Made by a program: the position numbers and the translations under genes
Notes under the pieces: model-generated
Database searches by the model: none
What the model was told of the DNA's origin: nothing
Seen by the model: only the letters and a program-made list of their open reading frames with translations
Shown: piece after piece, positions 1 to 64,000 of the stretch
Layout: each line of letters begins with the position of its first letter
How positions within the stretch are numbered: the first letter of the stretch is position 1
DNA from: Terriglobia bacterium
Lineage (GTDB): Bacteria > Acidobacteriota > Terriglobia > Bryobacterales > Bryobacteraceae
Reading direction: 5' to 3'
Assembly (NCBI GenBank): GCA_020073345.1
Contig: JAIQFI010000025.1
Coordinates: forward strand, 1-64,000
Length of the DNA stretch: 64,000 nucleotides

Positions 1-522
1 AAGTCCGGCCAGCGCGAGGAAGCCGCCAAGTTCGCGCTCGAGTTGCAGAAGGCGAAGAAAGATCTGGCCGCCTACGAAGAGCAGCTTCGCATGCACGAAG
101 AGGCTTATGAGAACAACCTTAAGAAGATCCAGCACGCGGCCAAGAAACTGGGTGAGGTTCGCGAGAAGATCCAGAAATACGACGCCGAACTGAAGATGAG
201 CTCCGCGGAGGCAGAAGTTGCCGCGCTGGCGCAATCCTTCAATATGGATGTCACCACCGATTTCGGTCAGCTCGAACAGATGATTCAGGGCAAGATCGAC
301 AAGAACCGCGGTAAGGCTCGTGTAGCCGCGGATTTGTCGCAAGAGGGGTTGGCCTCCATCCAAGCTGAGGAGAAGATGGAAAAGGTGATGGCCGAAGAAG
401 CGCTTCAGCAGTTCGAGGTGGAGTTGGGGATGCGTTCTCCGGAAACCACGAAACTTGCCGACGCCGCCAAGGATCTTGGTCCCGCGGTGACCGAGAAGAC
501 GACGCAGACGACCACCAATTGA
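1..522 (+). CDS. pspA: PspA/IM30-family membrane-remodelling protein (5' end outside window)
   Basis: The frame is open from base 1, so the N-terminus, including the membrane-binding first helix, lies outside the window; the last 173 residues are visible. They are almost wholly charged coiled coil (runs of Glu, Lys, Ala and Gln, for example the AKKLGEVREKIQKYDAELK stretch), followed by a short Thr-rich tail. PspA/IM30/Vipp1 proteins are bacterial ESCRT-III relatives that polymerise on the inner face of the cytoplasmic membrane and counter loss of membrane integrity. It is the first visible gene of a plus-strand operon with ABC transporter genes and an AAA+ ATPase; the next gene starts 45 bases on behind a strong ribosome binding site. 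Family assignment rests on coiled-coil pattern and context, since the diagnostic N-terminus is missing. Confidence 0.75.
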   Translation, partial: KSGQREEAAKFALELQKAKKDLAAYEEQLRMHEEAYENNLKKIQHAAKKLGEVREKIQKYDAELKMSSAEAEVAALAQSFNMDVTTDFGQLEQMIQGKIDKNRGKARVAADLSQEGLASIQAEEKMEKVMAEEALQQFEVELGMRSPETTKLADAAKDLGPAVTEKTTQTTTN

Positions 523-567
523 CGGCGGTCGAATCAGTAATGGACGGACAAAGGAGGGTATTTCACT

Positions 568-2274
568 ATGCCTGCGGGCAGTCCTAAGCCGGCGTTCTTT
601 TTTGCGGTTCTGTTGGTCGTGGTGGGGCTAGTTGGACTCGGGCTCTGGCGGTTCGGGGCGTTGCCAGGTTCAAAATCCGGGAATATCAGCAAAGAGGAAA
701 TGGCGGGTACCGAGGCGCCGGATTCCGCCGGCATCACTACGGCCAAGGAGTATAAGTACGTTCCCGAAGCCAAGCTGCCGCCGGTTCAGGGTATTTCGAG
801 CTACAAACCGCTTTCGGACCGTACGGTTCGATTCGCGATCAACGTTTGGGCCGGATGGGCGCCGATCATCTACGCCAATAACGGCTTCAAGCCCGGCAAG
901 GTCTGGAAGACACCCAGCGGCAAGGATTTCAAAGTCGAACTGACCCTGATCGACGATCCCGTGGCGATGCGCGATGCCTACGCCGCCGGCAACGTCCATA
1001 TCGGCTGGGGCACGCTCGACATGGTTCCGCTCTTCATGGAAGCCCTGCGGAAAGACTCGCGCGTAATGCCGCGGATCTATCAGCAGATCGATTGGTCGAA
1101 CGGCGGGGATGGAATCGTGGTTCGCGAAAACGTGAAGACTGTCGCCGACCTGCGCGGAAAGACAATCGTGTTGGCGCAGAACTCGCCCTCTCACTTCTTC
1201 GCGTTGAATGCGCTCATCAATGGCGGCGTACAACCCGCCGAAGTGAACTTCAAATTCACCCAGGATGCTTTCCAGGCCGCAGCGGCGTTCAATGCCGACA
1301 AGAAGACCGCAGGGGTTGTCAGTTGGTCACCGGACATCTACAATCTGGCGAAGGTCAAGGGAAATCGTATGCTGGTCAATACCGGCACGGCCAACAAGCT
1401 GATCGCCGACGTCTGGTTCGCTCGCGCCGATTTCGCCAAGGACAATCCCGACATTATCGAAGGCCTAATGCGAGGCATCTTTGACGGCATGGAGGCGCTG
1501 AAGGAGCAACCCAACAAAGCGGCTGCTGCGAAACTCATGGCCGCAGGCTATTCGATTCCAGAATCCGACGCCCTCAGCATGCAGGGCGATGCGCACTCCA
1601 CCAACTGGGCTGAAAACCAGGAGTTCTTTCTCAACCAGAACAACCCCACTAACTTCGAACGCACCTGGAATACCGCCTACTACCTCTATAAACGCATCGG
1701 GGTCGTGTCCGAGAAGACTGAATTCGACCAAGTGATGGATTTCAGCGTGCTCAAGAAACTGGGCAACGATGCCAAATACTCCAGCCAGAAGAACGAGTAC
1801 GACGTTCAGTTTGCGCCCGCCACGGCGGCTGCGATTCAGGGCGAGTCCGACGAGATTCTCACTAAGACCGTCGTGATTCATTTCTCATCGAACTCCTGGG
1901 ACCTGACCAAGAAGACTTCAGAAACAATTAACGGCAAGGTTGTCGAGAACCTATACGATCCGAATGCTCCGTTCGTGGTGGAGGAGATCGGAAAGATGGC
2001 CGGACAGTTCGGAGCCGCCCGCATCGTCATCGAAGGCCACACCGATTCATCGATGAAGGGCCGCGTGCCCGAAGACGCGGTGCAGGAGCTTTCCGCGAAT
2101 CGGGCCAATGCGGTGAAGGAAGCGATTCTGAAGAAATTCCCAACGCTCCAACCGAACCAGTTCACTGCGTCCGGTCTGGGGTGGACTCGTCCCGCGGACC
2201 CGGCCGACCCCGTGAACCAGGCCAAGAACCGCCGCGTAGAAGTGAAGGTCTATCCGCTGGAGACGCCCAAATAG
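568..2274 (+). CDS. ABC solute-binding protein fused to OmpA-like peptidoglycan-binding domain
   Basis: 568 residues. An N-terminal membrane anchor (about 9-30) is followed by a periplasmic NMT1/TauA-type solute-binding domain (about 85-390; motifs such as TVADLRGKTIVLAQNSPSH and a DVWFARADF segment) and a C-terminal OmpA-family domain (about 430-565). The OmpA part keeps the peptidoglycan-contact Asp in GHTD (residue 493), the Arg in SANRAN (512) and the NRRVEV end motif. The start is ATG preceded by AAAGGAGG. The next genes encode the matching permease and ATPase, so this is probably the binding protein of an importer that is anchored both in the inner membrane and to the cell wall. Substrate unknown; databases may call such proteins phosphate-binding, but nothing here proves phosphate. 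Confidence 0.85.
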   Translation: MPAGSPKPAFFFAVLLVVVGLVGLGLWRFGALPGSKSGNISKEEMAGTEAPDSAGITTAKEYKYVPEAKLPPVQGISSYKPLSDRTVRFAINVWAGWAPIIYANNGFKPGKVWKTPSGKDFKVELTLIDDPVAMRDAYAAGNVHIGWGTLDMVPLFMEALRKDSRVMPRIYQQIDWSNGGDGIVVRENVKTVADLRGKTIVLAQNSPSHFFALNALINGGVQPAEVNFKFTQDAFQAAAAFNADKKTAGVVSWSPDIYNLAKVKGNRMLVNTGTANKLIADVWFARADFAKDNPDIIEGLMRGIFDGMEALKEQPNKAAAAKLMAAGYSIPESDALSMQGDAHSTNWAENQEFFLNQNNPTNFERTWNTAYYLYKRIGVVSEKTEFDQVMDFSVLKKLGNDAKYSSQKNEYDVQFAPATAAAIQGESDEILTKTVVIHFSSNSWDLTKKTSETINGKVVENLYDPNAPFVVEEIGKMAGQFGAARIVIEGHTDSSMKGRVPEDAVQELSANRANAVKEAILKKFPTLQPNQFTASGLGWTRPADPADPVNQAKNRRVEVKVYPLETPK

Positions 2275-2314
2275 GCGGCCTGCTCTCGGCATTGTCAGAC
2301 GCCGTAATTCAAAC

Positions 2315-3133
2315 GTGGACGCGAAACAGCCGGGTCTTTTCGATCTCCGAATTCCCCCGTCTCCGCTCATGGGGCGGCTTCTGGGGGTGGGTGCGGTTGC
2401 GTTCGTTCTCGCCGCATGGTTCCTGGCGACGCGCGGTCCGACGCCGGAACAGCGGCTGATTTCGCCCGTGATTCTGCCGTCGCCGCTCGAGGTCGCGCGA
2501 AGTTTCGACGCTCTCTGGAACGAGCGAGCCCTGGCCGCGAGCATTGTGGCGACGCTCCGGCGGGTTCTCATCGGATTCGGGCTGGCGATCGTGGTGGGCG
2601 TGCCGCTAGGGATTATCGCTGGTTCCTGGCGCGTATTGGAATCGGCGGCCATGCCGGTGGCGCTGTTCTCTCGAAATATCCCGGTTGCCGCCCTCATCCC
2701 GCTCACTATCCTGTGGTTCGGCATCGAAGAAACGCAGAAGGTGATGTTTATCTTCATCGCCTGCGTTCCGTTCGTCTATTCCGACGCGGTGCGTGCGATC
2801 ACCTCGGTGCCGGACCGCTACGTCGAAACGGCCGCCACTCTGGGCGCTTCCCAAAGGCAAGTGATCGGCAAGGTGCTGGTCCCGCTGGCGCTGCCCGACA
2901 TCTACAAGAGTCTTCGAGCGCTGTTCGGCATGGCGTTCGGGTATATCATGCTCGCCGAACTGATCAACGCCGAACACGGGCTGGGCTATCTGCTCAGCAC
3001 CAGCCAGAGGCGCGGATTGTCGGAACACATCATTCTCATCCTGATCGTTATCGGCGGCCTCGCATGGGGCATCGATCGCTTTCTGGGATGGGTTCAGCAC
3101 GGCCTGTTTCCTTATCGCGAGGAGGCCGACTGA
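2315..3133 (+). CDS. ABC transporter permease, TauC/SsuC type
   Basis: 272 residues with about six hydrophobic segments (first at about 20-40; others near 85-110, 115-140, 145-165, 205-225 and 235-260). The cytoplasmic EAA-like loop is visible as YVETAATLGASQRQVIGKVLVPLALP, the site that docks on the ATPase. Size and loop match the single-permease importers of the nitrate/taurine/sulfonate class. The start is GTG at 2315, 40 bases after the solute-binding gene; an ATG 54 bases further in is the alternative. The ATPase gene follows after 4 bases, so the two are probably translationally coupled. Confidence 0.9.
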   Translation: MDAKQPGLFDLRIPPSPLMGRLLGVGAVAFVLAAWFLATRGPTPEQRLISPVILPSPLEVARSFDALWNERALAASIVATLRRVLIGFGLAIVVGVPLGIIAGSWRVLESAAMPVALFSRNIPVAALIPLTILWFGIEETQKVMFIFIACVPFVYSDAVRAITSVPDRYVETAATLGASQRQVIGKVLVPLALPDIYKSLRALFGMAFGYIMLAELINAEHGLGYLLSTSQRRGLSEHIILILIVIGGLAWGIDRFLGWVQHGLFPYREEAD

Positions 3134-3137
3134 TTTC

Positions 3138-3959
3138 ATGCCTAGTTCAACGCCAAGTTCAGCGGCGGAGGAACTGATCGTCGAGTTCGACGGCGTCACC
3201 AAGACCTATGGCGAGCACGGCGCCACGGCGATCCGCGACATCTCCTTCAAGGTACATGATCAGTCGGGCTGCGGGGAATTCATCTCCCTCTTGGGGCCTT
3301 CAGGCTGCGGGAAATCGACGATCCTCCGGTTGATTGCCGGCCTGCGTCCGCAGTTTCCCGCGACCAAAGGAACCGTCAAAGTTATGGGGAAACCCTTGGA
3401 AGGTCCGGGCCCCGACCGCGGCATGGTCTTCCAGGACTACACGTCGTTCGACAATCGCACGGTGCTCGATAACATTGCTTTCGGGCTTGAATGTTCGGGA
3501 AAAGCGCGACGCGAGCGTGAAGAGCAGGCCCGCGAGTGGATCGCCAAAGTCGGTCTCGATCCCAAGCAAGATGCCGGCAAGTTCCCGCACCAGCTATCCG
3601 GAGGCATGCGCCAGCGCGTCGCGATCGCGCGCACGCTGATCTTGCGGCCGCGCATTATTCTTATGGACGAGCCGTTCGGCGCGCTCGATCCTGTGACCCG
3701 CCTCAACATGCAGGACCTGCTGGTGACCTTGTGGCGGGAACAGGAAGCCACCGTGTTCTTCGTCACGCATTCGGTCGAAGAAGCTGTCTACCTGGGCGAC
3801 CGCGTTTACATTCTCTCCAAGGCTCCTGGCACTATCATTAAGGAAATGGAATTGCCCAGCCCGGACCGCCCTGCGCGCGAGATGCAACGTGAGGCCAGCT
3901 TCAACCAGATCGTCTTCTCGATTCGCGATATCGTCGAAAAACTCGAGGCCAAACCATGA
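3138..3959 (+). CDS. ABC transporter ATP-binding protein, TauB/SsuB type
   Basis: 273 residues with the full nucleotide-binding set: Walker A GPSGCGKST (about 53-61), Q-loop VFQD, signature LSGGMRQRVAIART, Walker B ILMDEPFGALDP and the switch His in VTHSVEEA. It energises the permease encoded immediately upstream on the cytoplasmic side of the membrane. The last codons overlap the next start (ATGA, 4 bases), showing coupling to the coiled-coil gene and tying the transporter to the AAA/PspA part of the operon rather than being a chance neighbour. Confidence 0.93.
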   Translation: MPSSTPSSAAEELIVEFDGVTKTYGEHGATAIRDISFKVHDQSGCGEFISLLGPSGCGKSTILRLIAGLRPQFPATKGTVKVMGKPLEGPGPDRGMVFQDYTSFDNRTVLDNIAFGLECSGKARREREEQAREWIAKVGLDPKQDAGKFPHQLSGGMRQRVAIARTLILRPRIILMDEPFGALDPVTRLNMQDLLVTLWREQEATVFFVTHSVEEAVYLGDRVYILSKAPGTIIKEMELPSPDRPAREMQREASFNQIVFSIRDIVEKLEAKP

Positions 3960-4825
3960 AAGTGGGCGGCGCCGGAGTCAAGGAGTATCTTAAGCGGGCG
4001 TTCCTCTTTCGCTGGAACCTACTCTTGTTTTTAGGCAGCGCAGCGGCGGCTGTCCTCACTCCGTGGCCCGACGCCGTTCTGCCCCTCGTGTTGGCCGCGG
4101 AGGCATTGTATCTCGGCGGACTCGTGTCAACGCCCAAGTTCCGCGACGCGATCGACGCCCAAGTCTACAAGGAGGCCCAACAACCGCGCGTCTCGCAGGG
4201 CTCGTCCGCAGGTTCAGAATCGCTAGTGGGAATTGTGAGCACGCTGGCTCCGGAGGCTCGCCGCCGTTTTGAAACGCTGCGCTCGCGCTGCCTTGAGATG
4301 CGATCCATTGCGCGCAGCGTTGGCGGCCAAAGTAGTTCTCCAGCGGAGGATCTGAGTACGCCGGCGCTCGACCGCCTTTTGTGGGTGTTCCTGCGGTTAC
4401 TTGCCTCACAGCAGGCTTTGGACCGGTTTCTGCGCTCCACCAGCGACTCGGACATCGGTGCTCGCATCGACGAGGCAAAGAAGAAGTTGGAAAGCGCCCA
4501 AAACGATGAGCGCTTCAAACGGTCCTTGCAGGACAGCGTGGCTGCGCAGGAGTTGCGCCTGCAGAACTACAAGAAGGCAGGCGACAACGCCGTGTTCGTG
4601 CGGCTGGAATTGGATCGTATCGAAGCCAAGATTCAGGCCTTGGCCGAAGCGAGCGTAAACCGGCAGGATCCCGACGCCCTGTCGAGCCAGATCGAAGGCG
4701 TCACCGAGAGCGTGCAGTCCACCGAAACCGCGATGCGTGAGTTGCAGCAAATCACCGGCATCGTCGATCAGATGCAGGCGCCGCCCGCCATTCTCGAGGC
4801 CGATTTGCGCAGGGTCGCTCAGTGA
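3956..4825 (+). CDS. Membrane-anchored coiled-coil protein of the PspA/AAA operon
   Basis: 289 residues, no family recognised. A basic N-terminus (GVKEYLKRAFLFRWN) is followed by two hydrophobic stretches (about 18-35 and 42-60) that could form a membrane hairpin, then a long soluble helical part (about 100-285) rich in Glu, Arg, Gln and Ala with coiled-coil character (EAKKKLESAQNDERFKR; ELDRIEAKIQALAEA). It overlaps the ATPase gene by 4 bases and is followed after 10 bases by the AAA+ gene. Topology suggests an inner-membrane protein with a cytoplasmic stalk, a plausible adaptor between the transporter, PspA polymers and the AAA+ motor; that role is inferred from position only. Confidence 0.75.
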   Translation: MKVGGAGVKEYLKRAFLFRWNLLLFLGSAAAAVLTPWPDAVLPLVLAAEALYLGGLVSTPKFRDAIDAQVYKEAQQPRVSQGSSAGSESLVGIVSTLAPEARRRFETLRSRCLEMRSIARSVGGQSSSPAEDLSTPALDRLLWVFLRLLASQQALDRFLRSTSDSDIGARIDEAKKKLESAQNDERFKRSLQDSVAAQELRLQNYKKAGDNAVFVRLELDRIEAKIQALAEASVNRQDPDALSSQIEGVTESVQSTETAMRELQQITGIVDQMQAPPAILEADLRRVAQ

Positions 4826-4835
4826 GAAACGCCCA

Positions 4836-6575
4836 ATGAAGGCAGGAACACGCATTCCGGAGTGGTTTCCGCCCTGGGCGGCCGAGCTCTCCGAACTCTA
4901 CTTCTCGGGCTCCACTTCACTGTTCGTTGTCCACGGCAACGTGCACGACCTCGTGCCCCTATCCGCAGAGGGTGGTCCTTACGGCAGCCTCTCCGACTTT
5001 CTCGCCGAGCAGGTATTCGGCCGGTGGGATCTGGTGCTGTACTATGATCTGGCGCGCGGTCTCCGAGCTTTCGCTGGACGCGACGGCACGCGACTTAAAG
5101 AGATGGTCGTTCGCGCGAATGACAAAGTCGGCGATCTGGCGGCAGCGCGCAAGGATCCATCCACGGCATTCGCATTGTTAGACCGCTTCGTGCAGAACAA
5201 CATCATGGCCGGCGATGAAAGTGTCAGCGCGGCTATTTTGATTGATTACGCGTCCTTCCTGATCCCGAGCGGCGAGCCTGGACGCCTCAGTCCCGCGGCC
5301 TCTCAGCAAGTAGTTACGCTGCTTAACTGGGCCGCCAGCCCGCACGTCAAACGGCTGAACATGGCCGTGGTGTTGATCGACGAAAGCGCCGCTGCTCTTA
5401 GTGAGCGCGTCACCTCGAATCCCTATGTTTCGGACGTCGAAGTTGCCATGCCGGATGAGCCGTCGCGCGAACGCTTCCTTCAACACGCCGTCAACGGGCG
5501 CGACTTTCGTGCCGCATCGGACTACACCGAAGGCGAGCTGGCCCGCCTCACCGCCGGCATTTCCTTCGTGGATGTGAACGTCATGGTTCAATCCGCCCTC
5601 GAATCGGGCCCACGCCTGGATGCGAAGCGGATGCGAGTATTGAAAAAAGAACTGATCGAACGCCAGTGCCGTGGCCTGCTCGAGTTCATCGAACCGAAGT
5701 GGACCATGGAAGTCCTGGTGGGCCACGCTCCGGTCAAACAACGTTTACGGGAGGACGCGCAACTGCTTAAGCGCGGCGATACCGAAACCCTGCCGATGGG
5801 CTACCTGGTCTGTGGTCCAGTGGGAACCGGCAAGACTTTCCTGGCGCAGTGCATGGCGGGCGAGATGGGTGTGCCCTGCGTTATGCTCAAGAATTTCCGC
5901 TCCAAATACGTTGGCGAAACCGAGGGGAACCTCGAACGCGTTTTAGGCGTATTGCGTGCTATGGGGCCTGTTGTGGTGGTGATCGATGAGGCCGACGCAG
6001 CGCTGGGCGACCGCGAGGACGAGGGTGATTCGGGCACTTCGAGCCGCGTCTTCTCGATGATTGCCGCGCAAATGGGCGACACACGCTATCGCGGCAGGAT
6101 TCTGTGGATGCTGCTTACCTGCCGTCCCGACCTGCTGCCCATCGACCTGAAACGCCAGGGTCGCGCTGAGATCCACATCCCATTGTTCTATCCCTCCGAG
6201 CCAGAGGAGCTCCGGTCCATGTTCGCCGCGATGGCGCGCAAGGCTGGTATTACCCTCGCGCCGGAAGACATTCCCGAAATCCATCTGGCAGGAAAACTGT
6301 CGGGCGCCGACATCGAAGGCATCGTCACCCGGGCAGCCCGGCGCAGCCGCGTGCGCGGCGAATCGGCGCTGGGCAAAGCTGCGCTAGAGCAGGAACTCGC
6401 GGGCTTCCTGCCGTCGCTCGAAGGATTAGAGAAAGAGATGCAAGAGATCGCCGCGATGCTCGAATGCACAGATGTTGAGTTCCTGCCGGAGGTTTTACGC
6501 TCAAGGGTGAAAGAGGCCGGCGGCCGCGAACGATTGCAGCACCGTTTTTTCGAACTGCGAAATCAAATGCGATAA
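4836..6575 (+). CDS. Classical AAA+ ATPase (SpoVK/Ycf46/Vps4-like) with degenerate N-terminal domain
   Basis: 579 residues from the ATG at 4836, chosen because it follows the previous stop by 10 bases; a longer frame exists upstream but would sit inside the previous gene. The C-terminal half is a complete AAA module: Walker A GPVGTGKT (327-334), Walker B VVVVIDEAD (379-387), sensor and second-region-of-homology segment TCRPDLLPIDLKRQGR (428-443), then the small helical lid (about 480-570). The first 290 residues look like a second, inactive NTPase-like domain (LFVVHGNVHDL, AAILIDYASFLIP, VVLIDES) without a P-loop. Family proteins remodel protein complexes. Encoded with a PspA-type ESCRT-III relative, it recalls the eukaryotic ESCRT-III/Vps4 pair; the functional link is inference. 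Confidence 0.88.
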   Translation: MKAGTRIPEWFPPWAAELSELYFSGSTSLFVVHGNVHDLVPLSAEGGPYGSLSDFLAEQVFGRWDLVLYYDLARGLRAFAGRDGTRLKEMVVRANDKVGDLAAARKDPSTAFALLDRFVQNNIMAGDESVSAAILIDYASFLIPSGEPGRLSPAASQQVVTLLNWAASPHVKRLNMAVVLIDESAAALSERVTSNPYVSDVEVAMPDEPSRERFLQHAVNGRDFRAASDYTEGELARLTAGISFVDVNVMVQSALESGPRLDAKRMRVLKKELIERQCRGLLEFIEPKWTMEVLVGHAPVKQRLREDAQLLKRGDTETLPMGYLVCGPVGTGKTFLAQCMAGEMGVPCVMLKNFRSKYVGETEGNLERVLGVLRAMGPVVVVIDEADAALGDREDEGDSGTSSRVFSMIAAQMGDTRYRGRILWMLLTCRPDLLPIDLKRQGRAEIHIPLFYPSEPEELRSMFAAMARKAGITLAPEDIPEIHLAGKLSGADIEGIVTRAARRSRVRGESALGKAALEQELAGFLPSLEGLEKEMQEIAAMLECTDVEFLPEVLRSRVKEAGGRERLQHRFFELRNQMR

Positions 6576-6588
6576 GGAGAAGGTTGCT

Positions 6589-6882
6589 ATGGCGAGGATC
6601 GATTGGTTTGACGACAAGAAAGACACGCCGGTGATCGACGAGCAGGTTCAAAAGTTGGCCACCTTCGTCGAGGCAATGGCCGACGGCGTCATCGAGAAGG
6701 CGGAGCTTGAAAAGCAACAATCGAGCGTCGTGCAGGCGATGAAGGCTGTCCAAAGCGACCTGACCGACGCACAGCACGAGAAGGTTACGCGATTGCTGGT
6801 GGAGATGAGCGCTTACAATATCATGCGGCTGCTGCATGAACTGCAGCAGACTCGATTGCAACGCGCATTTGATAAAACGTGA
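6589..6882 (+). CDS. Small helical protein closing the PspA/AAA operon
   Basis: 97 residues, no family recognised. It starts 13 bases after the AAA+ gene behind AAGGAGAAGG. After a short acidic start (IDWFDDKKD) it is predicted helical throughout, with many Gln, Glu, Lys and Val, and no signal or membrane segment, so it should be cytoplasmic. Its size and amphipathic pattern would fit an adaptor or regulator of the AAA+ protein or of PspA. It is the last gene of the operon: a hairpin follows and the next genes are on the other strand. Confidence 0.7.
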   Translation: MARIDWFDDKKDTPVIDEQVQKLATFVEAMADGVIEKAELEKQQSSVVQAMKAVQSDLTDAQHEKVTRLLVEMSAYNIMRLLHELQQTRLQRAFDKT

Positions 6883-6889
6883 ATGCACG

Positions 6890-6915
6890 ACAAGTTCGCC
6901 CGTGGCGAGACTTGT
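6890..6915 (+). terminator. Hairpin between convergent genes, candidate terminator
   Basis: ACAAGT-TCGC pairs with GCGA-(G)-ACTTGT across a 5-base loop, giving a stem of about 10 pairs with one bulge, just after the stop of the small helical gene and ahead of the convergent fds genes. There is no T-run, so intrinsic termination is uncertain. The rest of 6916-7089 shows nothing gene-like. Confidence 0.4.
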
Positions 6916-7089
6916 GGTCGCGTGATTGGCGAAATGCGCGCACATGCCGCCAGAACAGGTGCGCTATCCAACTCTCTATCACCTTCGCCCATCTTTCAAC
7001 GCCATAGTTGAGCTGATTGCCGGTGATTCTAACGAATTAGGAACCGGGCAACGATGGTCTTTTTGGCACACTCTCCGAAAGCGATTGCT

Positions 7090-7296
7090 TCAGATCAGCC
7101 GCTTCTCCGCCTCAAGCACGAGCTCGTGCAGCCCCCCGCCACCCTTGGCGACGTACTCGTGTAGCTGCTTCTTCATCCGGGGCTCCCAGTACATCTTCAG
7201 GTGAGTGGTCGTTTTGGCGACCGCGTCCTCATGAGGGTAAGAAGCGAAATTCAGAGCGATCTGGTTCGCCCTATGAACCATGTTGTTCGAATCCAT
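7090..7296 (-). CDS. fdsD: Formate dehydrogenase delta subunit
   Basis: 68 residues beginning MDSNNMVHRANQIALNFASY and carrying the delta-subunit pattern MVxMANQIAxxFxxxP...A...T..HLxxFWxPRM (here HLKMYWEPRMKKQLHEYV). The family accompanies soluble NAD-dependent molybdenum formate dehydrogenases and has an assembly or cofactor-insertion role. It starts 15 bases after the alpha-subunit stop and is the last gene of the minus-strand fds operon. Confidence 0.88.
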   Translation of the reverse strand: MDSNNMVHRANQIALNFASYPHEDAVAKTTTHLKMYWEPRMKKQLHEYVAKGGGGLHELVLEAEKRLI

Positions 7297-7311
7297 TTTC
7301 TTAACGTCGGG

Positions 7312-10143
7312 CTACTTAGCGATCTGGGTCGTGAGCTTGCGCGTCTCGCTGTAGTGCTCCTGCCACGACGATACTTTCTTCGCCAGCGCCACCTGCACCG
7401 CGGTCACTTTGTATTCAGGGCAACCCGTGGCCCAGTCCTCGAACTCCGTGGTGACGACGTTCGCTCCCGTGAACATGTGATGGAACGTGGTGTACACCAC
7501 GCCCGGCTGCATGCGCTCGGAGATGTGCGCCTTAAGTGTCGTATCGCCGGCTCGGCTTGTGAGCGAAACAAGGTCGCCTTCGTTGATGCCGCGATTCTCG
7601 GCATCCAGCGGATGAATCTCCAGGATGTCTTCCGGGTGCCAGACGTTATTCTCAGTACGCGCGGTTTGCGCACCGACGTTGTACTGCGTCAGAATTCTTC
7701 CCGTCGTCAGAATGAGCGGGAAGCGCCCCGTGGTGCGCTCGTCGGTGGGGATGAATTCGGTGATGACAAAGTTGCCCTTGCCGCGCACGAACCCTCCGAT
7801 ATGCATCACCGGGGTGCCTTCCGGGGCCTTCTCATTGCACGGCCACTGAATGCTGCCCAGCTCGTCGATGCGGTCGAAGCTCACGCCCGCGAAGGTCGGC
7901 GTCAGACGCGCGATCTCGTCCATGATCTCGGACGGATGCGTGTAATGCATCGGGTAACCCATCGCGTTCGAAATCGCCTGGGTAATCTCCCAGTCGCCCA
8001 GACCCGCCATCGGCGCGATTGCTTTGCGAACCCGGCTGATGCGGCGCTCGGCGTTGGTGAACGTTCCGTCCTTCTCCAGGAAGGACGCGCCCGGCAAGAA
8101 GACGTGCGCGAAGCTCGCGGTTTCGTTCAGGAACAGATCCTGCACCACCACGCACTCCATATTGCTCAAGCCCGCCGTGATGTGTTGGGTATTCGGATCG
8201 GACTGGGCAATATCTTCGCCCTGGACGTAGATGCCCCTGAAGGTGCCTTCGATCGCGGCGTCGATCATATTCGAAATACGCAGGCCAGGCTCGCTCTGCA
8301 GCGACACGCCCCAGGCTCCCTCAAACAGATGCCGGGTAGACTCGTCGGATACATGGCGGTAACCGGAGTACTCGTGCGGAAAGGAGCCCATGTCGCACGA
8401 TCCCTGCACGTTGTTCTGGCCGCGTAGCGGATTCACGCCGACGCCCACCTTCCCGATGTTGCCGGTGGCCATGGCGAGATTCGCCATACCCATCACCATG
8501 GTCGAGCCTTGGCTGTGCTCGGTGACACCCAATCCGTAATAGATAGCGCCATTACCGCCGGTCGCGTAGAGCCGCGCGGCGCCGCGAACATCGAGTGCCG
8601 GTACGCCGGTAGCGGCTTCCATCGCCTCGGGCGAATTGCGTTCTTCCGAGACGAACTTGCGCCACTGTTCGAAAGCGGGCATGTCGCAGCGCTCTTTGAT
8701 GTACTCCTCGGCCAGCAGGCCTTCGGTGACCACCACGTGCGCCAGAGCATTGATGAGGGCGACATTGGTGCCTGGCTTGAGCGGCAGGTGGTATTGGGCC
8801 TGAATGTGGGGCGATTTCACCAAGTCGATCCGGCGCGGGTCCGCGATGATCAACTTCGCACCGTCACGCAGACGCCGCTTCATCTGCGATGCGAACACCG
8901 GATGCGCATCGGTCGGATTGGCTCCGATGATCATGATCACATCGGCTTTCTCCACCGAATCGAAATCCTGCGTTCCGGCGGACGTGCCGAACGCGGTCCT
9001 GAGGCCGTAGCCCGTGGGCGAATGGCACACGCGCGCGCACGTGTCGGTGTTGTTGTTGCCGAACGCAGCGCGGATCAGCTTCTGCACCAGATAGGTCTCT
9101 TCGTTGGTGCAGCGCGAAGAAGTGATGCCGCCGATCGAGTCGCGGCCGTACTTGGCCTGGATGCGCTTAAACTCGCTGGCCGTGTGGCTGATAGCTTCTT
9201 CCCAAGTGACTTCGCGCCACGGATCGGTGATCTTGGCGCGCACCATAGGCTTCGTGATTCGATCCTTGTGGGTCGCGTAGCCCCACGAGAAGCGGCCCTT
9301 CACGCAGGAGTGTCCGTGATTCGCCTTGCCGTCCTTGAACGGAACCATGCGGACCACTTCCGATCCCTGCATTTCCGCCTTAAAGGAGCAACCCACGCCG
9401 CAATAGGCGCAGGTCGTGAGAACGGTGTGCTCGCCCTGGCCTTTAGCCAGAACGCTCTTTTCGATCAACGTGGCCGTCGGGCACGCCTGCACGCAGGCTC
9501 CGCAAGACACGCATTCGGAATCCAGGAACGGCTTCCCTCCGGCGGATACTTTGGATTCGAACCCGCGACCCTGAATGGTCAGCGCGAAGGTACCCTGCAC
9601 TTCCTCGCAGGCCCGCACGCAGCGCGAACACACGATGCACTTGGAAGGCTCGAAGCTGAAATATGGATTCGAATTGTCCTTGGGCTCGGGGTTCTTGAAA
9701 TGATTCTCGCCGTCGTAACCGTAGCGGACTTCACGCAAGCCAACCACGCCGGCCATATCCTGCAGCTCGCAGTTCCCGTTCGCTCCGCAGGTCAGGCAAT
9801 CCAACGGATGGTCGGAGATGTACAGTTCCATCATTCCGCGGCGTAGTTTCGAAAGCTTCGGGGAAGACGTGTGAACCTTCATGCCGGGCTCGGCTAGAGT
9901 GGTGCACGAAGCGGGCGTGCCGCGGCGGCCTTCCACCTCGACCAAGCACAAACGGCAGGATCCGAACGCCTCCACGCTGTCCGTGGCGCACAGCTTGGGT
10001 ACTTGCACGCCTGCCACGACGGCGGCGCGCATGACCGACGAGCCGGCCGGCACCGTGACGGGCTTTCCGTCGATTTCGAGCGTTACTAAAGTCTCCCCGA
10101 CCCTCGAGGGAGTTCCGTAATCAGTTTCGTGTATTAGCGCCAT
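7312..10143 (-). CDS. fdsA: NAD-dependent formate dehydrogenase alpha (molybdopterin) subunit
   Basis: 943 residues; catalyses formate oxidation to CO2 in the cytoplasm at a bis-molybdopterin guanine dinucleotide centre. Visible in order: a [2Fe-2S] domain (Cys51, 63, 66, 80), a His/Cys3 [4Fe-4S] site (HPLDCLTCGANGNC, 112-125), two ferredoxin clusters (CIVCSRCVRAC at 169 and CVSCGACVQAC at 211), the catalytic-domain [4Fe-4S] site (CAYCGVGC at 245) and the active-site Cys373-His374 in ARVCHSPTGYGL. The metal ligand is therefore cysteine, not selenocysteine. Length and cluster set match FdsA. It overlaps fdsB by 10 bases. Genes for FdhD and MobA lie upstream and supply sulfuration and cofactor guanylylation. 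Confidence 0.96.
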   Translation of the reverse strand: MALIHETDYGTPSRVGETLVTLEIDGKPVTVPAGSSVMRAAVVAGVQVPKLCATDSVEAFGSCRLCLVEVEGRRGTPASCTTLAEPGMKVHTSSPKLSKLRRGMMELYISDHPLDCLTCGANGNCELQDMAGVVGLREVRYGYDGENHFKNPEPKDNSNPYFSFEPSKCIVCSRCVRACEEVQGTFALTIQGRGFESKVSAGGKPFLDSECVSCGACVQACPTATLIEKSVLAKGQGEHTVLTTCAYCGVGCSFKAEMQGSEVVRMVPFKDGKANHGHSCVKGRFSWGYATHKDRITKPMVRAKITDPWREVTWEEAISHTASEFKRIQAKYGRDSIGGITSSRCTNEETYLVQKLIRAAFGNNNTDTCARVCHSPTGYGLRTAFGTSAGTQDFDSVEKADVIMIIGANPTDAHPVFASQMKRRLRDGAKLIIADPRRIDLVKSPHIQAQYHLPLKPGTNVALINALAHVVVTEGLLAEEYIKERCDMPAFEQWRKFVSEERNSPEAMEAATGVPALDVRGAARLYATGGNGAIYYGLGVTEHSQGSTMVMGMANLAMATGNIGKVGVGVNPLRGQNNVQGSCDMGSFPHEYSGYRHVSDESTRHLFEGAWGVSLQSEPGLRISNMIDAAIEGTFRGIYVQGEDIAQSDPNTQHITAGLSNMECVVVQDLFLNETASFAHVFLPGASFLEKDGTFTNAERRISRVRKAIAPMAGLGDWEITQAISNAMGYPMHYTHPSEIMDEIARLTPTFAGVSFDRIDELGSIQWPCNEKAPEGTPVMHIGGFVRGKGNFVITEFIPTDERTTGRFPLILTTGRILTQYNVGAQTARTENNVWHPEDILEIHPLDAENRGINEGDLVSLTSRAGDTTLKAHISERMQPGVVYTTFHHMFTGANVVTTEFEDWATGCPEYKVTAVQVALAKKVSSWQEHYSETRKLTTQIAK

Positions 10144-11720
10144 GATGGAGTCTCCTGGCCCTTCGGGGCCAACTGCACCGGCGGCGGGGCCGCTGGTTTA
10201 TCAAAGTCTTCCGGGAAATGCTGGACCGCGCTCAGCACCGGGTAAGGCGTCAGCCCGCCCAGCGCGCACAGCGATCCATCCAGCATCAATTCACAAAGAT
10301 CGTCCAGGACCTGCAGATTCTTGGTCCGGTCCTGGTTGGCGATGATCCGGTCGATCACCTCGACACCGCGCGTCGAGCCGATGCGGCAGGGCGTGCATTT
10401 GCCGCAACTTTCGATGGCGCAGAATTCCATGGCGAAGCGGGCTTGCCGCGCGAGATCCACCGTGTCGTCGAACACCACGATGCCGCCGTGCCCGACTAGA
10501 CCCTTTTTCGCCGCGAACGCTTCGTAATCGAGCGGCGTGTCGAGCAGCGATTCCGGGAAGTACGCTCCCAGCGGCCCACCGACTTGCACTGCGCGGAACG
10601 GCCGCCCCGAAAATGTCCCGCCGCCGAAATCGTAGATCGCTTCGCGCAAGGTGATCCCGAAGGCTTTCTCGACCAGTCCGCCGTACTTGATATTGCCCGC
10701 GAGCTGGATGGTCAGCGTGCCGCGCGATTTGCCCATGCCGAAATTCTTGTAATAGTCGGCGCCCTTGTCGAGAATAATGGGTATCGTAGCCAGCGAGATG
10801 ACGTTGTTGACCACGGTCGGCTTGCCGAACAGGCCCTCGATCGCCGGCAGAGGCGGCTTCGGCCGGATCTGGCCGCGCTTGCCTTCCAGGCTTTCAAGCA
10901 GCGAAGTTTCCTCGCCGCAAATGTACGCGCCCGCGCCCAGGCGAACATCCAGATCGAATCGCTTGCCGCTGCCCGCGACGTTCGCGCCCAGGTAGCCCTT
11001 TTCGTAAGCGATAGCGATCGCGCGCTTCATCGTCTTGAATGCATGCGGATATTCCGAGCGAAGATAGATGAAGCCGCTGGTCGCGCCCACCGCGAATCCG
11101 GCGATGGTCATGCCCTCGATGAGCACGAACGGATCGCCTTCCATAATCATGCGGTCGGCGTAGGTGCCGCTGTCGCCTTCGTCCGCGTTGCAGACGATAT
11201 ATTTCTGATCGGCGGCGGTCTTGAGAACCGTCTTCCACTTGATGCCCGTCGGAAAACCCGCGCCGCCGCGTCCGCGCAGTCCCGAGTTCGTGACTTCCTC
11301 GACCAGCGCGTCCGGCGTCATCGTAAGGGCGCGCTGTAGGCCTTTATAACCGTCGCGGCTGACATAATCGGAGAGCGAAAGTGGATCGACGATGCCGCAA
11401 CGCGCGAAGGTCAGGCGCTCCTGCTTTTTAAGGTACGGAATCTCTTCGGTGAGTCCCAGACAGAGAGCGTGCGGTTTCCCTTCCAGGAAGCCAGAGTCAA
11501 AAAGTCCGGCCACGGCTTCGACAGTGACAGGACCGTAGGCAATCCGACCTTTGGCGGTTTCCACTTCCACCAGCGGCTCTAGCCAGAACAGGCCGCGCGA
11601 GCCGTTGCGAACCACGATTACGTCCAGACGCCTGGCGGCCACTTGTTCCGTGATCGCACGGGCTACGGCATCCGCTCCCACCGAGAGTGCCGCCATGTCA
11701 CAGGGGACGAATACCTTCAC
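10134..11720 (-). CDS. fdsB: Formate dehydrogenase beta (diaphorase, NuoF-like) subunit
   Basis: 528 residues. It carries the FMN/NAD-binding region (GRGGAGFPTGIKWKT, then the CNADEGDSGTYADR segment) and the C-terminal [4Fe-4S] motif ESCGKCTPCRIGSTRG of NuoF/HoxF proteins. It takes electrons from FdsA and reduces NAD+. The N-terminal about 110 residues form the thioredoxin-like extension typical of FdsB. The gene overlaps fdsG by ATGA and fdsA by 10 bases, so the three subunits are translationally coupled. Confidence 0.95.
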   Translation of the reverse strand: MKVFVPCDMAALSVGADAVARAITEQVAARRLDVIVVRNGSRGLFWLEPLVEVETAKGRIAYGPVTVEAVAGLFDSGFLEGKPHALCLGLTEEIPYLKKQERLTFARCGIVDPLSLSDYVSRDGYKGLQRALTMTPDALVEEVTNSGLRGRGGAGFPTGIKWKTVLKTAADQKYIVCNADEGDSGTYADRMIMEGDPFVLIEGMTIAGFAVGATSGFIYLRSEYPHAFKTMKRAIAIAYEKGYLGANVAGSGKRFDLDVRLGAGAYICGEETSLLESLEGKRGQIRPKPPLPAIEGLFGKPTVVNNVISLATIPIILDKGADYYKNFGMGKSRGTLTIQLAGNIKYGGLVEKAFGITLREAIYDFGGGTFSGRPFRAVQVGGPLGAYFPESLLDTPLDYEAFAAKKGLVGHGGIVVFDDTVDLARQARFAMEFCAIESCGKCTPCRIGSTRGVEVIDRIIANQDRTKNLQVLDDLCELMLDGSLCALGGLTPYPVLSAVQHFPEDFDKPAAPPPVQLAPKGQETPSWR

Positions 11721-12187
11721 GCGCGCCTCCGGACGTCATCGATTAAGAAGTCGGCTACGTGAACGGATACCCGGCCATACGGTTTGCCGTCGAGCATCAC
11801 AGCCGGCGAAAGCGCGCAATTGCCGAGGCAATAGACCGCATCCAGACTGAAGCTCCCGTCGGCCGTGGTCTCGCCTAGTTTGGCTCCCAAACGCTTCTCA
11901 ACGTGGTCGATCACCCGGTCGCAGCCCATGGACTGGCAGGCCTCGGCCCGGCACATCTTCAGGACATGGCGGCCAGGGGGCGCATGACGAAAATCGTGGT
12001 AAAAGCTGATGACCCCGTGCACTTCGGCCTTGGAAATATTGACAGCGTCCGCGATCAGGGGGACGGCGGCTTCGTCCACGTATCCGAACTCTTCCTGTAA
12101 TGCATGCAAAATCGGCAGTACCGCGCCTGGAAGCTGCTGAAGTTCCTGGATGATGGAGGTAGCTCGGTCAGTATCCCAAGTGTGCAT
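11717..12187 (-). CDS. fdsG: Formate dehydrogenase gamma (NuoE-like [2Fe-2S]) subunit
   Basis: 156 residues from the ATG at 12187 (MHTWDTDRATSIIQELQQL); a longer frame runs upstream but the conserved NuoE start and normal size favour this one. The [2Fe-2S] ligands are seen in CRAEACQSMGCD and CLGNCALSPAVML. It passes electrons with FdsB to NAD+. It is the first gene of fdsGBAD. No strong Shine-Dalgarno sequence precedes it. The 160 bases upstream, to the end of fdhD, contain a TACAAT box that lies too close to the start to be trusted as a promoter. Confidence 0.92.
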   Translation of the reverse strand: MHTWDTDRATSIIQELQQLPGAVLPILHALQEEFGYVDEAAVPLIADAVNISKAEVHGVISFYHDFRHAPPGRHVLKMCRAEACQSMGCDRVIDHVEKRLGAKLGETTADGSFSLDAVYCLGNCALSPAVMLDGKPYGRVSVHVADFLIDDVRRRA

Positions 12188-12346
12188 AGGGTTCCATCGT
12201 TTATTGTAGCTCTTATGCGCTATCGATTCCTGGTCGACACCCGAATCGGGCGACTGCCCTCCCCACTGCGCGCAACCTTTCCACATGGTCTGGCCGGAGA
12301 GTGAAAATACCTGATTTTGCAATAGTTAGGGGTTGAGATGGCGATG

Positions 12347-13156
12347 CTACGGATGCTGGGGCGCCACTCGCTGCGAATGGGTATAGATATTGCACCGCCC
12401 GTCACGCAAAAAACCGACCAGCGTGATACCAAATCGCATTGCAGTTTCTATAGCCAGACTGGAAGGTGCACCTACTGCGGCCACAACCGGGATACCCGCC
12501 ATGACCGCCTTCTGTACCAGTTCAAAACTGATGCGTCCGCTCAGCATCAAAATGTGATCATGCAGCGGCAAAAGATTTTCGAGGAACGCCGTGCCAATCA
12601 GCTTATCCACAGCGTTGTGACGGCCCACGTCTTCGCGCAGAGTCATCAATTTTCCTTGCGGGCTGAACAGGCCTGCCGCGTGCAATCCCCCTGTGCGCTC
12701 AAACACGGCTTGCTCAAGGCGCAATTGCGCTGGCATAGCGAAGAGCAAGCTCAGTGACACGCGCCACGTATCTGCCCGCACGCTCACCGCGCCCGCATTG
12801 AGCAGGGCGTCGATAGAAGCCTTACCACAAATACCGCAGCTTGAAGTTATATAGAAGTTGCGTCTCGCCTGGGTCTCCACATTGCCGTCGATCGCCACTT
12901 CCGCATTTCCGCGCTCGTCCAGATCGATCGACTTCAATTGCTCACGGTGAGCAATCAAGGCCTCGGTAAACAAGAAACCAGCGGCCAACTCGCGATCGTG
13001 CCCAGGTGTGCGCATCGTGATCGCGACATTTTCCCCATTCACGCGAATTTGTAGGGGTTCTTCGACAGCAACGGAATCCAATTCGGACGATGATTCCATG
13101 TTGCCAGGCCCGCCATGAACTCTTTGAACCGGCACGCTTAAGATACTGGACTTCAC
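12347..13156 (-). CDS. fdhD: Formate dehydrogenase sulfurtransferase FdhD
   Basis: 269 residues (usual 260-280). FdhD moves sulfur from the cysteine desulfurase to the molybdenum cofactor before insertion into formate dehydrogenase. The sulfur-carrying CxxC loop is seen as SSCGICGKAS, and family motifs RTPGHDRELAAGFLFTEAL and EDVGRHNAVDKLIG are intact. It lies upstream of fdsG on the same strand and downstream of mobA, fitting a cofactor-to-enzyme maturation order. Confidence 0.95.
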   Translation of the reverse strand: MKSSILSVPVQRVHGGPGNMESSSELDSVAVEEPLQIRVNGENVAITMRTPGHDRELAAGFLFTEALIAHREQLKSIDLDERGNAEVAIDGNVETQARRNFYITSSCGICGKASIDALLNAGAVSVRADTWRVSLSLLFAMPAQLRLEQAVFERTGGLHAAGLFSPQGKLMTLREDVGRHNAVDKLIGTAFLENLLPLHDHILMLSGRISFELVQKAVMAGIPVVAAVGAPSSLAIETAMRFGITLVGFLRDGRCNIYTHSQRVAPQHP

Positions 13157-13232
13157 AGGTTTAGTTTACGCCCGACCGGGAGTAGAGCCAAAGTGCAGTA
13201 GAGCCGTAGTGCCGAAGTTGAGCGGAACGTCT

Positions 13233-13844
13233 TCACTCCGTCAACAAGCCGGCCTCGGAGAGCGCTGCCAGGTAGTCTTCACGGGTATTGAGATTTCGCA
13301 ACGTGCGCAGTTGCGGATCTACAGATAACATTTCTTCTGGCCGAACGCGACGAGTGCGGACGGCATCGATTAGGAGCCCCGACCGTAATTTATCTTTCTC
13401 CAACAGCGCTTCGACGTGCGGGAGCGTATCGCGCCGGTAGACCCCGGAGAGCGGATGAGGGAAGCCGTCGATTTCCATCACGGCAATGTCATGATCGCCC
13501 AGCAGTTCGACCATCCGTTCCACGAATGCGGGCTCAAGCAACGGCACATCGCAACCCGTTATAAAGGCCACGTCGACGGAATCCGGCAACGCTTTCAGCC
13601 CGGAGCGCAATCCTTCCAGGGGTCCCCTTTGCTCGCGTTCATCTCGAGCGATTGTGACGCCGGCGGGAAGTTCCGGTAGCGACTGGTCGCGCGCCGCGAC
13701 CACAACAATGGGCGAAACCACCGTGCCGAGCAGCCGAACCACGCGCTGGAGCATCGTCTCGGGACCGAAGGGTAGCGTCGCTTTGGGAGCACCCATCCGG
13801 GTCGACTTGCCACCGCACAGGACGATTCCCCCGGCGGTAGTCAT
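13233..13844 (-). CDS. mobA: Molybdenum cofactor guanylyltransferase
   Basis: 203 residues. It attaches GMP to molybdopterin to make the MGD cofactor needed by FdsA. The nucleotide-binding signature LCGGKSTRMGAPKATLPFG is at residues 9-27, and the metal-binding region VAFITGCDVPLLEP is intact. Length is normal (190-210). It sits between moeA and fdhD on the minus strand, and its start overlaps a 23-codon frame by 4 bases. Confidence 0.92.
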   Translation of the reverse strand: MTTAGGIVLCGGKSTRMGAPKATLPFGPETMLQRVVRLLGTVVSPIVVVAARDQSLPELPAGVTIARDEREQRGPLEGLRSGLKALPDSVDVAFITGCDVPLLEPAFVERMVELLGDHDIAVMEIDGFPHPLSGVYRRDTLPHVEALLEKDKLRSGLLIDAVRTRRVRPEEMLSVDPQLRTLRNLNTREDYLAALSEAGLLTE

Positions 13845-13912
13845 TGTTCTACACCAAGGGGCTTCATTCCCAAACGTGCGAGCGCTTCGCGTGTGGTGTC
13901 TTGCTCAGACAT
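13841..13912 (-). CDS. Tiny ORF overlapping the mobA start, possibly a gene remnant
   Basis: A 23-codon frame, ATG at 13912, TGA overlapping the mobA ATG (ATGA). The peptide (MSEQDTTREALARLGMKPLG...) is compact and charged, with no signal. It may be a coupling leader for mobA or the leftover of a deleted gene, since the neighbouring moeA also lacks sequence. No function is assigned. Confidence 0.25.
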   Translation of the reverse strand: MSEQDTTREALARLGMKPLGVEQ

Positions 13913-13917
13913 GCAGC

Positions 13918-14742
13918 TCAGGCATAACGCCAAACTGTGACATCGGAGCCAGCCGCGAAGCCTTCGCTGTCGTCGCCCACGATTACGAAGCCATTGGCGC
14001 GAGTGGTTGACGATAAAACTGACGCTCCACCCACAGCCAGCGGCTCGACCAGATCGCCGTCGATTTTCACGCGGACGTAGTCAAGGCGACCGATGGGCGA
14101 ACTAATCTTGCGATTCAGTCTGCCGCGTATCGCGCGATACGGCCACCCTATGGGGCGTCCGCCGAGTGCTCGAATTATTCCCTGTACGGCCAGCTCGCCA
14201 TGTTGCGCGACAAGCACCGGCGCCAGATCCTCAATGCCGACACTCGAACCTCCGGAGACAATCACGATGTCTGCATCAGCCTGAAGGGCTTCGAGGATGG
14301 CACTTGGATCGTCGCGAACCAAGCCCGGGAAATCGACGATGCCTCCGTCGCGTTCGACAAGCGCCGAGAGCATCGGCCCGCCCGTCATAACCCGGACCGC
14401 TTCGCCAGGGAATACGGATCCGCCAAACGGCGAGCCACGCATCGAATCGTCGATTACAGTCAGTGAGAGCGGAGTGTAAGCGGTCGCAACTTCCGTGCTG
14501 TCCGCAACGAGTGCGTACCCATCCATGGTCGCGCGATCAAAACCAGGTACGTCCACATCACTGACGACGGAGGCAGCCAGTACACGGCGGGCAGCGTTCC
14601 TCAACGAGATGATTTCAGCAGCAAGGGGCTGCAATTGTGCGTCCTGCGCGTCTAGCCATGCGAGGGCGGCGTCCATAGTATCACGTTGCGCGAAACCGCG
14701 CATTCGCACGTCGTCGTCGGCTCCTTTGCTGGTGTGGCGCAT
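13918..14742 (-). CDS. moeA: MoeA-type molybdopterin molybdotransferase, internally deleted and probably inactive
   Basis: 274 residues against about 400 for the family. The N-terminal part (DVDVPGFDRATMDGYAL, then VRVMTGGPM ending at residue 124) and the C-terminal part (GRLDYVRVKI, SVLSSTTRANGFVIV) are clear MoeA, and a short central piece survives (LVRDDPSAI; VIVSGGSSVGIEDLAP). Two in-frame blocks are missing: about 100 residues after residue 124, holding the GEDI and STGDEL segments, and about 40 after residue 188, holding PGKP and the LPGNPVS loop. Those blocks build the metal/molybdopterin site, so activity is doubtful. The frame is otherwise open. MoeA would insert molybdate into molybdopterin, which FdsA needs, so another moeA should exist elsewhere. 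Confidence 0.75.
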   Translation of the reverse strand: MRHTSKGADDDVRMRGFAQRDTMDAALAWLDAQDAQLQPLAAEIISLRNAARRVLAASVVSDVDVPGFDRATMDGYALVADSTEVATAYTPLSLTVIDDSMRGSPFGGSVFPGEAVRVMTGGPMLSALVERDGGIVDFPGLVRDDPSAILEALQADADIVIVSGGSSVGIEDLAPVLVAQHGELAVQGIIRALGGRPIGWPYRAIRGRLNRKISSPIGRLDYVRVKIDGDLVEPLAVGGASVLSSTTRANGFVIVGDDSEGFAAGSDVTVWRYA

Positions 14743-14875
14743 TGCGGGATCGGACTGAAATTAATGTTAACCCACAGGCGAACTTTGCTCACCTAGTCGC
14801 CCTGCCGCCAACGCTGAACAGTGATATGCTCGACTGGGAATGGTCGTGATCTGAATGGGAAGGAGGTCTGACTTT

Positions 14876-17053
14876 ATGAGGAAGAGAACCTTGTATCCGG
14901 GAATAGCGATCGTACTTGCCGCGCTCCTGGCCGTTACGCTGTCGGAATTGCTTGCGGGCCAAAGCAAGAGCGAGACCGTCCGCGTTGGTAATGCCGACCT
15001 GGGGGGGGTGGTGACCAGCACCAATGGCCCCGAGGCGGGAGTCTGGGTGATCGCCGAAACCAGTGACCTGCCAACCAAGTTCGTCAAGATCGTCGTCACT
15101 GATGAGCGGGGGCGCTATCTGGTGCCGGATCTTCCTAAGGCGAACTACAGTGTGTGGGTTCGCGGCTACGGATTGATAGATTCGCCGAAGGTGAAAACCG
15201 CACCGGGCAAGACCCTTGACCTGAAGGCGGTGGTGGCGCCCGATAAGAAGGCTGCGGTCGAATACTATCCCGCCTTGTACTGGTTCTCTTTGCTGCAGGT
15301 GCCGCCCAAGAGCGATTTCCCGGGCACGGGGCCAACTGGGAACGGAATTGCTCCCAGCGTCAAAAGCCAGGGCCAATGGATTAGCAATATCGTCAACACG
15401 GACGGCTGCACCGGCTGTCATCAGATGGGCGACAAAGCCACGCGCGAGATTCCGCAGAGCATTCTCAGTAAGACCGCAAACTCGAAAGCCGCGTGGGACC
15501 TCCGGATTAAGGCCGGCCAGGCGGGTGGCGGGATGAGCGCCCGCTTCGACCAGGTTGGCCGTCAGCGCGCGCTGGCGATGTATGCGGACTGGTCCGACCG
15601 CATTGCCCATGGAGAGTTGCCGTCCGCCGCTCCTTCGCGTCCGCAGGGCCGGGAGCGGAACGTTGTCGTCACTCTCTGGGACTGGGCCGATCCGAAAGTC
15701 TATCTGCATGACGCCATCGCAAGCGACAAGAATAATCCGACCGTGAACGCCAACGGCCCCATCTATGGAGCGCTCGAAGAAAGCGGCGATTACCTGACTG
15801 TCCTCGATCCAAAGACCAACGCGACGAGTCAAATAAAGCTGAGGGTTCGCGATCCGCAGACGCCGAGTTCTTTCGCCACGAAGCCGGCGGCGCCCTCGCC
15901 GTATTGGGGCGACGAAGCGATCTGGGACAGCCAGACGACGGTCCACAGCTTCTCCATGGACAAGCAGTCTCGCGTATGGGCCGCGGCGCGTGTCCGTAAG
16001 CCCGCGACGCCGGCATGGTGCCAGACTGGATCGGATCATCCGTCGGCGAAGTTGTTCCCGATCGCTCAAGGCCAACGGGGGCTGGAACTCTACGATCCGA
16101 AAACCAAAGAGACGACTACCATCGACACCTGCTTTACGTGGGGCCACGTGAATTTCGACGACAACGGCGTGCTGTGGTCGTCGTTCGGCCCTGCCGGCGT
16201 CGAGGGATGGTTCGACACCAAGATCTGGGATAAGACCCACGACGAGAAGACAGCGCAGGGCTGGAGCGCGTTCGTACTCGATTACAACGGGAACGGGAAG
16301 CGCGACGCCTACACCGAACCGAATCAGCCGGCGGATCCAGCCAAGGACAAGCGGATCAACGTGTCGTTCTATGGCGTCGCGCCGGCGCCGGACGGCTCGG
16401 TGTGGGGATCGGTGATGGGAATGCCCGGCGCGCTGGTTCGTTTCGTCCCTGGATCCCACCCGCCCGAGACGGCGCTGGCCGAGTATTACGAGGTGCCATG
16501 GAACAATCCCAAGGCGCCCGTGCAAGGCTTCTCGCCTCGCGGCATGGACGTCGATAGCAAGGGCGTCGTCTGGGCCCCGCTGTCGAGCGGGCATTATGCC
16601 AGCTTCGACCGCAGAAAGTGCAAGGGCCCGCTCAACGGCCCGGCTGCCGCGACAGGACAGCAGTGTCCCGAAGGCTGGACGCTCTATCCGTTCCCGGGTC
16701 CGAATTACAAGGGAGCGGTGGAGAACGCGAGCGCCGACTCGGCATACTACAACTTCGTCGACCGGTTCGACATGCTGGGTGTCGGCAAGGACGTGCCGCT
16801 CGCGACCGGCAATCTGTCCGAGGGTTTGCTGGTGCTGGTGGACGGGAAGTTCATGACGCTGCGCGTGCCGTATCCGATGGGCTACTACGCGAAAGGCCTG
16901 GACGGCCGCATCGACAGTCCGAATGCCGGCTGGAAGGGGAAGGGCATCTATACACCGATCTCGACGCGAGCGCCATTCCACATGGAAGGCGGCAAAGGGA
17001 CCACCAGCAAGCTCGTGAAGTTCCAGATGCGACCCGATCCGCTCGCTAACTAA
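14876..17053 (+). CDS. Exported carboxypeptidase-regulatory-like protein with one haem c motif and beta-propeller-like body
   Basis: 725 residues from the ATG at 14876, chosen for AAGGAGGT seven bases upstream. An N-terminal signal anchor (about 8-28) is followed by a carboxypeptidase-regulatory-like domain (about 40-115; GRYLVPDLPKANYSVWVRGYG), a single haem-attachment motif CTGCH (about 177-181), and a long C-terminal region with repeats of the SMDKQSRVWAA / FDDNGVLWSSFGP / APDGSVWGSV type, resembling a Vgb/SMP-30 beta-propeller. Likely periplasmic. Proteins of this architecture are frequent in Acidobacteria, with no established function. It is divergent from moeA across 133 bases. Confidence 0.75.
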   Translation: MRKRTLYPGIAIVLAALLAVTLSELLAGQSKSETVRVGNADLGGVVTSTNGPEAGVWVIAETSDLPTKFVKIVVTDERGRYLVPDLPKANYSVWVRGYGLIDSPKVKTAPGKTLDLKAVVAPDKKAAVEYYPALYWFSLLQVPPKSDFPGTGPTGNGIAPSVKSQGQWISNIVNTDGCTGCHQMGDKATREIPQSILSKTANSKAAWDLRIKAGQAGGGMSARFDQVGRQRALAMYADWSDRIAHGELPSAAPSRPQGRERNVVVTLWDWADPKVYLHDAIASDKNNPTVNANGPIYGALEESGDYLTVLDPKTNATSQIKLRVRDPQTPSSFATKPAAPSPYWGDEAIWDSQTTVHSFSMDKQSRVWAAARVRKPATPAWCQTGSDHPSAKLFPIAQGQRGLELYDPKTKETTTIDTCFTWGHVNFDDNGVLWSSFGPAGVEGWFDTKIWDKTHDEKTAQGWSAFVLDYNGNGKRDAYTEPNQPADPAKDKRINVSFYGVAPAPDGSVWGSVMGMPGALVRFVPGSHPPETALAEYYEVPWNNPKAPVQGFSPRGMDVDSKGVVWAPLSSGHYASFDRRKCKGPLNGPAAATGQQCPEGWTLYPFPGPNYKGAVENASADSAYYNFVDRFDMLGVGKDVPLATGNLSEGLLVLVDGKFMTLRVPYPMGYYAKGLDGRIDSPNAGWKGKGIYTPISTRAPFHMEGGKGTTSKLVKFQMRPDPLAN

Positions 17054-17079
17054 CCCGGGACGTGCGATCGTTTGGCGAC

Positions 17080-17095
17080 CTGATCGTGTGATCAG
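17080..17095. terminator. Small hairpin between convergent genes
   Basis: CTGATC and GATCAG are separated by GTGT, a perfect 6-pair stem, followed by an A-rich stretch. It lies in the 174-base gap between two convergent genes and could act weakly as a terminator. Nothing else is recognisable in the gap. Confidence 0.25.
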
Positions 17096-17227
17096 AAAAC
17101 TCAAACTATTGTTCTTGCGCTGAAGTTCGCGGAGCCGGAGTGGAGCAGTCCCGGAAACTGTTTTTGACCGGGTGTCGCTGCCGCCTTAAACTTTCGCGAC
17201 GCCGGCCAACTCCAATCTGGACGTCGA

Positions 17228-18079
17228 CTATCTCTTTCCGTCCTTCCCGATGTAGTGGACGGCGTCTCGCTCTTCGCAAACGAACTCCATAATTTCGGTG
17301 TCTGGCATGAGTTGATGGTTCACGCGGACAGTGAAGGGCTTGGTGTAAGCTCTGGGGTCTTCGATCGTGATATCGATCTGCATCAGTCCGAACTTCACTC
17401 GTCGCCAGCGCTCGGTCATTTTGCCGGAATTGGTCAGAGGGCTGCCCTCAACATCCAGCCAAACGTCGTCACGGAACCCGGCCGTCTCCACGACCAGCGT
17501 GTCGCCGTCCCAGTGCCCCACCGAATACCCGTACCACCAGGGCGTGGGATCGTTCGCCGGCAGCCGTCGGCCGTCGGTGAGAATTTGCCGGACATTCCCG
17601 TTCGCCTCGTAGAGCACCACGATCTCGCGCTGCGTCTGCACGATCTTTCGGGGCTGAGGGTGCATGTGAAGCTGCGTCAAACCCAGGGGCAGGCACAGTG
17701 CGTCGGGATTGTCCTTGTTGCTGTCCCCTTTTCTTTGGGCTCGCAATTGTGTGGCCCAGGGAGTGAACGGGAGGCCCTCCTTGAAGCCCGCGCCGATGTT
17801 GAAGAACTGCGCAACTGGAGGATCGTCCGGCGAAGTAGGAATCGCGAATGGCAAGGAGGGCGTGCCGTTGAAGGCAACGCCACCGCGGCCTCCGGGTCCG
17901 CGCGCGGGTTCCCATAACCCGGAGAAGTCGGGCTTGCCGTCGGCGGTACGGGGCGGCGGTGCCGCGAGGTCTATTTTGCCCTCCTTGGTCCTCGGACCAG
18001 GTGTGGGATGTTCGGGCCACTGTGCGAATACCGCTAGCGTGCTGCTTGCCAGCACGGCGAAGATCTTGAGGATTCTCAT
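17228..18079 (-). CDS. Secreted hypothetical protein, GHWDGDTLVVET family, copy 1
   Basis: 283 residues from the ATG at 18079 (MRILKIFAVLASSTLAVFAQ is a clean signal peptide). This is one of four paralogues in the window (the others are at 27870, 28882 and 49477). Shared signature: PDFSGLWEP near the N-terminus, a Pro-rich PTPWWYGYSVGHWDGDTLVVETAGF core, MTERWRRV, IEDPRAYTKPF and a C-terminal EFVCEER. The family is widespread next to Oar receptors, DUF6152 and PQQ genes in Acidobacteria; no function is known to me. The conserved Gly-His-Trp-Asp/Glu-Gly-Asp core may be a ligand site. Confidence 0.7.
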   Translation of the reverse strand: MRILKIFAVLASSTLAVFAQWPEHPTPGPRTKEGKIDLAAPPPRTADGKPDFSGLWEPARGPGGRGGVAFNGTPSLPFAIPTSPDDPPVAQFFNIGAGFKEGLPFTPWATQLRAQRKGDSNKDNPDALCLPLGLTQLHMHPQPRKIVQTQREIVVLYEANGNVRQILTDGRRLPANDPTPWWYGYSVGHWDGDTLVVETAGFRDDVWLDVEGSPLTNSGKMTERWRRVKFGLMQIDITIEDPRAYTKPFTVRVNHQLMPDTEIMEFVCEERDAVHYIGKDGKR

Positions 18080-18277
18080 TTTGTTCTTGCTGTCCGCGGA
18101 GCGTGTCGATTCTATCTCGCACGCCGAACGGCAGCTTAACATATTCTATGCCGATCTCGCACCAGAAGCGGCGCACGTCGATCCGCTATGCAAATCTTAG
18201 GTTTTGTAAACACCCCACTCGGGAGCCGAAGGATGAAAACAGACTATACTTGTTGCCGGTAAGCCCTTACCAACGCA

Positions 18278-20239
18278 ATGTTCCAGACTCTTTGCCCTAG
18301 CAGGAGGAACGTCAGGGTTCTGGCCGCTCTGATCGCCGCGAGCGCCACAGTTGGCGCGCAACAGCGATCTCCGGCAAAGTTTCATCTGCAAGAGGCCAGT
18401 ATTGCCGACATTCAACGGGCGCTCGTGGCGAAAAGGATCACGAGTGTAGGTCTCGTCGAGCTGTACTTAAAGCGGATCAAGGCTTATAACAACGCATGCG
18501 TGAACGAACCGATGGGAATTCTCGGTCCGATCACCACGATTCCGCACGCCAGGCAGGTCAACGCGCTCTCGACGCTGAACCTGCGGCCGGCTATCCGCAA
18601 GGTATGGGGTTTCGATGAACGGAAGGCGCGCAGCATGACGGACATGGATGATAACAATCCGAACATGCCCGACGCGCTGGAGGTCGCGGCTGCTCAGGAT
18701 CGGCAATTCAGGCAGACCGGGAGGCTGGTTGGACCGCTGCATGGAGTCGTCATGGCGATCAAGGACCAGTACGACACCTTCGACATGCGCACGACGTCTG
18801 GCGCCGACGTGCAGTACGCCAACGACCGCCCTCCGGCGGATGCCACGTTCGTCAAGCGACTGCGGGATGCCGGAGCGATCATTCTGGCGAAAGCGAACCT
18901 GGCCGAATATGCCACGGACGGCGCGCGTAGTTCCTTTGGCGGGACTTTCTGTAATCCGTACGACACAGAGCGCGAGCCCGGCATGTCGAGTGCCGGCTCG
19001 GCGACATCAGTGGCCGCAAACCTGGTGACCTGTGCGATCGGCGAAGAAACGGTCGTGTCTATCCGATGGCCGGCATCCGTCAACAGCCTGGTTGGGCTGG
19101 CACCGACGGAGGAACTCGTTAGCCGGAAAGGAATGATGGGCGCGGGCTTGAGCATGCGGACAGGGCCGATTTGTCGCAATGTGCAAGACGCTGCAAAGAT
19201 ACTCGACGTAATCGCCGGTTACGATCCGAAGGACGAGTTGACGGCGTTTAGCATCGGACGGAAGCCGGCACCGTATCTTAGGTCCGCCGCGGCGCAGCGT
19301 CTCGACGGTGTCCGGATAGGTGTGATTCGCGAGTACATGGCCAAGAAGCTCTTCTCCAAAGCCGACGAGGAAAGTATTGACATCGTCGATCGCGCCATCG
19401 ACGACCTCCGCAACCTGGGTGCGACGATCGTAGATCCGGGTCCGGAAGGTGCACTGTTCCAAGGCTGTATCGCACGTTACGCGCCGGAACTCTTGAACAG
19501 CGCATTTACGCGCCAGTATCGGGACCTGTTCCCGGTCGATGCCGCCGGCCAGCCTCGATCAGATTATCTGTCGACGCTTCTGGATCTGCACGCGGCTCCT
19601 GGGCGAATGCCGCCGACTCTCACGCTCCGCAGCCTCAATACACCCGCTGTTGAGGGCGAAGGCAAATATATGATGAACAGGTATCTGCAGGAACGTGGAG
19701 ACGCCAATATCAAAACCAGCGCGGACCTGATCTCGAAGGCAAGGTTTTATGAGGACTCTAACTTCCCCGATCGCAAACAGGCCAGGCAAGCCGCGGAGCG
19801 CGCCACTGTGCTGGACACATCGGTACGACTGCAGACTCGCTTCGCCCTTCAGAATCTATTGCTGCAGTGCATGGGGGAACAGAGGCTCGACGCGCTAGTC
19901 TCCCCTATGTCCACTGTCCCTCCGCGAAAACTCACGGCGCCGCGCGAACCAAACGCGAATGGCCGTTCTCCGATTGGTTGGTCGCTCATCGGGCAGCAAG
20001 GCTTCCCCGCTATCACCGTACCTGCAGGCTTTACGACGGAGATCTGGGATCGCGAGCGCGATGGCAATGGCGGTACGCGCATGGTCGGCCCACTCAAAGC
20101 TAACTTGCCCGTTGGCGTCGACTTCATTGCGCGTCCGTTTGACGAAGCCATGCTATTCCGCATCGCCTCGGCTTTCGAAGCAGCGACCCGGCATCGAAAA
20201 CCGCCGCCGGACTTCGGACCAGTGCCGGGCGAACCGTAG
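18278..20239 (+). CDS. Secreted amidase-signature-family hydrolase with altered oxyanion loop
   Basis: 653 residues, beginning with a signal-like segment (VLAALIAASATVGAQ). The amidase signature is visible: catalytic Lys in VVMAIKDQYDT, first Ser of the Ser-cisSer-Lys triad in GMSSAGSATSVAAN, and nucleophile Ser in EETVVSIRWPAS. In the family the residues before the nucleophile are normally Gly-Gly (ETGGSI), forming the oxyanion hole; here they are Val-Val, so activity is uncertain. The C-terminal third has PIGWSLIGQQGFPAITVPAG, the usual amidase end. It is divergent from copy 1 of the GHWDG family and convergent with the next gene. Confidence 0.88.
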   Translation: MFQTLCPSRRNVRVLAALIAASATVGAQQRSPAKFHLQEASIADIQRALVAKRITSVGLVELYLKRIKAYNNACVNEPMGILGPITTIPHARQVNALSTLNLRPAIRKVWGFDERKARSMTDMDDNNPNMPDALEVAAAQDRQFRQTGRLVGPLHGVVMAIKDQYDTFDMRTTSGADVQYANDRPPADATFVKRLRDAGAIILAKANLAEYATDGARSSFGGTFCNPYDTEREPGMSSAGSATSVAANLVTCAIGEETVVSIRWPASVNSLVGLAPTEELVSRKGMMGAGLSMRTGPICRNVQDAAKILDVIAGYDPKDELTAFSIGRKPAPYLRSAAAQRLDGVRIGVIREYMAKKLFSKADEESIDIVDRAIDDLRNLGATIVDPGPEGALFQGCIARYAPELLNSAFTRQYRDLFPVDAAGQPRSDYLSTLLDLHAAPGRMPPTLTLRSLNTPAVEGEGKYMMNRYLQERGDANIKTSADLISKARFYEDSNFPDRKQARQAAERATVLDTSVRLQTRFALQNLLLQCMGEQRLDALVSPMSTVPPRKLTAPREPNANGRSPIGWSLIGQQGFPAITVPAGFTTEIWDRERDGNGGTRMVGPLKANLPVGVDFIARPFDEAMLFRIASAFEAATRHRKPPPDFGPVPGEP

Positions 20240-20273
20240 GCTTCGCTTCCGTTCTCAACTAACAGGCTCCCAA

Positions 20274-21152
20274 TTATTTCTGGTTGTTGGGTGCTCCCGC
20301 GCGGCCTTGGCCGGGCCCTCCTCGGCCTGGGCCATTCGCCTGCAACAGATGCGTCAGAGTATGGACGAAACGCAGCTTCCCGTCCTCCACGCGGAAGAGG
20401 TGCGTATCGGGCGCTCCGCTGCCGCCGTTGGGACCGCCGGCGCCGAACGTACAGAAGGCCACGACGGCTCCCATCGTCTCGTCGACGACGAAGTGCCGGT
20501 TCGCGATGTTGACGCCGCTCGGCACGCCGACATCGCAGGAGTCATCCGCAGTCCCTTTCCCCGTATGCATGCCGCCCTCGGTGCGGTTGCAGGGGTAACC
20601 CCACGGCACCAGATCCTTCTTTCCTTCCAGGAACGCATCCAGGTAAGCGTTAGCGGCGGACACCAGAGTCGCGCGGGTGTCGCGCTTGGCGGCGGCGGGG
20701 ATGGGGCCCCAATCCTCGGAGGTCGCGTACTTCAGGTAGGCATCGACGTTAAACCCCCAGTAACCCGTTGTGGTCCACATCATTTCGATTTCGGCAATCA
20801 GCCCGTGATTCACGCGGAGCCGCGTGCCGAGCGCATAGGGGTTGGCTTTGTCCGAGACGATCACTTCCGTGAATGTCTGGCACGTCGAGGTGTCCAGCAG
20901 GCTGCGATGATGGTCGATCTTCATCGCCTGCTTAATCAGGCCCTCGTCGATGTTCATCGACTTAAAGTTCTCGACGTAACCCAGTCCCTTCGCGAGCGGC
21001 AGGCCGGCGATGTCGCCCTTGGTTTGAGCGGCAATGTAGAGATCGGTTGCGGCCTTGAGGCCGTCTCGCGTGCAGGCGACCTCCGCGAAACCGGTCGTGG
21101 GTGCAAGCAGTGCGCCCGAGAACACAATCCACTTAAAAACCATGCGATTCAT
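20274..21152 (-). CDS. Secreted hypothetical protein with Gly/Arg/Pro-rich tail
   Basis: 292 residues from the ATG at 21152, chosen because GGAGGAG precedes it. Signal peptide about 1-24 (ending GFAEVA). The body has two similar halves (DGLKAATDLYIAAQTKG and AANAYLDAFLEGKKDLVPWG), a layout seen in SnoaL/NTF2-like and DUF8021-type proteins, with paired cysteines (YPCNRTEGG, DSCDVGVP) typical of exported proteins. It ends in a low-complexity segment GPGRGGPGQGRAGAP. Function unknown. Confidence 0.65.
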   Translation of the reverse strand: MNRMVFKWIVFSGALLAPTTGFAEVACTRDGLKAATDLYIAAQTKGDIAGLPLAKGLGYVENFKSMNIDEGLIKQAMKIDHHRSLLDTSTCQTFTEVIVSDKANPYALGTRLRVNHGLIAEIEMMWTTTGYWGFNVDAYLKYATSEDWGPIPAAAKRDTRATLVSAANAYLDAFLEGKKDLVPWGYPCNRTEGGMHTGKGTADDSCDVGVPSGVNIANRHFVVDETMGAVVAFCTFGAGGPNGGSGAPDTHLFRVEDGKLRFVHTLTHLLQANGPGRGGPGQGRAGAPNNQK

Positions 21153-21304
21153 TACACTCCTCCCATTTATTTCTGTCAACCGCGTCCAGCACGTGAAGAG
21201 GCACGTTGCTCATCAGCATCAGGGTACTCTAAATTCCCGCTGCGAGTGGCGTCCGGACATAGCCACTCACCGCCGTTGTACACTTGCCCGTTGGAGGTGT
21301 TCCC

Positions 21305-21985
21305 GTGATACGTAGACCATTGCAGAGACTCACGCTCCTGCTGATCCCTCTAATGAGTGGAATGCTCGTATCAGCCGCTGACCGCTCCTTCGCCACCTGG
21401 AGCCAGTACCTGGGCGGCGCGGATTCCTCACAGTACTCGTCCCTCAAGCAGATCAACAAATCCAACGTCAAGCAGCTCGAGGTTGCCTGGACGTATCCCA
21501 CCGGACCGGGAACTTACACCTTCGATCCGCTCGTAATTGACGGCGTCATGTATGTCCTGGCGCAAAGCAATTCCGTGGTGGCGCTGGATGCCGTTACCGG
21601 AAAAGAACTATGGGTTCATCCCAACATGGGAGCGGTGGGCGCCCGCGGAATGAACTACTGGGAAAGCAAGGACCGTTCCGACCGGCGACTGTTTTTCATC
21701 AACGCCGGCTTTCTGACGTCGATCGACGCCGGAACGGGGAAGACCATGGACAGTTTCGGCGATAACGGCCGCGTGGATATCCGAAACGGGCTCGACCGCG
21801 ATCCGGGGCGTCCGCTCCAGACCAGCAACCCAGGCCGCATCTTCGAAAACCTGATCATCACGCGAATATCCTGTGCTTACCGAGGTGGTGGCGATTCAGT
21901 ACTACGGCGACCACAGCTTTCGAAACTAGCGGAGGTCCTCTACCGGGCTCGGCGTCGAGTTCCTCTCTTCGAAGCCCACCTTTGA
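21305..21985 (+). pseudogene. N-terminal stub of a PQQ-dependent (quinoprotein) dehydrogenase
   Basis: From GTG 21305 (TTGGAGGT upstream) to about 21860 the frame encodes a signal peptide and the first about 185 residues of a quinoprotein dehydrogenase: FATWSQYLGGADSSQYSSL, the LEVAWTYPTG start of blade 1, VVALDAVTGKELWVH and the TGKTMDSFGDNGRVDIRNGL segment, ending at RIFENLIIT where the family continues for about 450 more residues. The remaining 40 codons are unrelated; a short piece at 21867-21930 in another frame (PVLTEVVAIQYYGDHSF) may be the end of a different gene. Probably a deletion remnant. Confidence 0.8.
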
Positions 21986-22022
21986 AACAGCCTCGGGTGG
22001 AGGGTCCCTTCGAGCGAATTCC

Positions 22023-25000
22023 CTAGAAGTCGATTCTCGCGTTTAACGTTACCGTGCGGTTTCCGGTCGCCGTGTTAATGCGGCCGAAGGACGCCGAGTT
22101 GATGTCGGTGGTCGGATTGCCCCACTGCGGCTTGTTCAGGAGATTGATCACGTCGGCACGAAAGGATAACTTGATTCCTTCCGTGATTGTGAAGATCTTG
22201 CTCACGGCCCCGTTGAAGCTGAGCTGGCCCGGCCCCCTGAGCAGCGGCGTGTTCACCGCCAGGTTGCCGGTGGTGCCCGGCTGCGAGTTGGCCAGAATGA
22301 TATTGCCACTTTGATCTACAACCACCTGGTTGGTGTAGCGACCGGTCAGCGTAGTGGCGTCCCCGCCCGTTCCAAAATTAGGCACTGGCGCGGCCTTGGT
22401 GCTTAGAGTCGGGAAGTAGTTCACCACATTCGCACCTTTCGTCACCTGCTGGTATCCATCCGGCAGGTTCCCCACCAGATCCGCTGTCCCGACGCTTCCA
22501 ATCCCCACGTTGGCGTACTGGTTCAGCGTGTTGAGGCCGGTAAAGCTCAGCGGAATACCGGAAGCCCAGGACGCTCCGGACGAGATCTGCCAGCCGCCGA
22601 TGGCTTCGTCAGCCCACCTGGGCACGTTTGTGAGGTAGGTTCCACCCTTGCCAAACGGGACCAGGAAGCTGACTGCTTCCTGAAACACATGCGTGCGGTC
22701 GATGTTCAGCAGGCCCTTGCTGAGGCGGAGATTATTCTGGTCGCGGATGGTGTTGTCGCCCAGTGTCTTCGAGAAGGTGTAGGAGCCCTGAGCCGACAAG
22801 CCGTGCGTGAGGCGTTGCGAGAAATGCACTTGCCCCGCATGATAAGTCGAGTTGCCGTTATTGCTTTGATACGCCATGCTGCCGAACTGCGGGTTGACCA
22901 CAAAGAAATTCTCCGGCAGGTTGGCCTTGCGTAGAATGGTGCCCGGCAAGCCGCCCAGAGCCGCGGTCGTGTTGAGGAAGTTAGCGAGGCTTCCGACCTG
23001 ACCGTTCGCAATGAACGCATTGGTCGTGGTGAACCGCCGCAGGGCCGACGAGCCGGTCAGACCGTTCTGCCCGACCACTCCTACACCGGCGATGTTCACG
23101 CCATTCAGCAGGGTGTCGAATAGCGGAGCATTTCCGCCCGACCGCGTAGTGTTAAAGGCGTTCAGGAGGCCGTTGTCGATAATATCCACATCGTTGATTT
23201 GTCTGCCGGTGACCAGCTTGGTGGCCTTGTTTCCGATGTAGCTGACATCCACGGTCAACGACCGCGTGATCTCGCGCTGGATTGTGGCGTTGAAGCTCTG
23301 GATATAAGGGGTCCTTAGATTCTGGTCGTAGGGATTCAAGGCAGCCGAACGGTTCGTCACCGGCACCGCGGTAAACGGCAGAGCGCCCTGAGTGCTGACC
23401 GGGAGCAGCCCGGAGCTGGCCAGAGTCTGAACACTCACGTAGCTAGAAACCGGGTTGGCGGTGTTCAGAATGGTTCCGGGAACATTGCCGATATTGGTGT
23501 TGAGCCCGAGGAAGTCCACGGCGAAGGTGTAATTGATGCCGTAACCGGCCCGCAGGACGGTGCTGCGCTTGAACCACGGCACCTGGTAGGCAATGCCGAT
23601 CGAGGGGGCGAAGTTGTTCCAGTCGTTGTTGTAGATCGTGTCGCCTGGATTGGGGGAGTTGGCGTTCACAAACTTGATGGTCGTGATTTGCCCGGGACTA
23701 GAAGACCGGTTGCCAAACGCGTCCGCGAAATTGGTGCCGGAGAGCCCGAACGGATTGACGACTTTTCCGCCCAATCCGTGACTCTCGTACGGAGTACCGT
23801 AGAAGTCGTAGCGCATACCCAGATTCACTGTCAGATTGCGTGTTACCTTCCAGTTGTCCTTAAAGAAGGACGACCACTGGTTGGCGTGATGCTCGCGATA
23901 AAAGAAGACGTTCTTGGTGTAATCGGACCAGTTCGTGTCGGCCGGAGTGTTGATCCAGTATTGTTGCGAAATGCTCGCCACGGTTCCGGCCAGGTTGGCC
24001 AGCAAATCCTGAGCCGTAGTCACATCGCTGGCGTTCAATCCCGCAAAGTTCGTACTGTTGATGTTCGGCACCTGCACAACGCCTACCCCCAGGCTGACGC
24101 TAGGCCGCGTGGTCTGCGTTCCGCCGCTGTTCGAGGACTGCGAATACTCGCGAGTCATGTCGAACCCTCCCTGGAATGAGTGTGAGCTGCGGTTCCAGCT
24201 CACGGTGTCCGCGAACTGCAACATGGGGCTGTAGGTCAAGCGCGGTGACGCGACATTCATCTGGGCATATTGTCCGTTTGCGCCGAGAAGCGTCGCGCTG
24301 GGCGCAATATATTGGAACTGTCCGTTTATGGTGGGGAAGCTTGCGCGAGCGTCTTTCGCGGATTGCGTAAGATTATCGCTACTGACGCCGCTATAGCCAC
24401 CGCCCTGATCGAACGCGGACGAGCCTTCCCAAGTATCGCGTTTATAGCCGAAACGGAATTCGTTGAGCAGGCTCGGCGTAATGACGCTGGTCCACGTGGC
24501 GCTGTAAAAGCGTGGCCTGCGCTGGACGTCGCCGATATAGCCGGCAGGGTAGAATAGTTGCCCGCTCTGTGAAGAGACGCCCCAATCGTGCTCGCGGCTC
24601 ATTACGAAATTCAACTTGTTCTTGTCGTTGACCTGATAATCAAAACGCAGCGTCAAGTGATCGCGGTCGGCGCTGGGGCTCTGGCCAGTGGCGCCGTCAA
24701 TGCCTTCCTCCCGCCGCTGGAATTGGAATCCGGCTGTGTTCAGGCCGTCACCCACGGTCCAGTTGTTGGGAAGCGGCAGGCGCTTGAGCATCTGCGGCCC
24801 AAACCAAACCGGATCGATCTGGGTGCGGTTGGGGTCCTTAACCTGCGTGAACAGGTTGAACTGGTTCAAGACCAGCGGTACTCCGCCGGCGGAGGTCAAT
24901 GTGTTGCCGTTGATGTCGACGGATGGAGTGCTGGAAAACGCGTTGCCATTCCGGCGGGATGTTCCGCCCGCCGATCCGGCGGTCAAATAGCGGAAGATGC

Positions 25001-25985
25001 CCTGACGCGCCTCCGCAGTAAGCACCGTGCTTACAACGTTAACTTTTTGTAGATATCGCTGGTTGTCGATCAATGCGAAGAAAAACGCCTTGTTTTTCTT
25101 GATCGGCCCGCCGATCCGCCCGCCGTATTGGTTGCGATTGTAGTAATCCAAGGGTTGGTTTTGCAGGTTTTGAAAGTAGGTCTTGGAGCTCAAGGCCGAG
25201 TTGGCGTTGGTGTAAAAGAGAGCGCCGTGGTAGTCGTTGCCGCCCGATCGGGTAAGCATTTGCACCTGCGCCGATCCGCGGCCTAATGCAGGATCGATCG
25301 AATTGGTGCTCACCCGCACTTCCTCCACCATGTCCGGGCTGGTGAAAATTCCGGAGTAGGCGCCATTGGAGTTGTTATAGCGTCCATCATTGGTGGTCAT
25401 ACCATCGCGGGTGGTATTGACGTTGCCGGTCGCCGTTCCCGCAAAAACCGGGACAGTTTGGCCAGCCGCGGTGAAAACTCCCTGTACGCCAATTACGCCG
25501 GGCGTCAGCGTCACCAGATCCAGCACGTTGCGGCTGGCTACCGGGAGGTTACTCACGTCCCGCAGGTTGAGCGTTCCGCCGACAGAGGCGGAGGTGGTAG
25601 CCAATACCGTGTCCCCCTCCGCGACTACACTCACGGTTTCGCCCGCCGCGGCCACCTCCAGGTTGAAATTGAGCCGCGCCTGCTGGCCTTGGCCCAGGGC
25701 GACATTGTTGTACGTGGCCGTCTTGAATCCGGAAATCGTGGCAGTGAGGGTGTACGTACCCGGCTGGAGACTGGAGAATTCGTAGGCCCCGCTTGTGTTC
25801 GTGGTGGTGTTGGTGACGATTCCAGTGCTGTTATTTTTTGCGGAGACCGCGACCGTCACCATCACGGCGCCGGACGCATCCGTTACGGTGCCTCCGATGG
25901 TCGCGTTCACTTGGGCGAAAGTGCCCGGCACAAGGAAAAGACCGAATACCAGCGTAAATGCAAATGCGCGTGTGGAGAAGTTCAT
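22023..25985 (-). CDS. Oar-like TonB-dependent outer-membrane receptor 1
   Basis: 1320 residues. Signal peptide (MNFSTRAFAFTLVFGLFLVPGTFAQ), then a carboxypeptidase-regulatory-like domain (about 28-115; ATIGGTVTDASGAVMVTVAV, GAYEFSSLQPGTYTLTATISGFK), a plug region (about 120-250; RDVSNLPVASRNVLDLVTLTPG) and a beta-barrel ending in the aromatic-terminated strand VTLNARIDF. The size and layout are those of the Oar/TonB receptors that are heavily expanded in Acidobacteria, thought to import large carbohydrate- or polymer-derived substrates. Substrate unknown. Its 3' end abuts the PQQ dehydrogenase stub and its 5' side an Oar remnant, so the locus has been rearranged. Confidence 0.93.
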   Translation of the reverse strand: MNFSTRAFAFTLVFGLFLVPGTFAQVNATIGGTVTDASGAVMVTVAVSAKNNSTGIVTNTTTNTSGAYEFSSLQPGTYTLTATISGFKTATYNNVALGQGQQARLNFNLEVAAAGETVSVVAEGDTVLATTSASVGGTLNLRDVSNLPVASRNVLDLVTLTPGVIGVQGVFTAAGQTVPVFAGTATGNVNTTRDGMTTNDGRYNNSNGAYSGIFTSPDMVEEVRVSTNSIDPALGRGSAQVQMLTRSGGNDYHGALFYTNANSALSSKTYFQNLQNQPLDYYNRNQYGGRIGGPIKKNKAFFFALIDNQRYLQKVNVVSTVLTAEARQGIFRYLTAGSAGGTSRRNGNAFSSTPSVDINGNTLTSAGGVPLVLNQFNLFTQVKDPNRTQIDPVWFGPQMLKRLPLPNNWTVGDGLNTAGFQFQRREEGIDGATGQSPSADRDHLTLRFDYQVNDKNKLNFVMSREHDWGVSSQSGQLFYPAGYIGDVQRRPRFYSATWTSVITPSLLNEFRFGYKRDTWEGSSAFDQGGGYSGVSSDNLTQSAKDARASFPTINGQFQYIAPSATLLGANGQYAQMNVASPRLTYSPMLQFADTVSWNRSSHSFQGGFDMTREYSQSSNSGGTQTTRPSVSLGVGVVQVPNINSTNFAGLNASDVTTAQDLLANLAGTVASISQQYWINTPADTNWSDYTKNVFFYREHHANQWSSFFKDNWKVTRNLTVNLGMRYDFYGTPYESHGLGGKVVNPFGLSGTNFADAFGNRSSSPGQITTIKFVNANSPNPGDTIYNNDWNNFAPSIGIAYQVPWFKRSTVLRAGYGINYTFAVDFLGLNTNIGNVPGTILNTANPVSSYVSVQTLASSGLLPVSTQGALPFTAVPVTNRSAALNPYDQNLRTPYIQSFNATIQREITRSLTVDVSYIGNKATKLVTGRQINDVDIIDNGLLNAFNTTRSGGNAPLFDTLLNGVNIAGVGVVGQNGLTGSSALRRFTTTNAFIANGQVGSLANFLNTTAALGGLPGTILRKANLPENFFVVNPQFGSMAYQSNNGNSTYHAGQVHFSQRLTHGLSAQGSYTFSKTLGDNTIRDQNNLRLSKGLLNIDRTHVFQEAVSFLVPFGKGGTYLTNVPRWADEAIGGWQISSGASWASGIPLSFTGLNTLNQYANVGIGSVGTADLVGNLPDGYQQVTKGANVVNYFPTLSTKAAPVPNFGTGGDATTLTGRYTNQVVVDQSGNIILANSQPGTTGNLAVNTPLLRGPGQLSFNGAVSKIFTITEGIKLSFRADVINLLNKPQWGNPTTDINSASFGRINTATGNRTVTLNARIDF

Positions 25986-26000
25986 CGTGGCCTCCTGAAT

Positions 26001-26291
26001 CTAACTTTCGATTTTTTTTGGTGCAGTGTACGCTAAACGGCGAGTCTGAAGTGTATTGTTCGGAGTTCCGTTGATTACGGTAAACAGTTGCGACACGGCG
26101 AAATTGCCCGTCTCGGTGCTGACTGCCGAATAGACTTGTCCATTGTCAAGATTCTTGACCGAAATGGGCGCATTGGCGACTACGGCTCCTGTAGCGTCCG
26201 AAATGGTTCCAGTGATCGTGGCCAAGGCGGTTTGGCCGAATCCAATAGAGCTCGACAGCAGCAGTCCAGCAAAGAGCGAGAGTCGGTTCAT
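26001..26291 (-). pseudogene. N-terminal remnant of a second Oar-like receptor
   Basis: 96 codons from the ATG at 26291: signal peptide (MNRLSLFAGLLLSSSIGFGQ) and the first half of a carboxypeptidase-regulatory-like domain (ATITGTISDATGAVVANAPISVKN, ETGNFAVSQL). Where the family would continue, the sequence changes to a basic 25-residue tail and a stop. Only about a tenth of the expected gene is present, and it directly precedes the intact Oar gene on the same strand. Confidence 0.75.
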
Positions 26292-26596
26292 GAATGTTTT
26301 CCCCCAACACAATTCCGGTCCCAAGGCTCGTGACCTCAGCCGGGGCTTTTGGCTTGTCGAATTAGTCCTGAGCCGGCTAATCCAGACACCCAATTCGAAT
26401 ATGCGAGCTGACTATCTCAAAAAGACCGAAGGCTTTGGTCAGTATAGGGAGCAGAATGCGTTTCGTCCAGGAGTCTTGAGTGATATCCCGGATCAATATG
26501 ATTGATACAGCCGGGCAGGCATGCAAAGGCCGCGAGGTGGGGCGACTGGGAGCCAGACTGAACTTGCCAATCCAGTCTCGGAATCCAGTCTTTTTC
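26292..26596. other. Intergenic region, 305 bases, no gene recognised
   Basis: Lies between the Oar remnant and the metallo-beta-lactamase-fold gene. No frame with coding character, signal peptide or family motif was found on either strand. A short imperfect inverted repeat (GACCGAAG...TTTGGTC, about 26426-26441) is the only structure noticed. Any promoter for the Oar remnant would lie at its left end. Confidence 0.5.
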
Positions 26597-27451
26597 TTAC
26601 TTTTCTTGCTTGCCTTTGCCTTGGCCGCGGCCTCCGCCCTTGCCCTGGGGTGGCGGGGCGGCGAGGGCGGCTTCGAAGCTCTTCTCGTATTCGTCGACGT
26701 GAGCCTTGTAGCCATCCGGGTCTACAAAGGGATTCGGGTCGTTAGGGCCCCGCTTCTCCAGCTTGGCGTACTTCTCGGCCATGCCATAGAACGACGCGTG
26801 CGAGCTGAGGAATACTTCGACCGGAAAGGTGCGCGCCTTCTTATACGTCGCGCGGAAGTCGTCGAGGATTCCCGGATACTGATCGAGCGTCTGGACGAAC
26901 CGGCCGTTCAGGCTGCACTCGATAAACGTGTAGTACGTCTTGCCATTTTCCTTAAGGTTCGTGCTCCAGGCGAGGCATCCCCTGGTGTGGCCGGGCATAA
27001 TGTGGGCCGTCAGGGTTGTTCCGCCGAGCGTGACTGTCTGGCCGTCGTCGACCAGACGGTCGATCGGGTGTTCTTTCCCACCGGGACGAAACTCACGCGT
27101 CTTCGCTTCGTCCACGCGGCCGACTACGACCTGAGCGCCCGTCAATTCCTTGACCATGGCGTCTCCCTCTACATGGTCCGGGTGCGCGTGGCCGGCGATC
27201 AGGATCTTGATGTCGCTGAACTTGAACCCCAGCTTCTCTACGTTCGCTCGGATCACCGGCACTGAAGCCTCGTAGTTGCTGTTCATCAGGATATTGCCCT
27301 GGGGCGTGACGATCAGGAACGAAGCCAGTTCCTTGGTGCCCACGTAATACAGGTTGTCCATCACCTTGTGCGGCGGGAACGGATCGTTCCAGCCGTTAGG
27401 CTGAGCAAACGCCGCAAGGGGAAGGAAGGCGAGCAACAAGAATTGGCGCAT
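26597..27451 (-). CDS. Secreted metallo-beta-lactamase-fold hydrolase (B3-like)
   Basis: 284 residues from the ATG at 27451, directly after the DUF6152 stop; a longer upstream frame is a shadow of that gene. Signal peptide MRQFLLLAFLPLAAFAQ. The zinc motif HAHPDH (in LIAGHAHPDHVEGD), the later His in MPGHTRGC and the His in FLSSHASFYG fit a subclass B3-like dinuclear site. It ends with a low-complexity tail (PPPQGKGGGRGQGKGKQ). Whether it acts on beta-lactams cannot be told; many B3-like proteins of soil bacteria are general hydrolases. It forms a three-gene run with DUF6152 and copy 2 of the GHWDG family. Confidence 0.85.
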   Translation of the reverse strand: MRQFLLLAFLPLAAFAQPNGWNDPFPPHKVMDNLYYVGTKELASFLIVTPQGNILMNSNYEASVPVIRANVEKLGFKFSDIKILIAGHAHPDHVEGDAMVKELTGAQVVVGRVDEAKTREFRPGGKEHPIDRLVDDGQTVTLGGTTLTAHIMPGHTRGCLAWSTNLKENGKTYYTFIECSLNGRFVQTLDQYPGILDDFRATYKKARTFPVEVFLSSHASFYGMAEKYAKLEKRGPNDPNPFVDPDGYKAHVDEYEKSFEAALAAPPPQGKGGGRGQGKGKQEK

Positions 27452-27453
27452 GA

Positions 27454-27873
27454 CTATTTCTTCGGCGCTTCTTTGGGCGCTTCTTTGCCGCCCGTGTAGC
27501 TGCTGCCGGTTTCCAGTTTCTTGCCGTCCGGAAGCTGGATATCCCGCGAGTTCGCACGGTAAGCGCCATCCTTCGACATGAATCCGTGGACGATGATCTT
27601 GGTTCCTTCGGGAAGCGTAGTCCGGGTCCAACCGTTGCGCAGCAGGACGCCCGGCGCGCCGCCCTCGACAGACCAATGCTGGATTTGGCCGTCCGGACCT
27701 TTGACGTCGAGATACAGCCAGGAATGTGGATTCACAAAGTCCATCTTCACGACCGTGCCTTCGAGCGTGACGGGCTTGTTCGAATCGAACTCGGCGGAAA
27801 AGGAATGGTGGGCCGACGCCACGGACATCGCCAGCGCGGCTATTCCTAGAATCGCGATCAGTTTGCTGTTCAT
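27454..27873 (-). CDS. DUF6152 family periplasmic protein
   Basis: 139 residues: signal peptide (LIAILGIAALAMSVASA), then the DUF6152 pattern HHSFSAEFDSNKPVTLEGTV, FVNPHSWLYLDV and IIVHGFMSKDGAYRANSRDI, ending in a Lys/Pro/Ala tail. It is a small beta-rich domain of unknown role, commonly next to secreted proteins of the GHWDG family, as here. It overlaps the upstream gene by 4 bases and is followed after 2 bases by the metallo-hydrolase. Confidence 0.85.
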   Translation of the reverse strand: MNSKLIAILGIAALAMSVASAHHSFSAEFDSNKPVTLEGTVVKMDFVNPHSWLYLDVKGPDGQIQHWSVEGGAPGVLLRNGWTRTTLPEGTKIIVHGFMSKDGAYRANSRDIQLPDGKKLETGSSYTGGKEAPKEAPKK

Positions 27874-28784
27874 TGAGTTCTCTCCCTGAAATTTTTGGGG
27901 TCCGGAGCGTTTTTCTGTTGCGGCTCCAGGTGCATCAAGTCGCTATAGAGAAGTTTGTCGGCGAACGGCACGCACTTATGTTCGAGCACTTGCACGTTTT
28001 CGTCGATCAAGCGATACAGCGGCATCTCGATGGTCCAAGGCCTCGAGAAGGTCTTCGGATCCTCAAGCGTCGCTTCGTACCGGATGTGAGTTGAATCCAG
28101 AAGCGTGAATCGTTCGGTCACCTTCAACTGATTGCTGTGAAAATTGCCCGCGCGATCCAACTGTGATTTTTCGTTCTGGCCGGTGGTGACCACCACGAGC
28201 ACGTTGCCTTCCCAGGTACCGTCGGACTTGCCCATCCAGGTATCCACGGGCGGTTCCCCGTGGCCGGTCATGTGGATGATCCGATTGGTGGCGTCGAAGG
28301 GGTAAACCATCAGCAGGTCGCCATTGCCCTGGGAGATCTGGAACGGCATCGTGTGGTAGGTGACACGCGGAACTCCCAGCATGAAGCACCTGGCTTCGGG
28401 GTCCGACGCCGGCCACGCCGCGCGATTCTTATCGCGCTGTTCGAGCGCTTTCGGCAGGTACGGGATCTTTCCATCACCCTTAATGACGCTCTTACCGGCC
28501 GGGATCGCGGCAATCGCGCCCAAGCCCCAAAAGTCGTCAAGAGCCTGCGCGGAATGCGCTTCCAGGTTCCAGTTGGCCGTGTTCAACGCCTGCCAGACGC
28601 CGTTGAGGTTGGGATGCCCCCCGATCGTAGCCGGCCGTTGCCCTGGCTGGGTTTGCTGGGCCTTAGTTTGTTTTGGGGCTTGTTTTGCCTGTTTGGCTTG
28701 CCCCGCTGGCTGAGCTTGCTGCGCTTGCGCGACGGACATCAGCGCCGCCATGCCGATCGCGCCGATGAATCGATTTCGCATCAT
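27870..28784 (-). CDS. Secreted hypothetical protein, GHWDG family, copy 2 (divergent)
   Basis: 304 residues with a signal peptide (ending SVAQA), then a Gln/Ala/Lys/Pro-rich spacer (about 22-50), then the family body: HPNLNGVWQALN, DPEARCFMLGVPRVTY, SDGTWEGNVLVVVTTGQN in place of GHWEGDTLVVET, LKVTERFTLLDSTHIRYEATLEDP and a late CVPFADKLL. The Gly-His of the core is replaced by Gly-Thr. It is first of a coupled minus-strand trio with DUF6152 and the metallo-hydrolase, suggesting a shared periplasmic job. Confidence 0.7.
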   Translation of the reverse strand: MMRNRFIGAIGMAALMSVAQAQQAQPAGQAKQAKQAPKQTKAQQTQPGQRPATIGGHPNLNGVWQALNTANWNLEAHSAQALDDFWGLGAIAAIPAGKSVIKGDGKIPYLPKALEQRDKNRAAWPASDPEARCFMLGVPRVTYHTMPFQISQGNGDLLMVYPFDATNRIIHMTGHGEPPVDTWMGKSDGTWEGNVLVVVTTGQNEKSQLDRAGNFHSNQLKVTERFTLLDSTHIRYEATLEDPKTFSRPWTIEMPLYRLIDENVQVLEHKCVPFADKLLYSDLMHLEPQQKNAPDPKNFRERTQ

Positions 28785-28881
28785 CTACTCCCTATTGTAC
28801 GCTGTTGTTTTCGCCTCACAGAATAACACGCTGGGATTCAGGTAATGTAATATTGATTTGCGGACCTGGAGGAGGCTTACG

Positions 28882-29922
28882 ATGACCAAACAGATTCTGG
28901 CTCTCGGTGTGATCAGCATCACCGTCGTGTGCGCCCAGAATGCGGGCCGAGGCGGACGCGGAGCCCCGCCGCCGCCAGCCGAGCCCGGTACCGCAAAGGA
29001 ACGGCAGCTCTGGGCGTACGACGTGAAGCCGGTCCCTAACTACGTGCCGCCGAAGACGCCTTGGGGCGATCCCGACCTGCAGGGCATCTGGCCCATCAAT
29101 CATCTGATCGCCGTGCCTCTTACGCGGCCGAAGCAGTACGGCGACCGGCTGTACAGGACCGACCAGGAATTCGCCGCCTTAACGGCTCGGGCCCGCGGTA
29201 CCGGACCAGTCCCGGACAGAGACTACCCGGACAGGCTCATGCACCAACTGTCGCTGATCGTCGATCCGAAGGATGGCCAGTTCCCCGAGCTCACCGATAA
29301 TGGCAAGAAGCTTCAGGCGGAGATGAAGAGCAGCTACAAACCGGGTCAGACTGTATTCGACGCGATCGAAGATTTCAGCGCGTGGGACCGCTGCATTACA
29401 CGCGGCATGCCGGTTTCGATGGAGCCGCGCAACTACAACAACGGCATCCGCATCATGCAGTCCCCTGGCTACGTGATGATCCTGGTGGAAATGGCCCACG
29501 AGGTCCGTGTCGTGCCCATCGGCAAGCCGCCACTGCCTTCCGAGATCAAGGAGTGGCTGGGCGAATCACGCGGTCATTGGGAAGGCAACACGCTGGTGGT
29601 GGAGACGACGAACTTTAACGGCCTGGTGGGGCATACCAGCGCAGGCGTTCCCGGATCCCCCGGCCCGCTCCAGCCCGAGACCCCCAACATGAAGATCACG
29701 GAACGGTTCACCCGCGTGGCTCCGGATACCATCGAGTTCACGATGAAGATCGAGGACCCGACGGTTCTGGCCACGGGCTCGTACACCGTGTCGTATCCGA
29801 TGTACCTCGACAACAAGTACGAGATGTATGAGTACGCGTGTCACGAGGGCAACACTGCCGTGCGGAACTACATCGAAACGTCGCGCTACGAGCGCACGCA
29901 TCCTAAAGACGCGAAGAAGTAA
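28882..29922 (+). CDS. Secreted hypothetical protein, GHWDG family, copy 3
   Basis: 346 residues from the ATG at 28882 (GGAGGAGG upstream). Signal peptide MTKQILALGVISITVVCAQ, a low-complexity stretch (NAGRGGRGAPPPPAEPG), then family motifs WGDPDLQGIWPIN, ESRGHWEGNTLVVETTNF, MKITERFTRVAPDTIEF, KIEDPTV and YEMYEYACHEGN. It is divergent from copy 2 over 97 bases, so the two may share control, and it is followed by a GlcG-like gene. Function unknown. Confidence 0.72.
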   Translation: MTKQILALGVISITVVCAQNAGRGGRGAPPPPAEPGTAKERQLWAYDVKPVPNYVPPKTPWGDPDLQGIWPINHLIAVPLTRPKQYGDRLYRTDQEFAALTARARGTGPVPDRDYPDRLMHQLSLIVDPKDGQFPELTDNGKKLQAEMKSSYKPGQTVFDAIEDFSAWDRCITRGMPVSMEPRNYNNGIRIMQSPGYVMILVEMAHEVRVVPIGKPPLPSEIKEWLGESRGHWEGNTLVVETTNFNGLVGHTSAGVPGSPGPLQPETPNMKITERFTRVAPDTIEFTMKIEDPTVLATGSYTVSYPMYLDNKYEMYEYACHEGNTAVRNYIETSRYERTHPKDAKK

Positions 29923-29951
29923 TGCAGCGCGGCTTGACCGATAATGAACCA

Positions 29952-30440
29952 ATGCCGCTAAAATTCATCTTGGCTGCCTTGACGCTTACCGTTGCGGCCT
30001 TCGGCCAAACGCCGCTGGTTCCGCCCGCCAATGTTCCGTACGGTACATCGATCTCGACCGACGCCGCGAAAAAGATTGCGGCGGCCGCCATTGCCGAAGC
30101 TCGCAAGAACAACTGGGCGATGGCTGTGGCCGTCGTGGACACGGGCGGCTACCTGGTGTATTTCGAAAGGATGCCGGATACCCAGCTCGGCAGCGTCAAA
30201 GTCTCCATGGAAAAGGCGAAATCAGCCGCGCTCTTCCGCCGGCCGACAAAGTCGTTTCAGGACACCGTGGCCGGCGGGAAGGAAGGACTCCGCATTCTGG
30301 GCCTAAAGGGAGCGGTCCCGGTCGAAGGCGGCATCCCGATTATCGTGGACGGGAAACTGGTCGGAGCCATTGGCGCTTCCGGCGGCAGTAGCGATCAGGA
30401 CGGCCGCACCGCCCAAGCCGGCGCCGCGGCGATGAAATAA
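29952..30440 (+). CDS. GlcG/HbpS-like haem-degrading family protein, exported
   Basis: 162 residues from the ATG at 29952. Signal peptide (PLKFILAALTLTVAAFGQ), then the GlcG/HbpS fold: TDAAKKIAAAAIAEARKNNW, AVAVVDTGGYLVYFERMPD, KAKSAALFRRPTK and the glycine-rich end VDGKLVGAIGASGGSSDQD. Members bind haem or cobalamin-like ligands, or are of unknown role beside glycolate genes. It follows copy 3 of the GHWDG family closely and is convergent with a cytochrome c-like gene. Confidence 0.85.
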   Translation: MPLKFILAALTLTVAAFGQTPLVPPANVPYGTSISTDAAKKIAAAAIAEARKNNWAMAVAVVDTGGYLVYFERMPDTQLGSVKVSMEKAKSAALFRRPTKSFQDTVAGGKEGLRILGLKGAVPVEGGIPIIVDGKLVGAIGASGGSSDQDGRTAQAGAAAMK

Positions 30441-30448
30441 CAAGCAGG

Positions 30449-31000
30449 TTATCGGCACCTGTTGGCGACGTTCCCAGGGCGGTACTTGTTGTGGCAGTTC
30501 GCGCAGGATGCAGCCAGCACTTCGGCTGCCCCAAGCATCCGGTCCTGGTCCTTGGTCAGAGCCGCTTTGTAGGCGAACGTACCCGCATCCCGAAGTCCCT
30601 TCACCATCTGCACCCAGTCCGCGTTCGCCAGAGGGACATCCCGCCCGTTACTGCACTTGCGGCCCGGCGTCATCAGCAAATCGGCGGAATCCACGAGCGT
30701 GAGCGCGCTATTCTCCACGGCTTCCCATCCTCCGAAGACACCGGTCAGCGGATCGGTCGATCCGGAGGGTTCCGCGGCCGGCTTCACCTCTGCGGGATTG
30801 TATCGCTGCGGGAAGAAGACTACGTTCGAAAGGGGAAAAAAGAGCACCCGCATCAACTGATTGAGGTTCGCAGCAGGTACGGCCGCCGGCGATGAAGGCG
30901 CGGCGCTGGGTTGTGCCATCAGGCATCCGGCACAGAGAACGGCCGCAATAGCCCTGCCGACTCCAGCACGCAGCATCCGCCGATTGTGTCCGTCTTGCAT
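30449..31000 (-). CDS. Small exported cytochrome c-like protein
   Basis: 183 residues; the start at 31000 is supported by GGGAGGATTC upstream. Signal peptide to about residue 30. Helical body with a single C-terminal haem motif CANCH (in LAASCANCHNKYRPG), the pattern of cytochrome c' or c-556-type proteins where CxxCH is near the C-terminus. It would act in periplasmic electron transfer, possibly with PQQ dehydrogenases such as the one at 38992, which has no haem domain of its own. Confidence 0.7.
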   Translation of the reverse strand: MQDGHNRRMLRAGVGRAIAAVLCAGCLMAQPSAAPSSPAAVPAANLNQLMRVLFFPLSNVVFFPQRYNPAEVKPAAEPSGSTDPLTGVFGGWEAVENSALTLVDSADLLMTPGRKCSNGRDVPLANADWVQMVKGLRDAGTFAYKAALTKDQDRMLGAAEVLAASCANCHNKYRPGNVANRCR

Positions 31001-31130
31001 GAATCCTCCCTCGGTGATCCCTCAGAATACACCCGATCGCGCCTTCGCGCTTCGGTTCCGTCGTCAAAAAGTCTGCATCCTGCACGACCTGCCGGAGCGT
31101 ATCTGTCCATAGACCCCGAAAGAACTCACG

Positions 31131-32158
31131 ATGATTGCGAACATTACGCGCCGGCATGCTATCGGTCTGGTAGCGGCAGCGCCGACCCTGCTCGCTGCGC
31201 CAGTAAGCGCCAAGGCCCGCAGCGTTGACGAGACAGGCTTCGTCCAGATCGGAGGAATCGATCAGTGGATCGGGATTCAAGGCAAGGATGCGCGGAATCC
31301 GGTCATTCTCTACCTCCACGGCGGACCGGCCGAGGCCCAGTCGCCCTTTCTGAGGCAGTTCATCCCCTGGGAGACGGACTTCACGGTCGTGAACTGGGAT
31401 CAACGCGGCAGTGGCCGGACCTATGGCAAGTACGGTTCCTCGACACCCGGCATGTCTACGCCGGAATTGGCGCTCGATCGGCTGCGCGAGGACGCACGAG
31501 AGGTTGCAGAGTATGCGCGCAAGCGGCTCTCCAAGAAGAGAATCATTCTGGTCGGTCAAAGCTGGGGGGCGGAACTCGGATTACAGGTCGTCAAACGCTG
31601 GCCTGAGCTGTTCTATGCCTTTGTGGGAACCGGTCAGCCAGTCAGTTGGGGCCTTAAGATCGAGGCACTGGAGCGTTGGGCACGAACACAGGCGGCCGCA
31701 GCCGGCGACCAGGAGTCGTTGACAGCGCTTAACGAGACGGCATCGCTGCCGGTGACGGACGCTAGACGGCTCAATGCGTCGCGCAAGTACAGTCTGGCTC
31801 CGAGTGACCTCGAGTACGCAAAGATCATGGGGACATTCATCGGCTATCCATCGGCTCCCCCCCGGGTGAGGCGGCCGATTGGGTCGCAGGCAGCCAATTC
31901 ACCATGTCCAGGCTTTCGCCGGTCGAAACTTCGTTCGATGCGCGCGCGCTGGGATTAGACGTTCCCGTCCCGTTCTTCGTCATCCAGGGACGCGAGGATC
32001 ACATCGCACCCTTCGAAGTGGCGCAGGCTTACTTCGCGGAGGTCCGCGCTCCGAAGAAGGCGTTCCTTCCGATTGCGGGCGGGCACTATGCCTGCTTCAC
32101 GAACCCGATCGAATTCGTCGACGCACTCCGCCGGCATGTTCGGCCGCTGACTAAGTGA
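31131..32158 (+). pseudogene. Alpha/beta hydrolase (prolyl-aminopeptidase-like) with a frameshift
   Basis: The first frame (31131-about 31860) carries a Tat-like signal (NITRRHAIGLVAAAPTLLAA), the oxyanion motif LYLHGGPAEAQSPF and the nucleophile elbow VGQSWGAELGL. The rest of the fold continues in another frame, about 31863-32158 (MSRLSPVETSFDARAL..., VIQGREDHIAPFEVAQ with the catalytic Asp, and AGGHYACF with the His). The break falls in a run of seven C at 31857-31863. Joined, the product is about 342 residues, a normal length. Either a sequencing error, a real pseudogene, or a slippage switch. Confidence 0.8.
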
Positions 32159-32234
32159 CGGTGTCTCCGAGACAGTCGCCGATGCGGCTAAACCGCAAAC
32201 CCAACCCGGCATCCGGTTCACATAGACTGTGGTA

Positions 32235-33836
32235 ATGGATCACGCTATCCTCGTCAAACACATATTTGCCGCCGCAGGCTTGATGGCCATCGCCTCGGCT
32301 CCGGTCCCTGGCCAGGCCTTCGCCGACTTGAAGTCCGCACCGGTGGACTACTCGAAGGCGGATATCCAGCCGCGCAGGACCTGTGAGGATCTGGGTAAGT
32401 TCAAGAAAAAGGAGATCGTGCAGATCGCCGCGGCGACGATGCCAGCGGCAAACGGCGCGCCGTCGCACTGCCGAGTCACGGGTCTGATCTCGCCCGAGAT
32501 CGCGTTCGAGGTGAGCCTGCCATCTACATGGAATGGCCGCTTTTATATGATTGGCAACGGCGGTCACGCCGGCGAGGCATTGGACGACGCCGGCCGCGTG
32601 GCGCAACGCAACCAAGCTTTGCAACTCGGCTTCGCGTTCGCGCAGACGAATACGGGTCACGACGCTCGCAAGGAGCCAGGCGGAACCTTCGTCATGAGTA
32701 ATCCGCAGAAGGCCATCGACTATGCCTGGCGCGCGGTGCACCTCACGGCCACGACAGCCAAGGACATCACCAAGGACTACTATGGCAAGGCTATTTCGCG
32801 CGCTTATTGGAACTCATGTTCCAATGGCGGACGCCAGGGTCTCCTGGAGGCGCAGCGGTTCCCCGAGGACTTCGACGGCATCGTGGCAAACGCACCTTGG
32901 GTGGATCAGACCGGCTTCACGATCGGCGCAATGTGGAATCAGAAAGCGCTCAGTGCGGCGCCGGTTACGCCGGCAAAACTCGCCCTGGTCGCCGACAAAG
33001 TGATGGCGAAGTGTGACGCCATCGACGGTCTTAAAGACGGACTGATCGACGATCCACGCAAGTGCAACTTCGACCCACGAGGTGATGTGCCGGCCTGCAG
33101 TACGGGCACGGACAGCGCGGATTGCCTCACTCCGGCGCAGGCGGAAGCAATCGCCAAAGTCTATAGCGGTCCGATGAGCGACGGCAAGCCTTTCTTCCCC
33201 GGTTACATGCCCGGGAGCGAAGCCGTCACAGCGGGCCTATTCGGCGGCGGCACGGGCAGTGGCTGGCTGAACGTGATCGTCGGCACGCAGCCGGATGCCA
33301 AGCCCGCGGATTTCAACTTGGCGGAAAACACGATGCGCTATCTCGTGTTCACTCCGCCGAAGCCGGACTACGACTACAAGACGTTCGATTTCGACCGCGA
33401 TATTCACCTGCTGGATGAGTGGAGCAAGAAGGCGGATGCGAAGAATCCCGATCTTTCGAAGTTCCACAAACGCGGAGGCAAAGCACTAATGACTTACGGG
33501 TGGGCAGACTCGATTCTGCAGCCGATGGCCGGCGTGAAGTACTACGAGCAGGCGGTAGCCAAGAACGGCCCGGCGACCTCGGATTTCTTTCGTCTGTTCA
33601 TGGTGCCCGGGATGGCGCATTGTGGCGGCGGGGTCGGTCCGGATCGACACGACCCGATGACGGCGATGATCAATTGGGTCGAAAAGGACAAAGCCCCGGC
33701 TTCGATGGTGGCTAGTCGGGTGGTGGATAACCAGGTGGTGCGCACCCGGCCTCTCTGTCCCTACCCGCAGGTCGCCCGTTACTCTGGTCAAGGCAGTGTA
33801 GACGAGGCCACGAACTTTCGTTGCGTGGCCCCATGA
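32235..33836 (+). CDS. Secreted tannase/feruloyl esterase family hydrolase
   Basis: 533 residues from the ATG at 32235. Signal peptide to about residue 28. The nucleophile sits in the family motif CSNGGRQGLLEAQRFPEDF (Ser about 196), followed by DGIVANAPW; the acid and base are in MTYGWADSILQP and MAHCGGGVGPD. Cys pairs typical of the family flank the active site. Tannase-family enzymes cleave ester links of gallic or ferulic acid to sugars and polysaccharides outside the cytoplasm. It fits the nearby glucuronoyl esterase and O-demethylase genes. It converges on the second Oar gene with a 9-base gap. Confidence 0.9.
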   Translation: MDHAILVKHIFAAAGLMAIASAPVPGQAFADLKSAPVDYSKADIQPRRTCEDLGKFKKKEIVQIAAATMPAANGAPSHCRVTGLISPEIAFEVSLPSTWNGRFYMIGNGGHAGEALDDAGRVAQRNQALQLGFAFAQTNTGHDARKEPGGTFVMSNPQKAIDYAWRAVHLTATTAKDITKDYYGKAISRAYWNSCSNGGRQGLLEAQRFPEDFDGIVANAPWVDQTGFTIGAMWNQKALSAAPVTPAKLALVADKVMAKCDAIDGLKDGLIDDPRKCNFDPRGDVPACSTGTDSADCLTPAQAEAIAKVYSGPMSDGKPFFPGYMPGSEAVTAGLFGGGTGSGWLNVIVGTQPDAKPADFNLAENTMRYLVFTPPKPDYDYKTFDFDRDIHLLDEWSKKADAKNPDLSKFHKRGGKALMTYGWADSILQPMAGVKYYEQAVAKNGPATSDFFRLFMVPGMAHCGGGVGPDRHDPMTAMINWVEKDKAPASMVASRVVDNQVVRTRPLCPYPQVARYSGQGSVDEATNFRCVAP

Positions 33837-33845
33837 GCCGTCTCT

Positions 33846-36800
33846 TTAGAACGAAATCCGCGCGACGATCTGGCCCGTCCGCGGCTGCGATCCGTTCCCG
33901 TTAAACGTGTTGACGAATCCGTAGCCGGACGTGAGTGCTCCAAAGTTGTTTCGCGTGGTCGGTGCGGCAGCATTCGGCCCGGCGGGCTGGGTATTCGTCC
34001 CGACGCCCGAGGGGCTCGCCAGGAACAGCCGGTTAAACACGTTGAAAAACTCGGTGCGCACGTCCAATTTGACTCGATTGTCCTTGGCGAGTCCGAACGT
34101 CCGGCCCAAGCTTAGCGACTCGGAGGGCTGGCGCTGCCAGCGATAGTTGTTGTAGTACGGCGCAGAGGCGCCGAACTGGCCGGCGGGAGCGTCCACCCAG
34201 CCAGCCGGATTGAGCACCAGTTGCGTCGTTGGGTCGAAGCACTTGCAGTTCGGGTCGAAATTGAGCAACGGCTGGCCGGTTCGGTTCCAGAAGGTCTGAC
34301 CGCCGCCCCAAACCGCGGGATTGTTAGTCGCGTTACGAGCCAACTGCGCGAGCAGGCCGTTGTTGGATGTCGGGGTGCGAAGCACTTCGCCGCTCTGGTA
34401 GCGAAGCACGCCAGCGATATTCCAGTCGCGCGCCGCCCACGACAAGGCTTTCATGCCTGTGCCGTCCCCGGCGATTCGGGGCGTAGTGTAGCGGAACGAC
34501 GTCACCAGAATGAACGGCCGGCTGAACCCCGAAATCTGCTTGTTGTTATTCCGGTTGTAAACGTCGTTGATGAGGTTGGGAGCCGGGGTCAGGTAGCTGG
34601 TGTCGGCGCCCACGCCAAGATTGAGCTCCTTCTGCCAGGTGAAGGCCGAATCCACGGTAAGACCTCTCGAAAGGCGCTTCGTCACTTTGGCTTGGAGCGA
34701 GTCGTACCAGGTGGTTCCCAGAGGCGGCCCGAGGAATCCCGGGATTCCCAGGAACTGCGGCTGAGCCCGAAACACCTGATTCAAAGTATTGGTCGCCGGG
34801 AAGCCTGGGTACACATTGTTGGGATTCTGTAGGAACGGGAACTTCGCGATCACGTTCGGAGAACTGATGCGGGTATTGAGCAGCGCGCGGTCCGTCGGGT
34901 TGTTCATATCGATTCCCCAATTGGTTTTCAGTTGCGCCGGATCGAGCGAGTTGTAGTCCTCCAGCGAGAGCACCGGAGCGGTCCACCAAGCTCCACGATT
35001 GCCCACATAAGCGGCCTCGACCACCAGATCGTGAGTGATCTCGCGCTGCAGGCCGATGCTCCATTGGAAGATCCGCGGCGGGCGGCCGGAGTTGCGGTCG
35101 ATGTGCGTGAACGGACTGTAGGGAGGCCGCACGCCCGGCGCCACTTCGAAGGGACGGGGAGCGTAGTTCGGCCATATGTTTACTGGATTGCCGAAACGAT
35201 TTCCCGGCGCCAGCGGGTTCCCGTCAATGAGGGACCCGGCGTTCTCTCCGAACCCGGCCGGGGAATGCGTCAGAAAGTCATTCGCGCTGCGGCCCAGGTT
35301 GGCCTGATTGGGAGCCGTTCCGTAGGCTAGCCCGGCTCCCATGCGGAGAACCGTCTTGGTGTTGATCTGATAAGCGGCGCCCAGCCGCGGCCCTAGTGCC
35401 CACGGGTAATTGTGGTTGAACGTGCAATTACAAACGGCTTCGTAGATCACCGTTCCGTTCCGGTTGGCGGCCACCGGATTCGGGCGGTCAAAGGCCACGC
35501 TCGACATCCGGCCGTACTGCTCTTTCAGCAAGGTGACGTAATCGTAGCGCAGGCCATAATCGAGCGTCAGCTTGCGCGTTACCTTCCAGGAGTCCTGGAT
35601 GTAGCCGGCATAGGAATGGTTACCCAGCCGCATGACTGCCTGTACGCCATTGTTGATGGCGTTGGACGAGCCCAAAAGGTAGCTGGCGTAGGCGAATCCG
35701 GTGTTTGCGTTCGTCCCTCGTCCGTCCTGCCAGGGATCGGCGGTCTGGGTCCCCGCGAAGGTGAAAATACCGTGCGCGCGGGAATACGTATGCGTTGGAA
35801 AGCCTTCAAACAGCGCCTCACCGCCGGCCTTAATGGTATGGTTTCCCTTCACCCAAGTCAGGTTGATGTTGAAGGTAGGTTTGTCGTCTATGAAGTATTC
35901 GTAGGGAGCGAAATGACCAGTGGACTGGGTGAAGCCGCCGCGCGAGGTGTCCCCGCCAAATATGATTTGCGGGAACAGTTGCGAAGCGGAGAAGTTGCCG
36001 CCCCAGCCTAATTGGCTCTGGTCATACGGAGCGGTCAGGAACGACTGGTTCAGATACATGAGGCCCGCGCCCACATGAAACAGAAGAGTGGGAGTGAGGG
36101 TCTGGTCATAGTTGATGCGAATGGTCCGAGTAGTGGCATCGTTTTGCTGGCGCGCGCTGATGGGATCGGGAATGCCGTCGGCGTTGGGGGTAGAGGTCCG
36201 GTTCTCCGAATAGTACCCGGCCAGCTTTATGGTTGAACTGAGATTGTGGTCCAGCTTGAAGGAGGGAATGGTGGTGTGCCGGTAGTTGCTGAATGCCGGA
36301 ATGGGATAGTTGTTGACCACTCCGGAGTTCAAAGGCAGGGGTATGAATCCTTGAATCTTGAGTGCCACCTTATCCATTCGATCCAGCGGAACCGCGTTGC
36401 TCGGAAACGGATCGCGAACGCTCGAGCCGTCCGCCGCAGTTTTGGTGGTGTTCGGATCGAAAATCTGGTTCTGGATCAAAGCCCGGCCGGCAGCGTCGAC
36501 GGCCGGCTGGCCGCCAATGGTCAACGGCCCGATCAAGGCCGCGCTGAAGTTGCCTTGCCTGTATGCCGTCGTGGGAACCGTGGTGAGATGGTCGGCGACA
36601 ATCTGGCTCTCGCGGAATTGCTCGAAGTTGAAGAAGAAGAAACTTTTGTCATGGCCGTTGTACAATCCCGGAATCTCGATCGGTCCGCCGAACGTGAACC
36701 CGTAGTTGTTGCGGCGCTGCGCGTTGCGGATGTGCTGGCCGCTTCTCTGGCTGTTGGTGACGCCGGCGTCGGTGAACGGCGTGCCGGCGTTAAGGACTTC

Positions 36801-37574
36801 GTTCACAAAGTAGTCGTACCCGCTGCCGTGAAACTGGTTGGTGCCGGACTTCATGGTGTAGTTGAAGTAGCCGCCGCCCGCCTGCCCGTATTCCGCCGCG
36901 AAGTTTGAGACCTGAACCGTCACTTCCTGGATCGCATCCAGGCTCGCCTGGGACACCTGGTTGAACTGGCGATGCTCGCCGTTGGTGGCGTCCTGGCCCT
37001 CGATCCGGATGGACTGAGTGTTGGCCGGCATGCCGTTCACTCGCAACGTATTGTCGTTGGCGAAGGATGAGCCCGGAATCAGGTTGATGGCCTGCAACGG
37101 ATTTCGCACGTTGCCCACGCCTGCGCCGAATCCCAGGTTGATCACCGGAAGATTGTCAACCCGATCGGTGGTCATGTTATGGCTCATCTCTCCACTCTCG
37201 GTCTTAAGCAGGGCCGTGGATTCGGTTACCGTGACGGACTCGCTAGTCGCTCCGACCTCGAGCGGCACGTCTATCCGAACCGTACCCGCCACCTGAACGG
37301 TTATGTTCTGGCGGACGAACCTCTTGAACCCCGCCACCGTCACGGCGACTTCGTAGTTTCCAGCCGGCAACTGGGACAGAGTGAAGTTGCCGGTGTCCGT
37401 ACTGGCGACCTCAAAGACGGCGCTGGTAGCGACGTTCCTGGCTTCCACCTTGGCGCCGGCCACGATGGCGCCGGCGGGATCTGCTATCGTGCCCGTGATG
37501 GTTCCGCGATCGCTTTGCGCCATCGCAGCAACAATACAGAGGAATAAATAGGCAAAGGCCCTGAGTGTACGCAT
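33846..37574 (-). CDS. Oar-like TonB-dependent outer-membrane receptor 2
   Basis: 1242 residues from the ATG at 37574 (GAGGAGATTT upstream). Signal peptide MRTLRAFAYLFLCIVAAMAQ, carboxypeptidase-regulatory-like domain (about 22-110; GTITGTIADPAGAIVAGAKVEARN, GNFTLSQLPAGNYEVAVTVAGFK), plug region with a long glycine/asparagine-rich stretch and LRVNGMPANTQSIRIEGQDATN, then a barrel ending TGQIVARISF. It is the likely outer-membrane importer for products of the esterases around it; the substrate is inferred from neighbours only. It is divergent from the MetE-like gene over 222 bases with no recognised operator. Confidence 0.93.
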   Translation of the reverse strand: MRTLRAFAYLFLCIVAAMAQSDRGTITGTIADPAGAIVAGAKVEARNVATSAVFEVASTDTGNFTLSQLPAGNYEVAVTVAGFKRFVRQNITVQVAGTVRIDVPLEVGATSESVTVTESTALLKTESGEMSHNMTTDRVDNLPVINLGFGAGVGNVRNPLQAINLIPGSSFANDNTLRVNGMPANTQSIRIEGQDATNGEHRQFNQVSQASLDAIQEVTVQVSNFAAEYGQAGGGYFNYTMKSGTNQFHGSGYDYFVNEVLNAGTPFTDAGVTNSQRSGQHIRNAQRRNNYGFTFGGPIEIPGLYNGHDKSFFFFNFEQFRESQIVADHLTTVPTTAYRQGNFSAALIGPLTIGGQPAVDAAGRALIQNQIFDPNTTKTAADGSSVRDPFPSNAVPLDRMDKVALKIQGFIPLPLNSGVVNNYPIPAFSNYRHTTIPSFKLDHNLSSTIKLAGYYSENRTSTPNADGIPDPISARQQNDATTRTIRINYDQTLTPTLLFHVGAGLMYLNQSFLTAPYDQSQLGWGGNFSASQLFPQIIFGGDTSRGGFTQSTGHFAPYEYFIDDKPTFNINLTWVKGNHTIKAGGEALFEGFPTHTYSRAHGIFTFAGTQTADPWQDGRGTNANTGFAYASYLLGSSNAINNGVQAVMRLGNHSYAGYIQDSWKVTRKLTLDYGLRYDYVTLLKEQYGRMSSVAFDRPNPVAANRNGTVIYEAVCNCTFNHNYPWALGPRLGAAYQINTKTVLRMGAGLAYGTAPNQANLGRSANDFLTHSPAGFGENAGSLIDGNPLAPGNRFGNPVNIWPNYAPRPFEVAPGVRPPYSPFTHIDRNSGRPPRIFQWSIGLQREITHDLVVEAAYVGNRGAWWTAPVLSLEDYNSLDPAQLKTNWGIDMNNPTDRALLNTRISSPNVIAKFPFLQNPNNVYPGFPATNTLNQVFRAQPQFLGIPGFLGPPLGTTWYDSLQAKVTKRLSRGLTVDSAFTWQKELNLGVGADTSYLTPAPNLINDVYNRNNNKQISGFSRPFILVTSFRYTTPRIAGDGTGMKALSWAARDWNIAGVLRYQSGEVLRTPTSNNGLLAQLARNATNNPAVWGGGQTFWNRTGQPLLNFDPNCKCFDPTTQLVLNPAGWVDAPAGQFGASAPYYNNYRWQRQPSESLSLGRTFGLAKDNRVKLDVRTEFFNVFNRLFLASPSGVGTNTQPAGPNAAAPTTRNNFGALTSGYGFVNTFNGNGSQPRTGQIVARISF

Positions 37575-37796
37575 GAAATCTCCTCGTGACGAAGTGTTCT
37601 TCACTGCCGCTTTGAGCGAAACCCTAGAGAAACAGACAGTGGCGGAATCTTATACCCGCTTAATTCCCAAGTCAACCGGGGGGCGCAGACTCGATCCAGC
37701 CGAACTAATAGTAACTATCAACGCAATTGATATCCATGAACCTGCGTCGAAAAGCTCCCGTGATATGCTTCGGGGCACTCTGCGGGAACGACGCAC

Positions 37797-38954
37797 ATGA
37801 AACGAAGCGAAAAACGAATCCTGACGACGCACGTTGGAAGCCTGGTGCGCCCTCCGGAGCTGAAGGCACTAGCCCAGTCCGGGCAAGATCGGCCGGAGGA
37901 CGCTGCACCGACGGGCGGCTACATCGAAACGCTGCAGCGCGCGACTGCCGAAGTGGTCAAGAAACAAGCCGCGGTCGGTGTGGACATCGTCAGCGACGGT
38001 GAATTCGGAAAATCCAGTTGGTCTAACTACGTTCTGAATCGCATAACGGGATTCGAAATCCGGCCCAACCAATTGCGCCCGGCCGTGTGGCTTGGCCGGG
38101 ACCTGGATCGGTTCGGCGATTTGATCGCTCGTGAAATGCCGAGCGTGCTCGCCGGTCGTCCCACGGAAGCCTGCATCGGGCCGATTGAATACAGCGACCG
38201 GGCTCCCATCCGTCGCGCCATCGCCAATTTTCAAGCAGCTTTGAAGGCGGTCAAGGTAGAAGAGGCGTTTCTGACAGCAGTTGCTCCCGCCAGCACTGCC
38301 TATGATGGCGTGAACGAGTACTACGCGACGGAGAAAGAGTATATCTTCGCGCTGGCTGAAGCGTTGCGGCAGGAGTACCTGGAGATTCACCAGTCTGGTT
38401 TGCTTCTTCAGGTGGACGACGCCGTACTCGCCAATATGTACGATCACCTGGTGCAGCAGAGTCCGGAACGCTACCGGGAATGGGCGCAGCTGCGAGTCGA
38501 CGCGCTGAATCACGCGCTTCGAGGTATTCCCGAAGACCGGGTGAGGTACCACATATGCTTTGGAAGCTGGCACGTTCCGCACCTGGCGGACGCCGCATTG
38601 GGGGACATCGTCGGCTTCATCTTGCAGGTGCGCGCCGGGGCTTATTCGATTGAGGCCGCCAATCCCAGGCATGAACACGAGTGGCGGGTCTGGCAGGATC
38701 GCAAATTACCCGCCGGGAAAATCCTGATTCCGGGAGTGATCACGCATCATACGATCACCGTGGAACACCCCCGGCTGGTCGCGGATCGGATTGTTCGTTA
38801 TGCGAAGCTGGTCGGCCCCGAAAACGTGATCGCAGGCACGGATTGCGGCTTCGCGCAGGTGGACGTGATCGAGCGCGTACCGGCGCCGGTGATGTGGGCC
38901 AAGTTCGAGGCCCTCGTTCAAGGCGCGGCGCTTGCCAGCAAGGAGCTGTTCTAA
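37797..38954 (+). CDS. Cobalamin-independent methionine synthase (MetE C-terminal)-like protein
   Basis: 385 residues, single-domain. The start motif ILTTHVGSLVRPPEL is that of the MetE C-terminal/epoxyalkane:CoM-transferase superfamily. Candidate zinc ligands are His and Cys in YHICFGSW, Glu in IEAANPRHEHEW and Cys in AGTDCGFAQ, so the thiol-activating metal site is intact. Members transfer methyl or alkyl groups to thiols, or process small sulfur compounds; without the MetE N-terminal domain it is unlikely to be a standard MetE. In this context it might handle methyl groups or thiols from aromatic demethylation, which is speculation. Confidence 0.85.
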   Translation: MKRSEKRILTTHVGSLVRPPELKALAQSGQDRPEDAAPTGGYIETLQRATAEVVKKQAAVGVDIVSDGEFGKSSWSNYVLNRITGFEIRPNQLRPAVWLGRDLDRFGDLIAREMPSVLAGRPTEACIGPIEYSDRAPIRRAIANFQAALKAVKVEEAFLTAVAPASTAYDGVNEYYATEKEYIFALAEALRQEYLEIHQSGLLLQVDDAVLANMYDHLVQQSPERYREWAQLRVDALNHALRGIPEDRVRYHICFGSWHVPHLADAALGDIVGFILQVRAGAYSIEAANPRHEHEWRVWQDRKLPAGKILIPGVITHHTITVEHPRLVADRIVRYAKLVGPENVIAGTDCGFAQVDVIERVPAPVMWAKFEALVQGAALASKELF

Positions 38955-38991
38955 AACCGTTCTAGAATTAAGGTCGGTGCGGAGGACACAA

Positions 38992-40968
38992 ATGATGCTT
39001 CGGTCCATTCGATTCTTGAAGTCCTGGTTCCCGATGACCATGGTGGCGCTGCTGGCTGGCTGGATCATGGTGGCGCAGCAGCCGCGCCGGGTAGATGACG
39101 CGCTGTTGAAGACCGGGAGCAAGACCGGCGAGGAATGGATCAGCTACGGTGTCAATTGGTCGGAGCAGCGTTACAGCCCGCTGAAGCAGATTGACGCATC
39201 CAACGTGAGCCGTCTCGGACTGGCTTGGTCCTACGACATTCCGCTCGCACCGGGCAATCCTCAAACTCACCAGGAAGGAACCCCGATCGTCTTCAACGGC
39301 GTTTTGTACAGCATCACTCCGTGGAGCATCGTGTACGCCGTCGATCTCAAAACCGGCAAGGAACTCTGGCGAGCCGATCCGGAAGTGAATCAGCAAGTCT
39401 GGCAATCGAGAATCTGCTGCGGAGTGGTGAATCGCGGTATTGCTATGTACGAAGGAAAAATCATCGCCCCAGCCGTGGACGGCAGGCTCAGAGCCCTGGA
39501 CGCGGCGACCGGCAGGGTTCTCTGGGAGACGCGAGTCTCACCTGAAACCATGCCTTACACCATCACCATGGCGCCCCGCGTCATCAAGGGCGGCAAGATC
39601 ATCATCGGAGTGAGCGGCGGGGAGTACGGGGTGCGAGGCTTCTTCTCCGCCTACGACGTGAACACCGGGAAAATGGCCTGGCGCTTCTACACCGTGCCCG
39701 GCGATCCGTCCAAGCCGTTCGAACATCCCGAGCTGGAGGCGGCGGCTAAGACCTGGACCAACGACTGGTGGAAGATCGGCGGAGGCGCCGAAGTCTGGAA
39801 CGGCATGGCCTACGATGCCGACAACGACATCGTCTACGTTGGGACGGGCCAGCCTGGTCCGTGGACGGACGTGCATCGCGGTCCTGGCGACAATCTGTAC
39901 TCGTGCAGCATCATCGCCGTTCGCGGCGCGACCGGAAAGATGGTTTGGTATTACCAGGAGGTCCCCGGTGACGACTGGGATTACGACTCCATTGCGGACT
40001 TGATGCTGGCCGATCTCACGATCAACGGAAGACGGCGCCAGGTGATCATGCACGCGCCGAAGGACGCGTTCTTTTACGTGATCGACCGAGTGACCGGAGA
40101 AGTTATTTCGGCGGATCCGATCACAAAGGTATCCTGGGCCACGGGAATGGACGCAAAAGGGCACCCGATCGTGAATCCGGCGGCGCGCTATAAGACGACG
40201 CCGGTCAATGTGAATCCCGGACCGTCGGGCGGCCACGTCTGGCCTCCGTGGTCCTACAATCCCGGCACCGGCCTGGTTTATATTCCCGGGACGGCCGGTC
40301 AAGGCTCGAATTATACGGCCGCAGCGAGCTTTACGCCCGCTCCCACGGAGATCGGTCCTACCGGACGCGGACAGATGAACATGGGCACGGCTTTGGGAGG
40401 TGGACAACTCGGTCGCGGCGCGAATCAAGCCAAGGGTGCTGCCCCGGCAGGCACGCCTCCGCCTGACAACGCGGAAGCTGCTGCGGTTCAAGCCGCACAG
40501 CAGGCCCCGGCAGCAGCTCCCAAACCGGAACCGCTGGCGCAAATCGGACCTGACGGACCAACGGGCAATGTCCTGTATGCGTGGGATCCCATCGCACGGA
40601 AAGAACGCTGGCGGGCAGCTGGCGCCGGAGCGGGGCCGTTTTCGGGCGGAAGCCTATCGACCGCCGGAAATCTTGTGTTTTCGAGCGTGAATAACAAGCT
40701 CCTCGCGTTTCGCGCGGATACCGGAGAAAAACTTCTCGATCTGGATCTCTACATGTCGCAGATGGGACCACCAATCTCATTCATGATCGATGGCAAGCAA
40801 TACATCAGCGTCGCGGGCGGTCCCCCCGGCGGGGGCGCTTTCGGCGGCGGAGCCGGACATGGGGCTGCAAAGGCTGGGGATGCGCCAGCGCTTCCTCCAC
40901 AACCGGCGCACCTGCTGCTCCTCACCGTGGACGGCAAAGCTCCCATTCCCGGAGCGCCGGCCAAGTGA
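38992..40968 (+). CDS. PQQ-dependent quinoprotein dehydrogenase
   Basis: 658 residues from the ATG at 38992 (GGAGGACAC upstream). Signal segment about 10-30, then an eight-blade propeller: WISYGVNWSEQRYSPLKQID, the vicinal disulfide ICCG next to the PQQ site, blade motifs AVDLKTGKELWRAD, ALDAATGRVLWET and YAWDPIARKERWRA, and the catalytic Asp region VPGDDWDYDS. A Gly/Gln/Ala/Pro-rich insert (about 460-525) interrupts the late blades and the C-terminus is Gly/Ala/Pro-rich. There is no haem domain, so electrons must pass to a separate cytochrome. The enzyme oxidises an alcohol or aldehyde in the periplasm; substrate unknown. Confidence 0.92.
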   Translation: MMLRSIRFLKSWFPMTMVALLAGWIMVAQQPRRVDDALLKTGSKTGEEWISYGVNWSEQRYSPLKQIDASNVSRLGLAWSYDIPLAPGNPQTHQEGTPIVFNGVLYSITPWSIVYAVDLKTGKELWRADPEVNQQVWQSRICCGVVNRGIAMYEGKIIAPAVDGRLRALDAATGRVLWETRVSPETMPYTITMAPRVIKGGKIIIGVSGGEYGVRGFFSAYDVNTGKMAWRFYTVPGDPSKPFEHPELEAAAKTWTNDWWKIGGGAEVWNGMAYDADNDIVYVGTGQPGPWTDVHRGPGDNLYSCSIIAVRGATGKMVWYYQEVPGDDWDYDSIADLMLADLTINGRRRQVIMHAPKDAFFYVIDRVTGEVISADPITKVSWATGMDAKGHPIVNPAARYKTTPVNVNPGPSGGHVWPPWSYNPGTGLVYIPGTAGQGSNYTAAASFTPAPTEIGPTGRGQMNMGTALGGGQLGRGANQAKGAAPAGTPPPDNAEAAAVQAAQQAPAAAPKPEPLAQIGPDGPTGNVLYAWDPIARKERWRAAGAGAGPFSGGSLSTAGNLVFSSVNNKLLAFRADTGEKLLDLDLYMSQMGPPISFMIDGKQYISVAGGPPGGGAFGGGAGHGAAKAGDAPALPPQPAHLLLLTVDGKAPIPGAPAK

Positions 40969-41003
40969 AGTCCGTTATTGAGAAGACTCGAAGGAGAAAG
41001 CTA

Positions 41004-42341
41004 ATGCATGCACAAGGTCTGACTCGCCGTGGGTGGGCGCTGGCCATAGCCCTGCAGATCGTTCCGGTCTCGTTTGCTCAAAATGGAGCGGGCGGTGCGC
41101 ACTGGGTGGCCACGTGGGCGACTGCGCAGCAACAGCCCGGGTTCGGCTTCGGCCGGGGAGGACCTGGAGGACGAGGCGCGGCTGGCCAACCCGCGGGCGC
41201 GCCAGGACAACAGCCTCAACAAACTCCGGCCCCTGCGCCGGCCGCGGCAACGCCAGCCGCGGGTACTCTCAACAATCAGACCGCCCGCATGATCATCCGG
41301 ACCAGCATCGGTGGAGACCGTGTTCGCGTTCAATTCTCCAACGCGTTTGGCACAGCGCCGCTGGATATGGGCGCCGCGCACGTCGCGTTACGCGGCAAGG
41401 ATTCGGCCATCGTGCCCGGGTCGGATCGCCCGCTTTTGTTCAACGGGAAGGCTTCGGCCAGAGTTTTGCCGGGCGCGGTGCTCCTGAGCGATCCGGTCGA
41501 TCTGGTGGTGCCCAAGCTCGCCGACCTCGCCATCAGCGTGTATGTTCCCGGCAACTCTGGTGTCGCTTCGCAGCACTCCCAGGCCTTGCATACCACTTAC
41601 ATATCGAAAGAAGGAGACACAACCGGCCAGTCTGAGATGACTGATGCGACGACCACGCGCGCGTGGTATTGGATTTCGAGCGTCGATGTCCTGGCCCCGG
41701 CCGATGCAGCATCGATCGTCGCCTTTGGCGACTCGATCACCGATGGCACGACTTCGACTGTGGACGCCAATCGGAGCTGGCCGAGTCTTCTTTCCGAGCG
41801 GCTGGTCGCCAATCCTGCCACCGCCAACCTCTCGGTGCTGAACATGGGGATTGCCGGCAATCAGGTCCTCGGCGACGGCGCGGGAGTCGCCGCACTGGCC
41901 CGTTTCGATCGAGACGTGCTGAGCCAGGCCGGTGTGAAGTGGCTGATGATTCTCGAGGGCATTAATGATATGAACCTCGCGGGCCGGGGAGGCAACGCGC
42001 CCGGTCGGGCGCTGACCGCCGACGATCTGATCGGGGGAATGCAGCAGATGATCGAACGTGCGCATACCCATGGAATCAAAGTCATCGGTTGCACCTTGAC
42101 TCCCTTCGGCGGGGCCAGTGACGCCGTCGAGAACATGAGGCAGGCCTTGAATCTGTTCATCCGGACCGGCGGCGCTTTCGATGCCGTGGTGGATTGGGAC
42201 AAGGTCATCCGGGATCCGAACGACCCCCGGCAGTTCATCAAGGAATACAACAACACCGACCGCCTCCATCCTAACGACGCCGGTTACAAAGCCATGGCGG
42301 ATGCCGTCGATCTCTCGATATTCGCGCCGAAAACCAGATAG
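41004..42341 (+). CDS. Secreted SGNH/GDSL-type esterase with Pro/Gly/Gln-rich linker
   Basis: 445 residues from the ATG at 41004 (AAGGAG upstream). Signal peptide (ending VSFAQ), a low-complexity linker (about 40-90; FGRGGPGGRGAAGQPAGAPG and Gln/Pro/Ala repeats), a beta domain, then the SGNH core: block I VAFGDSITDGTTS, Gly block NMGIAGNQ, Asn block LEGINDMN and block V DRLHPNDAGY. Similar enzymes deacetylate plant polysaccharides. It lies between the PQQ gene and the CE15-type esterase in an apparent plus-strand operon. Confidence 0.88.
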   Translation: MHAQGLTRRGWALAIALQIVPVSFAQNGAGGAHWVATWATAQQQPGFGFGRGGPGGRGAAGQPAGAPGQQPQQTPAPAPAAATPAAGTLNNQTARMIIRTSIGGDRVRVQFSNAFGTAPLDMGAAHVALRGKDSAIVPGSDRPLLFNGKASARVLPGAVLLSDPVDLVVPKLADLAISVYVPGNSGVASQHSQALHTTYISKEGDTTGQSEMTDATTTRAWYWISSVDVLAPADAASIVAFGDSITDGTTSTVDANRSWPSLLSERLVANPATANLSVLNMGIAGNQVLGDGAGVAALARFDRDVLSQAGVKWLMILEGINDMNLAGRGGNAPGRALTADDLIGGMQQMIERAHTHGIKVIGCTLTPFGGASDAVENMRQALNLFIRTGGAFDAVVDWDKVIRDPNDPRQFIKEYNNTDRLHPNDAGYKAMADAVDLSIFAPKTR

Positions 42342-42350
42342 CATACGAGT

Positions 42351-43736
42351 ATGCGCGCTGCAAATCGCTGGCTCATTCCCGTGATCATGGCGGGCGGCCT
42401 GTTCGGCCAACAGCCTACCAATTGGACTGCGGGAGAAGACCATCAAAACATGATGGATCAGCTCGGCATCAAGGCGCTTCGGCCGGGCCCCAGCGGGAAC
42501 GAGTCCGCGCCCAATCATGCGAATTACGACGAAGCCACGGCCAACCCGTTTCCAGTCCTGCCGGACGCTCTGACCTTGAAGAACGGAAAAAAGGTCACCA
42601 CGCCCGCGATGTGGTGGAATCAGCGCCGTCCCGAAATTGTCGAGGATTTCGAGCGCGAGGTGCTGGGCCGTGTTCCTAAGAACGTGCCCAAAGTGACTTG
42701 GACGGTCACCAACACCGTGACTGCGATGATCGGCTCCCGCCCGGTTATCGGGAAACAGCTAGTCGGCCATGTGGACAATTCGTCGTACCCGCTGATCAGC
42801 GTCGAGATTCAGATGACCTTGGTCACGCCGGCCGACGCCACAGGGCCGGTCCCCGTAATGATGATGTTCGGCGGCGGGGGGCTCCCGGGAGTTGCTCCAG
42901 CCAACGGAAAAGCTCCGCCGGCCCCAGCCCCCGGCGCCGATCCACCTGCCACGCAGCAATTGATCGCCCACGGTTGGGGCTATGCATCCATCAACCCCGG
43001 TAGCATCCAGGCGGACAACGGCGCGGGACTGACGAAGGCAATCGTCGGTCTGGTCAACAAGGGCCAGCCTCGCAAGCCTGATGACTGGGGCTCTTTGCGA
43101 GCGTGGGCCTGGGGCGCGGCTCGCGGACTGGATTATCTCGAGGCCGATAAAGCCGTGGACGCGAAGAAAGTGGGGATCGAAGGTGTGTCGCGTTATGGGA
43201 AGGCTGCCCTGGTGACGATGGCTTTCGACACGCGTTTTGCTGTAGTTCTGGTCGGCTCTTCAGGCGAAGGCGGAGCCAAGCTGCATCGCCGCAATTGGGG
43301 AGAAGCGGTGGAGAATCTGACAGGATCGGGCGAATACCACTGGATGGCCGGCACCTTCATGAAGTACGGCGCCGCGGAAGCAACTTTTGGCAGCAAGAAC
43401 GCCGGCGATTTGCCTGTGGATGCCCATGAGCTGATCGCGCTTTGTGCGCCGCGTCCGACGTTTATTAGTTATGGCGTGCCCGAGAAGGGAGACGCAAAAT
43501 GGCTCGACCACCAGGGCAGTTATATGGCTGCCGTCGCCGCTGGGCCGGTGTTCCGCTTGCTGGGCGCGAAGGATCTCGGCACTTCCGACGATTACAACAA
43601 GGAAAAAATGCCGGCGGTGAACGTGAGCATGCTCGACGGCCAGCTTGCCTGGAGGCAGCATGACGGCGGCCATACCGATGGCCCCAATTGGAAGTACTTC
43701 ATCCCGTGGGCGGACAAGTTCCTTAAACGTCCATGA
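42351..43736 (+). CDS. CE15-like 4-O-methyl-glucuronoyl methylesterase (glucuronoyl esterase)
   Basis: 461 residues with a signal peptide (NRWLIPVIMAGGLFGQ). The CE15 hallmark GVSRYGKAAL holds the nucleophile (Ser280); a charge-relay Glu is visible in SSGEGGAKLHRRNWGE, and the catalytic His is in QHDGGHTDGPNW. The family cleaves the ester between lignin alcohols and glucuronic acid side chains of xylan, freeing lignin from carbohydrate. Length is normal. It starts 9 bases after the SGNH gene and overlaps the next esterase by ATGA, so three esterases are coupled in one transcript. Confidence 0.88.
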   Translation: MRAANRWLIPVIMAGGLFGQQPTNWTAGEDHQNMMDQLGIKALRPGPSGNESAPNHANYDEATANPFPVLPDALTLKNGKKVTTPAMWWNQRRPEIVEDFEREVLGRVPKNVPKVTWTVTNTVTAMIGSRPVIGKQLVGHVDNSSYPLISVEIQMTLVTPADATGPVPVMMMFGGGGLPGVAPANGKAPPAPAPGADPPATQQLIAHGWGYASINPGSIQADNGAGLTKAIVGLVNKGQPRKPDDWGSLRAWAWGAARGLDYLEADKAVDAKKVGIEGVSRYGKAALVTMAFDTRFAVVLVGSSGEGGAKLHRRNWGEAVENLTGSGEYHWMAGTFMKYGAAEATFGSKNAGDLPVDAHELIALCAPRPTFISYGVPEKGDAKWLDHQGSYMAAVAAGPVFRLLGAKDLGTSDDYNKEKMPAVNVSMLDGQLAWRQHDGGHTDGPNWKYFIPWADKFLKRP

Positions 43737-44515
43737 GAATGGCGGGAACGCCGGCGGTCCTGCTATGTGCGATCGGAGCCTTCGCGCAGGGCCCGGCGGA
43801 TCAACCAGCCGCACGCACGGACCAGAATTCTCTGACAGCGCACGCCCAGTTGTTGGAAAAAGCCAGGCAGGGACGCATCGACATCTACTTTGAGGGTGAT
43901 TCGATTACACGGCGCTGGGGTGCGACCGACTACCCAGAGCTGCTTGCAAATTGGAACCAGAACTTCTTGGGCTGGAATGCGGCCGATTTCGGATGGGGTG
44001 CCGATAAGATAGAGAACATCCTGTGGCGCCTGACAAACGGGGAACTCGACGGCGTACATCCAAAGATTATCGTCCTGCTAGCCGGAACCAATAACGTCGG
44101 CAAGACCGTCCCGCGGGAGGGCGATGACGCGAAAGTAGCGGATGTCACCAAGGGTCTCAAGGCCGTCCTGGGCCTGCTGCGAGCGAAAGCTCCCAACGCC
44201 ACGATCATCGCGACCGCGATCTTTCCTCGCAACGACAATATGGCCGTGATGCCTACGATCGATAAGGTTAATCGCAACTTATCGAAGCTGGCAGATGGCA
44301 GGAAGATCCGCTATCTGAATATCAATGCCAGCCTCGTGGATCAAGACGGCAAGTTGTTCGATGGCATGATGAACGCCGACAAGCTCCATCCCGCGATTCC
44401 CGGTTATCAGGTCTGGGCGGATGCCTTGAAGCCCATCTTTACGGAATTGCTCGGCCCCCCTGGAAAGCAGGACTATGCCCCGCCGCCCACAGGCGATCCG
44501 AGCGCGCGACGATAG
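43733..44515 (+). CDS. Secreted SGNH/GDSL hydrolase
   Basis: 260 residues. Short signal peptide (AGTPAVLLCAIGAFAQ), then the four SGNH blocks: IYFEGDSITRRWG (Ser), FGWGADKIENI (Gly), LLAGTNNVG (Asn) and DKLHPAIPGYQVWADA (Asp-His). It resembles acetylhydrolase- and lysophospholipase-like members. It overlaps the CE15 gene by 4 bases and is the last of the esterase run; the 116-base gap that follows contains only a weak ATCAA/TTGAT hairpin. Confidence 0.9.
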   Translation: MRMAGTPAVLLCAIGAFAQGPADQPAARTDQNSLTAHAQLLEKARQGRIDIYFEGDSITRRWGATDYPELLANWNQNFLGWNAADFGWGADKIENILWRLTNGELDGVHPKIIVLLAGTNNVGKTVPREGDDAKVADVTKGLKAVLGLLRAKAPNATIIATAIFPRNDNMAVMPTIDKVNRNLSKLADGRKIRYLNINASLVDQDGKLFDGMMNADKLHPAIPGYQVWADALKPIFTELLGPPGKQDYAPPPTGDPSARR

Positions 44516-44631
44516 CGTTATCAATGTCGTTGATGACCGTCATCATGCCGCATGCTCTCGTGCGGGTGCTAAACTAGCCCGTTTGGACCAGTTTGAAATG
44601 AATTTGGGATTCGGAGACTAATCGACTGTTT

Positions 44632-46005
44632 ATGAGCGAGCAGAATTTAGAGACACTTTTGCAGAAGATCAGCCCGGTAAAGCTGTTAAGAAACTCGGCG
44701 ATCGGCCCCTACGTGTATCCGGTGGTGGCGAGCGAGTACACGAACTGGCGGGATGAGCAGCGCGCGTGGCAGAAGACCTGCGTTCTGTTCAACCAGTCGT
44801 ATCACATGACCGACATGTATGTGGAAGGTCCCGATGCCCTGAAGCTGCTCTCCGACCTCGGCATCAACACGTTTAAGAACTTCGGTCCGAATAAAGCGAA
44901 ACAGTTCGTCGCCTGCAATCCCGAAGGGTATGTCATCGGGGACGTCATTCTGTTCGGCCTGGAGCCGAACGTTTTCAACCTGGTGGGCCGTCCTTCGGTT
45001 CACAATTGGGTCCAGTACAACTGCGAGACCGGCGGCTACAACGCCAAGGTTACGCGGGATGAAAGAGCGGCCGCCCAGAAGGGCCCCGTGGTGCGAAAGA
45101 CCTACCGGTATCAGGTGCAGGGTCCGAACGCGTTGAAAGTGATGGAGAAGGTGCTCGGCGGCTCGGTACCGGAAGTCAAATTCTTTCAGATGGCGGTCTT
45201 CACCATCGCGGGAAAACCCGTTCGCGCTCTGCGTCACGGCATGGTCGGTCAGCCTGGATTCGAGCTGTTCGGCCCCGCAGCCGACGGGGATGCCGTGAAG
45301 GACGCGATCGTCGCAGCGGGCGAGGAATTCGGGTTGCGGTTGTGTGGCGCCCGGGCATATTCTTCGAACACCTTGGAATCCGGCTGGATCCCTTCGCCTC
45401 TGCCCGCCATTTATACCAGTCCGAAGCTGAAGGCCTTTCGTGAATGGCTGCCCGCCAACAGTTACGAAGGGATCGGTTCCCTGGGCGGGAGTTTCTACTC
45501 CGAGAATATCGAAGACTACTACCTGACGCCCTACGATTTGGGTTATGGATCCATGGTGAAGTTCGACCATGACTTTGTCGGACGGGAAGCGCTCGAGAAG
45601 ATTTCGAAGAGTCCCAGGCGCACCAAAGTCACTCTGGCGCTCAATTCGGCGGATGTGATGAAGGCGATGGGCACGATCTTCGATAAGGGTGATCGAGCCA
45701 AGTTCTTCGAATTTCCGTCGGCGGTGTATTCCACCTGGCCGTACGACAAGGTCACGAAGAACGGCAAGACGATCGGCGTCTCCACGTGGATTGGATACAG
45801 CTCCAATGAAGGCAAGATGCTGACACTCGCGATGCTGGAAAATGAGCACGCGCAGGCGGGCAATGAAGTGACGTTCACCTGGGGCCAGCAGCCGGGTACC
45901 GGCTCACGGGCCACGGTCGAAAGCCATGTCCCGGTGGATATCGGCGCCACAGTCGCTCCGGTGCCTTACGTGGAAGTCGCGCGCGAAGCCTATCGCTCGA
46001 CGTAA
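44632..46005 (+). CDS. Tetrahydrofolate-dependent aryl-methyl-ether O-demethylase (LigM/DesA-like, GcvT fold)
   Basis: 457 residues with no signal peptide, so cytoplasmic. It has the aminomethyltransferase (GcvT) fold with the pattern of vanillate/syringate O-demethylases: early YHMTDMYVEGPDALKLLSDLGIN, mid GMVGQPGFELFGP, RAYSSNTLESGWIPSPLPAIY and YYLTPYDLGYG. The length matches LigM (about 470) and DesA (about 460). These enzymes move the methoxyl methyl of lignin-derived aromatics to tetrahydrofolate. Neighbours fit: lignin-ester hydrolases upstream, and a LysR regulator and ring-cleaving dioxygenase downstream. Which aromatic is used cannot be read from sequence. Confidence 0.85.
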   Translation: MSEQNLETLLQKISPVKLLRNSAIGPYVYPVVASEYTNWRDEQRAWQKTCVLFNQSYHMTDMYVEGPDALKLLSDLGINTFKNFGPNKAKQFVACNPEGYVIGDVILFGLEPNVFNLVGRPSVHNWVQYNCETGGYNAKVTRDERAAAQKGPVVRKTYRYQVQGPNALKVMEKVLGGSVPEVKFFQMAVFTIAGKPVRALRHGMVGQPGFELFGPAADGDAVKDAIVAAGEEFGLRLCGARAYSSNTLESGWIPSPLPAIYTSPKLKAFREWLPANSYEGIGSLGGSFYSENIEDYYLTPYDLGYGSMVKFDHDFVGREALEKISKSPRRTKVTLALNSADVMKAMGTIFDKGDRAKFFEFPSAVYSTWPYDKVTKNGKTIGVSTWIGYSSNEGKMLTLAMLENEHAQAGNEVTFTWGQQPGTGSRATVESHVPVDIGATVAPVPYVEVAREAYRST

Positions 46006-46283
46006 ACAGACGAGGGCCCATCACACTTACTTCAGTTCGGGAGAGCCAGAAGGCTCCCCAGGTGATTGGCGCGGAATGGTGGGAACCCCGCGCCGTTCGC
46101 TCTAACTTCAGCTAAGACTGATGGCTCCCATCAAGTGCGATGATAACGAGCTCTTGCTATGCATGCATTGTAGTCTCCTGAGCGGTAGCCTGCGGTCCAG
46201 GGAGGACCTCCACATTTCAGCGGCTTGCACGATGGAAGGGGCAGAACAGGCCGCACTCGTCGTTCATGGCCCCGGAGAATTGC
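46006..46283. other. Intergenic region upstream of the LysR gene, with repeated GCATGCATT
   Basis: 278 bases without a gene. TGCATGCATT occurs near 46160 and again at 46281-46290, over the start of the LysR gene, and GATGATAAC occurs near 46138 and again just after the LysR stop (about 47262). These could be regulator contacts but are short enough for chance. Confidence 0.3.
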
Positions 46284-47264
46284 ATGCATTTGTGTGATAT
46301 GCTTGCTCAAGACTTAGGGGGGTGCCCGGGATTCCGGGGCGCTTGCGAAGTGACCAACATCGACTTGAAGCTGCTGGCCGTCGTCACCGAATTGCACAAA
46401 ACCAGAAGCGTGTCGCAAACTGCTGAGAATCTGGATCTCAGCCAATCCGCGATCAGCATGAGCTTGGCGAAACTGCGCAAACACTTCAACGATCCTTTGT
46501 TCGTGCGCACGTCGTCTGGAATGGATCCGACGCCCCACGCAGTCGAACTCATCGGTCTCTTAAAGAACGCTGAGGACATTCTGCAAACGGCCCTCGATCT
46601 GCACGTGGTTTTCGATCCTTTGATCTCGGACCGGCGATTCAATGTGTGCTCCACTGATATCGCGCAGGTCACTTTGATGCCGCGTCTTATGCACCGACTG
46701 AGAAGGATCGCGCCGAACGTGGGCATTGATCTAAGGAGGATCTCGGAAGTCACACCCAAGCTCCTCGAAACAGGTGAAGTGGATTTGGCGCTAGGATTCA
46801 TTTTGCCGATGGGCGCCGGATTCTGCCAGCAGAGACTCTTCAAAGAGAAGTTTGTCTGTGCCCTGCGGCGCGAGCACCCCAGGGTTGGAGACGTTCTGAC
46901 GATCGAGGATTTCCAGAATGAAATCCACTTGGCGATCACCACGTGCGGAACCGGTCACGGCGTGGTAGAGAAGGTACTCCAGGCGAAGAACATACGGCGG
47001 AAGGTTGGTCTGGTTGTTCCCAGCTTCCTCGGTATCGCCTCCATCATCACGACACTGGACTACTTGACCATCCTTCCCGAGCAATTGGCGCGTCACCTGG
47101 CCGGTGGTGGAAATATCAAAGTGCTGCCACTTCCATTTAGCGTGCCAAGCTACTACATCATGCAGCACTGGCACGAACGGTACACAAATGACCCTGCTAG
47201 CAGATGGTTGCGATCCGTGATGGCCGACCTGTTCTCCGTTCGTGATCCACATCATGTTATGTGA
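46284..47264 (+). CDS. LysR-family transcriptional regulator (NodD-like)
   Basis: About 326 residues from the ATG at 46284, preceded by GGAG; other possible starts are ATG 46266 and GTG 46350, the last giving the typical beginning (V/M)TNIDLKLLAVVTELHKTRS. The N-terminal winged helix-turn-helix (TAENLDLSQSAISMSLAKLRKHFNDPLFVRT) is intact, followed by an effector-binding domain (RFNVCSTDIAQVTLMPRL onward). The subgroup with this start controls aromatic or nodulation-type genes. It lies between the O-demethylase and the dioxygenase, so it probably responds to an aromatic compound and controls one or both. Confidence 0.9.
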   Translation: MHLCDMLAQDLGGCPGFRGACEVTNIDLKLLAVVTELHKTRSVSQTAENLDLSQSAISMSLAKLRKHFNDPLFVRTSSGMDPTPHAVELIGLLKNAEDILQTALDLHVVFDPLISDRRFNVCSTDIAQVTLMPRLMHRLRRIAPNVGIDLRRISEVTPKLLETGEVDLALGFILPMGAGFCQQRLFKEKFVCALRREHPRVGDVLTIEDFQNEIHLAITTCGTGHGVVEKVLQAKNIRRKVGLVVPSFLGIASIITTLDYLTILPEQLARHLAGGGNIKVLPLPFSVPSYYIMQHWHERYTNDPASRWLRSVMADLFSVRDPHHVM

Positions 47265-47346
47265 TGATAACTATCAAGAGAATTGTATCGACGCGAGCGA
47301 CAGCAGGCGATAACCTGAGGTACACTGCGCCTTTAAGGAGAACCCC

Positions 47347-48327
47347 ATGAATTACCCTCTTACCGGGTACCACCACATCACGGCTTGTGCCGGTGGCGCT
47401 CAGGAAGACGTCAATTTCTTTACTCAAGTCGTCGGTCTACGGATGGCCAAGCAGACCGTGCTGATGGACGGCTCGATTCCCATCTATCACTTGTACTATT
47501 CGAACGCGAACCTGGAGCCAGGCTCCGTGATGACGACGTTTCCGTATAGCCGGAAGCCGGGAAGACCTGGCTCGGGCCAAGTGTCCGCCACATCATTCAC
47601 GGTTGCCAAGGGATCGTTGCCGTTCTGGAAAGAGCATCTCAAGCGTCACAAGGTGGATCACGACCCCATCGCCGAGCGGTTCGGCCAGTCCTTCATCCGC
47701 TTCCGCCACCCGTCCGGGCTGGGCGTAGAAGTCATTGAAGACCAAGCCGACCAACGGGAGGGCTGGAGTACTCCGGAAATCGCCAAGAGCGAGTCGGCCA
47801 GAGGGTTTCACGGAACAGTGCTTTCCGTCCGGGAAGTCGCGGAAACCGAGCGGTTTTTCGTGGACGCGCTGGGATTCCGGAAGACCGGCGTGGAAGGGCG
47901 GTATCATCGCTTCGAAACCGGAACGGGCGGAGCCAACAAGACCATTACTCTTCTGCAGGAGTCCGACCGCCCGGCGGGAAGCTGGACCTTCGGCGCGGGC
48001 ACCTTCCATCACATCGCACTCTGGGGAGCCGATCAGAATGCGCTTGCCGAGCAAAAGGCGATCTATGAAGAGCTCGGCTACACGGATGCCTCCGAGATTA
48101 AGGACCGGTTCTACTTCTTTTCGATGTACTGCCGATGCCCGGGCGGGATTCTGGTCGAGAGCTGCTGCAATGCTCCGGGAAGTTTCGAGAAAGACGAAAC
48201 CAAAGAGCAACTAGGCAGCAAACTTCACCTGCCTCCGTGGTTCGAGGATCGCCGTGCAGAAATCCTCAAGTCGCTCGAGCCCATTCGGGTTCCTGAAACT
48301 GCAATGGCCGCTGGAAAGAAGGCGTAG
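47347..48327 (+). CDS. VOC-superfamily ring-cleaving dioxygenase (PcpA/LinE hydroquinone 1,2-dioxygenase type)
   Basis: 326 residues behind AAGGAG. Tandem vicinal-oxygen-chelate modules with candidate Fe(II) ligands: His in GYHHITA (9/10), His in GTFHHIALW (221/222) and Glu in GGILVESCC (271). The spacing matches the His-His-Glu set of PcpA-type enzymes (11, 227, 276). Such enzymes open hydroquinone-type rings with O2; related members are annotated as MhqO/MhqA. It follows the LysR gene and supports an aromatic catabolic role for this part of the window. Confidence 0.87.
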   Translation: MNYPLTGYHHITACAGGAQEDVNFFTQVVGLRMAKQTVLMDGSIPIYHLYYSNANLEPGSVMTTFPYSRKPGRPGSGQVSATSFTVAKGSLPFWKEHLKRHKVDHDPIAERFGQSFIRFRHPSGLGVEVIEDQADQREGWSTPEIAKSESARGFHGTVLSVREVAETERFFVDALGFRKTGVEGRYHRFETGTGGANKTITLLQESDRPAGSWTFGAGTFHHIALWGADQNALAEQKAIYEELGYTDASEIKDRFYFFSMYCRCPGGILVESCCNAPGSFEKDETKEQLGSKLHLPPWFEDRRAEILKSLEPIRVPETAMAAGKKA

Positions 48328-48439
48328 ATGACGTCGCCATTCCCGAGTTCTTACCAGAGGGCTCGACCGTGGTTAGAGCCCCAAAGAGACCCAGCGAACC
48401 GGGCCATGCGCTTGCAACCCGATGCGCTGGGATCTCCCA

Positions 48440-48459
48440 ACTCTGAGGGGGCCCAGAGT
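48440..48459 (+). terminator. Hairpin downstream of the dioxygenase gene
   Basis: ACTCTG and CAGAGT enclose a G/C-rich 8-base loop; a longer inverted repeat CCCAGCG (48390) / CGCTGGG (48425) lies just upstream. Both fall in the 229-base gap between the dioxygenase and GntR genes. No T-run follows, so termination is only possible. Confidence 0.3.
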
Positions 48460-48556
48460 CATAAGGTTTAGGCAGTATAGCCTTGGCCCGGCGAATAGTC
48501 GATGGAGTGGCGCTGATACTGGGAATTACGTTTGTTGATAAGCATTGGGCGATACA

Positions 48557-49357
48557 ATGAAGGCTCTGCCCCGAAGAAAAGTTACGTCCATTGCCCCGCC
48601 GGCTTCTGCCTCCGATGCTCCAAAGATTAAGGCGCGTGGCGGGTCTCAAACCGGTCGGGCGACGCTCGTCTTGCGAGAGATGTTGCTCGAAGGTCACTTT
48701 CAGCCGGGTGAGCGGATTCGGGAAGTCCCCCTCGCCGCGGAACTGGGTGTATCCCGCATTCCTCTTCGGCTGGTTCTGGAAAGGCTGGCGCATGAAGGTC
48801 TGCTGGAAGTCCGGTCAACCCGCGGGTTCGTAGTCCAGCGTTTCTCGACAGCAGACATCTACGATGCGATCGAGCTTCGCGGCCTGCTCGAGGGGATGGC
48901 GGCACGTTTGACCGCCGAGCGAGTGGAAAGCCCCGCCGACACGGCTAAGCTCCAAGGCATCCAAAGTGACTTAGTCCGACTGGTACAGCGCCGCAAGTTG
49001 ACGCTCGAGTATCTGGAGCAATACATGGAACTGAACGGGAAGTTCCATGCGGAGATCCTGCATCTCTCCAATTGCCGCATGCTGCAGCGCGCCATGGAAC
49101 AAGTTTGTTCGCTGCCTTTCGCCTCGCCGAGCGCGTTCGTTAGGCGCCAGTACCTCGCCCCGGAGTCCTGGGAGCTATTCCGCCTTGCCATCGATCAACA
49201 TGTGGGCATTCTGGAGGCGATCACAAATCGCGAAGCCACTCGAGCCGAAACTCTGGCTCGCGAGCACGCACGGGTAGCACGCCGGAATTTGGAAAGTGCG
49301 TTGAAGAATGGAGAAATCGCTAAGTTTGTGCCTGGAATGAAGCTGATCAAGCTCTAG
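48557..49357 (+). CDS. GntR-family transcriptional regulator (FCD domain, FadR subfamily)
   Basis: 266 residues from the ATG at 48557. A basic, Pro/Ala-rich leader of about 30 residues is followed by the winged helix-turn-helix (LREMLLEGHFQPGERIREVPLAAELGVSRIPLRLVLERLAHEGLLEV) and an all-helical FCD ligand domain (about 105-250) with metal-site residues (NGKFHAEILHLSNC; IDQHVGILEAI). Members sense carboxylic acids and repress catabolic operons. Its targets may be the flanking dioxygenase or the next gene. Confidence 0.92.
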   Translation: MKALPRRKVTSIAPPASASDAPKIKARGGSQTGRATLVLREMLLEGHFQPGERIREVPLAAELGVSRIPLRLVLERLAHEGLLEVRSTRGFVVQRFSTADIYDAIELRGLLEGMAARLTAERVESPADTAKLQGIQSDLVRLVQRRKLTLEYLEQYMELNGKFHAEILHLSNCRMLQRAMEQVCSLPFASPSAFVRRQYLAPESWELFRLAIDQHVGILEAITNREATRAETLAREHARVARRNLESALKNGEIAKFVPGMKLIKL

Positions 49358-49476
49358 TGACGCATGCACGAAGGTGACACGGCTTCTCATCAATAATGAT
49401 GATGAACACTATCAGTTATTATCCATCGCTCCCCCGATGCATCGGGGCTATCCTAAACAGAGGTTTGTCTGGATTC

Positions 49477-50280
49477 ATGTGCCTGAAAACAAGACTGCGA
49501 AAACCGATGATTGCGAAGACGTTGGCGGTGGCCTTCCTGGCATCCAGCCTTGTTTCGGCCCAATCTAACACGGCTCCAGCGGCTCAGCCTCCGAAGCCCG
49601 CGGCCGCAAAGCCTGCTTGGCCGCCCGAGGGTCCCACGCCGCGAACCGCGGATGGCAAGCCGGATTTGTCGGGGAATTGGCAGCCCAACGCGATCCGCGA
49701 GAACGTCGACTTGGTCGGCGAGCTGGCTCGCCAGAAAATCGAGGTCCCCATGCTGCCGTGGGCGGCGGAACTTCATCAGAAGCGCAAGGACTCGCTGGCC
49801 AAGGACGATCCGGAAGCACGCTGCCTGCCGCCCGGCGTTCCTCGCATGAGCACCACGCCGTATCCCTGGACCATCGTGCAGACGCCTGCGCTGATCGTGA
49901 TCGTGTACGAGGGCGGCGCGCATATCTGGCGAAAGATTTTCATGGACGGCCGGGGGCATGATCCCAAGGTCGAGTACACCTGGCTGGGAGATTCGATCGG
50001 ACATTGGGAAGGTGACACTCTGGTGGTCGAAACCGTCGGGCAGAACGACATTACATGGCTGGATGAAGGCGGAACTCCCCACTCCACGGAGATGAAGGTC
50101 ACGGAGCGCATCCGGCGCCCCGACTATGGGCATTTGGAAATTGAGCACACCATCGAGGATCCCAAGACCTTCTCAAAGCCCTGGACGTTCACCACTCACC
50201 CCAGCCTGCTGCGCGGCGAGTTGATCGAGTACATCTGCCAGGAAAACAACAAAGACGTCGAGCACTTGAAAGGGAAGTAG
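49477..50280 (+). CDS. Secreted hypothetical protein, GHWDG family, copy 4
   Basis: 267 residues if it starts at ATG 49477; ATG 49507 gives a shorter, equally good signal peptide (MIAKTLAVAFLASSLVSAQ), and neither has a strong ribosome site. Family motifs are complete: GKPDLSGNWQPN, DDPEARCLPPGVPRMST, DSIGHWEGDTLVVETVGQND, MKVTERIRRP, HTIEDPKTFSKPWTF and EYICQENN. It is the closest of the four copies to the family consensus. Function unknown. Confidence 0.72.
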   Translation: MCLKTRLRKPMIAKTLAVAFLASSLVSAQSNTAPAAQPPKPAAAKPAWPPEGPTPRTADGKPDLSGNWQPNAIRENVDLVGELARQKIEVPMLPWAAELHQKRKDSLAKDDPEARCLPPGVPRMSTTPYPWTIVQTPALIVIVYEGGAHIWRKIFMDGRGHDPKVEYTWLGDSIGHWEGDTLVVETVGQNDITWLDEGGTPHSTEMKVTERIRRPDYGHLEIEHTIEDPKTFSKPWTFTTHPSLLRGELIEYICQENNKDVEHLKGK

Positions 50281-50313
50281 CAGGTTACCCGTCGATGGTC
50301 TACCTTGCGACCA

Positions 50314-50590
50314 TTACAGCTCAGATAGCTCCTTGAATTGTCCGTTGCTATCGCCGAGCTTCTCCGCTGGCACGCCAAGCTTATTCAGTAGTGTCAGCTG
50401 AAGGTTCGTAAGCGGCGTGTGTTCCGGATAGATGAGGTGGCGACCGCCCTTCAGCGTCCCGGAGCCGCCGCCCACCACGAACGTCGGCAGCGGGCCGTGC
50501 GTGTGCCGGTCGCTGTTACTGATACCGGATCCAAACAGCAGGATGACGTGATCCAACAGCGAGCCATCGTCGCCGACCGCGGAGTTCTCT
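50314..50590 (-). pseudogene. 3'-end remnant of a DUF1552 gene (second copy)
   Basis: The last about 85 codons of a DUF1552 gene (DDGSLLDHVILLFGSGISNS to QFKELSEL, then stop) without the preceding 360 codons. Over about 260 bases it matches the end of the intact gene at 51476 with roughly 9 in 10 bases the same, and only one amino-acid change in the last 80 (Ser to Lys). Similarity begins at the stop codon and fades upstream of about 50580. Same strand as the intact operon. Confidence 0.85.
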
Positions 50591-50633
50591 TCGTAAATCG
50601 AAATAAGCTAAAGTATCCAGACCGACAGCCGAA

Positions 50634-51458
50634 GTGAAATCAATGCGATCTATTCTGTGGCTCTGCATAGCGATCGTTGCGATTCCTATAGCGGATTTTG
50701 CGCAACAATCGGAGCCGCTGGATAGTCGGGTGACAGCGGTGCTTGCTCGCATGGCAAGTTCAGATCGGGGTACGCGAAACTCAGCCTTCGACGACCTCGT
50801 TGGCGTGATCACCGAGGGCCAACAACTGGGCTTCGATCCGGAATACTCAAGCTTGCTGGCTGCCTTTTTGGCCCGTAATCCCGAGCAGGCCGATCGAGTC
50901 AAGCTTGGCCTCATCAATTTGCTCAAGGCCGATAACGTTGACACAACTTTGCCTGCAGGATATACGGCTGAAGACAACTCCGAGCACTATGCAGCGGCCA
51001 TAGATCTTGTTTCGTCCTTGAATGATGATCGCGCGATCCCCGCCCTGGTCGGCGCTTTGGGAACTGGCGGCATGGCAACCGGAGGCGTGATCAAGTACGG
51101 AGAGAAAGCCCTCGGACCCGTGCTGAGCGCATTGAACAATCCAAATCTCTTAGTGCGATCGGCTGCCGTCGGCACGGCGGTCACCATTCTGCGAATCAAG
51201 AACGATGTAGCCTCTCAGGACCAAATATTGGGTCTGATTCGCACGGCAATTCATGACAGAGAGTTTCTAATCCGCAGCGCTGCACTCTATCAAATCGATA
51301 ACCTTACAGATCAGAAGGAGTTTGCACCGGCGCTTCAGGAGTTCGTGCCGGCGCTTGAAGAGATGGCGCAGCGTGATCCTTTCGTATTGCAGCGTGAGAC
51401 CCGTTATCCGCTGAGAGATCGGGCCAAGAAGTTACTAGATAAGATCACGAATCACTAG
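50634..51458 (+). CDS. Secreted HEAT-repeat-like protein (passenger between operon copies)
   Basis: 274 residues starting at GTG 50634 (or ATG 50643). Signal peptide RSILWLCIAIVAIPIADFAQ. The body is alpha-helical with HEAT-like repeats (DDRAIPALVGALGTGGMATG, LGPVLSALNNPNLLVRSAAVGT, AIHDREFLIRSAALYQI). Base composition looks lower in GC than its neighbours. It is opposite in strand to the DUF1552 sequences that flank it on both sides, so it came in with, or was trapped by, the duplication. Function unknown; probably periplasmic protein-protein contacts. Confidence 0.72.
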   Translation: MKSMRSILWLCIAIVAIPIADFAQQSEPLDSRVTAVLARMASSDRGTRNSAFDDLVGVITEGQQLGFDPEYSSLLAAFLARNPEQADRVKLGLINLLKADNVDTTLPAGYTAEDNSEHYAAAIDLVSSLNDDRAIPALVGALGTGGMATGGVIKYGEKALGPVLSALNNPNLLVRSAAVGTAVTILRIKNDVASQDQILGLIRTAIHDREFLIRSAALYQIDNLTDQKEFAPALQEFVPALEEMAQRDPFVLQRETRYPLRDRAKKLLDKITNH

Positions 51459-51475
51459 CTGTCGCAAAGATCGCG

Positions 51476-51742
51476 TTACAGTTCAGACAGCTCGCTGAAT
51501 TGTCCGTTGCTATCGCCGAGCTTCTCCGCAGGCACGCCGAGCTTATTCAACAGCGTCAGCTGAAGATTCGTAAGCGGCGTGTGTTCCGGATAGATGAGAT
51601 GGCGGCCGCCCTTCAGCGTCCCGGAGCCGCCGCCCACCACGAACGTCGGTAGCGGGCCGTGCGTGTGCCGGTCGCTGTTACTGATTCCGGAGCCGAAAAG
51701 AAGGATGACATGATCCAGGAGCGACCCATCGCCATCCGGGGT
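51476..51742. repeat. Direct repeat R1b: DUF1552 3' end
   Basis: About 265 bases repeated in the same orientation at 50314-50580, roughly 90 percent alike, beginning exactly at the DUF1552 stop codon. The HEAT-like gene lies between the two copies. Confidence 0.85.
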
Positions 51743-52819
51743 ATTGCGCAGCTTACCCAGATACTCCGTAAACAGCGCGATGTGATGCCGCTGGATGCGG
51801 GTGCATTTCTCCATCTTCACGGGATCGTTCTGGTGGTGCGTGAGGGGATGGTGCCCTTCCGGCACGCCGATCTGCGGATAGGGCCTTCCCGTCTGCTCAC
51901 GGCCGTACAGGAACGTGATGACCCGCGTCAGGTCGGACTGGTACGCCAGCAGTTGCAAGTCATACAACAGCCGGACATGATCGTCGAAATTATCCGGGAT
52001 GCCGGCAGGCTGGTGAACATCCGGTAATTCCTTGGAACTCTGCTCCTCGGCCTTCTGAATGCGCCTCTCCACGTCCCGCAACGCCGCGAGATAGTCGTTC
52101 ATCTTGTGATTGTCGGCCGTCCCGAGTTTGCGCTGGAGCTGACTCACGCGATCGTTTACGGAATCGAGCAGGCTGCGGTCCTGCTTGAGGCGCGCCGCGC
52201 GTACGCGGGCGTCCGTGCTGTCGCTTGAGCCGAACATCCGCTCGAACAGCACGCGCGGGTTGTTTTCGGCCATCAGCGGCAGCGTCGGCGTCAGCCAGGA
52301 GACCGTGCTGCTATACGCGCAACTGTAGCCCAGGTCGCAGGATCCTAAAAGGCTGTTCTCGTCGGCCGTCATCTGCAGCGAGGAGAGCTGCGTGTCGCGC
52401 TCGAATGCCTTGGCTGCGATTTGGTCCATGGAGACGGCGTTCTCGAGCAGGCTGTCCGATTTCTTGATGTGCACGCCGGTCAGGTAGCTGCCGCATGCGC
52501 GGGAGTGGTCGCCGCCGCCGTCGCCCAGCGGCTCGGCCTGATCGCTGAACAGGCCCGTAATCACGATCAGTTTGTCCTTGAAGGGCTCGAGGCCCTTCAA
52601 CGTGGGGGACAGCTCGAATTGGGAACCGGCGCCCGTCGGCAGCCATTTGTCATAAATCACGCCGTTCGGATGGTAGACGACACCGAAGCGGCGAACAGGA
52701 GTGGTGGTCGCTGCCGGCGCGAACGCCGGGATCATGGCATCGAGCAAAGGCAATGCGACGGCCGTGCCCGCTCCGCGGAGTATCGTGCGGCGTGAAATGG
52801 CCTTCTTCGTGACGAACAT
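51476..52819 (-). CDS. DUF1552 protein, Tat-exported
   Basis: 447 residues beginning with a twin-arginine signal (AISRRTILRGAGTAVALPLLDAM), so exported folded. Conserved DUF1552 segments: RRFGVVYHPNGVIYDKWLP, ITGLFSDQAEPLGDGGGDHSRAC and a C-terminal LLFGSGISNSDRHTHGPLP reminiscent of the sulfatase/alkaline-phosphatase-like fold of the related DUF1501 family. Biochemical role unknown. It is always found with DUF1592 genes, as here (13-base gap), and is the last gene of the minus-strand ankyrin-DUF1592-DUF1552 operon. Confidence 0.88.
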   Translation of the reverse strand: MFVTKKAISRRTILRGAGTAVALPLLDAMIPAFAPAATTTPVRRFGVVYHPNGVIYDKWLPTGAGSQFELSPTLKGLEPFKDKLIVITGLFSDQAEPLGDGGGDHSRACGSYLTGVHIKKSDSLLENAVSMDQIAAKAFERDTQLSSLQMTADENSLLGSCDLGYSCAYSSTVSWLTPTLPLMAENNPRVLFERMFGSSDSTDARVRAARLKQDRSLLDSVNDRVSQLQRKLGTADNHKMNDYLAALRDVERRIQKAEEQSSKELPDVHQPAGIPDNFDDHVRLLYDLQLLAYQSDLTRVITFLYGREQTGRPYPQIGVPEGHHPLTHHQNDPVKMEKCTRIQRHHIALFTEYLGKLRNTPDGDGSLLDHVILLFGSGISNSDRHTHGPLPTFVVGGGSGTLKGGRHLIYPEHTPLTNLQLTLLNKLGVPAEKLGDSNGQFSELSEL

Positions 52820-52832
52820 AATCCTGTTCTCC

Positions 52833-55229
52833 TTACTGAGATCCTATTGGCGCGGCGGTTCTCATTTGAAATGGCGCGCTCATCACGACGGCCTGAATCA
52901 GTGACGACCATCGGTACCCGTTCGCCGCCGCCGAGCGATCAATCGCGCGCACCGCGGGAGCATCATAGTACTCGAGCCCGCGGCCCAGTGCGTAAGTCAG
53001 AAGTTTTTCGGTGACGGCCTTGGCGAACTGGGTCTTCTGCGCCATCAGTGCCTGCCGCAGCTCGCGCGGCCCGTTGATTTTCGTTCCGTCCAGCAGCACG
53101 CCGGACGCGTTAATGGCCTGACCCGCATCTGTCGTGCGCCACTGCCCGATGGCGTCGAAATTTTCGAGACTGAGCCCCAGCGGATCCATGCGCACATGGC
53201 AGCTCGCGCACACCGGGCTGGCGCGATGCGACTCCAGCATTTCCCGGACCGGCAACGGCTTGCCCTCCTTGTTGCTCGACTCGAGCGCGGGCACATTGGG
53301 GAGAGGAGGCGGCATCGGCGCGGCCAGAATATTCTCCAGCAGCCATTTTCCGCGAACCGTCGGCGAAGTACGCGTTGGGTAAGAGGTGACGGCGAGCGTG
53401 CTGGCCTTGCCCAGCAGTCCAAAGCGGTTCTCATCGGTGAGCTTCACGCGCCGGAAGTGGGTCCCGTAGATACCAGAAATTCCATAATGGCGCGCCAATT
53501 GTTCGTTGAGAAAAGTCTCATTCGACGTCAAAAGGTCGAGGATACTGTGGTCCTCTTTCAATTGAGCGTCCAGGAACATCTCTGTCTCGGTCACGAACGC
53601 GGTGCGAAGATTGTCGTCAAACCAGGGAAACTTCGTGCTGTCGGGATTGAGCAGCCAGACGTTACGAGTCTGCAGCCAATCTTCAAAGAAATTTTGGACT
53701 AATGAAGTGCGCGCACGGGGATCGGCGAACATCCGCGAAACTTGCTGTTCGAGCACCGCTGGCTCATGCAGCTTGCCACGAATGGCCAAGTCCAGCAGCG
53801 TATCGTCGGGGATACTGCTCCACAAGGCGAACGACAGTCGCGACGCCAGCTCGACATCGGAAACACGATAGACGCTACCGGGAGCGGCGCCGGCCGGATC
53901 TGCCTCGATGCGGAACAGAAAATCAGGGCTTACGAGCACGCGCTCCAGCGCGGAGCGAATCCCGTCGTCGAAATTTCCGTTTGCGCGAGCGCGGTTGTAA
54001 AAGGCGAGCAGCGTCTGCACGTCGTCATCCGTCGCGCCACGCCGATACGCCCGGCGTGCCAGGTTGGACGCGATCTTCGTCGCGCAGGGAGCCTCTTCAG
54101 ACGCAGTCGCGGGATGGCACACATAAAGAAGCCGGCGGCTCGGAGAGTCTTGCGGCACTTTGCCGTTATACGGACCACCGATCAGCAACGCCGCGATGGC
54201 GATGGGCGAGCTTGCGTTGTCGGAATTGCGGCTGTAGAGCGACAGGCGATCCGGACCCCCGCCTTCCGGCACGGCATCGTCGGATTTGAGCATGGTGGTC
54301 ATCACCTGATGCAGGCCGGCCTTCACCGGTACGCGAGCCTGCAGCGCTTCGTCGCCGTCGTAGACAAAAGTCCTCGACGGTGGTGTTCCTCCGCCGAGCG
54401 TAAACTGCGCCACGCGCACTCCATCCACGCGGATCTCGAATTGATTCTGGACGTTCAGGCCGCGGATTGAGGTTTCCCAGGCCCGTTGCAGCCGAAGCTT
54501 GAACACGTACTCCCCGTCTACCGGGAAATAGTGGCGCGCGGCAATACCACCTTTGGTGCCCAGAGGGAAGTCTTCGCCCAGACGCTCCGTCTGGCGAAGG
54601 TATGTCTGGTCGTTGGCGCTGTTCTTCAACGCGCCGTAGCGCACGAACACCGCAGGCATGTTCGGATCGCCCACGGCCCGCCGCGCGATGGCCGCCGCCG
54701 CGGATACATACCGGTCTAACAGCGCCGGTGGCAGCGAAAGCGCTTCCGCGTTGTTCTCGAAACCGAACGCCTGCTCATCCGGCGGCAGCGTCGTTTGGGC
54801 GTCTACTTCCACCGCGACCAGATCCCGCACGGCGTTGGCGTATTCAGCACGATTAAGACGATGTAAGCTGGCGGTCCGCCCCGGGTTCACGTGAGCCTCG
54901 CGGTCGATTCCCGCTTCCAGCCAACCGGCAACCGAATCGTAGGTCGCGTTATCGGGGCGGGGCAGGCCAGGAGGTGGCATCGCACGGCTTCGCAGCTTCA
55001 CGATGACCTTTTCCCAAGCCTCCGCCGAGTTGGCGACGATCACAGAATCCGCACGATCCAAAGCCAGGCCCGCGGTCTTCAGCCTCTGGTTATGGCAGGA
55101 GACGCAGTACTTATTCACCAGGTCGGCCGCGGGCGTGGCGGACGCTGGCTTGTCCTGAAAACCGAAAGCCGCAACAGCAAAAACCGCCAGACATGCCGTC
55201 GCGATCCCGTATATGCCGTGGCGTGTCAT
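52833..55229 (-). CDS. DUF1592/DUF1588/DUF1587/DUF1585 cytochrome-type exported protein
   Basis: 798 residues. Signal peptide, then a planctomycete-type cytochrome c domain with haem motif CVSCH (about 42-46) and MPPPGLPRPD (Met ligand region). The domains follow the usual order: DUF1587 (TASLHRLNRAEYANAVRDL, about 118-180), DUF1595, DUF1592 (YRVSDVELASRLSFALWSSIPDD), DUF1588 (NRFGLLGKASTLAVTSYPTRTSPTVRG, with a second CxxCH in SPVCASCHVRMDPLG) and DUF1585 (TEKLLTYALGRGLEYYD). It is probably a periplasmic redox protein paired with DUF1552; the substrate is unknown. Confidence 0.92.
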   Translation of the reverse strand: MTRHGIYGIATACLAVFAVAAFGFQDKPASATPAADLVNKYCVSCHNQRLKTAGLALDRADSVIVANSAEAWEKVIVKLRSRAMPPPGLPRPDNATYDSVAGWLEAGIDREAHVNPGRTASLHRLNRAEYANAVRDLVAVEVDAQTTLPPDEQAFGFENNAEALSLPPALLDRYVSAAAAIARRAVGDPNMPAVFVRYGALKNSANDQTYLRQTERLGEDFPLGTKGGIAARHYFPVDGEYVFKLRLQRAWETSIRGLNVQNQFEIRVDGVRVAQFTLGGGTPPSRTFVYDGDEALQARVPVKAGLHQVMTTMLKSDDAVPEGGGPDRLSLYSRNSDNASSPIAIAALLIGGPYNGKVPQDSPSRRLLYVCHPATASEEAPCATKIASNLARRAYRRGATDDDVQTLLAFYNRARANGNFDDGIRSALERVLVSPDFLFRIEADPAGAAPGSVYRVSDVELASRLSFALWSSIPDDTLLDLAIRGKLHEPAVLEQQVSRMFADPRARTSLVQNFFEDWLQTRNVWLLNPDSTKFPWFDDNLRTAFVTETEMFLDAQLKEDHSILDLLTSNETFLNEQLARHYGISGIYGTHFRRVKLTDENRFGLLGKASTLAVTSYPTRTSPTVRGKWLLENILAAPMPPPLPNVPALESSNKEGKPLPVREMLESHRASPVCASCHVRMDPLGLSLENFDAIGQWRTTDAGQAINASGVLLDGTKINGPRELRQALMAQKTQFAKAVTEKLLTYALGRGLEYYDAPAVRAIDRSAAANGYRWSSLIQAVVMSAPFQMRTAAPIGSQ

Positions 55230-55238
55230 GCTGATTCC

Positions 55239-56807
55239 TCACTTCACTTCCCGGCACCGATTCTGGGACTCGCACACGACTCCCAGCTTCGGATCCGCGC
55301 CGTGCTTCAGCAGCAGATCTACGCCTTCCTTGTTAACCAGGACGCCGCCGAGCCGGTCGCCTTGACCGTTGGCCGCGCGGTACGGCGTCGTGCCGGCCTT
55401 GCTGACCGAATTCACGTTCACGCCCAGATCGATCAATTGCGCCAGAAGCGTGTTCCACCCGCGATACGCCGGGCCAAACAAGGCGTTCTCGCCGACGTTC
55501 GTCTCGCCTTTCGGGTCGACGCCGCTATCCAACAGAAGCTTCACCGCATCGATCGCTTGCGCCTCGGTGACCAAAGACTCCCCGATGCCGTGGTTCAGGC
55601 CCGTGGCAGCCATAATGGATGTCGCCTTCGTCGCAGTGGGGATCTTGGGATCAGCGCCGGCCGCGAGCAGAATGCGCATCATCTCCACGTCATCGACCGA
55701 AGCGGCCAGCAGCAAAGGAGTCGCCCCGACGGCGTCCGTGTATCCGGTAGCGAACGACGGCTGGCGATTGGTCATGCGCGCGTTCACATTTGCGCCGTGA
55801 GCCAGCAGGGCCTTTACCAGACGCAGCTTGGCCTGGCGATCAGGAATTCCGGACATGGGGTCTTCAAAACCGTACACCGGATTCGCGGCGTAGCCTTCCC
55901 AGGTGGTGGACGCCCAATGCAGAGGTGTAAAGCCCGCGGCATCAATGTTGGGATCGGCGCCATGATCCAGCAGATACAGCGCGAGGTCTACCTGGGCCCG
56001 CAAGGTCGCGACCAGCAAGGGAGTGTAGCCCGCGGCTGCCCCAGGCCTGGCAGTCCTGGTAAGTCCAATGGTAACGACTGGCTCTTCGTTGTCGCCAGTC
56101 TTCGCCTGATCAGTCTGAGTCTGGATGTTCACATCCACTCCGGCAGCCAGCAACAACTTGACGCTCTCCAGGTCCCCGACTCGCGCCGAGAAGTGTATCG
56201 GAGTGAACCCTTCTTTGCTGCGGGCCTTGAGATCCGCGTGCGCTGCGATGAGCGCACTCACCACGTTCGAGTGACGTTCGGCGGCGGCCCACATTAATGC
56301 CGTTTGGCTCTGAGTTGGCTCCTTCGCGTTGACCGCCGCGCCGAATTCGATCAGCAGGCGGACTGCGTCGGCGTTGCCCGTCTTCGCGCAGGTCATCAGC
56401 GGAGTTTCGCCCGTGGCGATCGCCGTGTTTGGATTCGCGCCCGATTTCAGGAGTAGCCGCACAAATTCGACGCTTCCGTTGGTGCACGCTTGCGATAACG
56501 GCGTCATGCGGAATTCGTTTGCCGCATTCGCGTCCGCGCCCGCCTTCAGCAGTAGATCCGCTGTTTCTGTATCGTTCCAGTGCGCCAGCCAAAGTAGCGC
56601 TGTCGAGCCATCGCTGGACTGCGCATTGACGTCAACCTTTTGATTCAGTAGCGCACGAACGGTCTTGGAGTCTTGCGTTCTGGCAGCATCGAGGAGTCGC
56701 GAATCGCTCGTGCCGGCGGCAGTCGCCACCCCGGCGAAACCGGACACCACGAGCAGCGTCAACGCCAACGCCCTTACCAAGCAGTGCCTCTGGTGTCGGT
56801 CAAACAT
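55239..56807 (-). CDS. Exported ankyrin-repeat protein
   Basis: 522 residues. Signal peptide (ALALTLLVVSGFAGVATAA), then about ten ankyrin repeats, for example DGSTALLWLAHWNDTETADLL, MTPLSQACTNGSVEFVRLLL, GETPLMTCAKTGNADAVRLL and GFTPLHWAS. The C-terminal repeat is followed by a short Cys-containing end (GVVCESQNRC). It is the first gene of the operon with DUF1592 (9-base gap) and DUF1552 and presumably scaffolds them in the periplasm. A TATAAT box lies 40 bases upstream, and its 5' end is duplicated at 57685. Confidence 0.92.
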   Translation of the reverse strand: MFDRHQRHCLVRALALTLLVVSGFAGVATAAGTSDSRLLDAARTQDSKTVRALLNQKVDVNAQSSDGSTALLWLAHWNDTETADLLLKAGADANAANEFRMTPLSQACTNGSVEFVRLLLKSGANPNTAIATGETPLMTCAKTGNADAVRLLIEFGAAVNAKEPTQSQTALMWAAAERHSNVVSALIAAHADLKARSKEGFTPIHFSARVGDLESVKLLLAAGVDVNIQTQTDQAKTGDNEEPVVTIGLTRTARPGAAAGYTPLLVATLRAQVDLALYLLDHGADPNIDAAGFTPLHWASTTWEGYAANPVYGFEDPMSGIPDRQAKLRLVKALLAHGANVNARMTNRQPSFATGYTDAVGATPLLLAASVDDVEMMRILLAAGADPKIPTATKATSIMAATGLNHGIGESLVTEAQAIDAVKLLLDSGVDPKGETNVGENALFGPAYRGWNTLLAQLIDLGVNVNSVSKAGTTPYRAANGQGDRLGGVLVNKEGVDLLLKHGADPKLGVVCESQNRCREVK

Positions 56808-56885
56808 GCCGCGCCCCCTTCGTCGTAAAGCATTCTGCCCGCAGCTATTATACGAGATTTGGAGGGTCGGCGAAGGGTCCCCTGA
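56648..56885. repeat. Direct repeat R2a: ankyrin 5' end with promoter
   Basis: About 235 bases repeated in the same orientation at 57685-57922, roughly 85-90 percent alike by eye. It contains the first about 52 codons and the promoter region of the ankyrin gene. The PEP-CTERM gene lies between the two copies. Confidence 0.8.
56840..56885 (-). promoter_or_regulatory. Candidate promoter of the ankyrin-DUF1592-DUF1552 operon
   Basis: On the minus strand a perfect TATAAT (56852-56847) lies about 40 bases before the ankyrin ATG, with a weak TTCGCC about 16 bases ahead of it. The same element, with TATAAT intact at 57893-57888, is kept in the duplicated 5' remnant, which supports function of the segment. 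Confidence 0.4.
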
Positions 56886-56949
56886 GCGACAGGTTCAACC
56901 AAGAGACGGCGAGCCGGGTCCTGCTTGCCTATAGTCTCGGAAACGACCT

Positions 56950-57615
56950 CTAACAGCCGCGCGTGCGAAAACGCGATCGGCCCGCGAGCAGCGCCAAGCC
57001 GCTGCCGAGGAGAAGCAGGCTGGTCGGCTCTGGTACCAGGGTGGCGGTAAAGGTCCCCACAGTGGTTGGCGAGAAATTTGCGGTGAAGCTCAGGTCGCCC
57101 AACGTCGTGTGAAAGAAGAGGCTGGTAGGGTATCCGATACCTCCTGGGCTCCCCGTGATCGGGCCGATGGACGTTTTGAGATCGTAGCCGAGTAGCGCAT
57201 TGCTGCCTTCGACCCCGATTCCAGTAAGGGAATCAAATGACAGAGTACTGTCCAATGTTCCGATTGCGACGTAGGGCAGAACAGGGAACCCGGTGTCGAT
57301 AGAAACAGGCGTAGGAATTGAAACAATTCCACTCGGATCGCTGACGGTAGCGGTTCCGATGCCGGCGATCGTCACCGTTGTCGCACTACTCACGTTACCG
57401 AAAAAAGCAAAGCCTTCAATAACACCAGAAACGACGTTGGCGGTGTCTCCACTCACTGTTACCTGCACCTGGACGTCCGAAAAGGCTGTCCCCCCGATCA
57501 TGCCCGACGCCGTTCCCGACTCCATATAGATAATCGGACTGGCTCCAACCACGGTAGCGATGCCAAGCAGGGCCACCACTAAGGCGACCGGGTGAATCAG
57601 CGATGTCGATCTCAT
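56950..57615 (-). CDS. PEP-CTERM sorting-domain protein
   Basis: 221 residues with an N-terminal signal (LVALVVALLGIATVVGASP) and a beta-rich body of Gly, Thr, Val and Ser. The C-terminus is a classic PEP-CTERM tail: VPEPTSLLLLGSGLALLAGR followed by basic residues, the site for an exosortase that would anchor or release it at the surface, usually with exopolysaccharide. No exosortase gene is in the window. Base composition appears less GC-rich than its neighbours. It lies between the intact ankyrin gene and the truncated ankyrin copy. Confidence 0.9.
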   Translation of the reverse strand: MRSTSLIHPVALVVALLGIATVVGASPIIYMESGTASGMIGGTAFSDVQVQVTVSGDTANVVSGVIEGFAFFGNVSSATTVTIAGIGTATVSDPSGIVSIPTPVSIDTGFPVLPYVAIGTLDSTLSFDSLTGIGVEGSNALLGYDLKTSIGPITGSPGGIGYPTSLFFHTTLGDLSFTANFSPTTVGTFTATLVPEPTSLLLLGSGLALLAGRSRFRTRGC

Positions 57616-57684
57616 AGAGAAGATATTGTATCCGGAGCTACGACAGGGATCAAGGATAATTGCTAATGATTGGTAATAGTCCGC

Positions 57685-57848
57685 GTAGTACCGCGAACCG
57701 CCTTGGCGTCTTGCGTTCTGGCGGCATCGGGCAGTCGCGAATCGCTCGTGACGGCGGCGGTTGCCGTCGCTACGGTGAAACCAGACACCACGAGCAGCGT
57801 CAATGCCAGCCTTCTTGCCAAGCAGTGCCTCTGGTGTCGGTCAACCAT
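57685..57848 (-). pseudogene. 5'-end remnant of an ankyrin-repeat gene (second copy)
   Basis: From ATG 57848 about 52 codons match the start of the intact ankyrin gene (DRHQRHCLARRLALTLLVVSG against DRHQRHCLVRALALTLLVVSG; TSDSRLPDAARTQDAKAVRG against TSDSRLLDAARTQDSKTVRA), then similarity stops before the first repeat and a stop follows. The upstream 70 bases, including the TATAAT, are also copied. Confidence 0.85.
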
Positions 57849-57968
57849 GCCGCGCCCCCTTCGTCCTAAAGCATTCTGCCCGCAGCCATTATACGGGATT
57901 TGAACAGTCGCGAAGGGCCCTATGAACTGTACGGGGCGAACGCCCCGGACCGGGCGGTTGACGGCCTA

Positions 57969-58997
57969 CTACTTATCTCGAACTTCGAGTCGTGTGGTCG
58001 CTAGGGAGATTCTCTCGCCTGGTTTCGTAAAGAAACGCCAAAGCTCGTCCGGAGCATCGACATCCGCGCTGGTGGGGCCCAGGATCCTGGGCTGGCGAAC
58101 GAGCGGTTGCGAGATCGTGTGTCCGCCCCCGTGTATCACCAGCAGTTCGATGTTCGCCCTGCCGCCGGACCAAGTGCGCCGCTCCACCCAGGTGGAAGGA
58201 TGGCTGTTATGGTTGGGAAGCCGTTCGATGCGGGGCTGACTTCCATGCCCGGCCAACTCGGCGAAATAACGCGCGCTTTGTTCCGCCGACTGTACATTCC
58301 CCAGGCTCATCGTCCAGACGCTGCTCTTGTTTCCTCCGTCGAACGGATTAATCCGATCGGCAGTCCCGTTCAGGATCGCGATGGAGACGGGCGTTCGGGA
58401 AGGAACGCAGTCGGAATCGGCCTCGGTTGGCAGACTCGCGGAAATGGCGGCCGCGGCCGTGAAGGCTTCGGGTGCCTCCACTGCCAAGCGGTAAACCATA
58501 AGCCCGCCGGTTGAGTATCCCAGGATGTACACCGGCCGGCCCGAGCCATAACGCGCCTGTAAATTCGCGATCACTGCTTTCAGGAAGCCGACATCGTCGA
58601 TGCCCTGACGCCTGGCCGGGTTGTTAGGAGCCACGCGGCAATCGTTCCAGCTTCCGGCAAACGAATCTGGATACGCCACCATGAACCCGTGCCGGTCGGC
58701 AAGGGCTTCGAACTCGTAACCGGTGAAGGCGCGGAGTTTCTCGCCGTCGCTGTTGGCCCCGTGCAGAGCCACCACCAGCGGAGCATTTCCCGCCAGCTGA
58801 GGTGGCATATAAAACGAGAAAGAGCGAACCAGCCCGCCGGCTTCCAAGTGGTCCGTTTGAAGAGTTCCCGACAGAGCAGGAGGGTGCGGAGGGGAAAACT
58901 CAAAGTAATAACGCCACCACATCCCGGCCATCGCCGGCATGAGTACGCAAACCGTCAAGGCTGGCGCGAGAAGGTCGTGAAACCAATTACTTTTCAC
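57969..58997 (-). CDS. Secreted polyhydroxybutyrate-depolymerase-like esterase (LpqC family)
   Basis: 342 residues. N-terminal signal/anchor (about 8-28, ending AMAGMWWRYY), then an alpha/beta hydrolase core: RSFSFYMPPQLAGNAPLVVALHGAN (oxyanion side), FMVAYPDSFAGSWNDCR, DDVGFLKAVIANLQARYG, nucleophile elbow GYSTGGLM, Asp in LNGTADRINPFDGG and His in IHGGGHTIS. This is the LpqC/PHB depolymerase pattern, also seen in acetyl-xylan and feruloyl esterases (CE1). It overlaps the STAS gene upstream by 11 bases, so the two are co-expressed. Confidence 0.88.
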   Translation of the reverse strand: MKSNWFHDLLAPALTVCVLMPAMAGMWWRYYFEFSPPHPPALSGTLQTDHLEAGGLVRSFSFYMPPQLAGNAPLVVALHGANSDGEKLRAFTGYEFEALADRHGFMVAYPDSFAGSWNDCRVAPNNPARRQGIDDVGFLKAVIANLQARYGSGRPVYILGYSTGGLMVYRLAVEAPEAFTAAAAISASLPTEADSDCVPSRTPVSIAILNGTADRINPFDGGNKSSVWTMSLGNVQSAEQSARYFAELAGHGSQPRIERLPNHNSHPSTWVERRTWSGGRANIELLVIHGGGHTISQPLVRQPRILGPTSADVDAPDELWRFFTKPGERISLATTRLEVRDK

Positions 58998-59358
58998 GGC
59001 GTACCTCCTTCAGACTGGAAGAGCTCTTCCAGGGGTTGGAGTTCACACAGCACGAACGATGGTCGGAGGTCGGTTCGAGCACTTGGCCGCGCAAGCCTCC
59101 GGAGTCCGCCATGTTCTTGATCCCGGTCGGACAATTCAGCAACAGAACGTGTTTCGGCAAGATCCGGACCAGCAACTCGGACGGCTTCCGGTCCACGCGC
59201 GAAACATCGCAGAAATCCAGCACGATCCATCTTCCGGCTTCGCCCTCGAGCTCCTTCAGGAACTCTGACCAGCCCGTCATATCGAAGTCGGTGACTTGAC
59301 CGGCGATCTTCACGATGGCTACGGAGGAGGTTTCAAGAACTCGGCTGATTCTGTACAT
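58987..59358 (-). CDS. Degenerate STAS-domain protein (anti-sigma-factor-antagonist-like)
   Basis: 123 residues from the ATG at 59358 (MYRISRVLETSSVAIVKIAG). The fold pattern is STAS: a beta strand, IAGQVTDFDMTGWSEFLKEL, then WIVLDFCDVSRVDRKPSELLVRIL. In true anti-anti-sigma factors the last motif is D-(S/T)-x-G with the phosphorylated Ser; here it is DRKP, so kinase switching is unlikely. A Cys/Ser/Lys-rich tail follows. It overlaps the esterase gene and is preceded by a sigma-54-type promoter only about 16 bases from its start. Confidence 0.65.
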   Translation of the reverse strand: MYRISRVLETSSVAIVKIAGQVTDFDMTGWSEFLKELEGEAGRWIVLDFCDVSRVDRKPSELLVRILPKHVLLLNCPTGIKNMADSGGLRGQVLEPTSDHRSCCVNSNPWKSSSSLKEVRREK

Positions 59359-59373
59359 GGCGATCTCGATAGG

Positions 59374-59389
59374 AGCACGAATCGTGCCA
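59374..59389 (-). promoter_or_regulatory. Sigma-54 (-24/-12) promoter
   Basis: Minus strand reads TGGCACG-ATTC-GTGCT against the sigma-54 consensus TGGCACG-N4-TTGC(A/T), with one mismatch and the GG/GC pair at correct spacing. It directs toward the STAS and esterase genes. The predicted transcription start (about 59364) is only a few bases before the ATG, so the leader would be very short. Confidence 0.6.
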
Positions 59390-59442
59390 ACGTACAAAAT
59401 ATTGTTTCTATTGGATTTATTTACGGAAGGACTTATAGATAT

Positions 59443-59454
59443 GCTGATATTTCA
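59443..59454 (-). promoter_or_regulatory. Candidate upstream activator site 1 (GCTGA-N4-TCA)
   Basis: GCTGATATTTCA on the plus strand lies about 60 bases upstream of the sigma-54 promoter, a usual place for enhancer binding. Its reverse complement recurs before the activator gene at 62906-62917. Confidence 0.45.
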
Positions 59455-59479
59455 ACGCAATGCGGAAGGATGAACATTC

Positions 59480-62400
59480 CTAGTCAGTTTTGGCGGCGGA
59501 GCTGCGCTGCTTGGGAAGGTCGATGCCTAACTTCTTCATTCGCGACCACAAAGTGGATCGGTTGAGCCCCAGAATCTGGGCTGCGCCATTCGGTCCAGCC
59601 AGCGTCCCGCCGGTTTGTTCCAAGGCGCGCAGGATCAACCGCCGTTCGGCTTCTTCGAGCGTTGGAAGTCCCTCGGCGGGACCTGCCGATCCCTGTTTCA
59701 CACGACTCATCGCGAGGTGCTTGAGCTCGAGGATGTCCGACTGGCACAAGATGACTGCCCGTTCCAGAAGGTTCGCGAGTTCGCGCACGTTGCCCGGCCA
59801 TTCATATTGATGCAGTTGCTCATATACGGCGCGATTGATGCCCTGGATCCGCTTGCCCATCCGCTGCGAGAACTTGCGGACGAAATACCCGGCCAGAAGC
59901 GGAACATCGTCTTTGCGCTCACGTAGCGGCGGCACTTCGATAGGGAAGACGTGGAGGCGGTAGAAAAGATCGGCCCGGAACGCCCCGCGCCGGACTTCCT
60001 GTTCGAGATCGCGGTTGGTGGCTGCGATGACCCGCACATCCACCTTGTGGGTCTGGGAACCACCCACGCGTTCAAACTCCTGCTCCTGCAAGATCCGCAG
60101 GAGCTTGGACTGAGTTTCGAGCGGCAATTCACCCACTTCATCGAGAAAGATGGTGCCGCGATGCGCCAGCTCGAAACGGCCCTTCTTCTGCCCGACAGCT
60201 CCGGTGAATGCGCCTTTTTCGTGGCCGAACAGTTCACTTTCCACCAGACTGGCGGGCAGCGCACCGCAATTCACCTTGACCATGACGCTCTGTCTTCGCT
60301 GGCTGCGATTGTGAAGCGCGCGAGCGATCAATTCCTTCCCGGTGCCGGTCTCTCCGAGCAGCAAAACCGTGGAATCGGTCTGAGCCACCATTTCGATACT
60401 GGTGAAGACCTTCTGAATGGCGGCAGAAGCGCCCACGATCTCTTCAAAGTTCAGCTCGCTCTGCAGCGCTTCCTGAAGATAGACATTCTCACGCTGCAAC
60501 TGGTCCAGCATTTCCTCGGATTGTTTCCGCTGGCCGATATCGCGGAGGATGATGGTGAATAATCTGCCCGTCGAGACATCGGTCCGGGAGACCGTGGCCT
60601 CGATGGGAAACTGGTCGCCGTTCTTCCGGATCGCGCGCATCCCTTCGGGAATCCAGCCCCGCGGGGACTCCGAACTGTCCGAAGCGATGTATCCGCTCAA
60701 GACTTGCTCCAGCGGTTCGGATAGAAACGGATCAAGCCTCTGTCCGATCACGTCCGGTGAGTCGCACTGGAAGGTGGTTTTCGCGGCCTCGTTGAAGATC
60801 ACGATCCGTCTTTCGGAATCGATGACAATGATTGCATCCATGGCCGACCGGAAAATCCCGGCCAGCCGCTCCTCGGTTTCCTTGCGCGCCCGCTCGGCAC
60901 GCTTCCGTTCGGTAATGTCCAGCAGGAACGTCTGGCTGAACAGGTATGTCCCGCTCGCGTCCCTTTTTACGACCGAGGAGATCTGAAGATCTACCCGCTC
61001 ACCGTTCTTCTTGAAGGCTTGAACTTCCGCGTCTTTGACGAAGCCGTCGCGCACCAGTCTGGGCATCAGCTCTTCGCGCACGTAGGTCTGGTATTCAGGC
61101 GCGGCAAAATTCACCACCGGGCGGCCGATCACCTCGCTACGCTCATATCCGAGCGTGTGCAGCCAGAATTCGTTCACGTCCAGAATGCAGCCGTTGCCGT
61201 CAATCGAATGCATCATGATGGGCGTGCTGTTATACAGCGCCCGAACCCGATCCTCGCTTTCCCGGAGCCGGGAATTGGTTTCGGACAGTTCCTGGGTTCG
61301 CTCGGCGACCCGCTGTTCCAGTACCGCGGCGTGATGCGCTACCTGTTGGTTCAAGTGAGCGTGACGGATGGCCACCGCGAGACTGTCGGCCACATCCTGG
61401 GCGATTTCCACGTGCTCCGCCGAGAAGGCGGCGATCTCATTCGAGCCTAGATTCAGCGTGCCGATCAGTTCACCATTGGCCAGCAAGGGGACCGCGACAA
61501 TCGAGCGGATTCCATCTTCTTCGAGAGCGACCCGTGCTGGCCTGATCGCTGTATGAGCGAGGTTGGGGACCACGTACGGCCTGCCCTGCCGAAGATCATC
61601 GGGGTCACCAAAAAGATCCAGGGGCACCCACGACCCAACCCTCAACGATCCAACGCCCAGGGGTGTTCCGTCCGCGGTCAAAACGCCCACCAGGCGGGCG
61701 GCCGCGGCTCCCGGCTCGATCACCGATACACTGGCGCGCTGGCATGGAACCAGCTCGTGAAAGCGCGCGAGTACCGCGTCCGCGATCTCCTGGACGGAAC
61801 GGGCCGAAAGGATGGCGCGATCCGTCTGCCGTAACAATTTGAGGCGCTGGCTCGACCGCCGGAGAGCGTGTTCGGCGTGTTTCCGTGCGGTGATGTCGCG
61901 CTGGACGCTGAAGCTGCCGGTAAACCGCCCTTCTTGATCGTAGATACAGATGTAGTCTCCATCGAGCCACATCGGGGTTCCATCCAGGCGGCGCTCCTCG
62001 CTCTCGCCGTGCCGATGTCCGGCGTCAAGCATTTCCCTGCAGAACCGGCGCCCTTGGACCAGATCGTGCGCGAAAACGTCCTTCGTTCTTCGTCCCAGAA
62101 ACTGTTCCCGGGTTGCTCCGTACAGGCGAAGCATGGCGTCATTGACTTTAGTGGTCCGCTGATGCTCGAAGATGTAATCCAGGATCTTCTCTTTATCGGC
62201 GCTGTCATCCCAGCGAACCGGTTCGTCCAGCATCATGAAGGAGAAGCCGTCGAGCGACTGCGAAAAGAACAGGTCCAGCTGGTCGAAGGACGTCCGAAGC
62301 TCGCGCTCCACTTCCCGGCGGCGATCCGTCTCGAGCACCAGAGCGACGAGGTCGGCCAAGGAGCCGGCGAAGTTCTGCTCGTCGGCCCGCCAGGATCGGG

Positions 62401-62848
62401 GCGCGCCGGTGTATTCATTGCACAGCACTCCCACGACGCGACCTTCGCGGCGAATGGGAACATCCAGCATCGCGAAGATATTCAGGACGTCGAGATAGCC
62501 GACCGCGAACTCGCTGGTGTACGGATGCGTGCGAGCATCGTCCGCCGCGATGGTCCGGCTTTCGTCCATCGCCTTGAAGTATTGAGGATACTTCCCGACT
62601 TCGAGAATCGCTCCGCTCTCATGAGCATTGCGATTGCGATCGAAAAGGTGCAGGCAGCGGAGTTCCGTATGGTCGTCGTTGAATAGCCAGATGCTGACGC
62701 GAGCTACCTCGAGCGCATCCGCGGCGACGACGGATATCCGGGTAAGCGCGTCGTCCAGGCCGGCCGAGCCGGCTCGAGAGATCTCGACCAGAGCCGCCTG
62801 GAACTGCAGCGTTTGAAAATCGGTTCGCAAGCTGGAACTGTCTGACAT
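59480..62848 (-). CDS. Sigma-54-dependent activator with GAF-PAS-GAF-PAS-PAS sensor array
   Basis: 1122 residues from the ATG at 62848. Order: GAF about 15-175, PAS about 185-320 (MWLDGDYICIYDQEGRFTGS), GAF about 335-500, coiled coil about 505-530, PAS about 533-645, PAS about 655-775, AAA+ about 800-1030, Fis-type helix-turn-helix about 1078-1110 (NGAAQILGLNRSTLWSRMKKLGI). The AAA part has Walker A GETGTGKE (832), the sigma-54 contact loop GAFTGA (879) and Walker B FLDEVGELP. No receiver domain or membrane segment is present, so it senses cytoplasmic ligands or redox state. It lies directly upstream of, and on the same strand as, a sigma-54 promoter. Confidence 0.93.
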   Translation of the reverse strand: MSDSSSLRTDFQTLQFQAALVEISRAGSAGLDDALTRISVVAADALEVARVSIWLFNDDHTELRCLHLFDRNRNAHESGAILEVGKYPQYFKAMDESRTIAADDARTHPYTSEFAVGYLDVLNIFAMLDVPIRREGRVVGVLCNEYTGAPRSWRADEQNFAGSLADLVALVLETDRRREVERELRTSFDQLDLFFSQSLDGFSFMMLDEPVRWDDSADKEKILDYIFEHQRTTKVNDAMLRLYGATREQFLGRRTKDVFAHDLVQGRRFCREMLDAGHRHGESEERRLDGTPMWLDGDYICIYDQEGRFTGSFSVQRDITARKHAEHALRRSSQRLKLLRQTDRAILSARSVQEIADAVLARFHELVPCQRASVSVIEPGAAAARLVGVLTADGTPLGVGSLRVGSWVPLDLFGDPDDLRQGRPYVVPNLAHTAIRPARVALEEDGIRSIVAVPLLANGELIGTLNLGSNEIAAFSAEHVEIAQDVADSLAVAIRHAHLNQQVAHHAAVLEQRVAERTQELSETNSRLRESEDRVRALYNSTPIMMHSIDGNGCILDVNEFWLHTLGYERSEVIGRPVVNFAAPEYQTYVREELMPRLVRDGFVKDAEVQAFKKNGERVDLQISSVVKRDASGTYLFSQTFLLDITERKRAERARKETEERLAGIFRSAMDAIIVIDSERRIVIFNEAAKTTFQCDSPDVIGQRLDPFLSEPLEQVLSGYIASDSSESPRGWIPEGMRAIRKNGDQFPIEATVSRTDVSTGRLFTIILRDIGQRKQSEEMLDQLQRENVYLQEALQSELNFEEIVGASAAIQKVFTSIEMVAQTDSTVLLLGETGTGKELIARALHNRSQRRQSVMVKVNCGALPASLVESELFGHEKGAFTGAVGQKKGRFELAHRGTIFLDEVGELPLETQSKLLRILQEQEFERVGGSQTHKVDVRVIAATNRDLEQEVRRGAFRADLFYRLHVFPIEVPPLRERKDDVPLLAGYFVRKFSQRMGKRIQGINRAVYEQLHQYEWPGNVRELANLLERAVILCQSDILELKHLAMSRVKQGSAGPAEGLPTLEEAERRLILRALEQTGGTLAGPNGAAQILGLNRSTLWSRMKKLGIDLPKQRSSAAKTD

Positions 62849-62903
62849 GCTTCGTGGACCTGCCAACAAAAACATTGTATCGCTTGTTGAGATTTCGGCG
62901 ACC

Positions 62904-62917
62904 GCTGAAATATCAGC
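62904..62917 (-). promoter_or_regulatory. Candidate operator of the activator gene (GCTGA-AATA-TCAGC)
   Basis: A palindrome with perfect 5-base arms about 56 bases upstream of the activator ATG. The same site in shorter form is found ahead of the sigma-54 promoter at 59443. A TATAAT box lies further upstream in the AT-rich stretch at about 62955-62970, so the site would fall in the leader, where it could mediate autoregulation. Confidence 0.4.
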
Positions 62918-63023
62918 ACTCAAGCTGGCTGGGCCTGATCCGCTCAAATGACTTAAATAATTATAAATAAAGTATTTGTCGAAAAGTATCACTTTGGCCT
63001 CAGCCGTGCTTTTGAATGAGACC

Positions 63024-63173
63024 ATGCGGAGCACGGTCATTCTCGCGATTGGATTCGCCGGTATGCTTGCGGCCCAGGTTCCCGACTTTACCCCGCCCAC
63101 GCCGTTGCTCGGCGCGGTGATGCACAACAACACCAGGAAGCGAAGCGGCGGCACAGCGAAGAATAGTTTTTAG
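63024..63173 (+). pseudogene. N-terminal fragment of an exported ankyrin-type protein
   Basis: 49 codons from the ATG at 63024: signal peptide (MRSTVILAIGFAGMLAAQ) followed by DFTPPTPLLGAVMHNNT, which reads like the start of a first ankyrin repeat, then a basic tail and stop. The continuation may be in another frame (about HQEAKRRHSEE, then stop). Probably a decayed gene. The 138 bases after it hold nothing recognised. Confidence 0.4.
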
Positions 63174-63311
63174 ACCAAGCAATGGGCGAGAGACCCAACT
63201 GGACAGACAGACGAGGGAAAAGCGATGACTGCGATGGGTAGGTCTGGCGCGGATTTTCTCCCGCTCGCGCCAGGGGACCACTGGAGCACGAAGAACTAGA
63301 GGACGAAGAAA

Positions 63312-63848
63312 ATGGACCGAATTTTCAGAGACAACATGGCGGAACTGTACTGGCTGGCCTTCCTGCTGACAGGAGACCGGGAGCGAAGCATTCAAGCGTT
63401 CACCGGAGCCCTCAACAGCGAAACCCCGGCTCCAGCACTCCAGAAATTTATGCTGTCCTGGGCGCGGAGATTGGTGATTGTCTCCGCCCTGGGGACGATT
63501 CGCCGCCAACTGCGCGAATCCGCATTGCGAACCCTGCCGGCCACCAAGGGCGATGTTGCGGAGTTGGCTCGCCTTGCCTCGGCGGACCTCGGACGTCTTA
63601 CCAAACAAGAGCTGGAAGAAGCTCTGCTGGAGATGGATGCGTTCTCCCGATGTGTCGTGATCCTGGCCATCCTTGAAAAGCTGCCGGTGAAGGAGGTAGC
63701 GGATCTACTAGGCGCAGACGAAGGCGCGGTGAAAGCCGCCCAAGCCCGGGGTGTAACCGAAATGACGTGGAGATTAGCGGGCGTAATCCGCCCGGAGTCG
63801 CAGCGTTTTTTTAGCCTGGGCCAGGCTGCGATGGCTGCTTTCGGATGA
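63312..63848 (+). CDS. ECF-like RNA polymerase sigma factor
   Basis: 178 residues. Region 2 is recognisable but shortened (FRDNMAELYWLAFLLTGDRERSIQAFTGAL) and region 4 is clear (LEEALLEMDAFSRCVVILAILEKLPVKEVADLLGADEGAVKAAQARG). The length is typical for ECF sigma factors. The promoter-melting part of region 2 is weakly conserved, so it may be divergent or act as a regulator. No anti-sigma gene is visible in the 152 bases left in the window, which contain only a small GCCCG/CGGGC hairpin. Confidence 0.75.
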   Translation: MDRIFRDNMAELYWLAFLLTGDRERSIQAFTGALNSETPAPALQKFMLSWARRLVIVSALGTIRRQLRESALRTLPATKGDVAELARLASADLGRLTKQELEEALLEMDAFSRCVVILAILEKLPVKEVADLLGADEGAVKAAQARGVTEMTWRLAGVIRPESQRFFSLGQAAMAAFG

Positions 63849-64000
63849 ACCGCCGTACACTATGGCCTCGGCCCGTAGTGTGGCAGTGTTTCACCCACTT
63901 CAAGCGCGCCTAAGTCCGGAGCCTGGCCCGTATAACGGGCACTCACATTCGCGAGTATGACCCCCTGGTCCACTGCGGCCGAACCAGGTTTTAGTCGAAA

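Follow-up and report, generated by a model that had tools for sequence, protein, structure and literature searches.

The window, by which we mean the whole stretch of DNA analysed (64,000 bases; bases 1–64000 of contig C68), opens with seven plus-strand genes in bases 1–6882 (Table 1). They encode PspA (g1), a substrate-binding protein fused to OmpA (SBP-OmpA, g2), a permease (g3), an ABC ATPase (g4), a membrane-hairpin protein (g5), a tandem AAA+ protein (g6) and a 97-residue protein (g7). A sequence-only reading of this DNA had described the same seven open reading frames, an ATGA overlap between g4 and g5, and intergenic gaps of at most 45 bases. The ORF listing of the window places all seven where that reading had them, the overlap is present at 3956–3959, and the gaps are as described provided that g6 starts at the ATG at 4836; an alternative, earlier GTG start of the g6 frame at 4737 would make it overlap g5. 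Among the window proteins, Pfam cut-offs were passed by OmpA, NMT1/THI5, BPD_transp_1, ABC_tran and AAA.

Table 1. Features of the locus, with positions in the window.
Feature	Position	Strand	Basis
g1, PspA/IM30 (ESCRT-III superfamily), C-terminal 173 residues	1..522	+	PF04012 on fragment; relatives; N-terminus in own genome
PspA C-terminal tail motif K-D-L-G-P, candidate docking/pulling site for AAA+	469..483	+	Tail motif counts
g2, NMT1/SsuA/TauA-type substrate-binding protein with C-terminal OmpA peptidoglycan-binding domain and N-terminal membrane anchor	568..2274	+	Pfam NMT1 and OmpA over cut-off
g2 hydrophobic N-terminal helix, residues 9–27 (by eye), likely uncleaved anchor	592..648	+	Sequence; hydrophobic run kept in relatives' alignment
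OmpA domain of g2, residues 465–554	1960..2229	+	PF00691, 41.3 bits
g3, ABC permease	2315..3133	+	PF00528, 70.6 bits; best NCBIfam SaoP and taurine permease types, below cut-offs
g4, ABC ATPase, taurine/nitrate/sulfonate type	3138..3959	+	PF00005, 102.2 bits; NCBIfam taurine, SaoA and nitrate types, below cut-off
g5, 289-residue membrane-hairpin helical protein, no known family	3956..4825	+	AF2 pLDDT 86.5; linkage
g6, tandem AAA+, 579 residues; residues 1–288 inactive AAA, ~319–510 active AAA (by motifs)	4836..6575	+	PF00004, 85.8 bits; Cdc48/p97 profile matches; motif residues
g7, 97-residue three-helix protein, no known family	6589..6882	+	AF2 pLDDT 78.3; linkage

The contig start truncates g1 at its 5' end, so that only positions 83–206 of the PF04012 profile are present, and the fragment's score of 26.2 bits falls short of the 33.9 cut-off. 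The missing N-terminus lies elsewhere in this genome, on contig C44 (26690–26950), where it matches model positions 1–87 and reads MILGKFWSAFRAQVNKIANIFWEADPIAQMQ... from a TTG start. C44 and the start of the window have 18 exact bases in common, after which C44 continues with about 190 bases of different sequence. The stretch MILGKFWSAFRAQVNKIANIFWEADP of this N-terminus has an amphipathic look, judged by eye, and is a putative amphipathic segment. All 36 full-length close relatives match PF04012 (E<=0.01), with the relative L002 at 41.2 bits over positions 1–214, and the divergent PspAs that were tried exceeded the curated cut-off in 7/7 cases. The recovered N-terminus and the full-length relatives support the earlier identification of g1 as PspA. 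Among solved structures, a PspA profile did not find solved PspA and returned one MerR row (E 0.058).

The N-terminal half of g6 has a Walker A motif in 0/44 sequences, and its profile matches the AAA domains of p97/Cdc48 (E 9e-7 to 1e-5), both of which uphold the claim that the first AAA copy is dead. The two halves align weakly to each other (hhalign E 0.031, probability 1.6%), so this assignment rests instead on the p97/Cdc48 matches of the N-terminal half. The C-terminal half carries GxxxxGK[ST], the Walker B DE pair, two candidate Arg fingers and, where the pore loop is expected, an aromatic residue (Y/F/W), each in 44/44 sequences, the roles of these residues being assumed. The sensor-1 Asn, at a position assigned by eye, is replaced in 44/44 (S 20, A 15, C 9). 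A close kinship of g6 with Vps4, as first suggested, was not borne out. Its best solved-structure and NCBIfam matches are of Cdc48/p97 type (NCBIfam CDC48 2.9e-19 versus CdvC 1.6e-10, which are profile scores and not a tree), and no MIT domain was among its Pfam matches at E<=1, the N-terminal half being an AAA copy. Like g6, Cdc48/p97 is a tandem AAA protein, and it provides the best solved-structure matches for both halves; g6 differs in that its first copy lacks Walker A and that Pfam, at E<=1, lists no Cdc48 N-domain for the protein.

Neither g5 nor g7 had a Pfam family match above cut-off. The coiled-coil gene g5 lies directly 3' of g4 in all 50 loci that have both, which agrees with the tight linkage claimed for the pair. 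The ATGA overlap had also been taken to argue for one machine, an argument dropped because g4 and g5 overlap in only 14 of these 50 loci. Likewise, g7 is directly 3' of g6 in 72/72 loci with both; in the divergent loci L102–L158, it was not detected by its own profile at E<=1e-3. Fold searches with the two proteins returned nothing above the level of unrelated helical bundles. Those for g5 reached Z scores of up to 9.6, not significant for helical bundles, and included one viral Snf7 row (E 0.57); its BAR-domain and Vipp1 rows were not counted as evidence. None of the g7 rows carried the name of an MIT domain. Searching the solved structures by sequence gave only weak rows (best E 0.012 for g5 and 0.3 for g7), hhalign of g5 against PspA gave E 0.49, and the Snf7 HMM at cut-off had matches in 0/11 genomes, but also in 0/14 controls.

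Conservation of the gene set goes far beyond what chance would give. A gene-neighbourhood survey found the AAA+ protein and PspA to be co-conserved, as had been anticipated: in a phylum sample of 396 genomes, PspA occurs in 56 of the 60 with the AAA+ protein versus 69 of the 336 without it (Fisher p 4e-28, shared ancestry not removed), and all seven genes are present in 22 of the 30 relatives with full flanks, in two gene orders. A PF04012 match lies within 10 kb of the AAA gene and on the same strand in 42/60 genomes of the phylum sample. PspA is inside the locus at 70 of 82 AAA loci, or 70 of the 73 where this could be judged; where flanks sufficed and PspA was not beside the AAA gene, it was found elsewhere in 2/3 genomes. 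L024 has the AAA protein, g5 and g7 and no PspA of this kind. In one of the two gene orders, a VWA-type protein precedes PspA in 8/19 loci.

Similar tails were found on the PspAs that accompany the AAA+ protein. The motif [KR]-x-[LIM]-G-[PSTAG], which was defined after inspection of the tails and scored on related sequences, occurs in 69/70 close and 26/29 divergent AAA-linked PspAs, in 4/4 same-subfamily PspAs whose genome has the AAA gene elsewhere, in 5/23 same-subfamily PspAs without AAA, and in 0/39 canonical or other unlinked PspAs. When a final P is required, the counts become 34/70, 21/29, 4/4, 0/23 and 0/39, respectively. L105, L106 and L137 have AAA-linked PspAs without the motif. 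These counts omit L100 and L101, which are of the close subtype, L111, because of a contig end, and an altered copy in L112; the controls leave out the AAA-linked L179, L181, L189 and L190, as well as L161 and L230 (no profile hit). The f24 group (23 genomes) was hand-picked from profile scores and family labels, and the AAA protein was searched for at E<=1e-20 in ten of its genomes and at E<=1e-80 only in the rest. A looser motif, K.[LIM]G, had been found in 25/33 linked and 13/66 unlinked PspAs; it also caught helix residues and therefore gave way to [KR].[LIM]G[PSTAG] or to the strict form that ends in P. Across divergent subfamilies, the tail motif tracks the AAA+ protein. These distributions bear on the explanation that the genes are merely neighbours, co-transcribed for envelope maintenance, and that PspA and the AAA+ protein do not physically interact. 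Consistent with this, g5 adjoins PspA in AAA-less genomes too (family f24 is such a PspA–g5 pair), and some genomes of the phylum sample have their AAA and PspA genes at distant positions. However, their presence is strongly correlated even when they are unlinked, and the motif is retained in all four same-subfamily PspAs with AAA elsewhere in the genome. We regard mere neighbourhood as very improbable.

The SBP-OmpA protein g2 is 60–79% identical to 30 of its 32 aligned relatives and 28% identical to the other two; Asp493 and Arg512 of its OmpA domain, presumably OmpA-like peptidoglycan-binding residues, are conserved in 33/33. For what the transporter may carry, there were matches to urea, sulfonate, taurine and nitrate types, none of which reached its NCBIfam cut-off. 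An SBP-OmpA of this kind is absent (E<=1e-60) from 9 of 12 searched genomes, ten of the 12 having been selected for lacking parts next to the AAA gene. Of the 9 genomes, 8 keep this PspA, which weakens the earlier reading of the operon as one machine. Moreover, PspA, g5 and AAA occur without adjoining ABC genes at 12/59 loci (L106–L108, L113, L115, L120, L122, L124, L125, L127, L137 and L144, with L106 cut downstream). Judging by gene content, the ABC part is optional. The AAA+ protein could instead be an unfoldase that serves the quality control of g5 and the ABC transporter, with PspA merely guarding the surrounding membrane. The unbroken adjacency of g4 and g5, their occasional overlap and the 22 complete loci would suit such a role, whereas the genomes that keep PspA without SBP-OmpA and the loci without ABC genes speak against it, and we consider it quite unlikely. 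Alternatively, the wall-tethered binding protein and ABC ATPase may report a ligand or the wall–membrane spacing to PspA, with the AAA+ protein setting the free PspA pool for stress signalling rather than for membrane reshaping or cutting. The hydrophobic N-terminal helix of g2, its conserved OmpA residues and the VWA-type neighbour are in keeping with a sensor; on the other hand, the ABC part is dispensable and no regulator was recognised among 14 neighbour clusters, which are unannotated. This explanation seems to us unlikely.

The reading that we prefer, and to which we give slightly better than even credence, is that this bacterial locus encodes a membrane module of ESCRT-III type together with a dedicated AAA+ motor, and that this motor would dismantle PspA polymers via their tails. 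The protein identities, conservation, gene orders, motif residues and the tail motif with its distribution come from sequence comparison; polymerisation, anchoring, tail pulling, disassembly and transport coupling are steps that we infer. PspA would bind the inner leaflet via its N-terminal segment and then polymerise, anchored or nucleated by the membrane hairpin of g5. The AAA+ ring would grip the [KR]-x-[LIM]-G motif of the PspA tail and pull subunits through its pore, with the dead N-terminal ring as an assembly or docking platform and g7 assisting. The ABC importer and wall-tethered binding protein may be an accessory part, linking the module to a solute or to wall–membrane spacing. The co-occurrence and linkage of PspA and AAA, the conserved motifs of the C-terminal half and the tail motif that tracks AAA all argue for a motor. 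Against it we count the sensor-1 Asn lost in every sequence, the motif exceptions, L024 without PspA, f24 without AAA, and g7 unseen in L102–L158. PspA rods also act on liposomes in vitro without a partner AAA+, and PspF is missing from the PspA-bearing Synechocystis (PMC11746142), both of which we likewise count against a motor.

Both the gene set and an ESCRT-like reading of it are already in print. Ravi et al. 2024 (PMC11237479) describe an operon of PspA, a two-AAA protein with an inactive N copy, an ABC ATPase and permease, and PBPB-OmpA, for which they propose ATP-driven membrane remodelling linked to solute transport, and name a TM-bearing Snf7 homologue. The operon in the window likewise unites PspA, a two-AAA protein with an inactive N-terminal copy, ABC ATPase, permease and PBPB-OmpA, and the remodelling proposal is the same. 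The passages of Ravi et al. that treat this operon are silent on prevalence, on gene orders, on a tail motif and on g7 and the VWA gene; the prevalence counts, the two gene orders, the PspA tail motif and two conserved helper families are new here.

The ESCRT-III/Vps4 systems of archaea and eukaryotes resemble the locus in that an ESCRT-III-superfamily polymer protein is encoded with an AAA+ ATPase and has a motif in its C-terminal tail that is a candidate for recognition, but the AAA+ protein of the locus is tandem, Cdc48-like and without a recognised MIT domain. We tentatively suggest, while thinking it rather less probable than its opposite, that bacteria of at least four phyla, going by record titles, have a true cycle of ESCRT-III and a dedicated AAA+ protein. 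In it, a tandem Cdc48-like motor that arose apart from Vps4 would recognise [KR]-x-[LIM]-G in PspA as Vps4 does ESCRT-III tails, in many lineages coupled to a wall-tethered ABC importer. If so, archaea and eukaryotes would not be alone in having ESCRT systems with both parts, and bacteria would possess an independent counterpart to Vps4/ESCRT-III. For the disassembly of PspA polymers in bacteria, a 2024 study suggests chaperones or PspF (PMC11746142); a conserved motor gene and a short co-varying tail motif would make that question approachable with two purified proteins. The archaeal Meth_adaptin/Halo_adaptin ESCRT loci (PMC10936438), whose AAA proteins were compared by description only, differ from the present locus in domain of life and, as described there, in gene content. 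One of them includes a ProX-type substrate-binding protein, and in the other a weakly PspA-like gene lies upstream of one for a Vps4-like ATPase that carries an N-domain of Cdc48 type.

The window makes up the first 64,000 bases of contig C68 in a 6.23 Mb genome, and the sequence-only reading was right about its opening operon: seven plus-strand genes were found there, encoding PspA (gene 1), an SBP-OmpA fusion, an ABC permease and ATPase (genes 2 to 4), a 289-residue membrane-hairpin protein (gene 5), a tandem AAA+ protein (gene 6) and a 97-residue protein (gene 7). Pfam supported genes 2, 3, 4 and 6, and no family reached its cut-off for genes 5 and 7. Gene 1 scored 26.2 bits against PspA_IM30, below the cut-off of 33.9, because its front is missing. 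That front, beginning MILGKFWSAFRAQVNKIANIFWEADPIAQMQ, was located on another contig of the same genome (C44). It has 18 exact bases in common with the window start, beyond which C44 differs up to its end; the contig end is therefore no clean join to the window, and represents either an assembly break or a strain variant. The concern that the N-terminus might prove not to be that of a PspA has been removed, since the front was found and all 36 full-length relatives match PF04012, leaving no doubt about the identity of gene 1.

Features of the window and related loci (L, locus; G, genome, G000 being that of the window; C, contig)
Feature	Position	Strand	Observation
Seven-gene operon	window 1-6882	plus
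Gene 2			OmpA and NMT1/THI5 (Pfam, both above cut-off)
Gene 3			permease (Pfam, above cut-off)
Gene 4			ABC ATPase (Pfam, above cut-off)
Gene 6			one AAA domain (Pfam, above cut-off)
Three overlapping genes	window 7312-12322	minus	convergent with operon; by eye, resemble formate dehydrogenase or NuoG-type subunit with NuoF-/NuoE-like partners
Front of gene 1	C44:26690-26950
Contig end with PspA N-terminus (L245)	G000:C44:26690-27135		N-terminus followed by ~190 bases unlike the window
Divergent PspA gene	L112:6952-8801	minus	tandem near-identical copies; C-terminus altered in one
AAA+ fragment	G365:C47:10255-10689		C-terminal quarter alone (model 433-582 of 588; an open reading frame of 152 residues)
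Second kind of SBP-OmpA fusion	L029:12334-14037; L048:12619-14322		~1.5 kb 3' of gene 7; 28% identity to the window's; beside it, a frame matching the VWA profile, without DxSGS
VWA gene 5' of PspA	L005, L007, L008, L010, L018, L022, L023, L028		gap to PspA -4 to 233 bases

A scan of genome records gave at least 79 loci, and those listed comprise, by their record titles, 53 from planctomycetes, 18 from acidobacteria, five from myxobacteria or deltaproteobacteria, one from a gemmatimonad and two from other bacteria, many of the planctomycete loci being close to each other and a few deriving from a single assembly. The window and two stretches from relatives brought the number of scored loci to 82, many of them on contigs that end too early: PspA was present in 70, SBP-OmpA in 59, the permease in 53, the ABC ATPase in 52, gene 5 in 53 and gene 7 in 72. 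Judged only where the gene was seen or the flanks sufficed, the figures become 70/73 for PspA, 72/73 for gene 7 and 59/65 for gene 2. The gene set is conserved, with all seven genes together in 22 of the 30 loci with full flanks. Two orders recur among complete loci, PspA-SBP-permease-ATPase-gene 5-AAA-gene 7 (17, including the window) and PspA-AAA-gene 7-SBP-permease-ATPase-gene 5 (27). Gene 5 directly follows gene 4 in 50/50 loci carrying both, and gene 7 directly follows the AAA gene in 72/72.

Within a sample of 396 genomes from the window's phylum, the AAA profile (E ≤ 1e-80) matched 60 and PF04012 (E ≤ 1e-4) matched 125; PspA occurred in 56 of the 60 AAA genomes against 69 of the 336 others, shared ancestry not being removed from these statistics. 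A same-strand PspA match lay within 10 kb of the AAA gene in 42 of the 60. Of the four AAA genomes lacking a PF04012 match, G380 yielded an incomplete PspA to our own profile, at the end of a contig (L111). Around 59 phylum AAA genes (L100-L158), the PspA profile matched at 32 loci and gene 5 was found at 43, with ABC genes present or absent. Whole-genome searches covered twelve genomes, ten chosen for parts missing beside the AAA gene and the assemblies possibly incomplete; PspA of this kind was found in 11, including two of the three that have none adjoining the AAA gene. In the genome of L021, PspA, the transporter genes and gene 5 lie together on a separate stretch. SBP-OmpA (E ≤ 1e-60) was found in only three of the twelve, and eight of the nine without it do have PspA; the transporter is therefore an optional part, and PspA with the AAA protein the steadier one.

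A PspA-gene 5 pair without an adjoining AAA+ gene was seen in six genomes of one family, f24 (L231-L236). Ten genomes of this family searched with the AAA profile gave one generic match and one fragment, and no match at E ≤ 1e-20 in eight; the fragment, in G365, is possibly a remnant. The AAA protein is rare within the window's own genus, a relative (42% identity) occurring in one of 22 other genomes (E ≤ 1e-50).

Walker A and Walker B were conserved in the C-terminal AAA copy of 44/44 sequences, as were two arginines at what we take to be finger positions; all 44 likewise have an aromatic residue at the presumed pore-loop position and S, A or C in place of the presumed sensor-1 asparagine. 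Walker A was found in the N-terminal half of none of the 44, and a profile of this half matched p97 and Cdc48 with E-values between 9e-7 and 1e-5. For the protein as a whole, the top matches among both structures and families are Cdc48-type, and the proposed kinship with Vps4 in particular is unsupported.

Close PspAs share a conserved C-terminal tail with K-x-[LI]-G, which offers a new handle on the module. Scored as [KR].[LIM]G[PSTAG] within the last residues, the motif was found in 69/70 close-subtype PspAs, 26/29 divergent AAA-linked PspAs, 4/4 of the same subfamily with AAA elsewhere in the genome, 5/23 of the same subfamily without AAA and 0/39 canonical or other unlinked PspAs, a pattern defined after the tails were inspected and with the f24 group picked by hand, and thus a hypothesis rather than a test. 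Such a distribution is what would be expected of a candidate docking or pulling site.

The locus has mostly been described before (Ravi et al., 2024; PMC11237479). A structural study of PspA proposes chaperones or PspF for disassembly (PMC11746142), and the accessible portions of PMC12358876 and PMC13051332 name no dedicated bacterial motor. No experimental study of the module was found in the literature searched, most subscription papers lying outside its reach. The envisaged mechanism is plausible as applied to PspA and the AAA+ protein, weak as to Vps4 kinship and unproven as to coupling with transport.

Gene 2 has, by eye, an N-terminal hydrophobic helix without a lipobox, and its C-terminal OmpA domain keeps Asp493 and Arg512 in 33/33 sequences, so that the protein could bridge membrane and wall. 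The gene 5 model is helical throughout (pLDDT 86.5), with a hydrophobic hairpin assigned by eye near the N-terminus, and charges suggest that the helical part is cytoplasmic; gene 7 is modelled as three helices (pLDDT 78.3). Fold searches with both models gave no significant match. Ravi et al. (2024) mention Snf7 homologues bearing a TM segment, possibly including gene 5. In 8 of the 19 loci in the window's order, the gene directly 5' of PspA encodes a protein judged by eye to be of VWA type (DTSGS motif), and is possibly an eighth gene of the module; in the window's genome, the other open reading frames listed in the 1.5 kb 5' of PspA all lie on the opposite strand.
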